The translations under genes and the position numbers were made by a program. Positions 1-64,000 of a stretch of DNA of 64,000 nt are shown here, piece after piece. The first letter of the stretch is position 1, and every line of letters begins with the position of its first letter. The DNA is from an uncultured Acidimicrobiia bacterium (lineage in GTDB: Bacteria; Actinomycetota; Acidimicrobiia; Spongiisociales; Spongiisociaceae): contig OY282370.1 of the NCBI GenBank assembly GCA_958295745.1, positions 1,958,548 to 2,022,547 of the forward strand, in the 5' to 3' direction. Under the pieces are notes generated by a model. That model was not told the origin of the DNA and made no database searches. It was given only the letters and a program-made list of their open reading frames with translations.

Positions 1-52
1 CCGGCGCCGAACAGTCCGCGGTAATTCCCGGGCAACCGGCGTTTCGAGCGGG

Positions 53-1888
53 TCAGATGTACTTTCTCACCGACGCCGCCACCCCTTCGGCGTCCAGCGA
101 ATACATCGCCGTTATCTCGTCTATGTCGCCGTGGGGGATGTGGACGGTGGGCAGTCCCATCACCGCCACGGGTACTTCGGTGGATGCGGAAACCTGATCG
201 CGGATCGCCTGGCCGATCCCCCCTTCCCTGAGGCCGTCCTCGACCGTGACCACCAACCGGTGGCGGACGGCGTCGCCGATCATCACGGGGTCCAGGGGTT
301 TGACCACCCGGGGGTCCCACACCGAGCAGCTCACCCCGTCCGCTTCCAACAGGGCGGACGCCTGCCGGACGGTGGCCAGCATCCTGCCCACCCCGATCAG
401 GCATACATCGGATCCGGCGGCGACGCGGCGGGCGGACAGACCTCTGCCCACCTCTTCCGGCGCGGCGCGGGGGGCGGGGATCTTGGGCCAGCGCAGGGCG
501 GACGGTCCATCGGTGATGCCCAGCGCCGCGTCCAGCATCACGGCCACCTCCTCGTAGGAGGAAGGGGCGAAGATGGTCATGCCGGGCACTTTGGAGAGCA
601 ACACCATGTCCAGCAGTCCGTGGTGCGAGGGCCCGTCGTCACCGGTGACCCCCGCCCGGTCGATGCAGAACACCACGGGGCAGCCATGCAGGGCCGTATC
701 CAGGTTGATCTGGTCGAGCGCCCTGGTCAGGAAGGTCGAGTAGACGGCCACGATCGGGCGCAGGCCCCCCAGCGCCATCCCGGTGGCCATGGTCACGGCG
801 TGCTGCTCGGCGATGCCGACGTCGAAGGCCCGCTCCGGGAACCTGTCCATGAACGGCAGGATCCCGGTCGAGTCGGGCATGGCGGCGGTCACCGCGACGA
901 GCTCGGGGCGGCGGCTTCCCAGATCGAGCAGGTGCTCGGCGAAGGCGGCCGTGTAGCTGCCCTCCTTGACCGACGACAGGTCGTGCATGTTCTTGATCGG
1001 GTCGTTCTCGGCCGGGGTGTAGCCGCGGCCCTTCTGGGTGATCACGTGCACCAGGGTCGGCCCCTCGAACAATTTGGCCTTCTCGAGCGCCTCTTCGAGT
1101 CCGGTGATGTCGTGTCCGTTGAAGGGGCCGAAGTAGCGCAGGCCCAGCTGCTCGAAGATGGCGGGCGGGTCCCACATGTGGCGGACGGCCGCCTTGGTGG
1201 CGTTCATACCGCGGCGTAGCATGTTGCCCACCAGCGGGATGGACTCGGCTGTCGCTTCGATCCGGTCCTGACGCCGCATGTACACCGGGTTGGACCGGAT
1301 CTTTATGAGGCTCTTGGTCAGCATCGACACGGTCGGCGCGTAGGAACGCCCGTTGTCGTTGAGGACGATGGTCACGTTGCTGTCCGAGTGGCCGAGGTTG
1401 TTCAATCCTTCCAGGGCCATGCCTCCGGTGAGGGAACCGTCGCCCACCACCGCCACCACCCGCCGGTCCTCGCCGAGGGTCTTGAAGGCCGCCGCCAGGC
1501 CGTGGGCGTAGGAGAGTGCGGTCGAGGCGTGGCTGTTCTCGATCCAGTCGTGCTCCGACTCGCGGCGGCTGGGGTAGCCGGATATTCCCCCGGGGCGCCG
1601 CAGGGTGTCGAAGGAACGGCGGCGGCCGGTCAGCAGCTTGTGGGGGTAGGTCTGATGCCCCGTGTCGAACAGGATGGCGTCGCGGGGGGAGTCGAAGACG
1701 CGGTGCAGGGCGATGGTCAGCTCCACGATTCCCAGGTTCGACCCCAGGTGACCCCCATTTCGGTTGACGATGGCCACCACCAGACGGCGGATCTCGCGTG
1801 CCAGCATGTTCAGATCCCGGGCGTCCAGCCCGCGCAGATCCCCCAGGTCGTGTATACAGTCGAGAACGGGTGTGTTTATCCGGGTCAT
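53..1888 (-). CDS. dxs: 1-deoxy-D-xylulose-5-phosphate synthase
   Basis: First enzyme of the MEP isoprenoid pathway. It condenses pyruvate and glyceraldehyde-3-phosphate using thiamine diphosphate in the cytoplasm. The 611-residue product has the normal family length. It shows the N-terminal substrate motif FDTGHQTYPHKLLTGR, the ThDP site GDGSLTGG followed about 30 residues later by NDN, and the transketolase pyrimidine-domain segments GIAEQHA, STFLTRALDQ and DRAGVTGDDGPSHHG. The frame stays open upstream to 2242, but that extension overlaps the phosphatase gene and has no family similarity. I therefore chose the ATG at 1888, which begins MTRINTP. It is the last gene of a leftward run after the phosphatase, ppk and tetR. 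Confidence 0.95.
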   Translation of the reverse strand: MTRINTPVLDCIHDLGDLRGLDARDLNMLAREIRRLVVAIVNRNGGHLGSNLGIVELTIALHRVFDSPRDAILFDTGHQTYPHKLLTGRRRSFDTLRRPGGISGYPSRRESEHDWIENSHASTALSYAHGLAAAFKTLGEDRRVVAVVGDGSLTGGMALEGLNNLGHSDSNVTIVLNDNGRSYAPTVSMLTKSLIKIRSNPVYMRRQDRIEATAESIPLVGNMLRRGMNATKAAVRHMWDPPAIFEQLGLRYFGPFNGHDITGLEEALEKAKLFEGPTLVHVITQKGRGYTPAENDPIKNMHDLSSVKEGSYTAAFAEHLLDLGSRRPELVAVTAAMPDSTGILPFMDRFPERAFDVGIAEQHAVTMATGMALGGLRPIVAVYSTFLTRALDQINLDTALHGCPVVFCIDRAGVTGDDGPSHHGLLDMVLLSKVPGMTIFAPSSYEEVAVMLDAALGITDGPSALRWPKIPAPRAAPEEVGRGLSARRVAAGSDVCLIGVGRMLATVRQASALLEADGVSCSVWDPRVVKPLDPVMIGDAVRHRLVVTVEDGLREGGIGQAIRDQVSASTEVPVAVMGLPTVHIPHGDIDEITAMYSLDAEGVAASVRKYI

Positions 1889-1956
1889 CTCGGCCTGACT
1901 GGGGGCGGCCCGCCCAGGGTAACCCGTTCCCGGACTCCGACAGGCGCCGGGGCGGG

Positions 1957-2454
1957 TCACCGCGACGCGGCCGCCAACAGGCGCGGCCTCACGTACAGCT
2001 CGATCTCGGCGGCGCCCCAGGAAGCATCGGCCCATCGGCCGCGAGAAAAACGAAGGGAGGCCAGGGCGGCGGTCGGCATCCGAAGCCGGCTTCCCGACAT
2101 GGCCTCCAGGAAGCCGGACATGGTGGGTTCGTGCCCCACCACCATCAGGCGTTCCACTCCCGACACCCCCCGGATGAGGCTCAGCACGTAGTGCGGGTCG
2201 GCGCCGTACAGCCCGGGCGCCCTCTCTAGGCGGGAGTCCCATTCTCCGGCCGCCATGGCCAGCTCAGCTGTGGTGACCGTCCGCACCGCCGGAGAGGTCA
2301 GTATCAGCTCCGGCGCCAGGCCGTGGTCGGCTGCGAAGCGCCCCACCGCCTTCGCCGAGCGGATGCCGCGCTCGTTGAGGGGGCGGTCCCGGTCATCGGC
2401 GAAGGCGGCGGTCCAGTCCGATTTGGCATGCCGAAGCAACATCAAGGAAGGCAT
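1957..2454 (-). CDS. sixA: SixA-type phosphohistidine phosphatase (histidine phosphatase superfamily)
   Basis: A 165-residue histidine phosphatase-fold enzyme. The RHG-type motif LLRHAKSDW lies at the extreme N-terminus with the nucleophilic His. It is followed by the arginine segment TSPAVRT near residue 56 and the second His in VVGHEPTMSGF. Its short length and RHAKSDW motif match the SixA branch, which removes phosphate from phosphohistidine proteins; the substrate here is not visible. The gene starts 4 bp after the stop of ppk and is probably co-transcribed with it, suggesting a link to phosphate or polyphosphate metabolism (inference). Confidence 0.85.
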   Translation of the reverse strand: MPSLMLLRHAKSDWTAAFADDRDRPLNERGIRSAKAVGRFAADHGLAPELILTSPAVRTVTTAELAMAAGEWDSRLERAPGLYGADPHYVLSLIRGVSGVERLMVVGHEPTMSGFLEAMSGSRLRMPTAALASLRFSRGRWADASWGAAEIELYVRPRLLAAASR

Positions 2455-2458
2455 GGGA

Positions 2459-4507
2459 TCAGCGCCGTTCGCCGCGGGCGCGTTGGCGGGCCCGGGCCAG
2501 CAGCGTATGGTGGACGTCCACGTCGTTCTTGGGGCCTCGGCGTTCGTAAGAACCGTCCGGCTGCAGCTCCCAGGCCAGATGGTCGTCGGCCCGGCACAGA
2601 TCCAGGATCTCTTCCAGGCGCCGCCGGGCTTCCGGATCTTCCACCGGGATGAGCGCCTCCACCCGGCGGTCCAGGTTGCGGGGCATCAGGTCGGCCGAGC
2701 CGATGTAGTAGCGGGCCCCCCGGCCGGGGCGTCCGAACCGGAAGATGCGGGAGTGTTCGAGGAACCGGCCCACGATGGACCGGACGGTGATGTTCTCGCT
2801 CATGCCGGGGATCCCGGGCCGCAGGCAGCTCACCCCCCTCACGATCAGGTCGATGCGGGCGCCGGCCCGTGATGCGTCGTACAGGGCGGTGATGATCCGC
2901 TCGTCCACCAGGCCGTTCACCTTGGCCACTACGTGTCCGCCTCCTTCCCGTTCCGCCTCTCGGTGGATCATCTCCATGAGAAACGAGCGGATTTCGGTGG
3001 GTGCCACCACCAGCTTCCGGTAGGACTTCTGCCTGCTGTATCCGGTCAGCTGGTTGAACAGGTCGCTCACGTCCGCTCCTATCTCAGGATCCTTCGTGAA
3101 CAACCCCACGTCCTCGTACAGCCGGGCGGTGCGGTCGTTGTAGTTGCCGGTGGATGTATGCACATAGCGGGCCAGCTCGCCCTTTTCCTGCCGCACCACC
3201 AGGCAGAACTTGGCGTGGGTCTTGAGGCCCACCAACCCGTACACGACGTGGACGCCCGCCTTCTCGAGGGTTTGGGCCCGTTCGATGTTGCGCTGTTCGT
3301 CGAAGCGCGCCTTGAGCTCGACGAGGGCCACCACCTGTTTGCCCAGTTCGGCGGCGGTGACGAGCGAGCGGGCGATGGAGCTGTCGCGCGAGGTGCGGTA
3401 GAGGGTCTGCTTGATGGCGAGCACGTGGGGGTCGTGGGCCGCCCGGTGGATGAAATCGGCGGTCGAGGCGGCGAAGGACTCGTAGGGGTGGTGGACGAGC
3501 AGGTCGCCCCGGGTGATCATCTCGAAGAATCCGCAATTCTCGGAGATGCGGGCCGGCACCCTCGGCGTGAAGGGTTTCCATCTATGTTCGGGCAGGTCGA
3601 GGTCGGCCAGGGTGGTCAGGTCGCCCAAGCCGAGCAGTCCCGAGATCCGATAGACATACCGGTCTTCGATCTCCAGTTCCCGCATCAGGAGGTCGAGCAC
3701 TTCGGGGTCGATGTCCCGTTCGACCTCCAGCCGCATCACCCGCCCCCGCCGCCGGCGGCCGAGTTCCGACTTCAATGCCTCGAGCAGGTCGTTGGTCTCG
3801 AACTCCGCCAGCTGGTAGTCGGTGTCGCGGGTGAGCCGGAATGGATGGCATTCGGTTATTTCCATACCGGGGAAAAGCTGGTGGATATGGGCCGAGATCA
3901 CCTGCTCGAGAGGGACGAAGCCTCTATGTCCGGGAAGCTCCAGGAACCGGGGAAGGATGGGGGGAACTTTCACCCGCGCGAAACGCCGGGTACCGGTCTC
4001 GGGCTCCGTCACCATTATCGCCAGATTCATCGAGAGGTTCGAGATGTACGGGAAAGGGTGGGCGGGATCGACCGCCAGGGGCGTCAATACGGGAAACACC
4101 TGCTCCTGGAATACCCCGCTCAGGTATTCGCGGTCCCCTTCCTTCAGCGAGCTCCACAGCAGGATGCGGACTCCACGTCTTTCCAACGCCGGAAGCACCT
4201 CGGTGCGGAAGACCCTGCTCTGGTGCTCGCAGATATCTTCCACTATGCCGCTGATCTGGTCGAGCAGATCCTCGGCTTCGGCCCCCCCTTCGTCGAGGTC
4301 CTGGAAGTCTGCCTCGTCCTGTTCCCCGAGTCCGGTCACCCGCACCTGGAAGATCTCGTCTACCAGCTCGCTGACGATCGCTATATACCGGACCCGTTCG
4401 AGCAGCGGCGTGCTCTTCCGCTCCGCCTGCGCCAGCACCCTGCGCACGAACTCGAGAAGCGACAGCTCCCTGACCAGCAGCGGCCCTCGTTCCTGGCCGC
4501 CCGTCAT
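2459..4507 (-). CDS. ppk: polyphosphate kinase 1
   Basis: Reversibly transfers the gamma-phosphate of ATP onto inorganic polyphosphate. The 682-residue protein has the PPK1 architecture: the N-terminal helical domain (ELSLLEFVRRVLAQAE, then VDEIFQVRVTGL), the middle domain with the substrate loop (PYESFAASTADFI, AIKQTLYRTS), and the PLD-like C-terminal domains. The autophosphorylated histidine is in GLKTHAKFCLVVR, followed by HTSTGNYNDRTARLY. Its ATG at 4507 overlaps the stop of the upstream tetR gene (ATGA), indicating translational coupling. This suggests TetR-family control of polyphosphate synthesis. Length and motifs are intact. Confidence 0.96.
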   Translation of the reverse strand: MTGGQERGPLLVRELSLLEFVRRVLAQAERKSTPLLERVRYIAIVSELVDEIFQVRVTGLGEQDEADFQDLDEGGAEAEDLLDQISGIVEDICEHQSRVFRTEVLPALERRGVRILLWSSLKEGDREYLSGVFQEQVFPVLTPLAVDPAHPFPYISNLSMNLAIMVTEPETGTRRFARVKVPPILPRFLELPGHRGFVPLEQVISAHIHQLFPGMEITECHPFRLTRDTDYQLAEFETNDLLEALKSELGRRRRGRVMRLEVERDIDPEVLDLLMRELEIEDRYVYRISGLLGLGDLTTLADLDLPEHRWKPFTPRVPARISENCGFFEMITRGDLLVHHPYESFAASTADFIHRAAHDPHVLAIKQTLYRTSRDSSIARSLVTAAELGKQVVALVELKARFDEQRNIERAQTLEKAGVHVVYGLVGLKTHAKFCLVVRQEKGELARYVHTSTGNYNDRTARLYEDVGLFTKDPEIGADVSDLFNQLTGYSRQKSYRKLVVAPTEIRSFLMEMIHREAEREGGGHVVAKVNGLVDERIITALYDASRAGARIDLIVRGVSCLRPGIPGMSENITVRSIVGRFLEHSRIFRFGRPGRGARYYIGSADLMPRNLDRRVEALIPVEDPEARRRLEEILDLCRADDHLAWELQPDGSYERRGPKNDVDVHHTLLARARQRARGERR

Positions 4508-5202
4508 CCGCGGAACCCCGCCGCCGACGATTCCTCCCGCCCCCGGTTATCCAGAAGCCGGAATGTCTTGTCGCGGTCTTTCCGATGCTCCGCACCGGCG
4601 GCCAGGCCGTTGAACAGCAGGTCGGTCACCGCCCCGGTGACGGCGGGCAGCGCCGCGGCCGGGTCGTCGGAGTCGATCAGCGCCTGGACGGCCGACATGA
4701 TCAGGCTGTTGATGAACCGGCCGGCCAAGCCGGGGGGGAGTCGGCGGAGGTCTCCCGCCGCCACTCCTGCCTGGTACGCGTCTACGAATTCGCGGGCCAG
4801 GAATCGGTGGGCCGCCGCCACGCGTTGCTTGGCGGCCTCCGACAGCCGGGGAACCTCCCGGTGCAGCAGCAGCCCCAGGGTCGGTTCCGTCACCACGAAC
4901 TCGATCATGCCCGCCATCAGACGGCGCAGCCGTTCTTCCGGCGGGAGGTCGTGGGGAATCCGGTTCACGATGCCACCGATGGTGGGCGGAAGGGTTTCTT
5001 CGACCAGCGAGGCAAGCAGGTCTTCCTTGTCGGTGAAGTATTCGTAGAGGGTGGTCCGGCCGATGCCGATCTCCGCCGCGATATCACCGAACGAAGTTTC
5101 CCGGTATCCCCATACAGAGAAAAGTTCCCGGGCGGTCTCGAGTATCTGGGCGCGGGTGATCACCTTGTGCTCGGCGATGCTGGCGGCCCGTATGCGCGGC
5201 AT
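4504..5202 (-). CDS. TetR-family transcriptional regulator
   Basis: A 232-residue regulator with an N-terminal TetR helix-turn-helix: RAQILETARELFSVWGYRET, then GDIAAEIGIGRTTLYEYFTDKE spread over about residues 15-60. The C-terminal helical ligand domain is variable. The frame is open to 5325, but the ATG at 5202 gives the normal TetR N-terminus and lies 9 nt after a consensus -10 box. Translation is coupled to ppk by a 4-bp overlap, so it may autoregulate a tetR-ppk-sixA(-dxs) unit. The effector is unknown. Confidence 0.9.
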   Translation of the reverse strand: MPRIRAASIAEHKVITRAQILETARELFSVWGYRETSFGDIAAEIGIGRTTLYEYFTDKEDLLASLVEETLPPTIGGIVNRIPHDLPPEERLRRLMAGMIEFVVTEPTLGLLLHREVPRLSEAAKQRVAAAHRFLAREFVDAYQAGVAAGDLRRLPPGLAGRFINSLIMSAVQALIDSDDPAAALPAVTGAVTDLLFNGLAAGAEHRKDRDKTFRLLDNRGREESSAAGFRG

Positions 5203-5240
5203 ATATGAAAAATTATATACGGCGGCCGACAAACGTAACC
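5203..5240 (-). promoter_or_regulatory. tetR promoter, probably leaderless
   Basis: Reading leftward, a perfect TATAAT lies at 5217-5212, nine bases before the tetR ATG, with no purine-rich ribosome-binding site between them. The predicted transcript start (about 5205) nearly coincides with the start codon. A 17-bp spacer would place the -35 region at 5240-5235 (GGTTAC), which overlaps the dispersed motif beginning at 5236. Confidence 0.6.
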
Positions 5241-5262
5241 CCGATTGTTCATGGCCGGGGCG
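5236..5262 (+). repeat. dispersed intergenic motif, copy A
   Basis: The core TAACCCCGATTGTTCATG is followed by a GC-rich tail (GCCGGGGCG). Two related copies lie at 38005-38033 (+) and 49060-49034 (-), all at gene edges. This copy sits just upstream of tetR on the opposite strand. Its nature is unknown; a terminal sequence of a lost or non-autonomous mobile element is one possibility. Confidence 0.5.
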
Positions 5263-5417
5263 TTGGGGCGGTCGGCGCAGGCGTTGAGCAACCTCATGAC
5301 CCGGGATTACCCGGTCGAACGACACGTCCTTGGCAACAGCCGATCTATAACGAGGCCGGATTGCCCGCTATTTGTTTGTATTTCCCGCATATGTGAGATC
5401 GTCCTCGGCCTCTCCGG

Positions 5418-6608
5418 TCAGCGGGAAAGTTCCTTCTCCAAGGGGGTCCGGAACCGGGGGGTCAGCCTGGTATCGCCCATCCACTCTTCGAGGGCGGCGG
5501 CGCGCTCGGCGATCAGGCCCTCTGCTCCGGCGCCGATGTCCTCCAGGAGCCGGTAGGCGATTTCGCCGCCCGGGGTCTGGGCCCATCCCCCCACCACCCG
5601 TCCGTTCCACCAGACGGTGGGGCCGGCGTTGCCGTTGCGGTCGAACAGCCGCCCGGATAGGTCTCCCAGGTACCAGCGGCGGTCGCGCCACCCCATCACG
5701 GTCGAGTCGAGTGAAGGGGCCAGGTTGGCCCAGGGCGCCGGCGGGGGAGTGGGTTCGAGGTCGTCGGCCAGGACGTAGGCCGGCCCCTCGTCTACCTCTA
5801 CCTCGGCCGTGTCGAGCGATCCAAGAGCCTTGCGGACCTCCCGCAGGGGCCATCCGGTCCACCACCGCAGGTCGGCTTCGGTTCCCGGGCCGTAGGCCGA
5901 AAGCCAGCGTTCCAGGAGCCGGACGCGGGCCTCGGCGGGGTCGAGGTCGGGTATCCCGCCCGGTATGCGGGATTCGGTGAGAGCCCATCGGTACTGGCCG
6001 CTGATCCACGACCCCCGCGGGCGGCCCCGGACGATGCGCCCTTCTGTTGCCAGCAGGAAGAGCACCCGGGTGGATATCCCCACCTTTCCTCCCCATTTCT
6101 TGCCCTCCCCGAAGGTGAGGGTGAGCTTGAGCTCGGGTACGTCCTCGCGCAGCTCCATAGCGGGGGCTTCTCCCCGGCGGGCGACGGCGGCGGCGGTCGC
6201 CTCCTCGACCCCTTCCAGCCAGGCGTCCCCCCGGTCGGTTATGCCTTGTTTCTCCAGGTAGCCGATCAGCCGCTTCCGTTCCGCCGCCGCCAGCGGCAGG
6301 GCGCATCCGTGATGCAGCAGAGGCACCAGATCGGTGGGCGCCGCAAAGAGGGTCCGCCGCATCCCGAGCATCCGGTGCAGCACGGGTCGGTCGTACAAGC
6401 ATCGCTCCAGGTCGGAGATGGTTGCATCCGGCACCCGGGCCCACAAGGACAGGAACACGGTGGCCGGGTCGCTCGAATGCAGCCCCACCTGGTCACGGGC
6501 CGCCTCGGCGGGGCAGGCGGCAGGGTGTCCGGGGTGGAGGTGGTGGCGGACGGCCAGCCGATTTCGTCTCTCTTGGTCGGTGATCCGGAGCGTCGGCATG
6601 AAGCTCAA
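5418..6608 (-). CDS. winged-helix DNA-binding protein (HTH_42 / AlkZ-like superfamily)
   Basis: A 396-residue protein of the HTH_42 superfamily, which includes the DNA glycosylases AlkZ (AZL) and YcaQ/AlkX. Family-type segments are visible: VGLHSSDPATVFLSLWARV near residues 41-60, then RPVLHRMLGMRRTLF, a central tandem winged-helix region, and a C-terminal segment ending with RLFDRNGNAGPTVWWNGR. In characterised glycosylases the first segment carries a catalytic Q-x-Q or Q-x-D triad; here the equivalent reads H-S-S. Catalysis is therefore doubtful and a DNA-binding role is equally possible. An alternative ATG three codons in (6599) is possible. It stands alone, downstream of tetR's regulatory region. 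Confidence 0.75.
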   Translation of the reverse strand: MSFMPTLRITDQERRNRLAVRHHLHPGHPAACPAEAARDQVGLHSSDPATVFLSLWARVPDATISDLERCLYDRPVLHRMLGMRRTLFAAPTDLVPLLHHGCALPLAAAERKRLIGYLEKQGITDRGDAWLEGVEEATAAAVARRGEAPAMELREDVPELKLTLTFGEGKKWGGKVGISTRVLFLLATEGRIVRGRPRGSWISGQYRWALTESRIPGGIPDLDPAEARVRLLERWLSAYGPGTEADLRWWTGWPLREVRKALGSLDTAEVEVDEGPAYVLADDLEPTPPPAPWANLAPSLDSTVMGWRDRRWYLGDLSGRLFDRNGNAGPTVWWNGRVVGGWAQTPGGEIAYRLLEDIGAGAEGLIAERAAALEEWMGDTRLTPRFRTPLEKELSR

Positions 6609-6705
6609 TTTAGCCCTGAGCTTGACCTTTCACCCTTCCGGTTCGTATATCTATAGTCCTATTCAACACGTTGAGGACTGTACCCTCGCGGTAAGGAGGA
6701 ACAGT

Positions 6706-6942
6706 ATGCACATGCACGCTCGTGTGTCCCCCCCTTTCCAGGTAGCCGTCATCTGCACGATCTTCCTGGGCGTGTTGGGTATCGACCGGTTCATAATTGG
6801 AAGGCCCGGCCTCGGCGTCGGGAAACTGCTCACCGGAGGCGGCTTAGGGGTGTGGGCGCTGATCGACATGATCCTGGTCTGCACCGGCAAAGCGAGAGAC
6901 AGGGAAGGCATACCGCTCATCGACTTCCAGACGGGGGCATGA
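6706..6942 (+). CDS. TM2-domain small membrane protein
   Basis: A 78-residue protein with the TM2 signature: FLGVLGIDRFIIGRPGLGVG, then KLLTGGGLGVWALIDMILV, which predicts two membrane helices with the conserved DRF turn. The longer open frame from 6334 is only readthrough. The ATG at 6706 has a strong AAGGAGG at 6693-6699 with 6-nt spacing, so the start is well supported. The function of bacterial TM2 proteins is generally unknown. Confidence 0.85.
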   Translation: MHMHARVSPPFQVAVICTIFLGVLGIDRFIIGRPGLGVGKLLTGGGLGVWALIDMILVCTGKARDREGIPLIDFQTGA

Positions 6943-7153
6943 CCTGCGGACATTCTGACTGTTCGGTGTCTCCCCATCCATAGGTCGATCACCTTCCGAG
7001 GGCCATGACTTCGTCCGCCCCTCCGGCGCAGTCGAATACTGCTTCCTCCGGGTTCTGGCCCTTAGCCAACGGATATGACCTATCCTGTCCTCATCCCCGG
7101 TCGGTCAGGAAAGGCCGGACGGGGGATGATTGCGAAGGTGCGGAGGACAGACC

Positions 7154-7708
7154 ATGGCGAGCATCATCATCGTCGGCGACGGCCCCGGAGGGCTGAGCGC
7201 CGCCCTGTTCCTGGCGAAGGCCGGACAGGACGTAACCGTGTTCGGTATGGACCGAACCGGTATGAACCATGCGTATCTCTACAACTATCTGGGCATTCCC
7301 GAGATCGACGGGCCGAGCTTCCAGCAGCTGGCCCGCTTCCAGGTGACATCGTTCGGCGCCCGGATCGTTGACGAGGAAGTAGAGGAGGCCGCCGTGGAGG
7401 GGAGCGGCTTCTCGGTGTCTGCGGACGGCGGCAGCCGGGGCGATTACCTGGTGCTCGCCGAGGGGAAGGGCCTGCGGCTGGCCGGAGCGCTCGGCCTGGA
7501 GCGGGACGACTCGGGGGCGGTGGTCGTCGACCGGAACGGCCGCACCTCCATGGAACGGGTATATGCGGTGGGCCAGGCTGTCCGTCCGATGCGGGCCCAG
7601 GCCATCATCTCGGCCGGCGACGGGGCGGCGGCCGCCCTCGACATACTCTCGACCGAAGCCGGGCGGGACGTCCGGGACTGGGACACCCCTCCCAAGACCG
7701 ACGAGTAG
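7154..7708 (+). CDS. half-size FAD-dependent oxidoreductase (thioredoxin reductase-like)
   Basis: A 184-residue flavoprotein-like product. It begins with a dinucleotide-binding fold (IIIVGDGPGGLSAALFLAKA) and ends with the second FAD motif (GRTSMERVYAVGQAVRP, then AQAIISAGDGAAAALDIL). This arrangement is typical of the FAD domain of thioredoxin reductase-like enzymes. The inserted NAD(P)H domain and the redox CxxC pair of normal ~310-residue enzymes are missing, so an external reductant or a non-canonical role is likely. The start is the ATG at 7154 preceded by GGAGG. It ends 2 bp before purA and is probably co-transcribed with it. Confidence 0.7.
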   Translation: MASIIIVGDGPGGLSAALFLAKAGQDVTVFGMDRTGMNHAYLYNYLGIPEIDGPSFQQLARFQVTSFGARIVDEEVEEAAVEGSGFSVSADGGSRGDYLVLAEGKGLRLAGALGLERDDSGAVVVDRNGRTSMERVYAVGQAVRPMRAQAIISAGDGAAAALDILSTEAGRDVRDWDTPPKTDE

Positions 7709-7710
7709 CC

Positions 7711-8982
7711 ATGCCCGCGACGGTGGTGGTAGGCGCCCAGTGGGGCGATGAGGGCAAGGGCCGGGTAACCGACCTGTTCGCCCGGGATGCGGACTATGTG
7801 GTCCGTTACCAGGGGGGCAACAACGCCGGGCACACCATCGTGGTCGGGTCCGAGCGCTTCGCCCTGTCGCTGGTCCCCTCGGGGGTGATGTACACGGGGA
7901 CGGTTCCGGTGATCGCCTCCGGGGTGGTCATCGACCCGCAGGTCCTGCTGGAGGAGATCGGGATGCTGGAAGAGCGGGGCGTGGACCCCTCACGGCTGCG
8001 CATCTCGGCCAACGCCCATCTGATCATGCCTTACCACCGCAAGCTGGACACGGTGATAGAGCGCTACCTGGGCCGCAACCGGATCGGGACCACCAAGCGG
8101 GGGATCGGACCCGCCTACACGGACAAATACGCCCGCACCGGCATCCGGGTGCAGGACCTGTTCGACCCGGCCATCTTCGTGGACAAGCTAGAGGCGGTGC
8201 TGGCGGAGAAGAACAAGATCCTCACCAGGGTCTACAACCAGCTGCCGATGGACGCCGGCCGCATCGCCGAGGAGTACCTGGTCTACGCCGAGCGGCTGCT
8301 GCCGATGGTCGAGGAAACATCCCGGTTGATCTGGGACGCGCTGGCGGAGGGCCGGACGGTGCTGTTCGAGGGCGCCCAGGGCACGCTGCTCGACATCGAT
8401 CACGGTACATATCCGTTCGTGACCTCCTCGAACCCCTCCGCCGGGGGGGCGGCTATCGGCGCCGGGGTCGGCCCGAAGGTCCTCGACCGGGTGGTCGGGG
8501 TGGCCAAGGCCTACATCTCCAGGGTGGGGAGCGGGCCGTTTCCCACCGAGCTGTCCGACGAGACCGGAGATCGGATGATCGAGATCGGGGGTGAGTACGG
8601 GACGGTCACCGGGCGTCGGCGCCGCTGCGGATGGCTCGACCTGGTGGCGCTCCGCTACGCCTGCCGGGTCAATTCCCTAACCGAGCTGTTCATCACCAAG
8701 CTCGACGTCTTGTCCGGTTTCGATAAGATCAAGGCGGCCACCTCCTATACCTCCCTCGGCGAGACCTACACCGAGTTTCCCCGCCAGCAGAGAGTCCTCT
8801 ACAACTGCGCCCCGATCTACTCGGAGATGACTGGTTGGGAGGAAGATCTGTCGGAGACGCGGCGCTTCGGCGATCTGCCGCCCGCCGCCCGCCGCTATAT
8901 CGAGTTCATCGAGGATCAGGCAGGGGTTCCGGTGGGTTGGGTTTCGGTGGGGCCGGAACGCGAGCAGGTAGTAACGAGGTGA
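7711..8982 (+). CDS. purA: adenylosuccinate synthetase
   Basis: Catalyses GTP-dependent joining of IMP and aspartate in AMP biosynthesis. The 423-residue product is full length. The N-terminal phosphate-binding loop is QWGDEGKGRVTDLFA, followed by YQGGNNAGHTI (catalytic His), the KRGIGPAYTDK segment, EGAQGTLLDIDHGTYPFVTS and the C-terminal GRRRRCGWLDLVALRYA. It is separated by 2 bp from the preceding FAD protein gene and by 15 bp from the following aldolase gene, suggesting one transcription unit. Confidence 0.97.
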   Translation: MPATVVVGAQWGDEGKGRVTDLFARDADYVVRYQGGNNAGHTIVVGSERFALSLVPSGVMYTGTVPVIASGVVIDPQVLLEEIGMLEERGVDPSRLRISANAHLIMPYHRKLDTVIERYLGRNRIGTTKRGIGPAYTDKYARTGIRVQDLFDPAIFVDKLEAVLAEKNKILTRVYNQLPMDAGRIAEEYLVYAERLLPMVEETSRLIWDALAEGRTVLFEGAQGTLLDIDHGTYPFVTSSNPSAGGAAIGAGVGPKVLDRVVGVAKAYISRVGSGPFPTELSDETGDRMIEIGGEYGTVTGRRRRCGWLDLVALRYACRVNSLTELFITKLDVLSGFDKIKAATSYTSLGETYTEFPRQQRVLYNCAPIYSEMTGWEEDLSETRRFGDLPPAARRYIEFIEDQAGVPVGWVSVGPEREQVVTR

Positions 8983-8997
8983 GAAAGGTTCATGTAA

Positions 8998-10071
8998 ATG
9001 GCTGAGGTGATGACCGAGACCGAGCCCGAGACGACTTGGTCGTCGGTGAGGTACAACTTCTACTCCGATACACAGACCAAGCCCACTAGGGCGATGCGGG
9101 AGGCGGTCTTGGAGGCGGAGGTGGGCGACGAGCAGCTTTTTGCCGACCCCACCACCCTCCGGCTGGAGCGCAGGGTGGCCGAGCTGCTGGGCAAGGAAGC
9201 GGCGGTCTTCATGCCGTCCGGCACCATGTGCAACGAGATTGCCATCAAGGTGCACACCGATCCGAGCGACGAGGTGATCTGCGAACGGTCGAGCCACATC
9301 GTCGGTTACGAGTCGGGCGGTCCGGCGATGCTCTCGGGGGTCATGCTCTACACGCTGGACGGGGACCGGGGCCGGTTCTCGGCCGAGCAGGTCAGGACGG
9401 CCATCCGCCCGGCGGCCCGATACATGCCCCGCTCGCGCCTGGTCTCCGTTGAGCAGACCGCCAACCTGGCCGGCGGTTCCATCTGGCCGGTCGAGCTCCT
9501 CGACGAAGTGGCGGAGGTTGCTCATCAGGCCGGGCTCTCCACCCATATGGACGGGGCTCGCCTCATGAACGCGGCGGTGGCCGCCGGGGTTCCGGCCGCC
9601 CGGTTCGCCCGCGATATGGACAGCGTCTGGATCGATCTGACCAAGGGCCTGGGGGCGTCGGTGGGGGCGGTGTTGGCGGGCGGCGGGGATTTCATAGAGC
9701 AGGCCTGGCGGTGGAAGCAGCAGTGGGGCGGGGCGATGCGCCAGTCGGGGATACTGGCCGCTATGGGTCTGTACGCCTTGGACCATCATGTGGATCGGCT
9801 GGCCGAGGATCATGTCCGGGCGGCCCGGATCGGGGAGGCCCTGGCAGGGATGCCCGGGGTGGCGGAGGTGGTTCCGGTCGAGACCAACATCGTGGTGTTC
9901 CGGACGGTCGAGGGGTTCCCGGGCGGCCCCGGTCTGGCCGAGGCGGCCGCCGAGCACGGCGCGGCGATCTCGGTTCGGGACGAGCGTTCCTGCCGGATCG
10001 TGACCCACCTCGATGTGGACGACCGCGACGTGGATGTCCTGCTGGAGGTGATGGCCTCCCTCCTCGGCTGA
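8998..10071 (+). CDS. threonine aldolase family PLP enzyme
   Basis: A 357-residue fold-type I PLP enzyme of the beta-eliminating lyase / L-threonine aldolase family, which cleaves threonine or allo-threonine to glycine and acetaldehyde. Visible motifs are the N-terminal SDTQTKPTRAMREA, PSGTMCNEIA, the aspartate in THMDGARLMNA that contacts the PLP pyridine nitrogen, and the Schiff-base lysine in DLTKGLGASVGAVLAG. The exact substrate cannot be fixed. Glycine production would fit the one-carbon theme of the right-hand side of the window, but that is inference. It follows purA by 15 bp. Confidence 0.85.
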   Translation: MAEVMTETEPETTWSSVRYNFYSDTQTKPTRAMREAVLEAEVGDEQLFADPTTLRLERRVAELLGKEAAVFMPSGTMCNEIAIKVHTDPSDEVICERSSHIVGYESGGPAMLSGVMLYTLDGDRGRFSAEQVRTAIRPAARYMPRSRLVSVEQTANLAGGSIWPVELLDEVAEVAHQAGLSTHMDGARLMNAAVAAGVPAARFARDMDSVWIDLTKGLGASVGAVLAGGGDFIEQAWRWKQQWGGAMRQSGILAAMGLYALDHHVDRLAEDHVRAARIGEALAGMPGVAEVVPVETNIVVFRTVEGFPGGPGLAEAAAEHGAAISVRDERSCRIVTHLDVDDRDVDVLLEVMASLLG

Positions 10072-10156
10072 GCAGGGGCCCGGACGGATCGGTGCCTCGG
10101 TGCCGGCGGAGCGCTGTGCTCACCGGTAATGGCGGCAGATCACACCTTTTATGTTT

Positions 10157-10208
10157 AATTTACCCTAGTAATTTAAACATGCTATGTTGAAATTACCCTA
10201 GTAGATTC
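10157..10208. promoter_or_regulatory. AT-rich upstream region with two TACCCTAGTA direct repeats
   Basis: Within a sharply AT-rich stretch before the AAA ATPase gene, TACCCTAGTA occurs at 10161-10170 and again at 10194-10203. The copies are 33 bp apart (about three helical turns) and each is flanked by AATT/ATTT-type sequence. Same-face spacing of direct repeats suggests a binding site for a regulator, possibly the downstream product itself or a lost partner. Confidence 0.45.
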
Positions 10209-10279
10209 AATAAATCATTTTTCTCGAACCTTGAGAGTACAGCTCGACTCCTGTTGAGCGCCGACCTCGGAGAATACCG

Positions 10280-11689
10280 ATGAAGCAAGGAGAGATACAG
10301 CAAAGGCTGGCCGACACCAACCGTTGGTGGAGCGACCCGCGCGGCTGGGTGAGGGACGACCCCGATCTGCGGGAGGCGGCCGAGGCGCGGTTCCACCGCC
10401 CCTACACGGCGGGCGTCCTCGACGATTTGACGAAGGGCAGTCTGTATGTGCTGCGCGGCCCGCGCCGGGTGGGCAAGTCGGTGGAGGTCAAGCGGACCAT
10501 CGAGAAGCTGGTGTCCGAGGGTATAGAACCGCGGCGGATCGTGCATATGTCCGTGGACGGTTGGAACGCCTCCGACCTGGGGCGGTTGGCGGGGGCCGCT
10601 TCCCAAATGACGCCGAGGGACGGGCCTCGCTGGTGGTTCATAGACGAGATCACCGGAATATCCGACGGCTGGGCCGAGCAGATCAAATGGCTCCGGGACA
10701 ATGATGGCCGCTTCCGCACGGATACGGTAGTTCTCACCGGCTCGTCCTCCTCCGGGCTCCGGGAATCGGTAGGAATCCTGGCGGGCCGTCGGGGCCGGGT
10801 TGCCGCCCCTGACCGGGTGTTGCTCCCGATGGGGTTCCGATCCTTCGCCCGCCTGACCACCGGGAGGAAACTGCCGGACGGGGTAGGCCGTCTGCGAATC
10901 GCCGACCTCACTCCGCCGCGCCTGGCGGAGGCGGCCTACGAGATAGCTCCTTGGCTGCATACCCTGGCAGACGCCTGGGAGTCCTACCTGCAGGTCGGGG
11001 GCTTCCCCAGGGCGGTGGCCGGTTACCTCGCCTCTCTGGTGGTGGACCCGGCGCTGGAGGCGGAGCTGCTCAGGGTCATCAGCGGTGACGCTTTCCGCTT
11101 GGCCCGTATCACCGATCTCCAGACCAGCGCACTGCTGAGGCGGCTGACGGACGGGTTGTGCTCCCCGTTCAACGTGGCCCGCCTGGCCAGGGAACTCGAC
11201 GTTTCCCAACCCACCGCACAGCGTCGGATCGACGACCTCAGGGAGGCTTTCGTGGTGTGGCCTGCGCCCCGCGAGAGTGATGGGTTCCCCAACCTGAGGC
11301 CGCAGCAGAAGCTCTACTTCACCGATCCGATCTACACCCGGCTGGTTCCCGGCGCCAGGCTCGACCTGACCGTTCTGTCCGAGCAACAGCTGGGGATGGT
11401 GCTGCTACGCAACCTCGAACAAGATCACCCCGGCAGCTACGTCCAGTTCGATCGGGTTCTCCACTACCGGTCGAAGAGCGGCGCCGAGATCGACTTCGTA
11501 GGCAGGGGCTTCGGGGGCGCCGCCATTGAGTCCAAGTACGTCGACGGTGGCTGGAGGCGGGGGGCGGCCAAGACGATCAGAGCCACCAAGCGGCGTGGTG
11601 TCGTCGCCACCCGCACCGAGATCGACCTCGAAGACCCCGAGGTATGCGCAGTACCCACTGCAGTGCTCGCCTGGCTGCTGGACGACTGA
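10280..11689 (+). CDS. AAA ATPase with DUF4143 C-terminal domain
   Basis: A 469-residue protein. Walker A is RGPRRVGKSVEVKRTI near residue 61, Walker B is WWFIDEITG, and the sensor-like strand is VVLTGSSSSGLRES. A winged-helix-like segment with LARELDVSQPTAQRRIDDL follows near residues 295-315. The C-terminal nuclease-like DUF4143 region reads HYRSKSGAEIDFVGRG, then AAIESKYVDG, resembling the E/D-x-D...E-x-K layout of the restriction-endonuclease fold. Such ATPases are common in accessory regions and often move horizontally; their function is largely unproven. The start ATG follows GGAG at 10271. It is flanked by repeated sequences on both sides. Confidence 0.8.
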   Translation: MKQGEIQQRLADTNRWWSDPRGWVRDDPDLREAAEARFHRPYTAGVLDDLTKGSLYVLRGPRRVGKSVEVKRTIEKLVSEGIEPRRIVHMSVDGWNASDLGRLAGAASQMTPRDGPRWWFIDEITGISDGWAEQIKWLRDNDGRFRTDTVVLTGSSSSGLRESVGILAGRRGRVAAPDRVLLPMGFRSFARLTTGRKLPDGVGRLRIADLTPPRLAEAAYEIAPWLHTLADAWESYLQVGGFPRAVAGYLASLVVDPALEAELLRVISGDAFRLARITDLQTSALLRRLTDGLCSPFNVARLARELDVSQPTAQRRIDDLREAFVVWPAPRESDGFPNLRPQQKLYFTDPIYTRLVPGARLDLTVLSEQQLGMVLLRNLEQDHPGSYVQFDRVLHYRSKSGAEIDFVGRGFGGAAIESKYVDGGWRRGAAKTIRATKRRGVVATRTEIDLEDPEVCAVPTAVLAWLLDD

Positions 11690-12033
11690 CCAGTTTCACC
11701 GTCCTCGGTCGGCAGGGCGCATGGAGAAATCGGGGACGGGCCTACTGCCGAACCCATCGCCTCCCCGATTGAGCAAGATTACATTTGAATGGTTGAATCC
11801 CTTACAAATATACGGTTTGATCCCTTACATTTCTACGGTTTGGACAACCAGTGGTGGTGTGATGACGATCATCAAAACCGACTCCGGTCCTGGATGGCCG
11901 CAGAGTGAAGCTAGGCGGCAAGGGTCCCATAGATGCCGCCGCGGCCGCCTTCAGGCATCCGAACGTTGAGGTCAGGCGAAGACCACACATGCGGCTGGAT
12001 TCGCATGGCGACGCCGTTGTTTCTCCTGTAAAA
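11690..12033. other. intergenic region without a convincing gene
   Basis: About 350 bp between the AAA ATPase gene and the DUF4190 duplication. It holds the 23-bp tandem repeat at 11776-11843 but no open frame with both a ribosome-binding site and recognisable protein features. Base composition is mixed, with an AT-rich centre. It may be a scar of an element accompanying the ATPase gene. Confidence 0.5.
11776..11843. repeat. iteron-like 23-bp tandem repeats
   Basis: Two adjacent 23-bp units, 11798-11820 and 11821-11843, both read TCCCTTACA followed by a short variable part and TACGGTTTG. They differ at about four positions. A third, degenerate unit (TTACATTT...GGTTGA) precedes them. Directly repeated units of this length resemble iterons or operator arrays; no replication gene is nearby. 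Confidence 0.5.
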
Positions 12034-12084
12034 GGAAACTACAAGCTTCCTTTTTCGGCTCAGCCGGGGTCGGGCCGGTTGATG

Positions 12085-12360
12085 TCAGAAGTAGGCTATC
12101 ACCCCGGCGAGGAACAAGATCAGCAACACTAGGCCGCCCAGGGTGATGGCCAGCCCGGCGATTGCCAATCCTCTGCCGGGGCTGCCTGGGGCCTTGGCGC
12201 GGTTGTAGCCGATGGCGGAGAACACGAGGCCGAGCACCCACAGGATGAGGTTGACAACGACCACCCAGAAGAGGGCCAGCGCCAGCACAGCCAGAACGAA
12301 TCCGGCTGTGGCGATGCCGTTCCTCCCGCTTGGTGTAGTTGTTGTTGGTTCGCTGGTCAT
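12085..12360 (-). CDS. DUF4190-like small membrane protein, copy 1
   Basis: A 91-residue protein with a Thr-rich hydrophilic N-terminus and two predicted membrane helices: ATAGFVLAVLALALFWVVVV and, after the loop YNRAKAPGSPGRGLAIAGLA, a second helix through GGLVLLILFLAGV. The arrangement GLAIAGLAITLGG is typical of DUF4190 proteins, whose function is unknown. The ATG is preceded by AAAGGAG with good spacing. It is about 90 percent identical to the copy 455 bp upstream, with differences concentrated at the loop after helix 1 and the C-terminus. Confidence 0.8.
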   Translation of the reverse strand: MTSEPTTTTPSGRNGIATAGFVLAVLALALFWVVVVNLILWVLGLVFSAIGYNRAKAPGSPGRGLAIAGLAITLGGLVLLILFLAGVIAYF

Positions 12361-12539
12361 CGAGGTCTCCTTTCAGGACTCGCTCCGCTGATGCGCCAAG
12401 CCTGCGCTCTACGCGGTCGGCATGGGGCGCCGACGGATGGAGCTATAATACAAGCATTCCGACGACGCCTAGGTCGTTGCTCCTGCCGGAAACTACAAGC
12501 TCCCTTTTTCGGCTCAGCCCGGGGTCTGGCCGGTTGATG

Positions 12540-12815
12540 TCAGCTGAAGGCTATCGCTCCGGCGATGAACAGGATTATCAACACCAGGCCGCCCAGGGTG
12601 ATGGCTAGCCCGGCGATTGCCAATCCTCTGCCGGGGCTGCCTGGGGCCTTGGCGCGGTTGTAGCCGATGGCGGAGAACACGAGGCCGAGCACCCACAAGA
12701 CGAAGTCGACAACGGGCACCCAGAAGAGGGCCAGCGCCAGCACTGCCAGAACGAATCCGGCTGTGGCGATGCCGTTTGTCTCGCTTGGTGTGGTCGTTGT
12801 TGGTTCGCTGGTCAT
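12540..12815 (-). CDS. DUF4190-like small membrane protein, copy 2
   Basis: A 91-residue paralogue of the neighbouring gene. It has the same start context (AAAGGAG then ATG), two predicted membrane helices, and the conserved loop with AKAPGSPGRGLAIAGLA. It differs mainly in FWVPVVDFVLW where copy 1 has FWVVVVNLILW. Both copies are leftward and each has its own upstream region, so they may be independently expressed. Function unknown. Confidence 0.8.
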   Translation of the reverse strand: MTSEPTTTTPSETNGIATAGFVLAVLALALFWVPVVDFVLWVLGLVFSAIGYNRAKAPGSPGRGLAIAGLAITLGGLVLIILFIAGAIAFS

Positions 12816-12965
12816 CGAGGTCTCCTTTCAGGACTCGCTCCGCTGATGCGCCGAGCCTGCACCCTGCGCGGTCGGCATGGGTGCACCGACGGATGAGGCT
12901 ATAATACAAGCATTCCGATCAGGATATCCGGTTCTCGCGGGAACGGGGTATCCTGGCGGCGGTAC

Positions 12966-13043
12966 GGGGGCGTGGTGAAGCCTGGAGTTCACGCCGGCCT
13001 GTCAAGCCGGAGGTCGCGGGTTCAAATCCCGTCGTCCCCGCCA
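12966..13043 (+). tRNA. tRNA-Asp(GTC)
   Basis: A full cloverleaf. The acceptor stem GGGGGCG pairs with CGTCCCC, allowing one G-U pair. The anticodon stem CCGGC/GCCGG encloses the loop CTGTCAA with anticodon GTC. The T-loop is TTCAAAT, the discriminator is G, and CCA is encoded. Confidence 0.95.
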
Positions 13044-13044
13044 T

Positions 13045-13072
13045 GAGGACCGACCCGGCCGGGTCGGTCCTC
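13045..13072. other. 28-bp perfect palindrome between two tRNA genes
   Basis: GAGGACCGACCCGG is followed immediately by its exact reverse complement with no loop. It starts two bases after the tRNA-Asp CCA and ends eight bases before tRNA-Phe. There is no T-run, so it is not a classical terminator. It may form a processing hairpin in a dicistronic tRNA transcript. Confidence 0.7.
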
Positions 13073-13080
13073 CCAGGAAC

Positions 13081-13153
13081 GGCCAGGTAGCTCAGTCGGT
13101 AGAGCGCTGCTCTGAAAAAGCAGAGGTCCCCGGATCGACGCCGGGCCTGGCCA
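13081..13153 (+). tRNA. tRNA-Phe(GAA) with atypical T-loop
   Basis: The acceptor stem GGCCAGG/CCTGGCC, anticodon stem CTGCT/AGCAG, anticodon loop CTGAAAA (GAA) and discriminator A are all canonical. CCA is not encoded. The T-arm CCCGG-ATCGACG-CCGGG carries A instead of T at position 54. Confidence 0.92.
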
Positions 13154-13167
13154 CTACCCCCCGGTGA

Positions 13168-14448
13168 TTATTCGATGCGTTCGATGTCGGCGCCCAGGGC
13201 GTTCAGCCGGCGGTCGATGGCCTCGTATCCCCGCTCGATCTGCTCCGCGTTGTTGATCAGGCTTTCCCCCTCGGCGACCAGGGCGGCGATGAGCAGCGAC
13301 ATGCCGGCCCGGATGTCGGGGCTGGACATGGTGCTCGGCCGGAGCCTGGTGGGGCCGAGGACGACGGCCCGGTGGGGGTCGCAGAGGACGATCTGGGCGC
13401 CCATGCTGATGAGGTTGTCGACGAAGAACATCCTCGACTCGAACATCTTCTCGTGGATCAGGATCGAACCGTGGGCCTGGGTGGCGGCGACCAAGGCGAT
13501 GCTGGTCAGGTCGGCGGGGAAGGACGGCCACGGCCCGTCTTCGATCTTGGGGATGGCGCCCCCCAGGTCGGGCGATATGACCAGGGGCCCGTTGAACATC
13601 ATTCGTGCGCAGCTGTCGGGGAACGGATCGTATTTGATCCCCAGACGTTCCCAGGCCAGGTCGATCGGTTTGTTCATCTCCGGCCGGTACCCGCCGATCG
13701 TGATCGGGGATCTGGTCACCGCCGCCAACGCCATCAGGCTTCCCACCTCGATGTGATCCGGGCCGATGGTGTAGGAGCATCCGTGCAGGGAGTCCACCCC
13801 CTGGATTTGGAGGATGTTGCTGCCGACCCCGCTGATTTGGGCGCCCATTGCGTTCAAGAACATGCAGAGGTCCTGAACGTGGGGTTCGCAGGCGGCGTTC
13901 TCGACCACGGTGTTCCCCTCGGCCAGCACCGCTGCCATGATCAGGTTCTCGGTGGCGGTTACCGACGGCTCCTCCAGGAACACGACGGACCCTTTGAGGG
14001 TTCCGGCCCGGAATCGGTGGTTGCCCACGAAACTGTAGACGGCGCCCAAGGCTTCGAGGCCGCGCACGTGGTCGTCGATGCGGCGCCGTCCGATCACGTC
14101 TCCACCGGGGGGAGGAAGGGCCACCTCGCCGAAACGGGCCACCCCGGGGCCGGCCAGAAGGATGGAGGCCCTGATCTGCTTGGCCCGCTCGACGGCTATG
14201 GCCGAGGTGGTGACCCCGTTGCATCGGATACTGATGGTTCCCGGCCCGGTGCTCTCGATGGAGGCGCCCATGTCCCCCAGGATTCCGAGCAGGGTGAGCA
14301 CGTCGCCGATCTGCGGGACGTTGTGGAGTGTGACCGTTTCCTCGGTCAGCAGACATGCGGCGATGATGGGGAGAGCGGCGTTCTTGTTGCCGGACGGCTC
14401 AAAGTGGCCGTTCAGTCGGGTAGGCCCCCGGACCAGGAAACTCGTCAT
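13168..14448 (-). CDS. murA: UDP-N-acetylglucosamine 1-carboxyvinyltransferase with Asp117
   Basis: First committed step of peptidoglycan synthesis: transfer of enolpyruvate from PEP to UDP-GlcNAc. The 426-residue protein is full length. Active-site Lys22-Asn23 are in SGNKNAALP, the catalytic Asp is in FPADLTSIAL, and the Arg is in DIRAGMSLLIAALVAEGE. The flexible loop that normally has GGCAIG reads LPPPGGDVIGRRRIDDH, so the fosfomycin-alkylated Cys is Asp117. This matches mycobacterial and chlamydial enzymes. It lies 14 bp past the tRNA-Phe gene in convergent orientation. Confidence 0.95.
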   Translation of the reverse strand: MTSFLVRGPTRLNGHFEPSGNKNAALPIIAACLLTEETVTLHNVPQIGDVLTLLGILGDMGASIESTGPGTISIRCNGVTTSAIAVERAKQIRASILLAGPGVARFGEVALPPPGGDVIGRRRIDDHVRGLEALGAVYSFVGNHRFRAGTLKGSVVFLEEPSVTATENLIMAAVLAEGNTVVENAACEPHVQDLCMFLNAMGAQISGVGSNILQIQGVDSLHGCSYTIGPDHIEVGSLMALAAVTRSPITIGGYRPEMNKPIDLAWERLGIKYDPFPDSCARMMFNGPLVISPDLGGAIPKIEDGPWPSFPADLTSIALVAATQAHGSILIHEKMFESRMFFVDNLISMGAQIVLCDPHRAVVLGPTRLRPSTMSSPDIRAGMSLLIAALVAEGESLINNAEQIERGYEAIDRRLNALGADIERIE

Positions 14449-14531
14449 GGCAACCCTACGGTAGTAGATTCCTGTGGAAAACTGGTTATTTCCCCAGAGG
14501 CCGGACGAAGCGTCGGATCAGGGTGTCAACC

Positions 14532-15044
14532 TCATGTGTGGATCTTGATGTCCGAACAGCTATGACCGCAGAGAAACAGGCATTGATAGATCCTCGTATA
14601 GATCTGCTCGGCGAGCAGGTCTGCCTCAATGTAGACGCCAGTGGACATCAGCTGCTTCGGGCGTCTGAGATCGTCGGGGTCGTATGATGCGTATCGCTGA
14701 CCTCCCTGCGGGCCCAGAGGGTCCAGCAGACGGTCTAGGAATGCTGTCCCGTGCCGCTTGTAGAGGGCTTCCGCTACCCCCATGAGTATTTCTATCCAGG
14801 ATCTTACATAGTGAGGTTTACCCCAGAGCCGGTAGCCGGTGGGCTTTTCCCACGGATGGGCAGGGAGTGGGTACGGTTTTGAGGGTTGATCTCGTGAACC
14901 GCGTAGTACCTCCACGACCTGCTCCTGGTCTGGTCGTATGTCAACCAAATCATATATCCGCTGCCTGACCAGATCCACAAGTTCGTCATCGGGCTCGGCC
15001 TGCATGAATTGCCAGACTTTTTCGATAGTTTGTTGCAATGGCAC
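14532..15044 (-). CDS. third gene of nuclease/HEPN operon: nuclease-less paralogue with shared C-terminal domain
   Basis: A 170-residue protein starting at GTG (15044) with AAAGGAG upstream. Residues 1-8 (MPLQQTIE) match the start of the first gene's product (MPLRETLE). Residues about 9-55 (KVWQFMQAEPDDELVDLVRQ, then IRPDQEQV) match that protein's residues 176-222. Residues 66-170 are the shared C-terminal domain (KPTGYRLWG, ALYKRHG, RRPKQL, GHSCSDIKI). It therefore looks like the first protein with its nuclease domain deleted. It could be a regulatory or structural partner. It follows gene two by 36 bp. Function unknown; lower GC than the flanks. Confidence 0.75.
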   Translation of the reverse strand: MPLQQTIEKVWQFMQAEPDDELVDLVRQRIYDLVDIRPDQEQVVEVLRGSRDQPSKPYPLPAHPWEKPTGYRLWGKPHYVRSWIEILMGVAEALYKRHGTAFLDRLLDPLGPQGGQRYASYDPDDLRRPKQLMSTGVYIEADLLAEQIYTRIYQCLFLCGHSCSDIKIHT

Positions 15045-15080
15045 GGGACAGGTCTCCTTTCTTGATTCCGTTCGGAAGTG

Positions 15081-15821
15081 TTAGTCGTACAGAATTTCGA
15101 GGTCCGAGGGTGGATGACCGAAGATGCTCAGCACCCTATAGGCTCTCTTGATTATCTCATCAATGGGAAGGTTTCTATTCATATAGAGGTCCGTAGACCC
15201 TACTTGCCTTGGACGAGAGAAGTCAGTGCGATTGTACGATACGTGTGGGTAGCGGTAAACTAAATTCTTTCCGTATTTCTTGTAGAGTGCTTCTAACACC
15301 CGTTCCAGCACTTCTATCCCGGACCTGACTGCGCGTTGTTCTTCCCAGAGCCGAATTCCGGTAGGCCTTCGAGTTAGTGGCGGATCAGGGTTCACAATAC
15401 CGGGTTTTTGGCCCGCTTTTCGCAGGCCTAGCTTGAGGTCTCGCACTTTCTCTGCCTCTTTGGTAGCTCGGAAAGCATTAAGTAGCATCTCGCAGTGGTC
15501 AAGAATACGGAAGGTTTCTTCGTAGCTGAATCTCTTGTTGTGCGCCCATTCGTTGCGGGCTTCCCACAGTAGGTGCAAATAGCTACGGGTTCTCCGGGAG
15601 TGGGTATTGCGGAACAGGTTCCAGGTGGCGTCCATCCCTTTGAGCAGAAAGATCAGATCATCGGGGCTGGCGACGTCTTTCCAATAATTAATCTGATGGC
15701 TTACCTTCTTGATCCAAGCCTTCCCGAAATGGGCTCGCCATGTTCTCTCCAATTCGGGAAGAATAGTGTCGCGTACCAGAGTCAGCACCTTGCCAACCTG
15801 TTCGTGATTAGTCGTGGCCAT
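15081..15821 (-). CDS. Swt1-type HEPN protein with shared C-terminal domain
   Basis: A 246-residue protein. Residues about 15-118 are helical and resemble the Swt1-type HEPN domain. The HEPN ribonuclease motif R-x4-H appears as R89-NEWA-H94, after DATWNLFRNTHSRRTRSYLH. HEPN domains with this motif are usually RNases in toxin and defence systems (established knowledge). Residues 151-246 form the C-terminal domain also found in both neighbours (RRPTGIRLW, ALYKKYG, SRPRQV, GHPPSDLEIL). The ATG at 15821 follows AAGGATAGGT, 9 bp after the first gene's stop, so it is co-translated. No helicase or methylase is present. Confidence 0.75.
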   Translation of the reverse strand: MATTNHEQVGKVLTLVRDTILPELERTWRAHFGKAWIKKVSHQINYWKDVASPDDLIFLLKGMDATWNLFRNTHSRRTRSYLHLLWEARNEWAHNKRFSYEETFRILDHCEMLLNAFRATKEAEKVRDLKLGLRKAGQKPGIVNPDPPLTRRPTGIRLWEEQRAVRSGIEVLERVLEALYKKYGKNLVYRYPHVSYNRTDFSRPRQVGSTDLYMNRNLPIDEIIKRAYRVLSIFGHPPSDLEILYD

Positions 15822-15830
15822 ACCTATCCT

Positions 15831-16892
15831 TCAGTCAAACAGGATTTTGAGGTCAGAGGAAGGATAGTCGAAGAGATTAAGGAACTCACACACTCTGAAC
15901 TTTATTTGCTTGGCGTTCAGGTTTGTTTCAAGATAGACGTCTTCATCCTTCATTTTTCGCGGCTCGCGGAGCTCGGTGAAAGTGCGCGAGGCGTATGGGT
16001 TTCCCTTCTTAGTCTCGTAGGCTAGTAGTTTCTTGATAAATTCTGCACCATGCTGATTATGGACAACATTGGCTACACCAAGGAGGAGGTCTTTCCATAA
16101 CTTTATAGTGTAGTATTCCCCCCAAATCCAGAAGCCGGTGGGTTTCTTCGATTTTGCTCGTTGGCTAGGTGGTTTCGGCGGTATGAGTGCGGGCTTGGTA
16201 GGAACTAGCTTACGCGACACGACGGTTGGAATAGGCGAGCCGCTCAGCATCGCTGTTACTTGCTTAGAGTCAGGCCGGAGGCCTATCTCTTTATATGCCC
16301 TTTGTCTGACCAGATCTACCAGGTCGCTGTCGGGTTCGGTCAGCATGGATTGCCAGACCTTGGGCAGTTTTGCCTCTACCTTGGCAGCTTGGTGCTTGGC
16401 TTTGAGGACCTGTTTGGCTCTCTTATGGGCATTCTCATTCACTAGGTTGTCTTTGCCTAGGAAGGTCTCCAAGTCGTCAGCTAGCTGCTCGATCGGGTCC
16501 TTCTTTATACGCAGAGAGGTGAACCGCCGTTCCTTGGGCGGGCCTTTTTCCAGCGGTAGGTACAGCCACCATTCCAGCCCGTTGGTAAGCACGCAGATGT
16601 CCACTCCCTCGTGAAATGCGTAGCCGAGCACTTGTCCCACATGTGGCTTGAGGTCTTGAGCAGGTGCCTTGGCCTCAATGAGCGCAACGAGGTTATTAGG
16701 CCCCTTGAGTGCGATATCTACCTTGCCTTTACCTTTGTCGCCTACGGGGTATTCGTACAGAACCTGATTGGGGTCGAAGGTATTCCAGCCCAGATCCATC
16801 AGGATGGGTGCCAGGATCTGGAACTTGGTGGTCTCCTCGTTCTCAGGCGGTGGTGCTGAGCGGATTCTTTCGAGTGTTTCTCGCAACGGCAT
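15831..16892 (-). CDS. HsdR_N-like PD-(D/E)xK nuclease-domain protein with shared C-terminal domain
   Basis: A 353-residue first gene of a three-gene operon. Residues about 20-150 form a type I restriction HsdR_N-like nuclease fold: TTKFQILAPILMDLGWN, then D59, E73-A-K75 in VALIEAKAP, and the QxxxY motif Q87-VLGY91, followed by VLTNGLEWWLY. Residues 150-222 are charged and helical, and 223-248 form a Pro/Lys linker. Residues 249-353 are the domain shared with the next two genes (KPTGFWIWGE, YLETNLNAKQI, YPSSDLKIL). It lacks any helicase motor. GAGG precedes the ATG. It is divergent from argS across 74 bp. Confidence 0.78.
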   Translation of the reverse strand: MPLRETLERIRSAPPPENEETTKFQILAPILMDLGWNTFDPNQVLYEYPVGDKGKGKVDIALKGPNNLVALIEAKAPAQDLKPHVGQVLGYAFHEGVDICVLTNGLEWWLYLPLEKGPPKERRFTSLRIKKDPIEQLADDLETFLGKDNLVNENAHKRAKQVLKAKHQAAKVEAKLPKVWQSMLTEPDSDLVDLVRQRAYKEIGLRPDSKQVTAMLSGSPIPTVVSRKLVPTKPALIPPKPPSQRAKSKKPTGFWIWGEYYTIKLWKDLLLGVANVVHNQHGAEFIKKLLAYETKKGNPYASRTFTELREPRKMKDEDVYLETNLNAKQIKFRVCEFLNLFDYPSSDLKILFD

Positions 16893-16928
16893 GGCAGGTA
16901 CCTCGGAGCTTGATTTTGGCAGTCTAGT

Positions 16929-16948
16929 CCGACCGGGTGTCTGGTCGG
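16929..16948. promoter_or_regulatory. inverted repeat between divergent promoters
   Basis: CCGACC-N8-GGTCGG lies in the 74-bp space between the nuclease/HEPN operon (leftward) and argS (rightward). Its position between the two start regions suits an operator. No regulator gene is adjacent, so one of the operon's own products could bind it (inference). Confidence 0.4.
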
Positions 16949-16966
16949 TCTATCCTGCCGTCTCGT

Positions 16967-18730
16967 ATGAGTGTGCTGTCTGAACTCGGTGCGGTGGTGG
17001 GGGCGGGGTTCGCCGCGGTCGGCCTCGATCCAGGTTGCGGCGCGGTGTTGGTCTCCAACCGCCCTGACTTGGGCCAGTTCCAGTGCAACGGGGCCTTGGC
17101 GGCGGCGCGGCAGGCCGGGCGGAACCCCAGGGAGATCGCGGATGCGGTGGTGAGCGAGATCGCATCCGACCACAGGCTGGCCGGCCTGTCGGTGGCCGGG
17201 CCCGGCTTCATCAACATCTCACTCACCGATGAAGCGATCGCCGGGTACATGAACGCCATGGCGGACGATTCACGGCTGGGGGTGGCCCCGTCCGGCGCCC
17301 CGCTCGTGGTGGTCGTCGACTACGCCGGCCCCAACGTGGCCAAGGCCATGCATGTGGGGCATCTGCGTTCCACCATCATCGGCGACAGCCTCAAACGGCT
17401 GTTCCGCTTCGCGGGGCATAGGGTGCTGGGGGACGCCCACTTCGGCGACTGGGGCCTCCAGATGGGCATGCTGATCGCGGCGGTCCGGGAGCGTTATCCC
17501 GGCCTGCCCCACTTCGACGAGGCGCTGGACGGGCCCTATTCCGAACCATTGCCCATCACGCTGGCCGACCTCCAGGAGTGGTACCCGGTCATGGCGGCCC
17601 GGGTCGGGGAGGACGAGGACCTGGCCGGGGAGGCGCGCCGGGCCACTAGGGAACTCCAGTCGGGCCGGGCGGGGTACGTGGCCCTGTGGGAGCACTTCGT
17701 GAAGGTGTCGCGGGAATCGCAGGAGCGGGACTTCGCCGATCTGGGGGTCGAGTTCGACCTCTGGTACGGCGAGAGCACCGTCCGCGACCTGCTCCGGCCG
17801 ATGGTCGATGAATCGCTGGCGGCGGGGGCGGCGGTCGAGTCGGATGGGGCGGTGGTGATCGAGGTGGCCGAACCTGACGACAAGACCGATGTCAGCCCCT
17901 TGATCGTCCAGACCTCCCACGGCGCCTTCCTGTATGGGACCACCGACCTGGCCACCATCGAGATGCGGGTGGACGAGATGGACGCCGACCTGATCCTGTA
18001 TGTGGTGGACGCCCGCCAGTCCTATCACTTCGAGCAGGTGTTCCGAGCGGCTAGCCGCACCGGGGCGGCCGGGGGGGCGGCCCTCGAGCACATCCGGTTC
18101 GGGACCATGAACGGATCCGACGGTGCACCCTTCAAGACCAGGTCCGGCGGGGTGCTGAGGTTGAGGGACCTGATCGAGATGGTCACCGCCGCGGCGGCCG
18201 CCCGGCTGGACGAGTCGGATCTGGCGGCCGGCTACCCGGAGGCCGAGAGGTCCGCCATCGCCCGCCGAGTGGGTGTTGCCGCCCTCAAGTTCGGGGACCT
18301 GGTGAACAACCGGGCCTCCAGCTACGTATTCGACCTGTACCGCTTCACCGCATTGGAAGGCAAGACAGGCCCCTACTTGCAGATGGCGGCGGTGCGGATG
18401 GGGTCGATACTGGACAAGGCGGCCGGGCTGGGCCTCGCATCGGGCCCGATCGCGCCCCCCGCCATGGAGGTGGAGCGCCGCCTGATGCTGCGGATGCTGC
18501 AGCTGCCCGAGATCATCGAACGGGCGGTCGAGCTGCGGGCCCCCAACCATCTGGCCGAGTTCGCCTATGAGACGGCCGCCGACTTCAGCAGGTTCTACGA
18601 GGCCTGCCACATCCTTACCGAGCCGGACGCCGGACGCCGGGCTTCCTGGCTGGCTTTGGTGGGCGCCGCTAGGCGGACCCTCGAGCTGTTGCTGGAACTG
18701 CTGGGTATCGAGATTCCCGACCGTATGTAG
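16967..18730 (+). CDS. argS: arginyl-tRNA synthetase
   Basis: Charges tRNA-Arg. The 587-residue class I synthetase has an N-terminal Add-1 domain (residues 1 to about 85), the HIGH-like motif in VDYAGPNVAKAMHVGHLRST, and catalytic-core segments LGDAHFGDWGLQMGMLI and FGTMNGSDGAPFKTRSGG, which stand in for KMSK. The C-terminal anticodon-binding DALR domain ends LELLGIEIPDRM. I chose ATG 16967 rather than the GTG at 16937: TATCCT at 16951-16956 lies 10 nt before this ATG with no Shine-Dalgarno, as expected for a leaderless message. Confidence 0.95.
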   Translation: MSVLSELGAVVGAGFAAVGLDPGCGAVLVSNRPDLGQFQCNGALAAARQAGRNPREIADAVVSEIASDHRLAGLSVAGPGFINISLTDEAIAGYMNAMADDSRLGVAPSGAPLVVVVDYAGPNVAKAMHVGHLRSTIIGDSLKRLFRFAGHRVLGDAHFGDWGLQMGMLIAAVRERYPGLPHFDEALDGPYSEPLPITLADLQEWYPVMAARVGEDEDLAGEARRATRELQSGRAGYVALWEHFVKVSRESQERDFADLGVEFDLWYGESTVRDLLRPMVDESLAAGAAVESDGAVVIEVAEPDDKTDVSPLIVQTSHGAFLYGTTDLATIEMRVDEMDADLILYVVDARQSYHFEQVFRAASRTGAAGGAALEHIRFGTMNGSDGAPFKTRSGGVLRLRDLIEMVTAAAAARLDESDLAAGYPEAERSAIARRVGVAALKFGDLVNNRASSYVFDLYRFTALEGKTGPYLQMAAVRMGSILDKAAGLGLASGPIAPPAMEVERRLMLRMLQLPEIIERAVELRAPNHLAEFAYETAADFSRFYEACHILTEPDAGRRASWLALVGAARRTLELLLELLGIEIPDRM

Positions 18731-18813
18731 CTTGGGTTCGCTGGGAGCTGCCCTCGCTTCCGGATTATCGAGATATTTTCTTTGGTTTTTGTTAGTTTGG
18801 ATGAGGTTTGTGT

Positions 18814-18850
18814 TTGGTATTGTCATACAGGGTCTGTATAATACGTACAA
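18814..18850 (+). promoter_or_regulatory. consensus promoter for the HNH gene, leaderless
   Basis: TTGGTA (18814-18819), a 17-bp spacer and a perfect TATAAT (18837-18842) precede the HNH start codon by only 8 bp. No ribosome-binding site is present, so transcription should start at or next to the ATG at 18851. Confidence 0.7.
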
Positions 18851-20341
18851 ATGTACGAGTATATGTTCGACACCGACCCGTTGCGGGAACCCGGCCAGGC
18901 CGTTGATTACGTGGTCGATGTTGATTACATGGTCGATGACGAGGACGGGTTCCCTGAAGAGTTGTTCATGTCGGCCTATCAGAAACGACGGCAGGGGGTC
19001 TACGACCGGGCCAAGTCCATGTGCCGAGACACCGGCCGGTATGCGCATGGGGATACCGAGATCGCCAAAGCCGAGGCCGGCCTTGTGCGCCACCAGGCCT
19101 GGGTCAGCCGCGGTAGGGGAGCCCAGCTGTATTGGCTGAAGAGTCTGCTGCGGCGGGGCGGACCCGCTCGGTTGGGATACCGCAGCCCTGTGGACATGGT
19201 GTCGGCGTTGTTGGATGTGCATCGTGAAACCGCTCGGGGGTTGCTGTATCTGGCTGAGCGGGTCGATGATGGGACGGTGGAGGATGTCCGGGCGGGGCGG
19301 GTGTCGTATGTGCGGGTATTGGAGGAGGCCCGTCTGCGGGAAGCAGGAGCTTCCTTCGAGGATGTTCGGCGTTCCCGCCGGTGGGATTTGCGGAGGGTGA
19401 AGCGGTTCCTGGCGGGGCTGCGCAAGATCAGCCGCACTAGGGAGAGGGAGCAGTTCGAGAGTCAGTATGTGAATTTTCAGCCGTCGTTGGACGAGTCTCA
19501 TTATCAGGTGTCGGGGCGGTTGGGGTCGTACGAGGGGGAGATCTGCCGCCGGGCGTTGGAGCAACGCGCCGAGAGGGTGATACCCCCTCCTGCCGTCGAT
19601 GATGGACGGCCTCGTCATGACCCGGGGTTGCGGAGGGCGTTGGCGCTGACCACCTTATGCCAAGACGAACTCGACCAGCCCCGCTTGCCTGCTCAGGCAG
19701 ACGAAACCGAGGCCGCCCCGGACGATATCGACATCGACACCGAGACGGGCAGGCCGGGGCAGGCCGTCCTGGTAGATAACGTCGAGGTGTCCGACTCGGA
19801 GGCCGAGTCCGCTGTATTGGGCGGTGAGGCCGGGGAATCACCGACCCCCGACGCGGCGCCCGTCCCGGGGCGGAACCGGCGCGAGCCCTTGTTGATGGTG
19901 GTAGCCGACGAGCGGCTGGCCGAGCAATCGGGTTTCGAAAAAGGCGCTGCCGTCCTGGCCGGACCACGGGTGGGTCCCGACATCGTGGACCTCGTCGAAT
20001 GCCAAGGCCGGGTAGAGAACGTCACCATCACCGAAACCGACATCATCAGCCGCCGGGCCGCCCGGGCTGTTCGGCCCGGTCTCAGAAGAGCAGTGCTGGC
20101 CCGGGACGATGGATGTGTCATCGATGGATGCCGCTCCGGTTACCGGCTGGAGGTTCACCACATCGTTGAGCGATCCCGGGGCGGCGCCAACACGCCCGGC
20201 AACCTGGCCAGCCTCTGCTGGTACCACCACCACGTCGCCATACACCGCCGAGGTCTCCGGCTCGATCCTCGCTCACCGCCGCACCGGCGAAGGCTCATCC
20301 GCCCCCGACCGACCGGACGACGCCGGCCGCTGATCTACTGA
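18851..20341 (+). CDS. HNH endonuclease of the DUF222 (13E12 repeat) family
   Basis: A 496-residue protein typical of the multicopy DUF222-HNH family of actinobacteria. The N-terminal two thirds is the helical DUF222 region, with a variable acidic stretch around residues 275-340. The C-terminus carries the HNH/McrA-type site: LARDDGCVIDGCRSGYRLEV, then HHIVERSRGGANTPGNLASL, then CWYHHHVAIHRRG. It includes paired Cys residues that probably hold zinc. These proteins are often linked to mobile elements and their role is unsettled. The start is fixed by the leaderless promoter just upstream. The C-terminal tail is Arg/Pro-rich. Confidence 0.9.
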   Translation: MYEYMFDTDPLREPGQAVDYVVDVDYMVDDEDGFPEELFMSAYQKRRQGVYDRAKSMCRDTGRYAHGDTEIAKAEAGLVRHQAWVSRGRGAQLYWLKSLLRRGGPARLGYRSPVDMVSALLDVHRETARGLLYLAERVDDGTVEDVRAGRVSYVRVLEEARLREAGASFEDVRRSRRWDLRRVKRFLAGLRKISRTREREQFESQYVNFQPSLDESHYQVSGRLGSYEGEICRRALEQRAERVIPPPAVDDGRPRHDPGLRRALALTTLCQDELDQPRLPAQADETEAAPDDIDIDTETGRPGQAVLVDNVEVSDSEAESAVLGGEAGESPTPDAAPVPGRNRREPLLMVVADERLAEQSGFEKGAAVLAGPRVGPDIVDLVECQGRVENVTITETDIISRRAARAVRPGLRRAVLARDDGCVIDGCRSGYRLEVHHIVERSRGGANTPGNLASLCWYHHHVAIHRRGLRLDPRSPPHRRRLIRPRPTGRRRPLIY

Positions 20342-20434
20342 AGCCCAACTTCCCCAACTCGGAACGGACATCCACCGAACAGGTTCGTTTGGCCTTCGGG
20401 GGCCGGAGGGCCCGGGGGCCATGGGGGCTTCTAT

Positions 20435-21082
20435 CTACGGGCCGGAGGGTGGATAGGCCGCTATCACGGCGGCCATCCAGCAGAGGTAGAGCAGGGCGGG
20501 GGCATTCTCACCTACGAAGCGGTAGCGGGGCGCGCCGTACTGGAGGGCCGGCCACATGAGGGCCAGTCCGGCCAGACCGGCGATCACGCCGCGGTTGCCC
20601 ACCGTGTCTAAGTAGGAGGGGACCAGCTCGAACAGGTCCGAGAAGCGGGGCAGCAACCGGGCGGCCCAGCTTTCCAACAGTTCCGTGATTGCCAGGGTGA
20701 CCGCCAGCCCCGGGATGTAGGACACCAGTATCTCCCAGGGGGCGGCGTCCGGGCGCAGGGTCGGAGACCGGAAGGCACCCTCCACGGCCACACCCAGGAG
20801 GGCGCTGCCGATCATCGCCGCGGCCAGCCCGACCGCCAAGGCTTCGGATTCCGGTTGGGGGATGTTCAGCCGGAGGGCGCCGAGTCCGTCCAGCCCCAAG
20901 GCTATCCCTGTTCCGATCAGCCCGGTTGCCATGACCGCCAGGCCCACCTCTGCCGCCACCCGCATGGACCTCACGCAGACGGCCGCCCAGCGCCAAGCCT
21001 CGGATCCCGGCCGGAGGGCAGGAGGCAACAGGGTGTCCGGCCGTATCCGGTCGCGGCCTCGGGGCGGGTCGTATCCGGTCAT
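20435..21082 (-). CDS. multi-pass membrane protein of unknown function
   Basis: A 215-residue protein with about five or six predicted membrane helices: VGLAVMATGLIGTGIALGL, VGLAAAMIGSALLGVAV, ILVSYIPGLAVTLAITELL, VIAGLAGLALMWPAL and ALLYLCWMAAVIAAY. I do not recognise the family. GTG 21085 and ATG 21082 are adjacent candidate starts within a 17-bp tandem repeat that duplicates the initiation region, and no Shine-Dalgarno is seen. It lies between the HNH gene (convergent) and glcF; any functional link is unclear. Confidence 0.6.
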   Translation of the reverse strand: MTGYDPPRGRDRIRPDTLLPPALRPGSEAWRWAAVCVRSMRVAAEVGLAVMATGLIGTGIALGLDGLGALRLNIPQPESEALAVGLAAAMIGSALLGVAVEGAFRSPTLRPDAAPWEILVSYIPGLAVTLAITELLESWAARLLPRFSDLFELVPSYLDTVGNRGVIAGLAGLALMWPALQYGAPRYRFVGENAPALLYLCWMAAVIAAYPPSGP

Positions 21083-21112
21083 CACATCTATCCGGTCATC
21101 ACGTCTATCCGG
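21072..21112. repeat. 17-bp tandem repeat across a start codon
   Basis: TATCCGGTCATCACATC (21072-21088) is followed directly by TATCCGGTCATCACGTC (21089-21105) and a partial third copy. Read leftward, each copy includes GTGATGACCGGATA, so the initiation region of the membrane-protein gene is duplicated. Confidence 0.8.
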
Positions 21113-21154
21113 GCGGGCCGGACACCCCGGACGCGGCGCAGGATACGGTGAACC

Positions 21155-22414
21155 TCATCTGACGGCGTGTTTCCGGCCGTTGTCGGCGGGTTGTCCTGTC
21201 AGCATCTCCCAGTAGAGCTCCAAGGGATGGGCGATACGGACCGGAACCCCCAGAGAGGCCAGATGGGCGCGCAGCTGGATCTCGCATCCGGGGTTGGCGC
21301 TGGACACCACCGCCGCCTCAGCCGCCCTGATCTGCTCCGCCTTGGCTCTACCGAGGCGTCCGGACATCTCCGGTTCCAGCAGGCTGTAGAGTCCCGCCGC
21401 CCCGCAGCACTGCCCCGCCGGGTCGATCTCCACCACGTCGAACCCGGCCGCCGCCAGGATCTCCCTCGGCTGATCGATTATCCGCTGGACATGGCGCAGA
21501 TGGCAGGGATCCTGCACGGCCACCCGCCGTCCGTTCCTTTCCAGTCGGGGAAGCCTCCCGTCGTCGATCGCCGCCGCCACCGCCTCGGTGGCGTCCACCA
21601 CCTTCGCGGCCAGATCTGCTCCGTTCTCGCTCCAGTGCCCGTATTCCTTCATGTGGGCGCTGCATCCGGCCGCGTTGGCCACCACCAAGTCGGCGCCGTC
21701 GAGGGCCGCAACGTTGGCGGCGGCCATGTCGCGCGCCTCGTCCGCCCAGCCGTCGTGGGCGGCCAGAGCCCCGCAGCAGGTCTGGGCGGGCGGGACCACC
21801 ACGTCGCACCCGGCCCTCGTGAGCAGCTCGATGGTGGCTAGGTGGACATCGCCGAACCACTGATCCATCACGCATCCGGCCAGCAGGGCGGCCACTTGCC
21901 GCGCCTCCCCGCGGGCGGGATGCGTCGCGCCGAGCACCGACCGGGGGCGCCCGGACAGCCGCCGCAGGCCGATCAAAGCCCCTTTGATCTTCCGGGGCGC
22001 CAGTACCTCTAAGCGGAAGGACTGGGCTGCCGACGCCAAGGCGGTAACCAACCGGAGGGTGCGGCGGCTGCGCAGCAGATGTCCGGTCACCCATTTTCTC
22101 AGCCGGCGGCCCGTCCCGGGGAGCTGGGCGGCTATCTCGGCTCGGGCCCCTTCCATGGACTTGCCGAACGGAACGAAGGCCGGGCACACCACCTCGCAGG
22201 CCCGGCACTGCAGGCAGGAGCCCATGATCTCGGCGAAACGCTCGTCCACCGGATACCCCGCCTCCGCCGCCGACATGGCGGTCAGCCGGCCCCGGGGGGA
22301 GGCGGTCTCCAGACCGGTGAGGCGGAAGGTGGGGCAGCTGGGCAGGCACAGGCCGCACTGGATGCAGGAGGCGAGGTGGTCGGGGTGGGGGGCGTGCCCG
22401 GTTACCCAGCCCAC
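21155..22414 (-). CDS. glcF: glycolate oxidase iron-sulfur subunit
   Basis: A 419-residue electron-transfer subunit of glycolate oxidase. Two 4Fe-4S ferredoxin motifs are visible near the N-terminus (CIQCGLCLPSCP and CLQCRACEVVCP). Two CCG domains of the heterodisulfide-reductase type follow, with QTCCGALAAHDG and GQCCGAAGLYSLLEPEMS. It starts with GTG directly after the TGA of glcE, so translation is coupled. The product should pass electrons from the GlcD/GlcE flavin subunits to the respiratory chain. The operon order D-E-F is standard. Confidence 0.9.
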   Translation of the reverse strand: MGWVTGHAPHPDHLASCIQCGLCLPSCPTFRLTGLETASPRGRLTAMSAAEAGYPVDERFAEIMGSCLQCRACEVVCPAFVPFGKSMEGARAEIAAQLPGTGRRLRKWVTGHLLRSRRTLRLVTALASAAQSFRLEVLAPRKIKGALIGLRRLSGRPRSVLGATHPARGEARQVAALLAGCVMDQWFGDVHLATIELLTRAGCDVVVPPAQTCCGALAAHDGWADEARDMAAANVAALDGADLVVANAAGCSAHMKEYGHWSENGADLAAKVVDATEAVAAAIDDGRLPRLERNGRRVAVQDPCHLRHVQRIIDQPREILAAAGFDVVEIDPAGQCCGAAGLYSLLEPEMSGRLGRAKAEQIRAAEAAVVSSANPGCEIQLRAHLASLGVPVRIAHPLELYWEMLTGQPADNGRKHAVR

Positions 22415-23467
22415 TCAGATACCTCCGGGGAGCACGCCGGGGTTGATCTTCCGGCCGGGATCGAACAGGGCCGCCAGCCGCCGCTGGATGGAGAGGGAAG
22501 GGGGCGGCGCCCCCCACGGGTCGAAGCCGCGGCGCAGGTCCGCCGGGGCCTCGAGGACGACCAAGGCGCCGCCCGCGGCTTCTGCCTCTTCCCGCAGGGC
22601 TTGGAGCTTCCCGGTGCTCACCTGGTCGGCGCCCACCGTCACCTCTCCCACCCCGAGCTGGGCCGCGTACCGCCAGCCGGGTTGGAGCCGGCCGATGATC
22701 GACCGGAGGTATGAAGGGGGCACCCTCACCGAGAACCGAACTTTCCCTTCGGGGAGATCCGGCCAGTCCAGCCCGTCTACCGGAGTTCCGTCGAGCGCCG
22801 CCGCCTGCCCGGCGATCTCTTCCGGGGTGCCCCCCAGGTACACGGCGGCGCCTCGGTCGGTCTCCAGCACCGCCAACGGACGGAAGGTTCGGGCCAGCGC
22901 TTCCTCGGCCGAGCTCACCCGGACCGTGGCGCAGGCCGCCGGGAGCGGCCACAGCTTCAGGCAGACCCGGGCGATGAGGCCCAGCGAGCCGAACGATCCG
23001 GCGGCCAGGCGGGGAATGTCGTAGCCGGTCACGTTCTTCACCAGACGGCCTCCCGCGGTCACCACCCGCCCGTCGCTCGTGACCAGGGTGACCTCCAATA
23101 CCCGGTCGCGCAGGGGGCCGTAGCGGAAGCGGCGCCATCCCGAAATCGCCGCCGCGACGGCGCCGCCCACCGTGGCGGGGCCGGGCTGCTCGGACAGCAG
23201 GGCGGTCTGGCCCTTTCCGGCCAGCATCTCCTCCAGTTCCTCGACGGTGACCCCCGCCTCCACCACCACCGTCAGGTCGTCGGGCTCCCAGGCGATGATC
23301 CGATCCAGGCGGGCCGTCGACAGGATCAGGTCGGGGTCGAATCGATGGCCGATCCCCATGTGGGCGCCGCCTCCCCGGACCCGAACCCTGGTCCCATCGT
23401 CCAGACCGGCCAGCAGACCGGCTGTTTCTTCGATAGATTCCGGGGCCTCCGTAGGTGCGTCGGTCAC
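22415..23467 (-). CDS. glcE: glycolate oxidase FAD-binding subunit GlcE
   Basis: A 350-residue FAD-binding (PCMH/FAD_binding_4-type) subunit, the usual GlcE length. Visible motifs are VRVRGGGAHMGIG, DLTVVVEAGVTVEELEEMLA, GPATVGGAVAAAISG and GGRLVKNVTGYDIPRLAAGS. The open frame extends to 23683, but that part lies inside glcD. The GTG at 23467 overlaps the glcD stop as GTGA, giving a 4-bp translationally coupled junction, and starts VTDAPTEAPES. It is co-transcribed between glcD and glcF. Confidence 0.88.
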   Translation of the reverse strand: MTDAPTEAPESIEETAGLLAGLDDGTRVRVRGGGAHMGIGHRFDPDLILSTARLDRIIAWEPDDLTVVVEAGVTVEELEEMLAGKGQTALLSEQPGPATVGGAVAAAISGWRRFRYGPLRDRVLEVTLVTSDGRVVTAGGRLVKNVTGYDIPRLAAGSFGSLGLIARVCLKLWPLPAACATVRVSSAEEALARTFRPLAVLETDRGAAVYLGGTPEEIAGQAAALDGTPVDGLDWPDLPEGKVRFSVRVPPSYLRSIIGRLQPGWRYAAQLGVGEVTVGADQVSTGKLQALREEAEAAGGALVVLEAPADLRRGFDPWGAPPPSLSIQRRLAALFDPGRKINPGVLPGGI

Positions 23468-24888
23468 ACCCACGCACCTACCGGCGGGGGGCGTCCGAAG
23501 TCGAAGCAACGCGCCCCCTCGGGAAGTATCTTGTCGGGGTTGAGACACCCTTCGGGGTCGAAAGCCTCCCGTAGCCGGGCCTGGGCGTCGAGGTCCGCTT
23601 CGTTGAACACCAAGGGCATGAACTCGCGTTTCTCCAAGCCGATCCCGTGCTCGCCCGACAGCGAACCCCCCATCGCCACACACACCTCTATCAGATCCTT
23701 GCCGGCGGCTTCTACCCGCTCCAACGCCCCCGGTTCCGCCGCGTCGAAGGACATGAGCGGATGGAGGTTTCCGTCCCCGGCGTGGAATACATTCATCATG
23801 AGCAGGCCGTGCCGCTGCCCCACTTCGTCGATCTTCTCGACGGTTTCCACCAGCTTGGTTCGGGGAACCACAGTGTCGTGGAGGTAGTAGTCGGGGTTCA
23901 TCTGGGCCACCGCCCCGAAGGCGGACTTCCGGCCCAGCCAGATGCGCTTGCGTTCCGACTCCTCGACAGCCACATGGATCAGGGAGGCCTGGTGGTTTTC
24001 GGCGATCCGCCGCACTATCGCCGCTTCGGCGTCCACCGCCGAGGGGTGTCCGGTCACCTCGGCGATCAGCACCGCCCCGGCGTCGGTGGGGAACCCGGCT
24101 TTGGCGAAACGCTCCACGGCGATGGTCATGTCCTGGTTCATCATCTCCAGGGCGCCGGGCACCAGCCCGTTGGCGATGATCCCCGACACGGTTGCCGCGG
24201 CCTGTTCCAGCTCGGCGAAGGCCATGAGGAGGGTGCGGACGGCGGGCGGGTCGGGGGTGAGCTTGACCAGCACCTTGGTGACGATGCCGAGGGTTCCCTC
24301 CGAACCGACCATGACCCCGCGCAGGTCGAGGCCGATCGGGTCCGGGGCCGCGCCTCCCAGCACTGTCACCTCACCTTCCGGGGTTACCACCTCCACCGCC
24401 AACACGTGGTTCACGGTGGTGCCCTCCGCCAGACAGTGCAGGCCGCCGGAGTTGTTGGCCACGTTGCCGCCGACCGTGCATGCCGACTGGGAGGACGGAT
24501 CGGGCGCGAAATAGAGTCCGAAGGGGGAGGTGTGGACGCTGAGGTCCAGGTTGATGACGCCCGGCTGCACCCAGGCGGTCCGGTTCTCCGGGTCTACCTC
24601 CTCGATCCGGTTCATGCGGGTGGTTACCAGCAACAGGGCCGGTCCGGTGGCTACCGCACCTCCGGCCAGGCCGGTTCCGGAACCTCGGGGGATCACCGGC
24701 ATCCCATGACGGCGGGCGGCTCTCATCACGGCGGCCACGTCCTCGGTGCTGTGGGGGAATACGACCAGGCTCGGTTCGCCGCGGGTAAGACCGGCGTCCT
24801 TGCCGAACACGTAGAGATCGAGCGGGTCGAACAGAACCTGGCCGTCGCCCATCTGTTCCCGTAGTTCCGTAATGAGGGCGGTTACCAT
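23464..24888 (-). CDS. glcD: glycolate oxidase catalytic FAD subunit GlcD
   Basis: A 474-residue FAD-linked oxidase that oxidises glycolate (or a related 2-hydroxy acid such as D-lactate) to the 2-oxo acid. The FAD-binding domain shows PVIPRGSGTGLAGGAVA, VQPGVINLDL, TVGGNVANNSGGLHCLAEG and VMVGSEGTLGIVTKVLVKL. The C-terminal cap domain ends with GGSLSGEHGIGLEKREFM and its conserved His. It heads the glcDEF operon. The presence of E and F supports glycolate over lactate, though specificity cannot be read directly. Confidence 0.9.
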   Translation of the reverse strand: MVTALITELREQMGDGQVLFDPLDLYVFGKDAGLTRGEPSLVVFPHSTEDVAAVMRAARRHGMPVIPRGSGTGLAGGAVATGPALLLVTTRMNRIEEVDPENRTAWVQPGVINLDLSVHTSPFGLYFAPDPSSQSACTVGGNVANNSGGLHCLAEGTTVNHVLAVEVVTPEGEVTVLGGAAPDPIGLDLRGVMVGSEGTLGIVTKVLVKLTPDPPAVRTLLMAFAELEQAAATVSGIIANGLVPGALEMMNQDMTIAVERFAKAGFPTDAGAVLIAEVTGHPSAVDAEAAIVRRIAENHQASLIHVAVEESERKRIWLGRKSAFGAVAQMNPDYYLHDTVVPRTKLVETVEKIDEVGQRHGLLMMNVFHAGDGNLHPLMSFDAAEPGALERVEAAGKDLIEVCVAMGGSLSGEHGIGLEKREFMPLVFNEADLDAQARLREAFDPEGCLNPDKILPEGARCFDFGRPPPVGAWV

Positions 24889-25000
24889 GTGCGCATGGTA
24901 CTACGCGGCGTCCCGGCCCTTCGCAGGATCCTATGTACGGAGAGGGGTTGCGGCGCTGTCTCGGGGGAGGGTGGACGGATCGGCGGGGGGATGTCTGCTC

Positions 25001-25282
25001 ATGGATGACCGAGGTCCGATCGTTCCCCGGCCCACCCCGAACCCGAATGCCCTCAAGTTCGACGTGGGGGCGGAGGTGGGCGGGCCGAGGAGCTACACCG
25101 CGGCCAACGCGGCCGATGATCCGGCCGCCGAGGAGCTGTTTGGGATCGATGGGGTAATGGGCGTGTTCATGACCGCCGACTTCGTGACGGTCACCAAGGC
25201 CGCGGACGCCGACTGGTCCGGAATAACGCCGCAGGCCAGGGCAATACTCGAACGGTATTACCCTGGCCAGGGCGGTCCCTGA
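25001..25282 (+). CDS. stand-alone Nfu/NifU N-terminal domain protein
   Basis: A 93-residue protein with the Nfu_N signature PRPTPNPNALKFDVG at residues 9-23, then LFGIDGVMGVFMTADFVTVTK. In Nfu scaffold proteins this domain precedes a CxxC iron-sulfur domain. Here the protein ends after the N-domain and contains no cysteine, so it cannot itself carry a cluster. I chose ATG 25001 since upstream residues lack similarity. It is divergent from glcD. A helper role in iron-sulfur assembly is plausible but unproven. Confidence 0.75.
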   Translation: MDDRGPIVPRPTPNPNALKFDVGAEVGGPRSYTAANAADDPAAEELFGIDGVMGVFMTADFVTVTKAADADWSGITPQARAILERYYPGQGGP

Positions 25283-25319
25283 GGGGGCGTCCCGGCATCT
25301 CTGCCATGAAACTGCCCGT

Positions 25320-26147
25320 CTACGGCCGGGCGGAGGGCCAGCCGATTCCCGCTGCATCCGTCGTCAGATCGAGGGGTGCTTCCGGCAGGGGGACGAGGGA
25401 GCGGGACGCCTGGGCGGTCAGCTCCGGCAGCGAGACGGCCCGCACGTTCCCGTCCGCCTCCAGCCGCAGATCGACGTTCACCCACTCGGTGGGGAGCCGC
25501 ATATAGGTCTTGCCGTCCGAGGCCACCAATCGCCTGATCAGCACCGACGCCCGGAAGGTGTCTTCGCCGGTCTGTTCGACCGAACGGGTGCGGGTCCACT
25601 CCACGTAGGACACCGCCGGGCTGTCCTGGGTTTCCGGCGCCAGGGTGGACGGAAGCCGCAGGCCCGAGGCGGTCTCGACACGGTCGCGCCACGGGTCGGA
25701 AGGATCGAGGGTGAAGAACTCCAGCACCAGCCACTCCGCCGTCCCGGCCACCTTGCGGTGAACCTGTTCGGTGTCCACCGCGGTCAGGTCGGCTTCCGAA
25801 AGCCCCGCCGGTGCTTCCGGTTCGGCCAGCACCGGCCCGGCCAGGACCGTCGTCACAACGGAGGGGGCCGGGGCGGCCGCATCCACCGCCGCCGGGACGG
25901 TGATGGCCGTCACCGGGGCGGGAGGCGGGGCGGCTTCCTGCGGCGCCGCTTGGGTGACCGGCTGCAGGTCGGGGACCGCGGGGCTTTTCAGCTGCCGGAT
26001 CACCACCACCCCCAGTAGGGCCGCGATCAGCCCGCCGGCCAATGCGTAGATGAGCACCCGGCGATCCCGTTGGGGCGGGATCGTGAGGTGTTCCCAGGGT
26101 AGGTGTTCTTCTATTTGGTCTTCGGTGGACGGAGGAACGTTAGACAA
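25320..26147 (-). CDS. single-pass membrane protein with Ala/Pro-rich linker, unknown function
   Basis: A 275-residue protein. A roughly 30-residue cytoplasmic N-terminus precedes one membrane helix (VLIYALAGGLIAALLGVVVI). An Ala/Pro/Val-rich linker of about 70 residues follows, then a C-terminal globular domain of about 150 residues (EWLVLEFFTLDPSDPWRDRV, then YMRLPTEWVNVDLRLEADG). The best start is TTG 26147, with GGAG eight bases upstream; earlier codons lack a ribosome-binding site. I do not recognise the family. The layout suggests an extracytoplasmic domain held by an N-terminal anchor. Confidence 0.6.
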   Translation of the reverse strand: MSNVPPSTEDQIEEHLPWEHLTIPPQRDRRVLIYALAGGLIAALLGVVVIRQLKSPAVPDLQPVTQAAPQEAAPPPAPVTAITVPAAVDAAAPAPSVVTTVLAGPVLAEPEAPAGLSEADLTAVDTEQVHRKVAGTAEWLVLEFFTLDPSDPWRDRVETASGLRLPSTLAPETQDSPAVSYVEWTRTRSVEQTGEDTFRASVLIRRLVASDGKTYMRLPTEWVNVDLRLEADGNVRAVSLPELTAQASRSLVPLPEAPLDLTTDAAGIGWPSARP

Positions 26148-26304
26148 GTCGTTGACTCCTTCATGTCCACCGCCGCCTCGGATATCGCGCCGACCTACAA
26201 CATATCGCATGGCAGAGGGTTCGTCTACCCCCTTGTTCTCCGATGAACTCGGTACGGTTCACTATTCCACCTGTCATTGAAGGATCAGGGCTAAAGTTAC
26301 GCGT

Positions 26305-26928
26305 ATGACGCGCAATCCTGACCCCAAACCCGGGCGCTGGGTCCTGCCCATGGTCGTCTTGGGGATGGTGCTGTTTACGTGGATATGGGTCAACCGCCTG
26401 GGGACCGCGGATGTGGATCCGACCTCCCCGCCCACCACCCCGGTTGTCGAGGCCACCGATCCCGAGCCGGAAGAGGAGACGGAAGAGCAGGCGCCGGAGG
26501 AAACTACCCCCACGACCCGGATACCGCCTGAGATCGAAGTGTATTTGAGCAACCTGGCCGACGACAAACGGGCCCTCGCCGAGCTGTCGGCGGAGATGAA
26601 CGCCGCCAACCAGGAATGGGACGACCGCGTAGTCGCTTACCGAGACGCCGAAGAAGCCTTGGTGTCGGTGTCCGAACAGGCCTTGGTATTCAGGACCGCG
26701 GTGGAGGATCACCGCCCGCCGGACGTCATGCCGGCGCTGGTGGACGCCCACCAAGGCTCCGTCCTCAATTCGGCCATAACGGTGGCTACGGCCGCCGAAG
26801 ACGTGCTGGCCGGGCTGAGGGCGCCCGATGACGGCGAGTTACGCCGCGCCGCTCTGGTAGAGTTTCGCGCCGCGGTCGCCGCTTTCAACCAAGCCGTCGA
26901 CCAGATCAACGATATCATCATGCAGTGA
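26305..26928 (+). CDS. membrane-anchored coiled-coil protein, unknown function
   Basis: A 207-residue protein. One N-terminal membrane segment (WVLPMVVLGMVLFTWIWV) is followed by a Thr/Pro/Glu-rich spacer (about residues 36-75), then a helical, probably coiled-coil domain rich in Ala and Glu to the C-terminus. No family is recognised. TAAAGT at 26292-26297 lies 7 nt before the ATG and no Shine-Dalgarno is seen, suggesting a leaderless message. A strong terminator follows at 26965. Confidence 0.65.
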   Translation: MTRNPDPKPGRWVLPMVVLGMVLFTWIWVNRLGTADVDPTSPPTTPVVEATDPEPEEETEEQAPEETTPTTRIPPEIEVYLSNLADDKRALAELSAEMNAANQEWDDRVVAYRDAEEALVSVSEQALVFRTAVEDHRPPDVMPALVDAHQGSVLNSAITVATAAEDVLAGLRAPDDGELRRAALVEFRAAVAAFNQAVDQINDIIMQ

Positions 26929-26964
26929 GTGGAGCGATGAACGCCCCCCTGGCGTGGGGTTGGA

Positions 26965-27004
26965 CCCCCGGTTCCCGCCGTTCAGGCGAGGAACCGGGGG
27001 TTTT
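26965..27004 (+). terminator. rho-independent terminator
   Basis: The arms CCCCCGGTTCC (26965-26975) and GGAACCGGGGG (26990-27000) pair perfectly, with an inner CGCC/GGCG pairing, followed by TTTT. It ends transcription of the coiled-coil protein gene and separates it from the convergent glutamine synthetase gene. Confidence 0.85.
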
Positions 27005-27010
27005 GTCCGA

Positions 27011-28027
27011 TCAGGAGGCGGAGGAGGCAGCGCCGCAGATGGTCTCGACTATCAGCCGGTTTACCACGTAGGGGTCGCAGTTGGCGTTGGGCCGACGGTC
27101 CTCTAGGTAGCCCATTCCGTCCCTTTCCACCTGCCATGGGATTCGCACCGAGGCGCCTCGGTCCGAGATCCCGTAGCTGAACGTCTTGTAGCTCTGCGTC
27201 TCGTGGTGCCCGGTGAGCCGGTCTTCGATGCCGTGTCCGTAGTTGGCGACATGGATATCCTTGTTGGCGCCGAGGGCCTCACAGCCGGCGATGATGGCGT
27301 CGTACCCACCGTTCGGATCCCGCATCTGCCTGGTAGAGAAGTTGGTATGGCAGCCCGCGCCGTTCCAGTCGCCCTTCATGGGCTTGGCGTCCAGCGAGAC
27401 CGTCAATCCGTAGTCCTCGGCTATCCGTTCCAGCAGCCAGCGTGCGATGATCAGTTGGTCGGCCGTCTCGACGGCGCCCCTGGGTCCGATCTGGTACTCC
27501 CACTGGCCGCACATGACCTCGGCATTGGTTCCGGAGATGGCCAGGCCGGCGTCGATGCAGGCTTGGCTGTGGGCGTCCACCACATCGCGCCCGAACGCCC
27601 GATCGGTGCCCACCCCGCAGTAATAGGGTCCCTGTGGCCGGGGGTACCCGGTCTTGGGGAAACCGTGCGGGTAACCGTCGTGGAGGAACGTGTATTCCTG
27701 CTCCATCCCGAACCAGGACTCGAAATCTGCGTACTTCTCTTCGGCGGCCACACATGCCGCCCGGTGGTTGGTGTGGTGCGGTTCCATGTCCGTGGTCATG
27801 CATTCGGAGAGGACCAGTATGTCGTTGCCGCCCCTGATGGGGTCCGGAACCACCTTCACCGGGTTCAGCACAACGTCTGAATCGTCGCCGGGCGCCTGCA
27901 TGGTGCTGGATCCGTCGAATCCCCAGATACCCGGTTCCTGCCCTTCCTCCAACATCTGGGTCTTGGACCTCAGCATCGGGGTGGGCGGTGTCCCGTCGAC
28001 CCAGATGTACATCGCTCTGTATAGCAT
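27011..28027 (-). CDS. glnII: glutamine synthetase, type II
   Basis: A 338-residue eukaryotic-type (GSII) enzyme, shorter than the ~470-residue GlnA of GSI. It condenses glutamate and ammonia with ATP. Diagnostic segments are WGFDGSSTMQAPGDDSD, WFGMEQEYTFL (metal-binding Glu), CGQWEYQIGP, KGDWNGAGCHTNFST and RGASVRIPWQVE. The ATG at 28027 follows a strong AGGAGG; the frame upstream lacks similarity. A -10-like TAAAGT (28124-28119, leftward) lies about 90 bp upstream. GSII enzymes in actinobacteria usually accompany a GSI and respond to nitrogen supply (known of the family). Confidence 0.95.
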   Translation of the reverse strand: MLYRAMYIWVDGTPPTPMLRSKTQMLEEGQEPGIWGFDGSSTMQAPGDDSDVVLNPVKVVPDPIRGGNDILVLSECMTTDMEPHHTNHRAACVAAEEKYADFESWFGMEQEYTFLHDGYPHGFPKTGYPRPQGPYYCGVGTDRAFGRDVVDAHSQACIDAGLAISGTNAEVMCGQWEYQIGPRGAVETADQLIIARWLLERIAEDYGLTVSLDAKPMKGDWNGAGCHTNFSTRQMRDPNGGYDAIIAGCEALGANKDIHVANYGHGIEDRLTGHHETQSYKTFSYGISDRGASVRIPWQVERDGMGYLEDRRPNANCDPYVVNRLIVETICGAASSAS

Positions 28028-28209
28028 TAGGTGCTCCTCCTGGTGAGCCGTTCCCCTGTTTCCTGTCACAGGCGTTGCGACGCCGCTCGATTCCAACCGG
28101 CCGCGCCCGGATCATGATACTTTAGCCCGAATCGTTCATGACATATCCAGGTGCGGCATTCGGTTGGCCGGATGACCTGGATCTGTAGGCCCGCCGGACG
28201 GGGGCCGGA

Positions 28210-28923
28210 TCAGGGGGTGTGCTGCGCCGGTTTGACCGCTTCCAGCAAGATGTCGATGGCCTCCCGTACCGCCCCGCCTTCTCCCTCCACCGCTCGGTAC
28301 CGTTTTTCGTTGGCCATCACGTCGAAGGCGGCAAAATCTTCGGCCAGATCGGCTTCGTCGAACAGCACCTCCGGGTAGGGAGGCCCCCCCACTCCGTGCT
28401 CCAGGTTGTCGGAGTGGTGGGCGATGAGGAAGACCTTCCCTCCGGGAGCGAGAGCCGCGGCCGCCTTGGCATGGACGGTCCGGCGGGTCTCAGGGGGAAG
28501 CTGCAGGTAGGAGAGAACCACCAAGTCGAAAGCTTCGGGCAGGGGTGTCCAGTCTGCCTCCAGGTCAGCGAGCACGAAGTCGACCCGCACCCCTTGCCGG
28601 GCGGCCAGCCGGCGGGCTTGGCCGATGCCCACCTTCGACTGGTCGATGCCGGTAACGGTGTGCCCCTGCTGCGCCAGCCACACCGCATTGCGGCCTTGGC
28701 CGCACCCCAGATCGAGCACCCGGCAGGGGCTCAGACCGACGGCGAAGGCGGCGACGAATTGGTTGGGTTCGGTGCCCCATACCATCCCCCTGGTGGAGTA
28801 GCGCTCGTTCCAGGCGGCGGGGGTGCCGCTCTGGTGGCAGGAGTCGAGGCGTACATGACCACGGGCTTCCAACAGGTTCGAGGCCGAGGAAAGAAGCGGT
28901 GGTTCGGAACCGGCGCCGTTCAT
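28210..28923 (-). CDS. class I SAM-dependent methyltransferase
   Basis: A 237-residue methyltransferase. SAM-binding motif I is RVLDLGCGQGRNAVWLAQQG, the acidic strand-2 end is VTGIDQSKVGI, motif II is DFVLADLEAD, and LAPGGKVFLIAHH follows. The N-terminal WNERYSTRGMVWGTEPNQFV matches the TehB-like/DUF methyltransferase group that includes tellurite-resistance and thiol methyltransferases. The substrate is unknown. It precedes ridA in the same direction with a short gap, so co-transcription is possible. Confidence 0.85.
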   Translation of the reverse strand: MNGAGSEPPLLSSASNLLEARGHVRLDSCHQSGTPAAWNERYSTRGMVWGTEPNQFVAAFAVGLSPCRVLDLGCGQGRNAVWLAQQGHTVTGIDQSKVGIGQARRLAARQGVRVDFVLADLEADWTPLPEAFDLVVLSYLQLPPETRRTVHAKAAAALAPGGKVFLIAHHSDNLEHGVGGPPYPEVLFDEADLAEDFAAFDVMANEKRYRAVEGEGGAVREAIDILLEAVKPAQHTP

Positions 28924-28950
28924 GAGAACCCTATTACGCGGGCGGCCTTC

Positions 28951-29328
28951 CTATCTCGCGGCCACTACCTCGATCTCGACCTGGAAGCCTCCGGGAAGGG
29001 CTGCGGCCTGCACCGCCGAGCGGGCCGGGGGGTCCCCGTCGAAATATCCGCCGTAGACCCGGTTGATCTCCGGGTAGTCGGCGATATCCGCCATGAAGAT
29101 GGTGGTTTTGACGATGTTCGCGTACTCGAGTCCGACATCGGTCAGCAGGGCGCCGATGTTGTCCATGATCTGTTGGGTCTGTTCGGCGGCGCTGCCGTCG
29201 TTCCGTCCTCCGCCGGGCTCGAGGGCGACCTGGCCCGAGAAGAAAACCAGGCCGCATGTCTCGACCGCCGTCGAGTATGGGCCGAGCGCGGCGGGTGCGC
29301 TGGGGGTTTTGAGGATTCGCTTGGTCAT
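28951..29328 (-). CDS. ridA: RidA family enamine/imine deaminase
   Basis: A 125-residue RidA (YjgF/YER057c/UK114) protein, which hydrolyses reactive 2-aminoacrylate and related enamines from PLP enzymes. The normal signature is present: LGPYSTAVET, FFSGQVALEP, and ARSAVQAAALPGGFQVEIEV with the substrate-carboxylate Arg and the usual Glu. The length is standard. The large number of PLP and amine-handling genes in the window gives a plausible demand for it. Confidence 0.92.
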   Translation of the reverse strand: MTKRILKTPSAPAALGPYSTAVETCGLVFFSGQVALEPGGGRNDGSAAEQTQQIMDNIGALLTDVGLEYANIVKTTIFMADIADYPEINRVYGGYFDGDPPARSAVQAAALPGGFQVEIEVVAAR

Positions 29329-29390
29329 TTGTCCTTCCCTGCTGTCGGAGAGAGGTTAACCGGTCGGGCAGGACAGGAGGGGCCGGCGGG

Positions 29391-29753
29391 TTAGCTGAAG
29401 CTGTTGCCGCAGCCGCAGGATCTGGTGACGTTGGGGTTGTTGATGGCGAACCCGGCTTCCATCAGTCCGTCCTGGTAGTCGAGGGTGGACCCGCGGAGCA
29501 GATCCACGCTCTGGTTGTCCACTATCACTCCTACCCCGTCGAAATCCTCCACGGTGTCTTCGGGGCCGACTTCGGAGTCGAAGTACATCTCGTAGGAGAA
29601 ACCCGAGCACCCCCCGGGCCGCACCGCCATGCGCAAGGCCAGCGAGGAATCGTTTTCCGACGCGAGGAGCAGGCGGACTTTCTCTACGGCGCCGGGCGTG
29701 AGGGTAACGGCTCGCGCCGGCCGCCGGGTAGTGATCTGGACGAGCTGTTCCAT
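29391..29753 (-). CDS. erpA: iron-sulfur cluster insertion protein (ErpA/IscA family)
   Basis: A 120-residue A-type iron-sulfur carrier. Three invariant cysteines are present: RPGGCSGFSYEM near residue 51, then SCGCGNSF at the C-terminus. LTPGAVEKVRLLLA is typical of the family N-terminus. The ATG at 29753 has a GGAGGGATC ribosome-binding site; the frame upstream to 29822 is not similar. It may serve the Fe-S proteins of this locus, such as GlcF, alongside the divergent Mrp carrier. Confidence 0.92.
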   Translation of the reverse strand: MEQLVQITTRRPARAVTLTPGAVEKVRLLLASENDSSLALRMAVRPGGCSGFSYEMYFDSEVGPEDTVEDFDGVGVIVDNQSVDLLRGSTLDYQDGLMEAGFAINNPNVTRSCGCGNSFS

Positions 29754-29995
29754 TCGATCCCTCCGTTCGGCTGTTCGATGCGTGTGGTCCGGGCTCTTTA
29801 TTCCAAGAGACCCGATCACCATATCATATATCAGGCCGGTATCGATCCGGGGGCGCCGGTTGAGAGATATGGATGTGTTGGGTTTGAGCGGCCTGACCCG
29901 CTCGCGTCTCCTGTATCTCCCCGGGGCCGTGTAGTTTCAGGGCTGAGGCCGAGGGCCGTCGGATCGCCGACCCGAACTGCTGGAGTCATGCCGAG

Positions 29996-31141
29996 ATGCT
30001 CACCGAAGAACGGATAGTCGAGTCCCTGCGGGGCGTATTCGACCCCGAGCTGGGGTCCGACGTGGTGGATCTCGGCATGGTGCGCGAGATATCTATCGAG
30101 GGGGGGACGGTAACCGTAGGGTTGGCCCTGACCATCGCCGAATGCCCGATGCGGTCCCAGATCGAGAACGACACCGCGCGCAAGGTCAAGGCTCTTCCCG
30201 GGGTGGACGAGGTGGTGGTGGAGACCCGGGCGATGACCAAGAAACAGCGGGCCGAGCTGATGAACAAGGCTCGGCGGCGGGTCCGGGAGAACGCCGAGCC
30301 CACCCGGGTGGCCCCGACCACCAGGGCCATCGCGGTAGGCAGCGGAAAGGGCGGGGTGGGCAAGAGCTCGGTGTCGGTCAACCTGGCCCTGGCCATCAGC
30401 CGGCTCGGATATACGGTGGGGCTCCTCGACGCCGATATCTGGGGTTTCTCGATACCGAGGATGCTCGGCGCCGAAGCCCGCATCGAGGCGGACGCAGACA
30501 CCAGGCTCATGCGTCCGATCCGTATACACGGGATCGAGGTGGTCTCGACGGGGCTGATCGTCGAGTCGGAAGAGACGGCCCTCATGTGGCGCGGCCTCAT
30601 GCTCTCCAAAGCCCTCGAACAGTTTCTCCAGCAGGTGGCGTGGAGCGAGCTCGACTATCTGGTGATCGATATGCCGCCCGGCACCGGCGATATCCAGATG
30701 GCCCTGTCCCGCCTGCTTCCCCAGGCAGAGATGGTGGTGGTCACCACTCCGCCCAAGAACGCCCAAAAGGTGGCCGTCCGGGTGGCCGACATGGCCCGCC
30801 GCTCAGCCATGCCGGTGGTGGGGGTCATAGAGAACATGTCCTATTTCGAGACGCCCGACGGCCGATGCTTCGAGCTGTTCGGTTCCGGCGGCGGCCGGGA
30901 GCTGGCCGATTCCATCGGCATTCCCTTGATCGGGCGTATCCCTCTCGATCCGGCGCTCGGCAGGGGCGCCGATGTGGGGGAACCGATCGTGGCCGCCGAT
31001 CCGGATGGGCCCACCGCCGGGGTGTTCGCGGCGGCGGCCCGGCGGCTCGTCGAGCTGGTGCCGCCCGCCGACGCCGAGACCTGTACCGGCCGGATCGCCA
31101 AGATACTCGACGACCTGAGGTTGGCGCCGCCGCCGGGTTGA
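29996..31141 (+). CDS. mrp: Mrp/ApbC-type iron-sulfur carrier P-loop ATPase
   Basis: A 381-residue protein with an N-terminal MIP18 (DUF59) domain (residues 1 to about 80: ESLRGVFDPELGSDVVDLGM) and a deviant Walker A ParA-like domain (AVGSGKGGVGKSSVSVNLAL; then DADIWGFSIPRMLG, DYLVIDMPPGTGDIQMAL). It is thought to bind and transfer Fe-S clusters. The cluster-binding CxxC of Mrp/Nbp35 (CPHC after NMSYF) is replaced by ETPDGRC, as in other actinobacterial members. The ATG at 29996 has GGAG ten bases upstream. It is divergent from erpA. Confidence 0.92.
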   Translation: MLTEERIVESLRGVFDPELGSDVVDLGMVREISIEGGTVTVGLALTIAECPMRSQIENDTARKVKALPGVDEVVVETRAMTKKQRAELMNKARRRVRENAEPTRVAPTTRAIAVGSGKGGVGKSSVSVNLALAISRLGYTVGLLDADIWGFSIPRMLGAEARIEADADTRLMRPIRIHGIEVVSTGLIVESEETALMWRGLMLSKALEQFLQQVAWSELDYLVIDMPPGTGDIQMALSRLLPQAEMVVVTTPPKNAQKVAVRVADMARRSAMPVVGVIENMSYFETPDGRCFELFGSGGGRELADSIGIPLIGRIPLDPALGRGADVGEPIVAADPDGPTAGVFAAAARRLVELVPPADAETCTGRIAKILDDLRLAPPPG

Positions 31142-31145
31142 TCGA

Positions 31146-32531
31146 CTAACCGCAGAGCTCTCTTGCCAGGGGGGTGGGGTTGACGGCTTTCCCTCCGCCG
31201 GGGAGGAACTCCCAGTGCAGATGGGGGATGTAATCGGGTGAGTTGCCGGTGGTGCCCACGGTTCCGAGCATCTGGCCGACCTCCACTTCCTGGCCCACAG
31301 CGAGGTCCGGCGCCCAGCTGTCGAGGTGTGCGTAGTAGTAATCGTCGCCTTTGCGGTCTGTCAGCCAAACCGTGATCCCGCCTAGGCCGCCGTTGCGCAT
31401 ACGTTTCACCACGCCGGCGGCGACGGCCACCACCGGAGTGCCGCGAGCGGCCAAAAAGTCCACCCCTTCGTGGCGGCGCCCGCCGGAACGCGGGGCGCCC
31501 CAGGTGTCGGTGAAGGTATGGAAACCGTCCACCGGGCAGGTCATATCCGAGTCTGTCATGCCCTCGGGCTCTTGCTCGGGTTCCTGCTCGGGTTCGGGTT
31601 CCTGCTCGGGTTCGGGTTCCTGCTCGGGTTCGGGCTCTTGCTCGGGTTCGGGCTCTTGCTCGGGTTCGGGTTGGGGGGCGGGGGCGGTGGTGTCTGTTGT
31701 GATGAATTCGGTTGTGGTGGTGGTGGGTTCGGTTGTGGTGGTGGTGGGTTCGGTTGTGGTGGTGGTGGATTGGGTTGTGGTGGTGGTGGGTTCGGTTGTG
31801 GTGGTGGTGGATTGGGTTGTGGTGGTGGTGGATTGGGTTGTGGTGGTGGTGGATTGGGTTGTGGTGGTGGTGGATTGGGTTGTGGTGGTGGTGGGTTCGG
31901 TTGTGGTTGTGGCGGCGGCGGCTCGCTCCTCCTCTTGGCGCTGTTGGAGCAGGAGGTAGGCCGTCTGGCCCTCTTCGAGCCGTCTGTTCAGGTCGACGCC
32001 CACCTCTGCCAGGCGGGCCAGCGTCTGTTCTTGTGCGGCCTTCTCGACGCGTAGCTCGTCGGTGGCGGTTTCGAGCTGTCGGGTGAGTACTTCCAATCCG
32101 TTGAGCATGGCTCGATCCCGCAGTTGGATGTCGAGCAGGTACTCCGAGCGGGTGTCCAGGTCGGTGGGTGAAGCGGAGAGGAACAGGGAAGCCAGGTCGC
32201 TCTCCGCACCGTTCATGTAGAGGTTCACCGCCAGCTCGCGGACCTGGGAACGCAACGCCCGCAGCTCCACGCCGTAAGTTGCGATAGAGGATTGCAGCTG
32301 GTCGATCCGGGCTTGGAGCTCTACGTCCGCCGCCCAAGCCGCCTGGTACTCCGACGACAGATCCTGCGCCTCGGTTCGAAGGCGCTCCAGTTCCGCCCGG
32401 GCTCCGGCCAGATCGTCTTCGTCCGTTTGGGCTGCGGCGGGGGCGGTCCAGGAAACAGCCGCTATACACATCACGAGGACGGCGATGGACAACGGCGATC
32501 GTTGCCGGCCCGCCCCTCGTCGACCAGGCAT
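31146..32531 (-). CDS. secreted M23 family peptidoglycan hydrolase with coiled coil and repeat linker
   Basis: A 461-residue protein. A signal peptide is present (SPLSIAVLVMCIAAVSWTAP, then AAA-Q). A long coiled coil follows to about residue 220 (LERLRTEAQDLSSEYQAA and others), then about ten TTTTT(E/Q)(P/S) units and an EPEPEQ-repeat. The C-terminal LytM/M23 domain has zinc ligands intact: GGRRHEGVDF, YYYAHLDSW and PHLHWEF. The architecture matches NlpD/EnvC-type division hydrolases or activators. ATG 32531 gives the signal peptide; the frame extends to 32696 through a duplicated upstream sequence. It is convergent with mrp, 4 bp apart. Confidence 0.88.
   Translation of the reverse strand: MPGRRGAGRQRSPLSIAVLVMCIAAVSWTAPAAAQTDEDDLAGARAELERLRTEAQDLSSEYQAAWAADVELQARIDQLQSSIATYGVELRALRSQVRELAVNLYMNGAESDLASLFLSASPTDLDTRSEYLLDIQLRDRAMLNGLEVLTRQLETATDELRVEKAAQEQTLARLAEVGVDLNRRLEEGQTAYLLLQQRQEEERAAAATTTTEPTTTTTQSTTTTTQSTTTTTQSTTTTTQSTTTTTEPTTTTTQSTTTTTEPTTTTTEPTTTTTEFITTDTTAPAPQPEPEQEPEPEQEPEPEQEPEPEQEPEPEQEPEQEPEGMTDSDMTCPVDGFHTFTDTWGAPRSGGRRHEGVDFLAARGTPVVAVAAGVVKRMRNGGLGGITVWLTDRKGDDYYYAHLDSWAPDLAVGQEVEVGQMLGTVGTTGNSPDYIPHLHWEFLPGGGKAVNPTPLARELCG
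31563..31914 (-). repeat. coding minisatellites: EPEPEQ (18 bp) and TTTTT-E/Q-P/S (21 bp)
   Basis: Within the M23 gene, about ten 21-bp units encode a Thr-rich linker (about 31700-31914). A block of 18-bp units encodes Glu-Pro-Gln repeats (about 31563-31680). Both are near-perfect, so length variation between strains is expected. On the opposite strand the first block reads as a long GGTGG-type run. Confidence 0.85.
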
Positions 32532-32697
32532 TTCATTAGATGACCGCCGGGCCGCCGGTGTATTGCTCGGCGCCTTCCTAGGAAGATGCCGACCAATGAC
32601 GATTGCTTTGGCCCGTCCCTCGCTGACCAGGCCTTTTATTGGTGACCGTCGGGCCGCCGGTGTATTGCTCGGCACCCTCCTAGATCGATCTTCCATG
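32517..32697. repeat. imperfect direct repeat, 103-bp period
   Basis: About 75 bp beginning GACCAGGC (32522) recurs at 32625, both containing GGGCCGCCGGTGTATTGCTC and ending CCTAG. They cover the upstream region of the M23 gene and reach the fxsA 3' side. They could be duplicated promoter or regulatory sequence. Confidence 0.7.
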
Positions 32698-32711
32698 TCC
32701 TCGCCGGGTGT

Positions 32712-33113
32712 TCACTCGATGACGATGATACGGCGCTGAAGGATGCGGGACCCCAGCCGTCGCAGCGCCTCCCGCACGAAGGGAATCATGAGCAGGAAAC
32801 CGACCGCATCGGTCAGGAATCCGGGGGTGAGGAGCAGGGCCCCTCCTATCAGCACCATCGCCCCATGCGCCAGCCGGCGGCCGGGCATGCGGCCGGCCTG
32901 TAGGTCTTCCCTCAAGCCGGTCCATACCGCCAGTCCCTGCATGCGGACCAGAAACGCCCCCGCCGCCGCCGTGATCACTATTCCCACCAACATCAGGCCG
33001 AGGCCGATCCGGTTCTGCACGTAGATGAACAGCAACAGCTCCAGGACCGGGACCACCAAGAACGCAGCAGCGAGGAAAGCTCCCATGGGGGCCAGCTTAT
33101 CCTGCGGTGTCAT
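32712..33113 (-). CDS. fxsA: FxsA family membrane protein
   Basis: A 133-residue cytoplasmic-membrane protein of the FxsA family. It has an N-terminal hydrophobic pair (LVVPVLELLLFIYVQNRIGL; VGIVITAAAGAFLV) with the conserved Glu in the first helix. A loop RMQGLAVWTGLREDLQAGR and a second helical region (GGALLLTPGFLTDAVGFLLM) follow. Family members in E. coli affect phage exclusion (established), but a general role is unknown. An alternative start is ATG 33086 (MGAFLAAAF). No clear Shine-Dalgarno exists for either. It is divergent from selA. Confidence 0.85.
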   Translation of the reverse strand: MTPQDKLAPMGAFLAAAFLVVPVLELLLFIYVQNRIGLGLMLVGIVITAAAGAFLVRMQGLAVWTGLREDLQAGRMPGRRLAHGAMVLIGGALLLTPGFLTDAVGFLLMIPFVREALRRLGSRILQRRIIVIE

Positions 33114-33129
33114 CTACCCTGATCATTCG

Positions 33130-34485
33130 ATGGACTATCTGCGCAGCCTCCCCTCCGTGGACGCGCTGGCGGGGCGGCTCACGGCCGAGACGGGGATCGG
33201 CCTTCCACCGGTGTTGGCCGCCGAGCTGGCCCGCCAGAGCATCGACGCAGCCCGCTCGGCCGCCCGCGACGGCAGGAGGCTGGATCCGGCGGCCATGGCG
33301 CGCCGGGAAGCGGAGCGCCTGTCCCGGACGAGGCTCCGGCGGGTGGTCAACGCCACCGGGGTGCTGCTCCATACCAACCTCGGCAGGGCGCCGCTTCATC
33401 CCGAGGCCGCTGCCGAAGCCCGCCGGGCGGCGCTCGGATACGGCAACCTCGAGTTCGACCTCACGGAGGGTCGGCGGGGGTCCAGAGGGGCCTATCTGTC
33501 CCGTCTGTTGGGCCGGCTGGCGGGGGCGGAGGCGGCGATGGTGGTGAACAACAACGCCGCCGCTCTCTTCCTCGCCCTCCATACCCTGGCGGCGGGCGGT
33601 TCGGTGCCGGTGTCCCGCGGCGAGCTGATCGAGATAGGGGGGTCGTACCGTCTGCCCGATCTCATGGCCGCTTCGGGCGCCCGGCTGGTCGAGGCGGGCA
33701 CCACCAACCGCACCCGTATCTCCGACTATGAACGGGGCCTCGGTTCCGACACCCGGATGCTGCTCAAGGTACACCCTTCTAACTACCGCGTGGTGGGTTT
33801 CTCCGAAGACACGAGCCTGGAAGAGCTGGTCGAGCTGGGAGGCCGCCGGCGCCTGCCGGTGGTGTACGACGTGGGGAGCGGCCTGCTGGACGCAAGGGTT
33901 CCATGGATGGAGGGGCCGCCCCCTGTCTGGGTCGGCGGTGAACCCGGGGTGCGCCAAGCCTTGGCGGCGGGGGCCGACCTGGTCACCTTCTCCGGCGACA
34001 AGCTCTTCGGCGGATGCCAGGCGGGGGTGATCGTCGGCAAGGCCGGTCTGGTAGCCCGCCTGAAGGCTTCTCCGGTGGCGAGGGCGGTGCGGATCGACGG
34101 CCCGGCCATTGCGGCGCTCGGCCGGACCGCCGAGCTGTACGCCGAGGGGAGGAGCGGGGAGATTCCCTTCTGGCGCATGGCCGCTCTGCCGGTCGAACAT
34201 CTCGAACAGCGGCTCGAGCAGATCGCACAGACGGCCGGGGCGCCCCCGAAGGTGCGAATGTCGGAGGCGATGATCGGGGCCGGATCGGTTCCCGGTATGA
34301 CAATTCCGTCTCCCGCCCTGGTTTTCGAGGGGAGAGGAGAGGAGATGTGGCCCCGCCTGCTGGGGGTCGATCCGGCGGTCGTGGCCCGGCGGTCGGCCGG
34401 TGATCTGCTCCTCGATGTGAGGGCCGTCCCCGAGGAGGACGACGGCCGGGTGTCCGAAGCCCTCCGGCGCGTATGCCGGTCGTAG
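33130..34485 (+). CDS. selA: L-seryl-tRNA(Sec) selenium transferase
   Basis: A PLP enzyme converting Ser-tRNA(Sec) to Sec-tRNA(Sec) with selenophosphate. The 451-residue product is full length. The N-terminal domain is LPSVDALAGRLTAETG, the core has RVVNATGVLLHTNLGRAPL, GYGNLEFDLTEGRRGSRGA and VVNNNAAALFLALHTLA, and the Schiff-base lysine is in TFSGDKLFGGCQAGVIVG. ATG 33130 was chosen over the frame opening at 33025, which overlaps fxsA. TACCCT lies 9 nt before it, suggesting a leaderless message. selB overlaps its 3' end by 13 bp. Confidence 0.95.
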   Translation: MDYLRSLPSVDALAGRLTAETGIGLPPVLAAELARQSIDAARSAARDGRRLDPAAMARREAERLSRTRLRRVVNATGVLLHTNLGRAPLHPEAAAEARRAALGYGNLEFDLTEGRRGSRGAYLSRLLGRLAGAEAAMVVNNNAAALFLALHTLAAGGSVPVSRGELIEIGGSYRLPDLMAASGARLVEAGTTNRTRISDYERGLGSDTRMLLKVHPSNYRVVGFSEDTSLEELVELGGRRRLPVVYDVGSGLLDARVPWMEGPPPVWVGGEPGVRQALAAGADLVTFSGDKLFGGCQAGVIVGKAGLVARLKASPVARAVRIDGPAIAALGRTAELYAEGRSGEIPFWRMAALPVEHLEQRLEQIAQTAGAPPKVRMSEAMIGAGSVPGMTIPSPALVFEGRGEEMWPRLLGVDPAVVARRSAGDLLLDVRAVPEEDDGRVSEALRRVCRS

Positions 34486-36266
34486 GCACCGGCGGCCACG
34501 TCGATCACGGCAAATCCACCCTGGTAAAGGCGCTCACGGGCCGCGACCCGGACCGCTGGGCCGAGGAGAAGGAGCGCGGCCTCACCATCGACCTGGGCTT
34601 CGCCTGGACCGAGCTGGACGGGCGGGAGGTCTCGTTCGTGGATGTCCCCGGCCACGAACGGTTCATGAAGAACATGCTGGCGGGCACCGGCGGGTTCGAT
34701 GCGGCCCTCTTGGTGGTGGCCGCCGATGAGGGGTGGATGCCGCAGTCGGAGGAACACCTGGCGGTGCTGGATCTGCTCGGCATCCGTCACGGTGTCGCGG
34801 CCCTCACCAAGACCGACCGGGCAGATCGCGACTTGGTGGAGCTGGCCTACCTCGAGGTAGAGGAGCAGTTGGCCGGGACCACCCTCGAGGCCTGCCCGAT
34901 CGCACCGGTGTCGGCGGTGACGGGAGAAGGGCTGACCGAGTTGCGGGCCGCCCTGGCGAGGGTCCTGGCGGAGGCGCCGGTCGATGTATCGGGCCGCACC
35001 CGGCTCTGGATAGACCGGGTTTTTCCGGTGTCGGGCGCCGGCACGGTGGTGACCGGAACCCTCGTAGGAGGGACCCTCTCGGTGGGTGACAGGGTGGAGC
35101 TGCTGCCCGGACGCTTCCCCGGACGGGTGCGTTCGCTGCAGGCCCACGAAGCCGAACGGGAAACGGTTCAGGCCGGAACCAGGACCGCGGCCGGGATCGC
35201 CGGGCTGGACCGCCGGGCGGTGTCCAGGGGGGCCATGCTCGGCAAACCGGGGGAGTGGGCGCCGAGCAGGCGTTTTCTGGCGGCGGTCCGGCCGGCCCGC
35301 TACGTGAAACGGCCCCTCTCCCGGCGGGGCGCCTACCAGCTTCATATGGGAAGCGGGGCTTGGCCGGTGCGCCTAGTGACGGCCGGGCCTCTAGGCGAGG
35401 AGGAGACGGCGGTGGTGCTGCGCACCGAGAGGCCGGCGCCGATCCAGATGGGCGACCGCTTCGTGCTTCGAGACGTGGGGAGGCGGTTGATCGTGGCTGG
35501 GGGGCGGGTGGTGGAGCCGATCGCTCCGCGCAAGGGCCGGGATGCCCGCCGGGCGGCTTCCCTGCTCTACCCGGTCCTGGACCGGAGCGCCGCACACCGG
35601 TCCGCAGCCCTTCTCGAGTGGAGGGGGAGCGAGCGGACCGAGGTCTTGTCCTCCCATTCCGGCGGAGGGTCGCCCGCAGGGGCGGTGTCTACCGGAGGGG
35701 TGCTCATGGCGCCCGGATACGCGGCCCGGCTGGCCGAGAAAGCGCTGCGTCTCACCGCCGCGTTCCATGCCGACAATCCGCTGCGGCCGGGGATTCCCAA
35801 GGCCAGCCTGGCCAGTCGCCTAGGGGTGGGCGTCGCGGTCCTGGCCTCGGTGCTGGACATAGCCGATGATCTGGAGCAGCGGGGGTCGGCGGTGGCGCAG
35901 AGGGGCTTTGCCGCCGTCTTCAGCGAAGCGGACGAGGCCGAATGGCGGCGGGTGCGGGAGGCCATCGAGGAGGCGGGGCACATGGTGCCCAGGCTCAAGG
36001 AGCTGGCCGTCGATCCCGAGCTGCTGCATGCCCTGGTTCGGGCAGGGCGCCTGGTCCGCGTCTCCGATGACCTGGTCTACCTTCCGGATCAACTAGAAGA
36101 GCTGAAGGGGCGTCTGGAAGAGCTGCCGCACCGCTTCACGGTGGCCGCCTTCCGTGACCTGACCGGATTGACCCGTAAATACGCGGTGCCCCTCTTGGAG
36201 TGGATGGACCGGTGCGGGACAACGATACGCATCGGCGACGAGCGCTCGATCGCCGCCCGGTCCTAG
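34473..36266 (+). CDS. selB: selenocysteine-specific elongation factor SelB
   Basis: Delivers Sec-tRNA(Sec) to UGA codons marked by a SECIS hairpin. The 597-residue protein has the GTPase motifs G1 GTGGHVDHGKSTLVKAL, G3 DVPGHERFMKNML and G4 ALTKTD. EF-Tu-like domains II and III follow (VFPVSGAGTVVTGTLVGGTL; then MGDRFVLRDVGRR). C-terminal winged-helix repeats bind the mRNA hairpin (residues about 400-597, including DLVYLPDQLEELKGRLEE). It overlaps selA by 13 bp, so the pair is translationally coupled. Neither tRNA-Sec nor selD is in the window. Confidence 0.95.
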   Translation: MPVVGTGGHVDHGKSTLVKALTGRDPDRWAEEKERGLTIDLGFAWTELDGREVSFVDVPGHERFMKNMLAGTGGFDAALLVVAADEGWMPQSEEHLAVLDLLGIRHGVAALTKTDRADRDLVELAYLEVEEQLAGTTLEACPIAPVSAVTGEGLTELRAALARVLAEAPVDVSGRTRLWIDRVFPVSGAGTVVTGTLVGGTLSVGDRVELLPGRFPGRVRSLQAHEAERETVQAGTRTAAGIAGLDRRAVSRGAMLGKPGEWAPSRRFLAAVRPARYVKRPLSRRGAYQLHMGSGAWPVRLVTAGPLGEEETAVVLRTERPAPIQMGDRFVLRDVGRRLIVAGGRVVEPIAPRKGRDARRAASLLYPVLDRSAAHRSAALLEWRGSERTEVLSSHSGGGSPAGAVSTGGVLMAPGYAARLAEKALRLTAAFHADNPLRPGIPKASLASRLGVGVAVLASVLDIADDLEQRGSAVAQRGFAAVFSEADEAEWRRVREAIEEAGHMVPRLKELAVDPELLHALVRAGRLVRVSDDLVYLPDQLEELKGRLEELPHRFTVAAFRDLTGLTRKYAVPLLEWMDRCGTTIRIGDERSIAARS

Positions 36267-36321
36267 ACCTGCTGAGCCTTTTTCGGCAGAACCGCCTGCA
36301 CATCGGGTTGGAACAGGGGTT

Positions 36322-36567
36322 TCAGACGGTCAGCAGCTCCCTCCGCTCGGACTCGGTGTGGCCGCCCCAGATACCGTAGGGTTCCTTGATGCGGAGGGCG
36401 TACTCGAGGCACTCCCTCTTTACTGCGCAGGAGTTGCAGACCGCTCTGGCCCGGGTTTCCCTTCGTTCACGGTCGTCTTTGCGTTCGAAGGTGGTGGGGG
36501 GGAAGAAAAGATGTGAGAAGTTGTTGCGGCATCGGGCGTGCAGATGCCACGAGTCGTCATAGGTCAC
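36322..36567 (-). CDS. whiB: WhiB-family iron-sulfur transcriptional regulator
   Basis: An 81-residue Wbl protein. Four cysteines ligate the Fe-S cluster: Cys in HARCRNN, then CNSCAVKREC. The family-defining GIWGG turn follows in YGIWGGHTESERREL, with a basic C-terminal region. Wbl proteins bind sigma factor and sense redox or NO. The GTG at 36567 (VTYDDSWH) has GGAGG nine bases upstream and gives the usual length; the ATG at 36606 is an alternative. Which WhiB subclass it belongs to is not clear. Confidence 0.92.
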   Translation of the reverse strand: MTYDDSWHLHARCRNNFSHLFFPPTTFERKDDRERRETRARAVCNSCAVKRECLEYALRIKEPYGIWGGHTESERRELLTV

Positions 36568-36697
36568 GGTGGACCGCCTCCATACTCCGCCTGAAGTTGT
36601 TCCCATTACAAACTACCACCGGAGACCTGCCGCGGGGAGGGGTAATCGGGCGATTTCTTCGACGTTTTTTGGCGTTCCGACGGGCCGACGGCAGTCG

Positions 36698-37990
36698 TCA
36701 TCGTTCAGCACCCTCCGAGGGAGGGCCGGAAGGTTCCGGGGATTCCCCGGCTGGTTCGACTTCCAGAATCAGGCCGTCCAGCCCCCGGACCACCACCGGA
36801 TCCCCGGGGCCGAGATGCACTTCCCGGTGGGCGGTTGCCTTCCAGCGGGCGCCGTCTACTTCTGCCGTCCCGTCGGGGTCGAAGACGGTGACCGCCTTTC
36901 CATGTCGTCCCACGAGGTGGTTCCGGCCGATCGTGGGCGTGGAGAAGCGGGCCCGGGCCACCGTCCGCATCCCCAGCATGTAGAAGGCGGCCACGGAGAC
37001 GACGACCGCCAGTATTACCCCCCAGGAGGGGACGATCTGAGGGGCGGCGTCGGTGAAATACAGGCCGCCCAGCATCATGGAGGCGGCGCCGACCGCGGTG
37101 AGAGGTCCGCTGCGCCCCCGCTGGAAGTCCGCAGTCAGCAGCCAGATGCCCGCCAGGGCGGCCGCCGCCGCCCAGCCCCGCAGCGGGAGGACGGTGAGGC
37201 CGTAGCCGCCGATCAGCAAGCAGACCGCCGCTACGGCAGCGGCTATTCCGGGGCCGAGGGCGTAGAACTCGAAGACCGCCACCGCCAGCCCGATCATCAG
37301 GAAGAAGAAGGCCGCCTCCGCTCCGGTGGCGCTCCGCAGCAGCCGCACTCCGATGTTGGGCTCCGAGAACAGGGTGTCCACCGCCGCGATGCCGTTTTCC
37401 GTGTAGCGGACGGTGTGAAGGACGGTCATGGCGCCCCGGACCGGGATTATCCGTCCGTCCATCTCTACCAGGAGGTTGTTGATCGACGGCGCCACTATGT
37501 CCACCAAGCCGTCGATGGGTTCGGTGACGGTGACCGTCCGGTCGGCGTAATCGGCTGGCGGACCGTCCGGTCCGGGTGCGGATGTCGATCCGGCCACCGC
37601 GGGAAGGGCGTACCCCAATTCGACCCCGGGCGCGGCGGCCTTGATAGGGGCGGCCGCCAAGAGGTGGAGGGCGCCTCCGTACGCCGTGGCCGGGGCGGGT
37701 CCCACCCAGACCGCCAGCGGCAGAGGGGGGTCGGCGATGCGGCCGGCCAAGTGGTGGACCCTATCCGACAGGGCGGCTCGGGAGTCCAGCTGGATTATGG
37801 CCGCCGATGCACCCCCCGCCGCGGCGGCGTCGATGCGGTCGGAAACGAAGCCGACCGCCCACCGGTCGAGGTTCCCCTCGACGGCGATGATCTCGATGTG
37901 TCCGCCTTCTTCGTTAGCGGCCGCCTCTCCGCACGCCGTTGCGAGGAGCGGGGTCATGAGGACGAGGAGAAAGAAGATGCGCAACTTCAC
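36698..37990 (-). CDS. NfeD-like membrane protein with degenerate protease domain
   Basis: A 430-residue long-form NfeD protein. Its N-terminal signal region contains a possible lipobox (LLATAC), then a ClpP/crotonase-like extracytoplasmic domain (about residues 30-215). Several membrane helices follow (FFFLMIGLAVAVFEFYALGP, IAAAVAAVCLLIGGYGLTVL and others). The C-terminal NfeD OB-fold has GRHGKAVTVFDPDGTAEVDG. Long NfeDs are usually membrane-bound serine proteases. Here the catalytic-serine region (normally AASAG-like) reads APATAYGGALHLLAAA, without Ser, so activity is doubtful. The start is GTG 37990, with TAACAT ten bases upstream. Confidence 0.75.
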   Translation of the reverse strand: MKLRIFFLLVLMTPLLATACGEAAANEEGGHIEIIAVEGNLDRWAVGFVSDRIDAAAAGGASAAIIQLDSRAALSDRVHHLAGRIADPPLPLAVWVGPAPATAYGGALHLLAAAPIKAAAPGVELGYALPAVAGSTSAPGPDGPPADYADRTVTVTEPIDGLVDIVAPSINNLLVEMDGRIIPVRGAMTVLHTVRYTENGIAAVDTLFSEPNIGVRLLRSATGAEAAFFFLMIGLAVAVFEFYALGPGIAAAVAAVCLLIGGYGLTVLPLRGWAAAAALAGIWLLTADFQRGRSGPLTAVGAASMMLGGLYFTDAAPQIVPSWGVILAVVVSVAAFYMLGMRTVARARFSTPTIGRNHLVGRHGKAVTVFDPDGTAEVDGARWKATAHREVHLGPGDPVVVRGLDGLILEVEPAGESPEPSGPPSEGAER

Positions 37991-38004
37991 GACATCGGGG
38001 ATGT

Positions 38005-38033
38005 TAACCCCGATTGTTCACGAGGCCGGGGCG
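38005..38033 (+). repeat. dispersed intergenic motif, copy B
   Basis: TAACCCCGATTGTTCACG is followed by AGGCCGGGGCG, matching copy A at 5236 apart from two extra bases before the GC-rich tail. It lies just upstream of the NfeD gene start, on the opposite strand. Confidence 0.5.
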
Positions 38034-38201
38034 GGGGAGATGCGTGCGGGGGTGGTCTTCTGACCTGAGGTGATCGATGTGAACAGGGGTATTCGTGGTC
38101 GGGAGGCGCCGCCCATCGGGTGAATGGAGATCGGAGCAGCCGGGTGGGGTGCCAGAGACGGCGGCGGCGGGTTGCTCGGCGGAGCGGCTACAGTTGCGGC
38201 T

Positions 38202-38558
38202 GTGAAGGTGTTAGTGGTGTCTGACGCTTCGTGGGTGCGAAACCAGATCAGGGCCGCCCTCAGCGGGCCGAGCGAGATAATCGAGGTCTCCGACCCTTAC
38301 GAGGCCGAGGCGGCGGCGGAATCCGCGGGCGCGGTCATCATCGACATGCAGGTCGGTTCGATGGGCGGTATGGCCTTGACCCGCGCCGTGAAGGGGGTTC
38401 TTCCCGAGGGCGCGCCAATCGTCCTGTTGCTGGACCGCCGGGCCGATCAGTTCATCGCCAAGCGAGCCGGGGCCGATGCCTGGCTGCTCAAACCCTTCAA
38501 CGCCCAGGCCTTGCGGTCGGTGCTGGCCTCCGTCCTGCCGGTAGGGGCGGAAGGCTGA
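38202..38558 (+). CDS. stand-alone response regulator receiver domain
   Basis: A 118-residue CheY-like protein. The acidic pocket is near VLVVSDASWVRNQI, the phospho-acceptor Asp is in GAVIIDMQVGSMGG, and the conserved Lys is in WLLKPFNAQALRS. There is no output domain. GTG 38202 (VKVLVVSD) gives the correct receiver N-terminus, with TACAGT ending 7 nt upstream and no Shine-Dalgarno, again a leaderless pattern. No histidine kinase is adjacent, so the partner is unknown. It precedes the CNNM/CorC gene by 28 bp. Confidence 0.82.
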   Translation: MKVLVVSDASWVRNQIRAALSGPSEIIEVSDPYEAEAAAESAGAVIIDMQVGSMGGMALTRAVKGVLPEGAPIVLLLDRRADQFIAKRAGADAWLLKPFNAQALRSVLASVLPVGAEG

Positions 38559-38586
38559 ACGACCGTACCGGTACCTCGGTGTCTTC

Positions 38587-39870
38587 ATGAGCCTGTCCGT
38601 TCGGATGTTGCTATTGGCGGTGTTCGGTATCTGTCTGCTGTCGTCCGGTTTCCTGTCCGGCAGCGAAACCGCTTTCACGGCCCAACCGAAGGAACGCCTC
38701 CCGCAGCTGGCCGAGACCGGGCGGCGGGGGCGCCGTCTGGAAGGTCTGGTCAATGATCTGGAAGGCTCGCTCGGCACCATTCTCGTCGCCAACAACTTCG
38801 TAAACATCCTGGCTACCTCGGTGGCCGCCCTCTTGGCGATCGGCTTGGTGGGAGAAGGCCTGGGGACCGTTCTTTCCACCGTGGTGGTGACCGTCCTCGT
38901 GCTGGTGATCGGTGAGGTGACCCCCAAGATGCTGGCTGCCCGCCACCCCGAGAAGTACGGGATGGCGGCCGCCACACCCGTCTGGATGCTGGGGGTGGTG
39001 CTGCGGCCCGTCTCACGGTTGTTCACGGGCGTGGGCAGGAGCATCATCCGACTGTTCCGGATCCCGCCCTCCGATTACCAGGTGGTGACTCTGGCCGACG
39101 TCCGGGCGCTGGCCATCCTCGGTGAACGGAGCGGAGAGATCGAGTCGGGGGAGAGGGAGATCATCGAGCGGTTGTTCGAAACCGCCGACCAGCCGGTCCG
39201 GGATGTGATGACTCCCCGGGTGGACATAGTCACCCTCACCGCGCCGGTCACCGCCGCTGCGGTGCGTGCGGCGGTTGCGGACACGGCCCATTCCCGGTTC
39301 CCGGTGGTGAGCGAGGAGGGGAACCTGGATTCCATCCGCGGGATCCTCTACACCAAGGATGTGCTCAGCCGGGAGCGCGGGCTGTCCGACGGGGAGATAC
39401 TGCCCCTGCTGCGGACCCCCCATTACGTCCCGGAGAGCGCCGCGGTGATAAGGGTGCTCAACGACCTGAGATCTCTCCGCACCGGGATAGCGGTGGTAAT
39501 GGACGAGCACGGCGGCTTGGAAGGCCTGGTGACGGTCAAGGACCTGGTGGGTGAGCTGGTGGGGCAGCTCCAGGACGAATACGACCCCCGGGTGCCGATG
39601 ACCCTGCCGGTAGGCCCCGACGCCTGGCTGGCCGACGGGCGCACCCCGATCGACGAGTTCGAGGCAGCCACCGGCGCGGCGGTCGAGGACGGGCCCTACT
39701 CCACGGTGGCCGGGCTGTTCCTATACCAATCGGGCCATATACCGGCGGCGGGGGACAGTGTGGAATACGGGGCCTTGACGCTCACGGTGCTGGCCATGGA
39801 CCGCCGCCAGATCGCCATGCTCAGGGTGCGGCGTCATCGGGGAGGTGAAGTCCCGGCCGAATCGGGGTAG
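38587..39870 (+). CDS. CNNM/CorC-type hemolysin-family transporter (DUF21-CBS-CorC_HlyC)
   Basis: A 427-residue membrane protein. The N-terminal DUF21/CNNM transmembrane domain (about residues 1-170) includes [14 protein letters not shown] and [20 protein letters not shown], with the family's E-x-x-P-K site. Paired CBS domains follow ([38 protein letters not shown]). The C-terminal CorC_HlyC domain ends [20 protein letters not shown]. Relatives export Mg2+ or other cations; the hemolysin name is historical. It directly follows the receiver-domain gene and precedes tRNA-Pro by 12 bp. Confidence 0.9.
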
Positions 39871-39882
39871 ACTGCCGAGAGA

Positions 39883-39956
39883 CGGGCAGTGGCGCAGCTT
39901 GGCAGCGCGCTTCGTTCGGGACGAAGAGGTCGCGGGTTCAAATCCCGCCTGCCCGA
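39883..39956 (+). tRNA. tRNA-Pro(CGG)
   Basis: The acceptor stem CGGGCAG pairs with CTGCCCG. The anticodon stem CTTCG/CGAAG encloses TTCGGGA (anticodon CGG). The T-loop is TTCAAAT and the discriminator is A; CCA is not encoded. Confidence 0.95.
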
Positions 39957-39972
39957 CCTGTATACAAGCCTG

Positions 39973-41535
39973 CTACCAGCGGGTTCCCTCGCCGGTGACC
40001 GCTTCGACGGGCAGGGCGATCGGGTAGCGGTTGCGGATCCATTCGTCCTGGCGGCGGCTGATGTGGGTGGGGAAGTGGGTGCGCATCACCCCTTGCACGT
40101 AGTCGTGGGCCCGCTCGGCGGCGTTGGTGCTGCCCAGGTCCTTCCAGTCGTCGGGGTTGTTGCGGTCCCCGATCACCGGGTACACGTATTCTCTCTGCAT
40201 GAGGTGGAGGGTCTGAGCGTTTCCGAGGAAGTGGCCCGGACCCGAGATGGTGTCGCGGATCACCTGGGCTGAGAGGGTGTAGTCGTCGATGTCGATGCCT
40301 CGGATGGTCCGGTTGGCGGCCCCCAGCATGTCGTTGTCGATCACGAGCGCCTCCAGGGAGCAGGCCAGCAGCGAGGCCAGCATCCCCGCCGATTCGTAGA
40401 CCACGTTGGCGCCGGCCTGTCCGGCCAGCACGGTGGTGATGCCCTTCTCGTAGCCGGCCTGGTTGTCGGGGAGCTTCGAGTCGGCCATCCCCGCCGCCAC
40501 GCCGGAGGGCAGGCCCAGCCAGTTGACCACCTGGGCGGCCGCCGCATTCAATACCGCCTCTTCGCCCGATCCGCCGCTCATGGCGCCGGTGCGCAGGTCC
40601 GACACGAACGGCCACATACCCATCACGCACGGATGTCCGGGGCTGATCAGGTTCACGCTGGTGAGGCCGGCCAGGCATTCGGCCAAGGCCTGGACCAGCG
40701 CCCCCCCGAGGGCGGCGGGGGAGGTGGCGCCCGCCTGTCCGGCGGAGAGGAGGTTGATGGGCATGCCCCTCTCGATCTGGGCCGTCATGCACTCGGCGGA
40801 TTCGTAGGCGAAGCGGAGGGGCGGCACCACGAAGGTGTTGTTGGCGCAGACGAAGGGCCGCCGACGGAACTCTCCTTCCCCGCCCAGCACGTAGTCGTAC
40901 ATGTCCACCACCTCATGGACGTGTTCGGGCCGGAAGAAGGAGGTTCCCTGGGGTTTGTCGGTGCCCATCATCACGGCGTAGGCCGAGTTGATGTCCACTT
41001 CACGGGAGGACTCCACATCCCGGGTCACGATGGTCCGCACGAAGATGTGGATGTGCTCCAGGGTGTCTACCAGGCGGGACACGTCGTAGAGGTCGGCCGT
41101 GGTCGAGGGGCGAAATTCCCGGTTGTGGTAGTCCAGCATCAGGACCGCCGCCCCCGCCGTGCTGAAATGCACCTTCTGGTCGGCCAGATCTACGCTCTTG
41201 TCCTCGTCGATCCCGTGCCAGACCCAGGACTTGGCGGCCGTTTCCTCCACCACCCGCTCGACCACGGCCCTGGGGTAATGGAGCCGGCCGTCGTCGTCCA
41301 TATGCCCGCCGGCCGCGGTGACCGCCTCTACGAACTCGGGGATCGGATCCCCCATCCCCACCTCGTCGATCAACCCGAGCGCTGTTTCGTAGACCTGCTG
41401 CATGTCGGATTCGGTGAGCGGGGTGAAGGCGCCCCCCTTCGTGCCGGGGCGGACGGCGCGTTCCTCTTTGGAGGGGCCCGCCGCCCGCGCCGCCACCCGG
41501 GCGGCTCGTCCTCCTGCTCTCCGGCGGCGAGACAT
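39973..41535 (-). CDS. MttB-superfamily corrinoid methyltransferase-like protein (no pyrrolysine)
   Basis: A 520-residue member of the trimethylamine methyltransferase (MttB) superfamily. Typical segments are [60 protein letters not shown] and [20 protein letters not shown]. There is no in-frame TAG, so it is of the pyrrolysine-free type. Characterised relatives include glycine betaine and other quaternary-amine methyltransferases acting with a corrinoid protein. No corrinoid protein gene is visible here, so the acceptor is uncertain. It starts one base after the stop of the dehydrogenase gene, clearly in one operon with it. Confidence 0.85.
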
Positions 41536-41536
41536 A

Positions 41537-43954
41537 TCAGGCCCTCGGTCTCGAGTTCTGCGGATCCCAGACCGCTTCCGCCAGTACGGTGGCGGTTCGG
41601 CGGCGGTCCATCACCCCGACCCCGAAGGTGCTGCCGGGGGCTTCGAAAGCCGGGTCGACGTAGGCGAACAGGATGCTCCGGCCCACCGAGTGCGCCCATG
41701 TCCCGCTGGTGGTGATCCCCATGATGCGGTCTCCGTCGTAGGTCGGCTCGTTGCCCAGGCAGTCGGCGTCGCCTTCGTCGAGCTCGGCGTAGACCAGGAC
41801 CATGCTGAGCGGCGCCTCCTGGTCCCGCCGGGCGACGGCCGCCTCTTTGCCCTGGAAGTCCTTTCGGTAGTCCACGAAACGGCCCAGGCGGGCCTCGACG
41901 GGGGTGATCTCGGTGGTGAGCTCGGACCCGAACGCCTTGTAGGCCTTCTCGATGCGCATTACGTTCATGGCCCGACTCCCGAAATCCACTATACCGTGCG
42001 GAGCGCCGGATTCCTGGAGAGCTTCGTAGACCTCCACCAAGCGCTCCAGGGGCAGGTGCAGCTCCCAACCCAGCTCCCCGACGTAGGAGACCCGCAGGGC
42101 GATGCATGGGACGCCGGCCACCTCGATTTCCCGGCCGGTCAGCCACCGGAAGCTCCCGTTGGACAGGTCGGCGTCGGTGAGAGGGGCCAGCACCTCCCGG
42201 GCGCGGGGCCCGGTCACCGCCAGGATGCCGGTCCGGTCGGTGACATCCGCCACCGTCACATCTTCCCCTTCCCGGATGTGGGAGATGAGCCAGTCCAAGT
42301 CGTGCTGCTGGCCGACCACGGCGGAGTTCAGGTAGAAGCGGTCGGCGGACAGGCGGGTGATGGTCATCTCGGTCTCGATCCCGCCCAGCGAGGTGAGCAT
42401 GTGCACCAGCCTCATCCCCCCGTCCCGGGCCGGGAGCCGGTTGGCAGACAGGCGGTCGAGCAGGGCGGCGGCCTCGGCCCCGGCCACTTCGAACTTGGCG
42501 AAGGCGGTCAGGTCGGCCACCCCCGCCCGTTCCCGGATCGCCCTCACCTCCCTTCCCACCTCGTCGTGGGCCGATGAGCGCCGGAAGGAGTAGACCTCGG
42601 GGTCGGGGGAGAAGTACATGGCCCGTTCCCAGCCCCATACCTCCTGCCAGCGGGCCCCCTTGGCGTCGAGGATGTCGTAGAGGGGGGTCTTCTTCTGGGG
42701 GCGCCCGGCGTCCCGGTACTCGTTGGGCATCCGCACCTGGTACATCTCGTGGAACTCGTCGATCGACCGCTCGTGCGTGTAGCGGCCGGGGGCGTAGGGG
42801 CCGAAGCGGCGGGGGTCCATCGAAGCCACGTTGATCTCGGTCTGGCCGTGCACCATCCACTGGGCCAGGTACTTGCCGGCCCCCGGCCCCTGGGTGATCC
42901 CGATGGAGGCGCCCGCGCAGTACCAGTAGTTGCGCAGGCCGGGCGCCGGCCCCATCAGGTAGCCGGCGTCGGGGGTGTGGGTGATCGGCCCTGAGACGAC
43001 CTGCTTGATGCCGGCCCCGGCGAAGCAGGGGAGCCTCTGTGCGGCTAGGTCGAGCCAGGGAAGGAGGCGGTCCAGCTCCACCGGGGTGAGGTGGAAGGTC
43101 AGGTCCCAGTCGATCCCCTCCACGCCGTACTCCTTGGCGTCCGCTCGTTCGTACGGCCCGATGACCAGACCGTCGTGTTCCTGCCGGTAGTAGCAGGAGG
43201 CCCGAGGGTCGCGCACCACGGGGTGCTCGGTCTCCAGCGCCGCCACCTCCTCGATCCGCTCGGTGACCAGGTATTGGTGGATCACCGACTCGATGGGAAC
43301 CTCCAGTCCCACCATGGCGCCCAGCTGGGGGGTGTAGGAGCCGGCCGCGTTGACCACGTGCTCGGCCACGATGCGGCCCTTCTCGGTTATGACCTCCCAG
43401 CGCCCGTCGGGAAGCTGGTTCATGTCGGTCACCCGGTTCTTGCGGCTGATCTCGGCGCCCAGCCGGCGGGCCCCGACCGCCATGGTGTTGGTGGCGGCGG
43501 AGGGGTCGGTCCATCCGTCGCCCGGGGTCCATATACCCATCTTTACGTCCGGCTTCACCTCGAGGAGGGGCGCTACCTCGGTTATCTCCGCCGGGCTCAG
43601 GAGATGGCTCTCCACCCCGATCGATTCCAGCATCCCCTTCACGTAGTGGAACCAGTCCACCTCTTCGTCTTTGCGGGCCAAGCGGACCGCCCCGCATCCG
43701 TGCCAGCCCGAATGCATCCCGGTTTCCTGTTCGATGACCTTGTACAGGTCGGCGGTGTCGCGGTGGACCTTGGCCGTGTTGAGGTCGCCGATGAAGTGGG
43801 GTATCAGGCCGGCGGCGTGCCAAGTGGAGCCTGAGGTCAGCTCGTCTTTCTCGATGAGGACGGTGTCGGTCCAGCCTTCATGGGCCAGGAAATACAGGAG
43901 CCCGACGCCCATGGCGCCGCCGCCCACGATCGCAACCCGCGTTTCTTCCCGCAC
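41537..43954 (-). CDS. dimethylglycine/sarcosine dehydrogenase-like FAD oxidoreductase fused to GcvT domains
   Basis: An 805-residue enzyme. The N-terminal DAO-type FAD domain starts RVAIVGGGAMGVGLLYFLAH and carries TSGSTWHAAGLIP, where the His equivalent binds FAD covalently in dimethylglycine dehydrogenase. The C-terminal part (from about residue 440) is the GcvT aminomethyltransferase fold: GVADLTAFAKFEVAG, GPRAREVLAPLTDADLSNG, VSYVGELGWELHLPLE and VEARLGRFVDYRKDFQGKEA. The family oxidatively demethylates N-methylated glycines and passes the carbon to THF. Start GTG 43954 has GGGAAGG upstream. It forms an operon with the MttB-like gene. Confidence 0.9.
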   Translation of the reverse strand: MREETRVAIVGGGAMGVGLLYFLAHEGWTDTVLIEKDELTSGSTWHAAGLIPHFIGDLNTAKVHRDTADLYKVIEQETGMHSGWHGCGAVRLARKDEEVDWFHYVKGMLESIGVESHLLSPAEITEVAPLLEVKPDVKMGIWTPGDGWTDPSAATNTMAVGARRLGAEISRKNRVTDMNQLPDGRWEVITEKGRIVAEHVVNAAGSYTPQLGAMVGLEVPIESVIHQYLVTERIEEVAALETEHPVVRDPRASCYYRQEHDGLVIGPYERADAKEYGVEGIDWDLTFHLTPVELDRLLPWLDLAAQRLPCFAGAGIKQVVSGPITHTPDAGYLMGPAPGLRNYWYCAGASIGITQGPGAGKYLAQWMVHGQTEINVASMDPRRFGPYAPGRYTHERSIDEFHEMYQVRMPNEYRDAGRPQKKTPLYDILDAKGARWQEVWGWERAMYFSPDPEVYSFRRSSAHDEVGREVRAIRERAGVADLTAFAKFEVAGAEAAALLDRLSANRLPARDGGMRLVHMLTSLGGIETEMTITRLSADRFYLNSAVVGQQHDLDWLISHIREGEDVTVADVTDRTGILAVTGPRAREVLAPLTDADLSNGSFRWLTGREIEVAGVPCIALRVSYVGELGWELHLPLERLVEVYEALQESGAPHGIVDFGSRAMNVMRIEKAYKAFGSELTTEITPVEARLGRFVDYRKDFQGKEAAVARRDQEAPLSMVLVYAELDEGDADCLGNEPTYDGDRIMGITTSGTWAHSVGRSILFAYVDPAFEAPGSTFGVGVMDRRRTATVLAEAVWDPQNSRPRA

Positions 43955-44060
43955 TGCACCCTTCCCGAGGCTTTCCGGGTACCGCCGACGTCTACCCCGG
44001 CAACGGGTGACGCTCGGCCAGTGCCAGGATACACACCGAAACCACGATGAAAGAACAGAT

Positions 44061-44384
44061 CTAGATGTTGTTGATCAGGATTGCCACCACGCCGATGGTG
44101 GCGGCGTGCCCCGCTACTATCGCTCCGAACAGCCAGTAGGTGGCGGCGGCGAGTCGGCGGCCTAAGGCGGCGCCCTGTTGTTCGATCTTGGTGTTCTGTT
44201 GTTCGATTTTGGTGTTGTGTTCTTCGATGGCGATGCGGAAGTCGGCGCCTTGTTGTTCGATTTTGGTGTTTTGCCGTTCGATGGCAAGGAGTATCTCGGA
44301 GAAGGCTTGGGAGATCTCCAACCGGAGTTCGGCCTTCATCTCATCGATCTTGGCGTCCACCAGAGCTTCTGTCACAGTCGTCAC
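44061..44384 (-). CDS. coiled-coil protein with C-terminal membrane anchor
   Basis: A 107-residue protein. Residues 1 to about 78 form an amphipathic coiled coil containing repeated (H/Q)NTKIEQQ units: ERQNTKIEQQGADF, then EEHNTKIEQQNTKIEQQGA. One C-terminal membrane helix follows (AATYWLFGAIVAGHAATIGV). Proteins of this shape occur widely in bacteria, DUF1640-like or Bdr-like, mostly without known function. The DNA repeats coding for the units suggest length variation. Confidence 0.75.
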   Translation of the reverse strand: MTTVTEALVDAKIDEMKAELRLEISQAFSEILLAIERQNTKIEQQGADFRIAIEEHNTKIEQQNTKIEQQGAALGRRLAAATYWLFGAIVAGHAATIGVVAILINNI

Positions 44385-44489
44385 ACCGGTCTACTTCCGG
44401 GGTCTCCCCAACGGTAGCGTATGGCCCCGGAAACACAACGGGAACACAATTCAAGGAAGGCCCCGCGTCGGCTTTCGGGCCTCCCTTGC

Positions 44490-45401
44490 CTACAGCTTGG
44501 TCAACAGGTATTGGGCGGCCATCAGATCGAGGTGGCCGCCGCCTCCGTTCTTGAAGAAGGTGATGTCGTCCTCGCTCGTCCGGCCCGGCACGGTGTCTGC
44601 GGCCAGCTGGTAGTGGTCGCCGAGTACGTCCGAGTCGTCGATGATTCCGGCTTCCATCGGGATCCTGATCTCGCCGGTATGGAAGGCCGATTGGCGTGAG
44701 TCTACGAATATCCGGGATCGCGACACGGCGTCGTCGTCGGCTTCCCGCATGTGCGGTAGATAGGCGCCTACCAGGTCGAGGTGGGCGCCGGGGCGCAGCC
44801 ACCGTCCCCGGATCAGCGGTCCCGCCGTCATCGTGGCGCAGGACACGATGTCCGCCGATTCGACCGCCTTCCTCAGGTCGGTGCTCACCACCGCCGCCGC
44901 ATCGGTGAGTCCGGCGGCCAAGGCTTCGGCCCGGGCGGTGGTGCGGTTCCAGATCGTGACCCGTTCTATGGAAGGACAGGCAGTCATATGGGCTCGTATC
45001 AGATGCGGCGCCATGGCCCCGGCGCCCACCATGAGCAGCTCGGCGGCCCCGGTCCGGGCCAGACGCCGCGATCCCAGGGCCGAGTCACAGGCGGTCTTGA
45101 ACCAGGTGATGGCGTTTCCGACGATCACGGCCTGCTCCTCGCCGGTGATGGGATCGAAGACAACGTAGACGGTTTGAACGGAGGGGAGATCGGTGTTGCC
45201 GGGGAAGATCGTGGCCAGCTTGACGCCCAGACCCGTTCCGGACGCGAACCCGACCCGGGCCAGCAAGCCGTTGCCGGTGTCGTCGGGCGTGTACATATCG
45301 CTGACCCGGGCCGGAGGCAGGCGATGCCGGGCCTCGAAGAAATCGATGAGCGGCCCGTAGTCGAACAGCTCCATGGCGTCTCGATGAGACACGACCTGCA
45401 T
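44490..45401 (-). CDS. ornithine cyclodeaminase / mu-crystallin family protein
   Basis: A 303-residue NAD(P)-binding protein. GVKLATIFPGN carries the family's substrate Lys. The Rossmann core is ELLMVGAGAMAPHLIRAHM, then VTIWNRTTARAEAL and ADIVSCATMTAGPLIRG. Relatives include ornithine cyclodeaminase, alanine dehydrogenase, ketimine reductase and ectoine-type synthesis enzymes, so the substrate cannot be named. It starts 6 bp after the stop of a short HicB-like gene and is probably in its operon. Confidence 0.85.
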   Translation of the reverse strand: MQVVSHRDAMELFDYGPLIDFFEARHRLPPARVSDMYTPDDTGNGLLARVGFASGTGLGVKLATIFPGNTDLPSVQTVYVVFDPITGEEQAVIVGNAITWFKTACDSALGSRRLARTGAAELLMVGAGAMAPHLIRAHMTACPSIERVTIWNRTTARAEALAAGLTDAAAVVSTDLRKAVESADIVSCATMTAGPLIRGRWLRPGAHLDLVGAYLPHMREADDDAVSRSRIFVDSRQSAFHTGEIRIPMEAGIIDDSDVLGDHYQLAADTVPGRTSEDDITFFKNGGGGHLDLMAAQYLLTKL

Positions 45402-45407
45402 GGTCGT

Positions 45408-45620
45408 TCATGCTAGATGGGCAGCTCCGAGTGTCGTTACTTCGACCTCCACCCGGCTCGGGTCTACCTCGGTGAGTTCGGCGATCACCTCGCGGGCGGG
45501 CGGTTCGACTTTGGTGAGGCGGCGGGCCTGGGAGACGCCGAGCATGTTTGCGGGAAGACCCTCGGTGATCTCTATAGACCACCACGGCGGGTCGTAGAGC
45601 GCGACGGCCTTGTAGGTCAT
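45408..45620 (-). CDS. short HicB-like protein (lacks HTH)
   Basis: A 70-residue protein almost identical to the N-terminal 60 residues of the next gene upstream: MTYKAVALYDPPWWSIEITE, then VEPPAREVIAELTEVDPSRV. The fold matches HicB-like antitoxin N-domains. The C-terminal helix-turn-helix of its longer paralogue is missing; the frame ends LGAAHLA. The GGAGGGATC ribosome-binding site is identical to the paralogue's, so the duplication included the upstream region. No HicA toxin is visible. Confidence 0.7.
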   Translation of the reverse strand: MTYKAVALYDPPWWSIEITEGLPANMLGVSQARRLTKVEPPAREVIAELTEVDPSRVEVEVTTLGAAHLA

Positions 45621-45681
45621 GATCCCTCCGGCAGGTGATTCCGAAGGCCCCTGCCGCATTCCCGGCGGGAAGGAGTCCCCC

Positions 45682-46083
45682 TCACGCCGAGAGCTTGGCG
45701 GCCGAGATGAGTTGGCTCACCCGTTGGTGGGAGATGCCGAGCAGTTTTGCAACTTCCTGCATGGTGAAGCCTTCGTTGCGGGCGGCCATCGCGACTCGGC
45801 GTCTGCACTCGGCGGCGGCGCTGATCGATTCCTGCGCCTTGGTTTCTGCCTCGGCGAGCGCTTCTTGGGCGGCTGCGACCGGTTCGGGCATCCGGATCGT
45901 TACTTCGACCTTCACCCGGCTCGGGTCTACCTCGGTGAGTTCGGCGATGACCTCGCGGGCGGTCGGTTCGACTTCGGTGAGGCGGCGGGCCTGGGTATGG
46001 GCGAACATGTGGTCGGGGAGCCCTTCGGTGACGCTGATCGACCACCCTGGCGGGTCGTGGAGTGCGACGGCCTTGTAGGTCAT
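45682..46083 (-). CDS. HicB-like protein with C-terminal helix-turn-helix
   Basis: A 133-residue protein. The N-terminal HicB-like domain (residues 1 to about 62: MTYKAVALHDPPGWSISVTE, then PTAREVIAELTEVDPSRV) is followed by an Ala/Glu-rich helical spacer and a helix-turn-helix (EGFTMQEVAKLLGISHQRVS) near the C-terminus. It resembles an antitoxin or autoregulator, but no partner toxin lies next to it. The ATG is preceded by GGAGGGATC. The first 205 bp and its upstream region recur 468 bp downstream in the short version. Confidence 0.75.
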   Translation of the reverse strand: MTYKAVALHDPPGWSISVTEGLPDHMFAHTQARRLTEVEPTAREVIAELTEVDPSRVKVEVTIRMPEPVAAAQEALAEAETKAQESISAAAECRRRVAMAARNEGFTMQEVAKLLGISHQRVSQLISAAKLSA

Positions 46084-46170
46084 GATCCCTCCGGCAGGTG
46101 GGTCTAGGCAGACAGGGTAATCGGGCGTGGGTCGGTCTACGGCGCCGGCTGCGGACTATCGGGAGGTTGC

Positions 46171-48873
46171 TCATCCGGTGTTGCGCATGCCCGCCGCGAT
46201 GCCGTTGATGGTCAGGAGCAACCCGCGCCGGTACTTCTCCGGGTCTCCGGCCCTGGACCGTTTCAGCAGCTCGACCTGCAGCATGTTCAGAGGGTCCAGG
46301 TAGGTGTCCCGCACCGCCAGGCTGCGCCGCAGGAGCGGGCGGTCCGCCAGCAGCTCCGCCTTGGTGATCCGCCGGAGGGCGGCGGTCGTGCGGTCGTATT
46401 CCTCGGCGATCATCTCGAACATGCCGCGGTGCTCGACGGGCGCCAGGTTGTCGACGTAGTGGCGGGCGATCGACAGGTCGGTCTTGGCCAGGGTCATCTC
46501 CACATTGGAGACGAAGTTCCGAAAGAAGGACCACTCCCGGTACATCCGGGCCAGCTCGCCCTCCGATCCGTCCGCGCACACCGCCTCGATGCCGCTGCCC
46601 ACCCCGTACCAGCCGGGGACGATCTGGCGGGACTGCGTCCAGCCGAACACCCATGGGATGGCCCGCAGGTTGGCGATGCCGGTGTCCTGCTCGCTGCGCC
46701 GGGCGGGGCGGGAGCCGATGTTGAGCAGGCTCAGCTCCTCCACGGGGGTGGAGGAGCTGAAGTACACGTCCATACCCGGTTCCTCGACGAAGCGCCGGTA
46801 GACGCGGTAGGAGGATTCCGACAGGAGATCCATCACTTCGTACCACCGCCGGACGTCCTCGACGGCGTGGCTGGGGGTGCGGCGGGCCAGAGATGCTTCC
46901 ACCAGCGCCGACAGGGCCAGCTCCAGGTTCTGGGAGGCGAGGCCCGGCATGCCGTATTTCTCGGCGATCACCTCTCCCTGTTCGGTGAGTTTTATGACCC
47001 CGTCGAGGGCCCCGTACGGCTGGCCGAGGATGGAGGCGTGGGTGGGGCCGCCGCCCCGTCCTATCGTTCCGCCCCGTCCGTGGAACACTTCGATGCGTAT
47101 GCCGGTCTTGTGCGCCGCATCCCGGATGGTCAGCAGCGCTTTGTGTATCTCCCATTGCGAGGTGGCGATCCCCCCGTCCTTGTTGGAGTCCGAGTATCCG
47201 ACCATCACCTCCTGGATGCCGCCGCGGAGATCCAGGAGCCGGCGGTAGGAGGGGACCGCGAACAGGTCTTCGAGGACGGCGCCGATGCTCCGCAGGTCGT
47301 CGATGGTCTCGAACAGGGGGACGAAGCCGAGGCGGGCCACTCCCCGGGCCGGATCCACCAGCCCCACCTCGCGGGCCAACACCACCGGGGCGAGGATGTC
47401 GTCCACTCCCTGGGTCATCGAGATGATGTACGAGTCTGTCGCCTGGTCCCCGTGTTCGTCGAGGAGTTCCCGCAGCAACTCGAACAGGCCTATCGTCTCG
47501 TCGCCGGCGGTGCTCCCCGGCGGGGCCAACGGCCGGGCGCCGGACAGCTCACCGACGAGGAATCCGGTCCGCCCGTCACGGTCGAGGCCGGCGTAGTCGA
47601 TGTCGAGATGCGCCGTGAGGGCGGTTACAGCTCCATGGTGGTGGTCCGTGTGCTGGCGGATGTCGAGCGCCGCTAGGTGGAAGCCGATGGCGGCGGTCAG
47701 GCTCATGGTGCGGGCCAGCCGACCCCGGGCCAGGACCAGGCCGCGGTTCTCGCTCAGCGAGGCGTGGAAGACGGCTAGGTCGTCGAGGAGTTCCTGCGGG
47801 GAGGCGTAGGCGCCGGGGCCGCCGTCTCTCGTCTCGATGAGGCGTCGGTGGACGATCGCCAGACCGCGGCGGTAGGGCTCCCGGTCTTTGGCGGTCTCCG
47901 GCAGGCCGCCGCAGACCTCCCGATGCCGGTCGATGAAGGCGGCGAGCTCGCGGGAGGCGCCGGTCACCTTCGAGCTCATGCTCAGCTCGGCGCCCAAGCC
48001 GTTCACCTCGGCGATGAGGATGTCGAGAGCCGTCCTGCGTTGCTGGGCAAGGACCGTCCGGGTCGTTTCCGGTGTGACGTAGGGGTTTCCGTCCCGGTCG
48101 CCGCCCACCCATGATCCGAATCGGATCGGGCCGTGATCGACGGCCGGTTCGCCGCCTACCGTCCGCACCGCGGCGGCTATGTCGTCCAGCAACCCGGGCA
48201 GGGCCTCCCTGATCGTCTGCTCCAGGTAGTGGCGGACGGAACGGGCCTCGTCGATCGGGGTGGGCCGCTCGGAACGGATCTCGTCGGTCTGCCATATCGC
48301 TTCGATGAGCTCGTCCACCCGCCGGTCGATGCGCGCCCGGCCCGTCGGCGAGGTGCGGGGGTTGCTCCGCTCGGCGGTGGCCTGGGCGATGGCGGCCAGT
48401 TTTTCGAGGATGGTGCGCCTAGTGGCCTCGGTCGGGTGGGCGGTGAAGACCGGTTTGAGCACCGCCCGGTTGACGAGGGAGACCGCTTCTGCGGAAGGTA
48501 TCCCCGATTCGACCAGTGAGATCAGGGTTTCCTCGAAACGCTTCTCCGATGCGGCGTCCTCGATGTACCGGTCCTCCACCCGATGGACCTGCTCGGTCAC
48601 GTTGGCGAGATGGAAGTAGAGGGTGAAGGCCCTCACCAGCCGGATGGCCTGCTCCACGTCCACGCCTTGGAGAAGCTCGGTGAGCTCGCGGGACACCCCG
48701 GCCTGCGCCAGTCGCAGCCGGCGTGAGAGGATACGTACCTGTTCGACCGAATCGATCAGCTCCCGGCCGTGCTGGCGGACCAACGCGGTGCCCAACTGCT
48801 GCCCGAGCCGCCTGATGTCCGCCCGCAGATCGGCGTCCACCGCTTCCAGCGGGTCCGCTCCGGACGCATCCAT
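46171..48873 (-). CDS. ppc: phosphoenolpyruvate carboxylase
   Basis: Carboxylates PEP with bicarbonate to oxaloacetate, replenishing the TCA cycle. The 900-residue protein has the catalytic His in PVFTAHPTEATRRTILEKL, the signature VMVGYSDSNKDGGIATSQWE, and the glycine-rich loop FHGRGGTIGRGGGPTHASIL. The C-terminus TINGIAAGMRNTG carries the effector-site residues. ATG 48873 (MDASGADP) was chosen; a GTG at 48918 is an alternative. It stands alone, separated from the HicB-like gene by 87 bp. Confidence 0.95.
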   Translation of the reverse strand: MDASGADPLEAVDADLRADIRRLGQQLGTALVRQHGRELIDSVEQVRILSRRLRLAQAGVSRELTELLQGVDVEQAIRLVRAFTLYFHLANVTEQVHRVEDRYIEDAASEKRFEETLISLVESGIPSAEAVSLVNRAVLKPVFTAHPTEATRRTILEKLAAIAQATAERSNPRTSPTGRARIDRRVDELIEAIWQTDEIRSERPTPIDEARSVRHYLEQTIREALPGLLDDIAAAVRTVGGEPAVDHGPIRFGSWVGGDRDGNPYVTPETTRTVLAQQRRTALDILIAEVNGLGAELSMSSKVTGASRELAAFIDRHREVCGGLPETAKDREPYRRGLAIVHRRLIETRDGGPGAYASPQELLDDLAVFHASLSENRGLVLARGRLARTMSLTAAIGFHLAALDIRQHTDHHHGAVTALTAHLDIDYAGLDRDGRTGFLVGELSGARPLAPPGSTAGDETIGLFELLRELLDEHGDQATDSYIISMTQGVDDILAPVVLAREVGLVDPARGVARLGFVPLFETIDDLRSIGAVLEDLFAVPSYRRLLDLRGGIQEVMVGYSDSNKDGGIATSQWEIHKALLTIRDAAHKTGIRIEVFHGRGGTIGRGGGPTHASILGQPYGALDGVIKLTEQGEVIAEKYGMPGLASQNLELALSALVEASLARRTPSHAVEDVRRWYEVMDLLSESSYRVYRRFVEEPGMDVYFSSSTPVEELSLLNIGSRPARRSEQDTGIANLRAIPWVFGWTQSRQIVPGWYGVGSGIEAVCADGSEGELARMYREWSFFRNFVSNVEMTLAKTDLSIARHYVDNLAPVEHRGMFEMIAEEYDRTTAALRRITKAELLADRPLLRRSLAVRDTYLDPLNMLQVELLKRSRAGDPEKYRRGLLLTINGIAAGMRNTG

Positions 48874-49033
48874 GGTCCTGTCGCCCCAGATTGTCACATG
48901 GGCAAAGGTACTCCCCACCGCCGGTCCTTACCAACCGTATCGGGTATGGGTGCGAAAATCTGAGCAACCGCTTCAGGCCAGATAGAACACCGTGAGCGGG
49001 GCCGCATCGACGACTCGTGCCGCCCAACCCACC

Positions 49034-49060
49034 CCTCCATCCATGAATAATTGGGGTTAA
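49034..49060 (-). repeat. dispersed intergenic motif, copy C (degenerate)
   Basis: Read leftward: TTAACCCCAATTATTCATGG, then ATGGAGGGG. It differs from copies A and B by two transitions in the core and a diverged tail. It overlaps the TAA stop of the SLH/RCC1 gene, so it lies at a gene end rather than at a promoter. Confidence 0.45.
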
Positions 49061-51216
49061 TAATCTACGAAGTAGGGGTCGTAGTAGCCCCAGCAGGCGG
49101 CGGTGCCGTCGGTGTGTATCCCGCATTTGTGATTCGAGCCGGCTGTGATGGCGGTGAAGGTGCCAGCCATCCGGTACGGTTCAGTCTGCTCGGGGTAGCC
49201 CCAGTAGCCTCCCCGGTAGCCCCAGCAGGTGAGGTCGCCGTTGGTGCGTATTCCACATGTGTGATTCGAGCTTGCGGCGATGGAAGTGAAGGCGCCGGTC
49301 GGCAGGGCCGCTTGCCCGGAGTAGCCCCAGCAGGTGAGGTTGCCGTTGGTGCGTATTCCGCATGAGCGTCCGGCCTCTCGGTATTTGATCGGCTCGTATT
49401 CCTCGACGGCGGTAGCGACGGCGATGGTGGTGAAGGTGCCGGTTGGTGGGTTTGCTTGTCCGTTGTCGTTGTTGCCCCAGCAGGCGAGGTTGCCGTTGGT
49501 GCGTATTGCGCATGAGTGGTGTTCGGCGGTGGCGATGGTGGTGAAGGTGCCGGTTGGTGGGTTTGCTTGTCCGTTGTCGTTGTTGCCCCAGCAGGCGAGG
49601 TTGCCGTTGGTGCGTATTGCGCATGAGTGGTGTTCGGCGGTGGCGATGGTGGTGAAGGTGCCGGTTGGTGGGTTTGCTTGTCCGTTGTCGTTGTTGCCCG
49701 AGCAGATGAGGGTGTTGTTGGTGCGTATTGCGCATGTGTGACGTCCGCTGGTGGCGATAGCGGTGAGGATGCCGGTTGGTGGTGGGTTTGCCTGTCCGTA
49801 TTCGTTGCCGCCCCAGCAGGTGATGGTGTTGTCGGTGCGTATTCCGCATGTATGGTGTCCGCCGGCGGCAAGGCTGTTGAAGGTGCCGGTTGGTGGGTTT
49901 GCTTGTCCGTTGTCGTTGTTGCCCGAGCAGGTGATGGTGTTGTCGGTTCTTATGCCGCATGTGTGATATTGGCCGACAGCGATGGTGGTGAAGGTGCCGG
50001 TTGGTGGGTTTGTCTGTCCGTTCCAGCAGGTTACGGCGCCGTTGGTGCGTATCCCGCAGAAGAGTCCGTCGGAGAGTCCGCCGGTGCTGTCTATGGCGGT
50101 GAAGGCGCCGGTTGGTGGACTGTAGGAGTCCGGGCTGCCCCAGCAGGCGAGGGTGTTGTCGGTGCGTATTGCGCATGTGTGAAGTCCGTCGGTGGCGATG
50201 TTGTTGAAGGCGCCGGTTGGTGGGTCCGTCTGTCTGTATTCCTTGTTGCCCCAGCAGGTGACGGCGCCGTTGGTTCTTATGCCGCAAGAAAGTTGGAATA
50301 TTTTGCCGGTGTGTCCGCCGGCGGTGATAGCGGTGAAGGTGCCGGTTGGTGGGTCCGCCTGTCCGTATGCGTTGTTGCCCCAGCAGGCGATGGTGTTGTC
50401 GGTGCGTATTCCGCATGTGTGAATCCAGCCGGCGTCGATGGCGGCGAAGGTGCCGGTTGGCAGGTCCGCCTGGTTGTGGTAGCCCCAGCAGGTGACGGTG
50501 CCGTCGGTGCGTATTGCGCATGTGTGATCATGGCCGGCGGTGATGGCGGTGAACCCGGGTTCGGGTTGCGGAGCGGTGGTGGTCGGGGTTTCTGGTCGTG
50601 CTACCAGGTCGAGCGCCCGGGCCAAAAAAGCGGCCATCTGCCCGCGGGTTACTGTCTGGTCGGGGCAGTACCGTCCTCCGCCGCATCCCGCGGTGATGCG
50701 GGCGGCCGCCAGCGCGTCGATGGCGGCGGTGTGGCTATGACCCGTGGTGTCGGTGAATCCGGCCGGTTCTCCGGGCTCTAGGTTGAAGGCGCGGGCCAGA
50801 AAGGCGGCCATCTGCCCGCGGGTTACTGTCTGGTCGGGGCAGTAGCGCGCCGGGTTGGTGGAGCATCCCTGGGCGATGTCCAGTTCGGTTAGGCGTTCCA
50901 CATAGGGCGTCCACCAAATGGCGCCGTCCAGGTCGGCGAAACGCGTGGCCGACTCCGAGGGTGTTTCGTCCTTGGCTCGGACTATCCATACTCCCATCAC
51001 CCAACGCAGGAACGGCTCATCGGGACAGATCTTCCCTTCGCCGCATTCGGTGCCCGCCAGGATCCCCTCGGCGGCCAAGGCATCGATGGCCGATTCATGC
51101 ACCGTGCCGCCGTCGTCGTTGAACCCGTTCTGCGCCGCGGCGTTGCCTGCCAACACGAACAAACCCGCGGCGGCCGCGAAAACTATCCAGAGAAGACGGC
51201 CGCCCGAATCGCTCAT
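49057..51216 (-). CDS. secreted SLH-like / RCC1-repeat protein
   Basis: A 719-residue exported protein. The signal peptide LLWIVFAAAAGLFVLAGNAA is followed by three SLH-like modules (residues about 35-200; YCPDQTVTRGQMAAFLARA occurs twice). Thirteen RCC1/BNR-like repeats of about 37 residues follow, with the pattern H-T-C-x-IRT-(D/N)-x-T-x-x-C-W-G and PPTGTF. Each repeat has two cysteines, unusual for RCC1 and suggesting disulfide-stabilised blades. It is probably surface-attached. ATG 51216 precedes the signal peptide; GTG 51222, six bases after TATCCT, is a leaderless alternative. Confidence 0.82.
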   Translation of the reverse strand: MSDSGGRLLWIVFAAAAGLFVLAGNAAAQNGFNDDGGTVHESAIDALAAEGILAGTECGEGKICPDEPFLRWVMGVWIVRAKDETPSESATRFADLDGAIWWTPYVERLTELDIAQGCSTNPARYCPDQTVTRGQMAAFLARAFNLEPGEPAGFTDTTGHSHTAAIDALAAARITAGCGGGRYCPDQTVTRGQMAAFLARALDLVARPETPTTTAPQPEPGFTAITAGHDHTCAIRTDGTVTCWGYHNQADLPTGTFAAIDAGWIHTCGIRTDNTIACWGNNAYGQADPPTGTFTAITAGGHTGKIFQLSCGIRTNGAVTCWGNKEYRQTDPPTGAFNNIATDGLHTCAIRTDNTLACWGSPDSYSPPTGAFTAIDSTGGLSDGLFCGIRTNGAVTCWNGQTNPPTGTFTTIAVGQYHTCGIRTDNTITCSGNNDNGQANPPTGTFNSLAAGGHHTCGIRTDNTITCWGGNEYGQANPPPTGILTAIATSGRHTCAIRTNNTLICSGNNDNGQANPPTGTFTTIATAEHHSCAIRTNGNLACWGNNDNGQANPPTGTFTTIATAEHHSCAIRTNGNLACWGNNDNGQANPPTGTFTTIAVATAVEEYEPIKYREAGRSCGIRTNGNLTCWGYSGQAALPTGAFTSIAASSNHTCGIRTNGDLTCWGYRGGYWGYPEQTEPYRMAGTFTAITAGSNHKCGIHTDGTAACWGYYDPYFVDY
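49420..49699 (-). repeat. perfect 111-bp tandem repeats in the RCC1 gene
   Basis: About two and a half copies of a 111-bp unit are identical base for base over 49420-49699; copy boundaries are seen from GGTTGGTGGG at 49441, 49552 and 49663. They encode repeats 8-10 of the protein, two of them identical in sequence. Confidence 0.9.
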
Positions 51217-51380
51217 AATCACATTGAGAGGATACACGGATAGGTGCTCATCTGGGGAATGCTGCTTGCGACGATTGACGAGCCCACAACAAAGTTGCGG
51301 TCGCCTATTAGCGCTCCCTCTTAGGCCGCGGACCTGCCCATGGACGGCGCTCCTTTCCCGTGTTCGGGTGGCTGGTTTGG

Positions 51381-52553
51381 TCAGGCGGCGGCGAGGGCTT
51401 CAGCGATCCACGCGTCGACTTGCTCTTGGTTGTCTGCTATCCACCGAGTGACGAGGTCGCCGATGTCTGCTCCGTTGTCCTGTTCGACGATCTGGAGGGA
51501 TACGTCCACGACGTTCAGCTTCACGACCTCGAGCAACTTGGCGGCGGCCGGGTTATCGGCCAGGAAGTCATGGCGGGCGGACGCTATGACGTCGGCGGCC
51601 GCCCAGCCGATCCGGCAGGTTCCCTGCGTTTCGGCGTCGGGGCAGGCTTTGGGTCCGATCGCAGCCGTACCGGGTCTCTGGTCCCACCCTTCACCGCCCT
51701 CTCGTCCTAGGGGGTTGGAATCGTCGATGACTTCTTCGACCCCTGCCCAGACGACGTTGTCGCCCGGGCGGAGTTGGGTTATGTGGGAGCTCGGAGTCCA
51801 TATATAGATGACCATCGGCTCCCGGGCGCCTGCCTTGGCGATGGCCTCGGCGACCATGGCGTCGTAGCCGGCTACTACCTGGCGGATGTTCTCCCAGCCC
51901 GAGAAGGCGATCTGGCTCTCGATGATGTCGTCGCAGGTCCAGCTCTCCGGGCATCCGTATATGTCGGCTATGCCGTTGCCGGGGTCGGCGTCTTCGGCGT
52001 CGTATGCGGCGATAGCGTCGGGGTTGTTGTTGAGATCGTCCAGCGTCCTGATCCCGTACTCCTCGGCGAAGGACTTGGTCATCAGGTATCCCTGCAAGCC
52101 TCCCGCGGCCAGCAGCCCGCCGACCCGCCCGACATGGTCACCTACCCGGGAGCCGTCCGGCATTTCGGCTTTGAGCCAGCTGTTGTGATTCGGGTACCAG
52201 CTGTTCACCCAGAAGTCGGCGTCGCCTTGGGCCATCGCCAGGTAGGCCAGCGCCGGTCCCAGCTCGAGCTCGGCCGGGTCGCTCACCTCGTATCCGAGCA
52301 TCTGCATGAGCCGGCGTACCAGCTCGGCCTGGAAATAGCCGGTCGTCCAGTTGGCGCGGGCCATCACGACGCTGACGCCCTCGCCCGGGAGCATCTCCTC
52401 CGTCATGGCGGTGGTCGTCGTGGCCGGCGGGGCTGTGGTGGTGGGCGCCGCAGTAGTGGCGGCTTGGGTGGTTGTCGTCGATCCGCCTCCGCAGGCCGCC
52501 GCCGACAGAGCGAACAACGCCAACACCGCGATGATCCTCTTGCAGGATCCCAA
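51381..52553 (-). CDS. proX: glycine betaine-type ABC transporter substrate-binding lipoprotein 1
   Basis: A 390-residue OpuAC/ProX-type binding protein. The lipoprotein signal ends SAAACGGGS, followed by a Thr/Ala-rich linker. The mature domain has VMARANWTTGYFQAELVRRL, the aromatic ligand motif DFWVNSWYPNHNSWL and YGCPESWTCDD. The start is uncertain: TTG 52553 aligns with the ATG of the two sister genes, and GTG 52574 is possible. The long upstream frame to 53186 overlaps the next gene and is not real. It is the last of three tandem paralogues at the downstream end of the importer locus. Confidence 0.88.
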   Translation of the reverse strand: MGSCKRIIAVLALFALSAAACGGGSTTTTQAATTAAPTTTAPPATTTTAMTEEMLPGEGVSVVMARANWTTGYFQAELVRRLMQMLGYEVSDPAELELGPALAYLAMAQGDADFWVNSWYPNHNSWLKAEMPDGSRVGDHVGRVGGLLAAGGLQGYLMTKSFAEEYGIRTLDDLNNNPDAIAAYDAEDADPGNGIADIYGCPESWTCDDIIESQIAFSGWENIRQVVAGYDAMVAEAIAKAGAREPMVIYIWTPSSHITQLRPGDNVVWAGVEEVIDDSNPLGREGGEGWDQRPGTAAIGPKACPDAETQGTCRIGWAAADVIASARHDFLADNPAAAKLLEVVKLNVVDVSLQIVEQDNGADIGDLVTRWIADNQEQVDAWIAEALAAA

Positions 52554-52612
52554 AGATTCGGATCTGCCATCCACCCCAACACGCCGGTCGATCAGGGTCG
52601 ATGGCCGTGTTG

Positions 52613-53785
52613 TCAGGCGGCGGCGAGGGCTTCCGCGATCCATGCGTCGACTTGCTCTTGGTTGTTGGCGATCCACCGGGTGGCGAGGACGCCGATGTCT
52701 GCTCCGTTGTACTGTTCGACTATCTGGAGTGATACGTCCACGATATTGAGCTCCACGATGTCGAGCAACTTGGCGGCGGCCGGGTTCTCGGCCAGGAAAT
52801 CGTTGCGGGCCGTAACCAGGATGTCGGCGATCACCCAGCCGAGCTGACAGGTCCCCCGTGTTTCGGCGTCGGGGCATAATTCGGCGTCGATCTGCGCCGT
52901 GCCGGGTCTCTGGTCCCATGCTTCTCCGCCCTCTCGGCCGAGGGGGTTCGAGTCGTCGATGACTTCTTCGACCCCGAGCCAGTAAACGTTGTCGCCCGGG
53001 CGGAGAAGGGTGATGTAGGAGCTCGGGGACCATGTGTAGGCGATCATCGGCTTGCCTTCGTTTGCTTTGTCGATGGCCTCGGCGATCATGGCGTCGTAGC
53101 CGGCTACTACCTGGCGGATGTTCTCCCAGCCCGAGAAGACGATCTGGCTCTCGATGGCGTCGTCGCAGGTCCAGCTCTCCGGGCATCCGTATATGTCGGC
53201 TATGCCGTTGCCGGGATCTGGATCGTCGGCGTCGTATGCGGCGATAGCGGCGGGGTTGTTGTTGAGATCGTCCAGCGTCCTGATTCCGTACTCCTCGGCG
53301 AAGGGCTTGGTGATCAGGTATCCCTGCAAGGCGCTTGCGGCCATCAGCCCGCCGACCCGTTCTACATGGTCACCTACCTGGGAGCCGTCCGGCATTTCGG
53401 CTTTGAGCCAGCTGTTGTGGAGCGGGTACCAGCTGTTCGCCCAGAAGTCGGCGTCGCCTTGGGCCATCGCCAGGTAGGCCAGCGCCGGGCCCAGCTCCAG
53501 CTCGGCCGGGTCGCTCACCTCGTATCCGAGCATCTGCATGAGCCGGCGTACCACCTCGGCCTGGAAGTAGCCGGTCGGCCAGCTGGCGCGTGCCATCACG
53601 ACGCTGACGCCCTCGCCGGGGAGTGTTTCCTGCATCATGGCGGTGGTCGTCGCGGCCGGCGGGGCTGTGGTGGTGGGGGCCGCAGCAACGGCGACTTGGG
53701 TGGTCGTCGTCGATCCGCCGCCGCAGGCCGCAACCAGCAGAGCGAACGTCGTCAACACCGGAATCAGCTTCCTGCTGTGTTGCAT
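52613..53785 (-). CDS. proX: glycine betaine-type ABC transporter substrate-binding lipoprotein 2
   Basis: A 390-residue paralogue of its neighbours. The signal peptide and lipobox are LLVAACGGGS, followed by a Thr/Pro linker. The domain has VMARASWPTGYFQAEVVRRL, DFWANSWYPLHNSWLK, YGCPESWTCDD and the C-terminal NNQEQVDAWIAEALAAA shared by the set. ATG 53785 has AAGGAAC upstream. Ligand-box changes (N-H-N versus L-H-N after WYP, T-W-S versus I-W-T near residue 260) suggest altered ligand preference. It is separated from gene 3 by a 15-bp perfect hairpin. Confidence 0.9.
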   Translation of the reverse strand: MQHSRKLIPVLTTFALLVAACGGGSTTTTQVAVAAAPTTTAPPAATTTAMMQETLPGEGVSVVMARASWPTGYFQAEVVRRLMQMLGYEVSDPAELELGPALAYLAMAQGDADFWANSWYPLHNSWLKAEMPDGSQVGDHVERVGGLMAASALQGYLITKPFAEEYGIRTLDDLNNNPAAIAAYDADDPDPGNGIADIYGCPESWTCDDAIESQIVFSGWENIRQVVAGYDAMIAEAIDKANEGKPMIAYTWSPSSYITLLRPGDNVYWLGVEEVIDDSNPLGREGGEAWDQRPGTAQIDAELCPDAETRGTCQLGWVIADILVTARNDFLAENPAAAKLLDIVELNIVDVSLQIVEQYNGADIGVLATRWIANNQEQVDAWIAEALAAA

Positions 53786-53853
53786 GCCTGTTCCTTACTG
53801 TTATCTACTGTACAGGGCCATACCGAAGTATCAGGAATATATCAGGAAGCAGA

Positions 53854-53887
53854 ACCGAAAGGGGCGCCTGAGGGCGCCCCTTTCGGT
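53854..53887 (-). terminator. strong hairpin between proX copies (terminator or attenuator)
   Basis: ACCGAAAGGGGCGCC (53854-53868) and its exact complement (53873-53887) enclose the tetraloop TGAG. Reading leftward after the stem there is only TCTGCTTCC, a poor T-tract. Partial termination or mRNA 3'-end protection is more likely than full termination. Confidence 0.6.
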
Positions 53888-53908
53888 GTTCGTTTACCGC
53901 ACTTTGGG

Positions 53909-55114
53909 TCAGGCGGCGGCGAGGGCTTCAGCGATCCACGCGTCTACCTGATCCTGATTGTCTGCGATCCATCCGGTAACCAGGCCGCCGATGTCCGCTC
54001 CGTTGTCCTGCTCGACGATCTGGAGCGATACGTCCACGACGTTCAGCTCCACGACCTCGAGCAGCTTGGCGGCGGCCGGGTTCTCGGCCAGGAAATCGTT
54101 GCGGGCAGTGGCTATCACGTCGGCGGCCACCCAGCCGAGCTGGCAGGTTCCCCGCTCTGCGGCGTCAGGACATGATTCGGGTCCGATTGCGGCGGTACCG
54201 GGTCTCTGGTCCCAATCCGCACCGCCCTCGCGACCGAGCGGGTTCGAGTCGTCGATGACTTCCTCGACTCCCACCCAGACGACGTTGTCGCCCGGCCGGA
54301 GCTGGGTGATGTAGGAGCTAGGGGTCCATGTGTAGGCGATCATCGGCTCACCGGCGTTCGCCTTTTGCGCCGCCTCGGCGAACATGGCGTCGTAACCGGC
54401 CAGCACCTGGCGGATGTTCTCCCAGCCCGAGAAGGCGATCTGGCTCTCGAGGATGTCGTCGCAGGTCCAGCTCTCCGGGCATCCGTATATGTCGGCTATG
54501 CCGTTGCCGGGATCCGGATCGTCGGCGTCGTATGCGGCCAGCGCGTCGGGGTTGCTGTTGAGATCGTCCAGCGTGTTTATGCCGTACTCCTCGGCGAAGG
54601 ACTTGGTGATTAGCAATCCCTGGAGCCCTCCCGCAATCATCAGCTCGCCTATCGGCGTGATATGGTCTCCTACCTTGGATTCGTCCGGCATTTCGGCCTC
54701 GAGCCAGCTTCTGTGGCCCGGATACCAGCTGTTCACCCAGAAATCGGCGTCGCCTTGTGCCATCGCCAGGTAGGCCAACGCCGGGCCCAGCTCCAGCTCG
54801 GCCGGGTCGCTCACCTCGTATCCGAGCATCTGCATGAGCTGACGCACCAGCTCGGCCTGGAAGTAGCCGGTCGACCAGTTGGCGCGGGCCATGACTACGT
54901 TGACGCCCTCGCCCGGGAGCATCTCCTCCTCCATCATCATGGCGGTGGTCGTCGTGGCCGGCGGGGCTGTGGTGGTGGGGGCCGCAGTAGTGGCGGCTTG
55001 GGTGTCAGGTGTGGTTGCGGGGGCTTGGGTGGTCGTCGTCGATTCGCCGCCGCAGGCCGCCGCCAGCAGAGCGACCACCGCCAGCCCCGCGATCGATCTC
55101 TTGCTGTGTCGCAT
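53909..55114 (-). CDS. proX: glycine betaine-type ABC transporter substrate-binding lipoprotein 3
   Basis: A 401-residue binding protein. The signal and lipobox are VVALLAAACGGES, with an Ala/Thr-rich linker longer than in its sisters. The mature domain has VMARANWSTGYFQAELVRQL, DFWVNSWYPGHRSWLE and YGCPESWTCDD. ATG 55114 follows AAGGAG; the frame to 55159 is not similar. It lies 92 bp downstream of the second permease gene and heads the three tandem single-domain proX genes. Differences near the aromatic box (GHRSW) suggest a distinct ligand. Confidence 0.9.
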   Translation of the reverse strand: MRHSKRSIAGLAVVALLAAACGGESTTTTQAPATTPDTQAATTAAPTTTAPPATTTTAMMMEEEMLPGEGVNVVMARANWSTGYFQAELVRQLMQMLGYEVSDPAELELGPALAYLAMAQGDADFWVNSWYPGHRSWLEAEMPDESKVGDHITPIGELMIAGGLQGLLITKSFAEEYGINTLDDLNSNPDALAAYDADDPDPGNGIADIYGCPESWTCDDILESQIAFSGWENIRQVLAGYDAMFAEAAQKANAGEPMIAYTWTPSSYITQLRPGDNVVWVGVEEVIDDSNPLGREGGADWDQRPGTAAIGPESCPDAAERGTCQLGWVAADVIATARNDFLAENPAAAKLLEVVELNVVDVSLQIVEQDNGADIGGLVTGWIADNQDQVDAWIAEALAAA

Positions 55115-55206
55115 GACTTCTCCTTCGTTGCTTTCTGTTGGGTCCTGCGGCAGTACCATACCGGGACCCTGAATCTATTACCTATCGGGGGGAAGAACCC
55201 GGGGTG

Positions 55207-57342
55207 TCACGCCGATTTCCCCGCTGTTCCGCCGCCGGGATCGTTCGCGGCTGCCGCGTCGCGGGGGTTGCCATATACCTTGGCGCGCCGGTACTCCTTG
55301 AGCACCGCCATGGTCGAAGCCAGGATGAGCATTCCGCCGATCAAGGCCAGGAATGAGCCTATACCGCTCGTATACTTGGGATGGCCGGAGCGCACATGGG
55401 TGAATATCCATGCCAGCGCGATACCGGCGACACCGCTTCCGATCCCGGCGGTGGCGGCGCTCCACCGCCATCTTCGTTGCTCATCGCCGCCGAACACGCC
55501 CACGGCGGGAAGGCCGGTCAGGAGGGCGGCCAAGCCTGCCAGCAACGCCCAGAGGCCGAGCTGCGGTCCTTGACTGCTCAACCCATCCGTAACCAGCGTG
55601 CCGGTTTGGGCGGCCTGGGCGCGCAGGCTCAGCATGTCGGCGGCGATAGCTGCTCTCCTATCGGGATTGTCGATCGACTGCTGTTCCAACTCGTCGAACT
55701 GGGCTTGGAGCTCCGGGGTGATGATTGCTTCCTGCCGCTCGTCGAAACCCCAACCGGAGAAGAGGCCGATGAAGAGGATCAGGACGGCGGCGCCCAGCCC
55801 GATCATGCTGCCCCAGCCTATTCCGGACGGAAGGGGATGAAGCGGTCTATGTTCCGCGGCCCTTATCCAGAGAACCGCTCCGATCGCGGCGGTTGCTCCC
55901 CCCGCCATAGCGAGGTAAACCCCGATGCCTCGACCCGGATCGACCGCGCCGGCCGCCACTCCGGCGGCGCTCATCGGCTTGGCCAGGAAATGCGAGGCGG
56001 CGACGATCAGTGCGGCGAAGGCGGCGATGACCGCGCCGTCGGGGGCCAACCATCGGGGTGCCCGGCCGGGCCGGGCCGCGCAGCCCGCTACGGCCAGCAC
56101 CACGAACGATCCGAGCGCCAGCACCGTAATGCCGAACCAAGACCCGCCGGAGGCCTCGAGGCCGTTGAAGACCCGGCCCTCCAGCTCTCCGTTGAGGGAG
56201 GCGTCCGCCCATCTGCTCCAAGCGCTCATCTTCCCCGCGTTCGAGGTCCAGGGGAGGAAGGCGGAGACTATGGCTGCCGCGCCCCCCAGGAGGGCCAACC
56301 CCATGGGGAGGCGCTCGCCGGCGGTGATCGGCGCGTGGGTTTCGGTCTCCTGGTACCGCACTACGGCCGACGCGTCACGGTCGGTAATCAGCATATCGGG
56401 GTCGCGTCTATGCTTCCAAGCCAGCCCGATGCGTTGCAGCAGGTGGCGCTCTCCTACCTCCTCACGTTGGGATATCCGGTCGAGTACCACCGCCAGCAGG
56501 AAGAATGCCAGCCCGCCCGATGCGCCTAGGCCGACATCCTGGTTGTTGATCGCCCGGTACAGCAGCCGCCCGTAACCGCCGGCCCCCATCAGGCCTGCTA
56601 TTCCGAGCATCGAGATGGCCAGGAGCAGGGTCTGGTTGATGCCGGTCATGATGGCGGGCCGCGCCAGCGGGATCTGAACATCGAAGAGGACCCGGGACTC
56701 CGAGGCGCCGTAGGCGCGGGAAGCCTCCACCACATCAGGAGGAACCTGGCGGATTCCTAGGTTCGTGAGGCGAATCAGGGGCGGGAGGGCGTACACCATG
56801 GTCACCATCGTGGCCGACACCTCGCCGAGCCCGAAGAACCATATGAACGGCAGCATGTATACGAACGAGTGGACCACCTGCATGGCGTCGAGGATCGGCC
56901 GGGTCTTGCGCCAGATTCCGTCCACCCTCCCGCAGGCGATGCCGATCGGAATCCCGATCACCACGCACAGCAACACGGCCACGCCGATGAAGCCGAGGGT
57001 TTCGGCCGTTGCCCCCCAGTAGTCGTCTTCCATGAGCCCGCAGACCGCGAGCGACACCGCGACGAACGCGGCCACCTTGAGGTTGCGGGCCAGCCAGGCG
57101 ATCAGCATCATCGCCAATACCACCCAGATCCAGGGGATCTCTGTCAGGAAATCTCTGACGAGTCTGCGGATCAAGAAATCGAAGGGCCAGGCGAATATGT
57201 CGAGCAACACCTCGAGGTTGACCGCTATCCACTTCAAGCCTTGTTCTATCCAATCCCCGAAGGGTATCCGCCATTGATCGAGGAGGGCGCTGTCCCAGAA
57301 GGGGATGCTCTCCTCGGCGGCGCCCTGGGCAAGGAAGCTCAT
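55207..57342 (-). CDS. proW: ProW-type permease with long C-terminal membrane extension, copy 1
   Basis: A 711-residue membrane protein. Residues about 1-310 are the ProW/OpuAB permease: GIPIGIACGRVDGIWRKTRP, MQVVHSFVYMLPFIWFFGLG and the ATPase-contact EAA loop VEASRAYGASESRVLFDVQI. After a charged linker (KHRRDPDMLITDRDASAVV), residues about 350-690 add seven or so further membrane helices that are not part of known ProW proteins. The ATG follows GGGAGG. A terminator lies between it and the upstream double proX gene, so it may have its own promoter. The ATPase partner is presumably the shared ProV. Confidence 0.88.
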   Translation of the reverse strand: MSFLAQGAAEESIPFWDSALLDQWRIPFGDWIEQGLKWIAVNLEVLLDIFAWPFDFLIRRLVRDFLTEIPWIWVVLAMMLIAWLARNLKVAAFVAVSLAVCGLMEDDYWGATAETLGFIGVAVLLCVVIGIPIGIACGRVDGIWRKTRPILDAMQVVHSFVYMLPFIWFFGLGEVSATMVTMVYALPPLIRLTNLGIRQVPPDVVEASRAYGASESRVLFDVQIPLARPAIMTGINQTLLLAISMLGIAGLMGAGGYGRLLYRAINNQDVGLGASGGLAFFLLAVVLDRISQREEVGERHLLQRIGLAWKHRRDPDMLITDRDASAVVRYQETETHAPITAGERLPMGLALLGGAAAIVSAFLPWTSNAGKMSAWSRWADASLNGELEGRVFNGLEASGGSWFGITVLALGSFVVLAVAGCAARPGRAPRWLAPDGAVIAAFAALIVAASHFLAKPMSAAGVAAGAVDPGRGIGVYLAMAGGATAAIGAVLWIRAAEHRPLHPLPSGIGWGSMIGLGAAVLILFIGLFSGWGFDERQEAIITPELQAQFDELEQQSIDNPDRRAAIAADMLSLRAQAAQTGTLVTDGLSSQGPQLGLWALLAGLAALLTGLPAVGVFGGDEQRRWRWSAATAGIGSGVAGIALAWIFTHVRSGHPKYTSGIGSFLALIGGMLILASTMAVLKEYRRAKVYGNPRDAAAANDPGGGTAGKSA

Positions 57343-57502
57343 GGATAGGCCTCCCGCTCGAACCCGTGGATGAATTGTGGCATCCGGCTCGTCTCCTCCA
57401 TGAGGCTGCGGGGGACCAGCCTACCCACGTTAGGGATCACCACTGCTTTGACTTCCTCAACTTGCACCTCGGAACTCGCACTGTGGGATTATCCGCGGGC
57501 AA

Positions 57503-57532
57503 TGGAAAAGGGGCACCCGTTGGGGTGCCCCT
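57503..57532 (-). terminator. rho-independent terminator after double-domain proX
   Basis: Read leftward, a perfect 10-bp stem (AGGGGCACCC / GGGTGCCCCT, 57532-57509) with a 4-base loop is followed by TTTTCC. It separates the proV-proW-proX unit from the second permease and three proX genes. Confidence 0.8.
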
Positions 57533-57559
57533 CCTCCATTCATAGAGGCCGGTTGTCGC

Positions 57560-59935
57560 TCAGCCGGCTATGCGGGCGGCCAAGAGCCAAGAGTCGACGA
57601 GCTCCCGGTTGTCGGCTATCCATTCGGCGGCGTGGCTGCGGACGTCTGCTTCGGTGTTGGCACCGAGGCTGTACGTCACGTTCTGCAGTGCTACGTCGAC
57701 CGGGTTGATGGTCACCAGCTCGAACAAGCGGGCGGCGGCCGGGTTGGCTGCCAGGAAGTCGCTGTTGGCGGTGACCCTGATGTCGGCTGCGTCCCAACCC
57801 AGGTTGCATGGGTCTGACGAGCATTGACCGGCGCCCAGGACGGCGGGTCCCGCCACCTGGGTGGGGGAGACCGATTCGTCCGAGGTGGACAGCCAGATGG
57901 CGTTGTCTCCGGCCCGCAGGTCGCCTACGTAGGCGCTCGGCGCCCAGGTGTAGACGATGTAGGGGGCCCCTGACGCGTCCCGGCTGATCGCGTCGGCGAT
58001 CAGGGCGTCGTAGGAACCGACTTCTACCTGTTCGACGTTGGCCCAGCCAGCGTTTTCGATCCACGAGTTGATGTTGACGTGGCAACCCCAACCGTCGGGG
58101 CATCCCAGGATCTGGATGACTCCGTCGTCGGGGCTGCTGTCCCCGGCGTCGTAGATGGCGAACAGGGCCGGGTCGTTGACGATCTGGTCGAGCGTTCGGA
58201 TTCCGTGCTCGTCTACCAGGCTCTTGTTGGTCAGCAAGCCTTGGAGGCCGCCGGTTCGCATCTCGAACCCGAGCGTGGTCACGTGGTCACTCACCAGTGA
58301 CCCGTCCGGCATCGCGCCGGCCAGGAACTGGTTGTGGTTGGGGAACCACGAGTTGGCCCAGAAGTCGAACTCGCCGTTGGCCATCGCTACGAAGGCGTTG
58401 GACGGGGCCAGCTCCAGATCGGACGGGTCGGACACTGTGTAGCCGAGCTCTTCCAGCAACGCTGCGTAGATAGCAGCCTGCATATAGCCCGTCGACCAGT
58501 TAGCCCGCGCCGCGTTCACCGAAACACCCGCCCCGGGCGTATCGCCGGGCGGGACCTGGGCGACCGCCAGCCAGACATCGACGGTGGCTCGGTTGTCGGC
58601 TATCCATTCGGCGGCGTGGCTGCGGACGTCTGCTTCGGTGTTGGCACCGAGGCTGTACGTCACGTTCTGCAGTGCTACGTCGACCGGGTTGATGGTCACC
58701 AGCTCGAACAAGCGGGCGGCGGCCGGGTTGGCTGCCAGGAAGTCGCTGTTGGCGGTGACCCTGATGTCGGCTGCGTCCCAACCCAGGTTGCATGGGTCTG
58801 ACGAGCATTGACCGGCGCCCAGGACGGCGGGTCCCGCCACCTGGGTGGGGGAGACCGATTCGTCCGAGGTGGACAGCCAGATGGCGTTGTCTCCGGCCCG
58901 CAGGTCGCCTACGTAGGCGCTCGGCGCCCAGGTGTAGACGATGTAGGGGGCCCCTGACGCGTCCCGGCTGATCGCGTCGGCGATCAGGGCGTCGTAGGAA
59001 CCGACTTCTACCTGTTCGACGTTGGCCCAGCCAGCGTTTTCGATCCACGAGTTGATGTTGACGTGGCAACCCCAACCGTCGGGGCATCCCAGGATCTGGA
59101 TGACTCCGTCGTCGGGGCTGCTGTCCCCGGCGTCGTAGATGGCGAACAGGGCCGGGTCGTTGACGATCTGGTCGAGCGTTCGGATTCCGTGCTCGTCTAC
59201 CAGGCTCTTGTTGGTCAGCAAGCCTTGGAGGCCGCCGGTTCGCATCTCGAACCCGAGCGTGGTCACGTGGTCACTCACCAGTGACCCGTCCGGCATCGCG
59301 CCGGCCAGGAACTGGTTGTGGTTGGGGAACCACGAGTTGGCCCAGAAGTCGAACTCGCCGTTGGCCATCGCTACGAAGGCGTTGGACGGGGCCAGCTCCA
59401 GATCGGACGGGTCGGACACTGTGTAGCCGAGCTCTTCCAGCAACGCTGCGTAGATAGCAGCCTGCATATAGCCCGTCGACCAGTTAGCCCGCGCAATCGT
59501 CACCGAAACACCCGCCCCGGGGCCTGCCGCTGCCGCTGCTACCGCCGCCTCGGCTTCCGCTGCTGCTGCCGCTGCTGCCGCTGCTTCCGCCTCGGCTTCC
59601 GCTGCTGCTGCCGCTGCTGCCTCGGCTTCCGCCCGGGCCTCTTCCAACGCCGCCTGGGATGCTTCGTCTCCCGCCTCGGCTTCGGCTTCGGCTTCCGCCA
59701 GCGCGGCCGCGGCCGCATCCAGCTCGGCTTGAGCGTCCGCCAGCGCGGCCTCGGCAGTCTCTTGAGCGGCCTCGGCAGCCTCTTGAGCGGCCTGGGCCGC
59801 CTCTTGAGCGCTGGTGTCGGGCGCCGCTGTGGTGACAGGCGCCGCTTGTGTGGTTGTGGTGGTGCCGCCTCCACATGCCGCGGCCAGCAACGCCAGCAAG
59901 GACAACAGCGCCATCACATTTCTCATTCGTGTCAT
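57560..59935 (-). CDS. proX: double-domain glycine betaine-type substrate-binding lipoprotein
   Basis: A 791-residue protein. The signal peptide and lipobox are LALLAAACGGG. An Ala/Glu-rich helical linker of about 110 residues follows, then two complete OpuAC/ProX domains joined by a short PPGDTPGAGVSV linker. Each has ARANWSTGYMQAAIYAALLE, DFWANSWFPNHNQFLAG and LGCPDGWGCHVNINSWIENA. The domains are identical except at their ends and correspond to a 905-bp exact DNA repeat. ATG 59935 has AAGGAG upstream; the frame to 60037 is not similar. Tethered double binding domains resemble those fused to OpuA permeases. Confidence 0.9.
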   Translation of the reverse strand: MTRMRNVMALLSLLALLAAACGGGTTTTTQAAPVTTAAPDTSAQEAAQAAQEAAEAAQETAEAALADAQAELDAAAAALAEAEAEAEAGDEASQAALEEARAEAEAAAAAAAEAEAEAAAAAAAAAEAEAAVAAAAAGPGAGVSVTIARANWSTGYMQAAIYAALLEELGYTVSDPSDLELAPSNAFVAMANGEFDFWANSWFPNHNQFLAGAMPDGSLVSDHVTTLGFEMRTGGLQGLLTNKSLVDEHGIRTLDQIVNDPALFAIYDAGDSSPDDGVIQILGCPDGWGCHVNINSWIENAGWANVEQVEVGSYDALIADAISRDASGAPYIVYTWAPSAYVGDLRAGDNAIWLSTSDESVSPTQVAGPAVLGAGQCSSDPCNLGWDAADIRVTANSDFLAANPAAARLFELVTINPVDVALQNVTYSLGANTEADVRSHAAEWIADNRATVDVWLAVAQVPPGDTPGAGVSVNAARANWSTGYMQAAIYAALLEELGYTVSDPSDLELAPSNAFVAMANGEFDFWANSWFPNHNQFLAGAMPDGSLVSDHVTTLGFEMRTGGLQGLLTNKSLVDEHGIRTLDQIVNDPALFAIYDAGDSSPDDGVIQILGCPDGWGCHVNINSWIENAGWANVEQVEVGSYDALIADAISRDASGAPYIVYTWAPSAYVGDLRAGDNAIWLSTSDESVSPTQVAGPAVLGAGQCSSDPCNLGWDAADIRVTANSDFLAANPAAARLFELVTINPVDVALQNVTYSLGANTEADVRSHAAEWIADNRELVDSWLLAARIAG
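57606..59494 (-). repeat. 905-bp exact direct repeat, period 984 bp
   Basis: 57606-58510 and 58590-59494 appear identical; every reading frame gives the same translation in both copies. Divergence begins abruptly at both ends, where only the linker codons differ. Confidence 0.9.
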
Positions 59936-60070
59936 TTGGAGTTCTCCTTCTCCTCTTCCCGTTGCTCCCTTTCGGGGTTTCTCGCTGCTTCGGGGAGATG
60001 TCCGTAAGTGCAAACCTACACTCCTCGGTTCTATCAACCCATCTGCTCCTGCTCAGGTGGAATCCCCATC

Positions 60071-62176
60071 CTAGGTGTGTTCCATCGGGTTTGTTATCCC
60101 CGCGTATACCCTTGTCCGGCGGAACTCCCTCAGCACCCCGCGGGAGGATGTGAGTATCAAGAATCCGGCCATCAGGCACAGAAACGCCCCCGGACCGCTT
60201 ATATAGTTGGGGTCGGATGTCCGTACCAAGGAAGCAATCCATCCGGCCGCCACCAGCATCACCCCCACCCCTAGGGCGGAGACTGCCGCGCTCCACCTCC
60301 AACGCCGTACGTCCCCGCCGCCTAACAATCCGGACGCCGGCAAGGTGAGAAGGAACGCCGCGATCCCCAGTATCAGCGTCAGATACCCGAACCGGGTTCC
60401 TCGCTCCGTGAAGCCGTCGAAGGTTATCTTGTCCTGACGTTGTGCGGAGGCGATGAGTTGTCCAATGGTTGCGGCGTTTGCCGCCGCTTTGGAGGAGTCT
60501 TCTCTGGCCTCCTGCTCGAGACTGTCGATCTCGGCTTGGAGCTCCGGCGTTAAGACTGAAGAGGCTCGCCCGTCGACCGACCAGGACGACAAGCCGGCCA
60601 CCACCAGCAATCCTACGATCGCCGCCGCGATGACGATGCGCACGACTGAGACGCGGTCCGGCAAGGGGCGGAGTGGGCTGTAGGGGGCGTTTCTGACCCA
60701 GACGAATGCCCCGACGAAGCCGATCATCCCGCCGATCAGTGCCGTCCACGCTCCTAGTCCGTCGGCGTAGGCCACCGAGGGGGCGGTGGGTACCAGCCAC
60801 AAGTATGCGCCGGCCGCAACCAGTAGGCCTACCGCGGCCGACAGGGCGCCGTCGGCCCCGAACCAGCGGGAACCTTCACCCGGTCTGATAAGGGTAGTGA
60901 CCGCCGCGCCCAGGATCAGAAGGCTCATTCCCAGTACGGCGACGCCGAAGAAGCTGCCCCCTTCCGCGGCCAGCCCATTGAAGGCCTGTCCGGCCAGGTC
61001 CAAGTCCGTCTCCCGGCCATACCCCGAGATCAAACCCGAATCCCGACCCCATGGCAGGAACAGGGCAGCCAAGGCCAGTACCGATCCGGTCAGAGCGATC
61101 AGGACACCGGTACGCTCTGCTGTTCCCACCGCCGCCAGTACCCCTTCCGTATCGCCGGCCTCGGTGTCGGTGCTCTCGGTTCCGGTTCCTTCCAGCAGGA
61201 TCTCGGGATCCCGCCTGTGTACCCAAGCCCTGCGGATGCGGGAGAACAGGCCGACGGTGCCTTCTTCGGTCTTGGTCTGGGAGATGCGGTCCAACACCAC
61301 CGCCACTATGAACAGCGCCAGCCCCGCCGAGGATGACAGCGGGGTATCGAGGTTGGTAACCGCTCTGAACACCAGGAGCCCCAGCCCGCCGGCCCCTATG
61401 ATGGCGGCGATGCCCAGCATCGATATGGACAGCAACAGGGTCTGGTTGAGGCCGGTCATTATGGCGGGGCGGGCGAGGGGCAGCTGCACGTCGATCAGCA
61501 CCCTCCACTCCGACGCCCCGTAGGCGCGGCTGGCCTCCACGACATCGCCGGGTACCTGACGGATCCCCAGATTGGTGAGGCGTATCAGGGGGGGAATCGC
61601 GAACACCATCGTGACCATCGTGGCCGGCTCCGGTCCGAGGCCGAAGAAGAAGATGACCGGAATCAAATAGACGAAGGCGTGAACCACCTGCATCGCATCG
61701 AGGGCGGGCCGCACCGCGTTCCAGACCCCGTCGAATCGACCGCACAGCACCCCTAGGGGGATACCGATGAGGGCGCAGATCACCACCGCCACCACGATCA
61801 AGCCGATGGTGATGGCGGTCTCCTCCCAGAACTCGTTGCCCAGCATCCCGCAGAGAGCCAGCAACAGGGCCAAGCCCACCCCCACCTTCAGGTTGCGGGT
61901 GATGGCCCCTACGATCAGCACGATGCCGCATACGAGCACCCAGGGCATGTCGGTGATCTCCCACCACGGGTGGTACTCCGGTCCGACCACGAAGTTGCGG
62001 AAGAGGAACGAGAACGGCCACTCTATGACATCGAGTACCGGTTGGAGGTTGAGGACCGTCCATGACACGATGATGTCCATCCATGCACCGAAGGGGATCT
62101 CCCATGAGTCGAGGAAGGCATTGTCCCAGAGATAGACGGTGGTCTCCTCGGCGGCGCTCTGGGCGAGGATGCTCAT
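60071..62176 (-). CDS. proW: ProW-type permease with long C-terminal membrane extension, copy 2
   Basis: A 701-residue membrane protein homologous over its full length to the other permease. The ProW core spans residues about 1-315: GIPLGVLCGRFDGVWNAVRP, MQVVHAFVYLIPVIFFFGLG and the EAA loop VEASRAYGASEWRVLIDVQL. The C-terminal extension of about 350 residues starts near RTGVLIALTGSVLALAALFL. Its ATG overlaps the proV stop by 4 bp, so it is the cognate permease of that ATPase. GGAG precedes the ATG. The double-domain proX follows 135 bp downstream. Confidence 0.9.
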   Translation of the reverse strand: MSILAQSAAEETTVYLWDNAFLDSWEIPFGAWMDIIVSWTVLNLQPVLDVIEWPFSFLFRNFVVGPEYHPWWEITDMPWVLVCGIVLIVGAITRNLKVGVGLALLLALCGMLGNEFWEETAITIGLIVVAVVICALIGIPLGVLCGRFDGVWNAVRPALDAMQVVHAFVYLIPVIFFFGLGPEPATMVTMVFAIPPLIRLTNLGIRQVPGDVVEASRAYGASEWRVLIDVQLPLARPAIMTGLNQTLLLSISMLGIAAIIGAGGLGLLVFRAVTNLDTPLSSSAGLALFIVAVVLDRISQTKTEEGTVGLFSRIRRAWVHRRDPEILLEGTGTESTDTEAGDTEGVLAAVGTAERTGVLIALTGSVLALAALFLPWGRDSGLISGYGRETDLDLAGQAFNGLAAEGGSFFGVAVLGMSLLILGAAVTTLIRPGEGSRWFGADGALSAAVGLLVAAGAYLWLVPTAPSVAYADGLGAWTALIGGMIGFVGAFVWVRNAPYSPLRPLPDRVSVVRIVIAAAIVGLLVVAGLSSWSVDGRASSVLTPELQAEIDSLEQEAREDSSKAAANAATIGQLIASAQRQDKITFDGFTERGTRFGYLTLILGIAAFLLTLPASGLLGGGDVRRWRWSAAVSALGVGVMLVAAGWIASLVRTSDPNYISGPGAFLCLMAGFLILTSSRGVLREFRRTRVYAGITNPMEHT

Positions 62177-63390
62177 AGGTATGTCTCCCGTTCGAACCCG
62201 TCGATCAGCTGCTCCACCCGCCCCATCTCCTCCATGATGCTGCGCGGGTCCAGGTTGCCTACCAGCCGGCCGTCACCGTCCACCACCGCGATCGGCAACC
62301 CCCGCCCCGCCGCCGCGTAGACGTTGTTGAGGGTGGTCTCGGGCGAGGCTGTATCGAAGTCGGAGCGGACCGCGGCGGCCAGGTTATCGGCGGCTCGCGT
62401 GCAGGCCGCGGCGGTCAGCAGTCCGGTGGGCCGTCCCTTGGTGTCGCACACGAAGGCGCCGGTCCGGTCGCCGATATGGGCCAGCGCCCCGGCCGGCGAC
62501 ATGGAAGGGTCGATCGGGTCCGGCGGTGACATGACCTCGCGGCATTCGATCACACGCCCCTGGTCCACGTCCTGGACGAACTCCGCCACGTAGGCGGTGG
62601 CGGGCTCGGTGAGTATCTCCTCGGGGGTGCCGATCTGCACCACCGCCCCGTCCCGCATGATGCATACCCGGTCGCCGATCCGCAGCGCCTCGTTGAGATC
62701 GTGGGTGATGAACAGGATGGTCTTGTGGACCTCGTTCTGGATTTCCATCAGCTCGTCCTGCATCTGACGGCGGATGAGGGGGTCGAGTGCTGAGAAGGCC
62801 TCGTCCATCAGGAGGATGTCGGGGTCGGAGGCCAGCGCCCGGGCCAGCCCCACCCGCTGCTGCATGCCGCCCGAAAGTTGCCGCGGGAGGTTGCGCGAGT
62901 AGGGTTCGAGGCCCACCAGCGAGAGGGCCTTCATAGAGGCTTTGTCCCGATCCTCCTTGGTGATCCCCTGCACCTTCAGGCCGTAGCCCACGTTGTCGAT
63001 GACGCTGCGGTGGGGAAACAGGGCGAAGTGCTGGAACACCATGCCCATCTTCTCCCGGCGGAAGGCTTGGAGGTCGGAGCCTTCGAGGGTCTGGACGTTG
63101 GTTCCGTCTACCCAGACGCGGCCGGAGGTGACCTCCAAGAGCTTGTTGACGGTACGGAGGACGGTTGATTTGCCGGACCCCGAGAGACCCATCACCACGA
63201 AGATCTCTCCCTTGGGGACCGCGAAGCTCACATTGTCGATTCCGACCACGTGGCCGGACTGTCGCTGCACCTCGTCTTTGCCGACGCCCGCCTTGACGAG
63301 GTCGAAGGCGCGTCCGTGAGGCTGGGGCCCGAAGATCTTGTAGACGCTCTCGAGGCGGATCAGTTCGTTGCCGTTCTCCTCCAAACCCAC
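62173..63390 (-). CDS. proV: glycine betaine/proline-type ABC transporter ATPase
   Basis: A roughly 405-residue ATPase of the ProV/OpuAA family. Walker A is VVMGLSGSGKSTVLRTVN, followed by a Q-loop (MVFQHFALFPHRSV), signature LSGGMQQRVGLARAL, Walker B PDILLMDEAFSALDPL and the H-loop ITHDLNEALRIGD. The C-terminal 120 residues form a pair of CBS domains, the usual osmosensing/regulatory module of this subfamily. GTG 63390 is taken as start; TTG 63384 has better spacing to AAGGA, and the open frame reaches 63450. It is the only ATPase for the whole locus and is divergent from fhs. Confidence 0.92.
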   Translation of the reverse strand: MGLEENGNELIRLESVYKIFGPQPHGRAFDLVKAGVGKDEVQRQSGHVVGIDNVSFAVPKGEIFVVMGLSGSGKSTVLRTVNKLLEVTSGRVWVDGTNVQTLEGSDLQAFRREKMGMVFQHFALFPHRSVIDNVGYGLKVQGITKEDRDKASMKALSLVGLEPYSRNLPRQLSGGMQQRVGLARALASDPDILLMDEAFSALDPLIRRQMQDELMEIQNEVHKTILFITHDLNEALRIGDRVCIMRDGAVVQIGTPEEILTEPATAYVAEFVQDVDQGRVIECREVMSPPDPIDPSMSPAGALAHIGDRTGAFVCDTKGRPTGLLTAAACTRAADNLAAAVRSDFDTASPETTLNNVYAAAGRGLPIAVVDGDGRLVGNLDPRSIMEEMGRVEQLIDGFERETYL

Positions 63391-63608
63391 TTTCCTTCTT
63401 CGCTTGTAGGGGTCTTGCGCGCCGCAACGGACGGCAGGGTTGCCGACCACTCCTCAAAACCATAGTAGGGCAAAGGCGGTTTTGCCCCACCGAACGCGAT
63501 TTTTTGTTCTACAATGCGGAACCGTCCCGTATCGTGGTACAAAATGGGCAACGGCGGGCCGGTGCATGAGGTATCGGTTGGCTCTGGATGCAAGTCTTGG
63601 AGTTTTCT

Positions 63609-64000
63609 ATGAATGCAACAACTGGTTTCCCCTCGGACCTCGAAATCGCCCAGGCGGCCGCGCCGCGGCCCATCACCGAGATCGCCGAGTCGATAGGCAT
63701 CCGCCCCGAGGAGCTGATCCTCTACGGTGATACCAAGGCCAAGGTACACCTCGACATCCTCAAGCGGATCGGCGGCCGCCCCGCCGGCAAATACGTCGAC
63801 GTGACCGCCGTTACCCCCACCCCGCTCGGGGAAGGCAAGACCACCACCACCGTCGGGCTGGTGCAGGGTCTCGGCGCCCTCGGCCACAAGGCCATCGCCG
63901 CCATCCGCCAGCCGTCGCTGGGACCCACCTTCGGCATCAAGGGAGGGGCGGCGGGGGGCGGCTACAGCCAGGTGATTCCGATGGACGAGTTCAACTTGCA
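63609..64000 (+). CDS. fhs: formate-tetrahydrofolate ligase, N-terminal part (cut by window end)
   Basis: ATP-dependent ligation of formate and THF to 10-formyl-THF. Only the first 130 residues are in the window. They show [18 protein letters not shown], the P-loop [18 protein letters not shown] and [20 protein letters not shown], all diagnostic. ATG 63609 follows GGAG at 63599. The divergent orientation to proV and the nearby betaine-demethylation genes suggest a role in handling methyl-derived one-carbon units. In the reverse direction it can yield ATP and formate (known of the enzyme). Confidence 0.93.

Follow-up and report, generated by a model that had tools for sequence, protein, structure and literature searches.

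The window analysed here, a stretch of 64,000 nucleotides, contains three adjacent genes, designated g1, g2 and g3, that are directly bounded by murA and argS. The features of this locus are as follows:

13168..14448, minus strand: murA (UDP-GlcNAc 1-carboxyvinyltransferase, by sequence), the conserved flank of the locus.
14532..15044, minus strand: g3, 170 aa, a nuclease-free paralogue of g1 (BLASTP, start homology, AlphaFold2 and fold search).
15020..15079, minus strand: leader and first 8 codons of g3, derived from the g1 start, with the deletion junction after codon 8 (sequence comparison).
15081..15821, minus strand: g2, 246 aa, a Swt1-like HEPN domain and a SeqA-like C-terminal domain (Pfam, motif and C-domain alignment).
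15831..16892, minus strand: g1, 353 aa, an HSDR_N-type nuclease, a linker domain and a SeqA-like C-terminal domain (Pfam and catalytic residues).
16868..16927, minus strand: leader and first 8 codons of g1, the source of the g3 start (sequence comparison).
16937..18730, plus strand: argS (arginyl-tRNA synthetase, by sequence), the divergent flank.

The intergenic gaps are 9 nt between g1 and g2 and 36 nt between g2 and g3, which is consistent with an operon. A cognate methyltransferase is absent from this operon, and its G+C content (0.51-0.55) is below that of the window (0.66).

HSDR_N is a family that covers the N-terminal part of the R subunits of type I restriction enzymes. The nuclease domain of g1 matches this family above the Pfam cut-off (PF04313, 27.5 bits) and carries the PD-(D/E)XK residues D59, E73-x-K75 and Q87, which are kept in 37 of the 38 aligned family nuclease domains, a set in which some rows represent the same gene fetched twice. 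It is followed by a three-helix linker domain (residues ~172-222) and the SeqA-like domain (~249-353). Unlike a type I R subunit, the 353-residue protein gave no helicase match and has neither HsdM nor HsdS beside it, and on these grounds is not an HsdR; g3 departs further in having no nuclease. By layout, g1 resembles a putative small modification-dependent endonuclease: as in the type IV (modification-dependent) restriction enzymes, a nuclease whose catalytic site is intact by sequence is joined to a putative DNA-reading domain, with no methyltransferase beside it (PMC11037411). The characterised m6A-dependent fusion endonucleases use winged-helix readers, and the m6A-reader passage of the same paper names winged-helix, YTH, ASCH, HARE-HTH and RAMA domains (PMC11037411). 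SeqA does not occur in the text of PMC11037411, and g1 differs from the fusion endonucleases described there in having a SeqA-type reader.

The second gene, g2, encodes a HEPN domain well above the Pfam cut-off (HEPN_Swt1, PF18731, E 3e-16, 60.2 bits versus a cut-off of 27.5) in which the RxxxxH motif is intact (RNEWAH, from residue 89), and its C-terminal domain aligns with those of g1 and g3. This fusion to a SeqA-like domain distinguishes g2 from Swt1-like HEPN proteins, for which the accessible part of a HEPN survey names AAA+, Vsr and wHTH fusions; according to the same survey, restriction systems are frequent companions of HEPN domains from this group (PMC3710099). In the openly available literature searched, SeqA-type nuclease fusions were not described, whether in connection with HEPN proteins, with type IV restriction or with GIY-YIG domains.

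The earlier note had proposed that g3 is an internal-deletion copy of g1. The gene runs from 15044 to 14532 on the minus strand, with a GTG start, 170 codons and no internal stop, and is preceded by an intact AAGGAG Shine-Dalgarno sequence 9 nt ahead of the GTG; the coordinates, the open frame and the intact ribosome-binding site agree with that note. Its C-terminal alignment with g1 was likewise recovered, as BLASTP aligns nearly all of g3 with g1 residues 172-350 (37% identity, E 6e-38). The first residues of the two proteins (MPLRETLERI in g1, MPLQQTIEKV in g3) are encoded by DNA that is identical at 20 of the first 27 nt. Since a match over eight residues might arise by chance, we compared the DNA around the two starts: over 90 nt, the start region of g3 scores 52 with that of g1, a value reached in 0 of 20,000 dinucleotide shuffles, and the next best among 199 other ORF starts in the window scored 31. 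The N-terminal match therefore exceeds chance, while the 60 nt upstream of g3, taken alone, have weak similarity to the region upstream of g1 (p ~0.03). We also considered whether g3 begins with a cut-off piece of the g1 interior that acquired its own start codon, and rejected this because the g1 interior preceding the junction is unmatched (p 0.65) and the g1 start is matched.

Two details of the proposed deletion required correction. Residues 9-55 of g3 are indeed homologous to the region of g1 named previously (176-222), but the numbering was off by two, the counterpart being 178-224; overall, g3 residues 9-168 align to g1 178-350. The nuclease domain is lost, as claimed, though not exactly: the absent segment comprises g1 residues 9-177, that is the nuclease domain and ~65 residues downstream of it (~114-177). 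We conclude that g3 is almost certainly a paralogue of g1 with an internal deletion, and it would have arisen by duplication of g1 followed by an in-frame deletion that fused g1 codon 8 to codon 178. Identity between g1 and g3 is 57% in the three-helix domain, falling to 36% in the SeqA-like one. By its start, g3 most resembles the g1 of its own genome, whereas the C-terminal domain of g3 is 44% identical to that of the related genome G004 versus 36% to that of g1, and the trees support no single branching order of g1, g3 and the G004 sequence.

An AlphaFold2 model of g3, built from 24 aligned sequences, has a mean pLDDT of 89.1 and contains a three-helix domain (residues 1-48; helices 3-16, 20-34 and 40-47), a disordered linker (49-64) and a SeqA-like alpha/beta domain (65-170). 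Helix 1 crosses the deletion junction in this model and is completed by the new start, so that a folding unit was kept intact across the junction. What the deletion left is thus a self-contained protein in which a flexible linker connects the helical domain to the SeqA-type domain. For the three-helix domain, the PDB offered no convincing match (Z 2.7 or less with the better model).

SeqA, the reader of methylated DNA in E. coli, is a sensor of hemimethylated DNA that acts at oriC and controls replication in enterobacteria. The C-terminal domain of ~100 residues that is common to g1, g2 and g3 had no convincing match among Pfam, NCBIfam and PADLOC models in any of the three proteins, and the SeqA profile (PF03925) gave no match in g3 at E values up to 1. 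A distant homologue, L070, is the only one to pass the curated cut-off (7e-7), two Chloroflexi homologues fall under it (1.5e-4 and 5e-3), and in five family genomes the best genome-wide PF03925 match, also below cut-off, is this C-terminal domain. Profile comparison of 43 such domains with SeqA using hhalign gave a probability of 96.9 and an E value of 1.7e-10. For the fold search, we compared two AlphaFold2 models of g3, from alignments of 3 and 24 sequences, with the PDB. SeqA entries took all the top places with both models (Z 9.0-10.1, with an rmsd of 2.1-3.3 across 90-100 residues), namely 3SK7 (10.1 and 9.7), 3FMT (9.6 and 9.5), 1LRR (9.5) and 1IU3 (9.0 and 9.2), and the next folds scored Z 5.1 or 2.7; the model with a mean pLDDT of 89.1 scored Z 9.2-9.7 against SeqA. 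We have little doubt, therefore, that the domain common to g1, g2 and g3 has a SeqA-type fold. The likeness to the C-terminal domain of SeqA (PF03925; 1LRR, 3FMT, 3SK7) covers the fold of the whole domain, a detectable profile homology and the motif order, in which an RGRKRxYxS loop precedes an xGxYxxTNLS loop. Unlike SeqA, the domain is fused here to nucleases, to a HEPN domain or, in g3, to the three-helix domain.

The residues through which SeqA contacts GATC (R116, T117, R118, N150 and N152; PMC6225831) are, by contrast, only partly kept in the family. L070 retains four of the five (R-K-R / N, N), g1 two (K-G-N / N, N), g2 one (a gap / N, P) and g3 none (G-G-Q / D, L). Failing both the Pfam cut-off and the contact residues, g3 is not classed as SeqA; the fold is familiar, but its context is new, and g3 adds to this a non-catalytic copy generated by deletion. 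As the fold is shared but the contacts differ, GATC reading should not be assumed, least of all in g3, whose SeqA-like domain is nearly neutral (pI 7.9, versus 9.0 in g1), and the differing contacts together with this near-neutral charge mean that DNA binding by g3 could be lost. On balance we lean towards the prediction that g3 does bind DNA. L070:1678-2355 encodes a T5orf172/GIY-YIG-like domain fused to the SeqA-like domain and, with four of the five GATC contacts, is the strongest candidate among these proteins for genuine methyl-adenine reading. GATC is not avoided in the window (480 sites observed, 481 expected). The genome to which the window belongs (G000) contains at least 10 N6_N4_Mtase matches over the cut-off, together with a single strong match to MethyltransfD12, and the host DNA is therefore probably extensively methylated.

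To judge whether g3 is decayed or constrained, we compared its divergence with that of g1. At codon positions 1/2/3, divergence from the outside homologue L028 is 0.42/0.33/0.63 for g3 versus 0.46/0.36/0.62 for g1, and from L040 it is 0.50/0.42/0.69 versus 0.51/0.45/0.71. Divergence from outside homologues is thus the same for g3 as for the intact g1, which indicates that the two genes have been under similar constraint since the duplication. Only ~0.5% of simulated neutral copies still had a stop-free frame after 0.3 substitutions per site. The codon-position bias specific to the g3 branch was suggestive but not significant (positions 2 versus 3, p 0.067). These data bear out the view that g3 is a kept paralogue rather than a product of decay, with frame and ribosome-binding site intact, constraint equal to that of g1 and a protein predicted to fold, and g3 is very probably under selection as a protein. 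Comparison of g3 across related genomes, as suggested previously, was carried out and returned no other g3 in the order, so that conservation could not be demonstrated; with g3 from one genome only, the case for purifying selection is built on comparison of paralogues, not orthologues.

This restriction to a single genome would also be expected if g3 were a functionless, lineage-specific relic that by chance is still open, and at the same locus of a related genus (G001, the argS-murA site, L032:5416-6656) a g1 homologue truncated inside its SeqA-like domain is followed by another, leftover SeqA-like domain in a different frame. That second domain is sister to g3 in one tree (96/77), but its identity to g3 (35%) is no closer than to other homologues (32-38%). 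A relic would not, however, be expected to show divergence equal to that of functional g1 homologues, nor a strong ribosome-binding site, a frame without stops or frameshifts and a confidently predicted fold, and we consider this explanation improbable.

We searched 138 genomes of the order with the shared domain; g2 and g3 were seen in this genome only. No orthologues of g3 were found in the search of genome contigs, nor were any found for g3 among plasmids, and viral contigs gave no match with a g1 homologue, L070 or E. coli SeqA as query. Homologues of g1 occur in members of the family and in MAGs titled Acidimicrobiia/Acidimicrobiaceae and Dehalococcoidia/Chloroflexi, several of which have isolate names that suggest sponge-associated samples. 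In nine genomes, from three genera of the Acidimicrobiia family to which the window belongs, g1 is at a fixed site near murA, and in the window as well as in G001 and G004 it is bounded by argS opposite murA. The same neighbourhood lacks g1 in G003 and G008, which belong to a single genus. Identity of g1 across the family is 44-54%, versus ~79-80% for murA and argS, murA of the window being ~80% identical to its counterparts in 12 other family genomes. Thus g1 has mostly been inherited in place, yet diverges far faster than its neighbours.

Several of the homologues have architectures that bear on the role of g3. In four proteins (L087, L090, L093/L034 and the second copy in L086) a single nuclease is followed by two SeqA-like domains or by three, so that the addition of reading heads is a recurring change among g1 homologues. 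In L087:6001-7809 the nuclease is followed by three such domains, the last two being nearly identical, which represents a recent internal duplication. A tandem pair in Dehalococcoidia (Chloroflexi; L094:6001-8685) consists of a first copy with intact HSDR_N and SeqA-like domains and a second copy that has lost all PD-(D/E)XK residues and kept the SeqA-like domain; this second copy may be a convergent nuclease-dead partner, independent of g3. An extra segment of the first copy (~246-320), between the linker and the SeqA-like domain, had no Pfam match. In all three Chloroflexi loci (L094-L096) the g1 homologue has a RecQ-like helicase gene (by sequence) either as its neighbour or a few genes away. 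Other arrangements were observed in G004, where the SeqA-like domain is fused to an N-terminal membrane-helix-like segment (L030:6469-6981) or to an unrecognised N-terminal region (L031:2329-3246), and where a second HEPN_Swt1/HSDR_N-SeqA-like gene pair is present (L029:4049-5574), whose HEPN motif looks damaged.

A partner role for g3 is favoured because the same domain is fused in extra copies in cis and because an independent nuclease-dead paralogue is located beside an intact copy in L094. Our best reading, held with about even confidence, is that selection has kept g3 as a partner of g1 and g2 that reads DNA but does not cut it, and that may have a regulatory, dominant-negative or scaffold role as the earlier note proposed. 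In this scheme g3 would be the non-cutting subunit of a DNA surveillance operon that senses modification or sequence, in which g1 would cut DNA and the HEPN protein g2 would cut RNA. The helical domain that it shares with g1 could allow g3 to enter g1 complexes on DNA or to rival them there, while the diverged SeqA-type surface of g3 might confer a different or weaker DNA preference; overall, g3 would adjust when g1 and g2 act. The higher identity between g1 and g3 in the three-helix domain than in the SeqA-like domain would fit, as weak evidence, a common assembly interface with an altered reading surface; the three-helix domain is also the better conserved of the two between g1 and other homologues.

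The proteins with several heads behind one nuclease could also be taken to mean that g3 supplies an extra reading head in trans, giving multivalent binding that activates or targets g1 instead of inhibiting it. SeqA requires two neighbouring sites for strong binding (PMC6225831), in line with such a role, but with none of the five SeqA contact residues kept in g3 we regard it as unlikely. Slightly less likely still is that g3 binds DNA by itself, as SeqA does at oriC, and covers host sites or the promoter of its own operon, acting as a competitor that protects them or as a repressor of transcription. Although a small helical N-terminal domain, flexible linker and SeqA-type domain resemble the layout of SeqA itself (PMC6225831), the contact residues are lost in g3, its three N-terminal helices returned no match to the SeqA N-terminal domain (a missing match being no proof of absence), and promoter-like sites in the region occur only at chance level. 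It is also conceivable, but highly improbable, that g3 is an antitoxin or immunity partner of g2 and not of g1: the two genes are adjacent and co-occur only here, and in many toxin-antitoxin pairs the toxin is a HEPN protein (PMC3710099), but g3 comes from g1 rather than from a known antitoxin and shares only the SeqA-like domain with g2.

By combining a nuclease with a copy that lacks the nuclease domain, the operon represents a clean natural experiment on the role of non-catalytic subunits. The DNA-binding fold of SeqA, carried here in distant bacteria as a mobile module by nucleases and by a HEPN protein, is a further candidate reader beside those known for adenine-methylation-dependent restriction. 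A broader proposal, which we put forward tentatively and think possible rather than probable, is that SeqA-type methyl-adenine-reading domains are interchangeable heads of DNA- or RNA-cutting effectors (HSDR_N, GIY-YIG-like and HEPN) in Acidimicrobiia and Chloroflexi, regulated in this lineage by a deletion-born nuclease-free subunit to form a modification-sensing defence operon. If true, the operon would be of a kind for which we found no description in the literature searched.

Elsewhere in the window, positions 12064-12363 and 12519-12818 form a 300-nt direct repeat (92% identical) that holds two copies of a gene for a 91-aa DUF4190-like membrane protein. Genes for tRNA-Asp and tRNA-Phe are located beside this repeat, and an AAA_14/DUF4143 ATPase gene (10280-11689) is found upstream of the tRNA genes.
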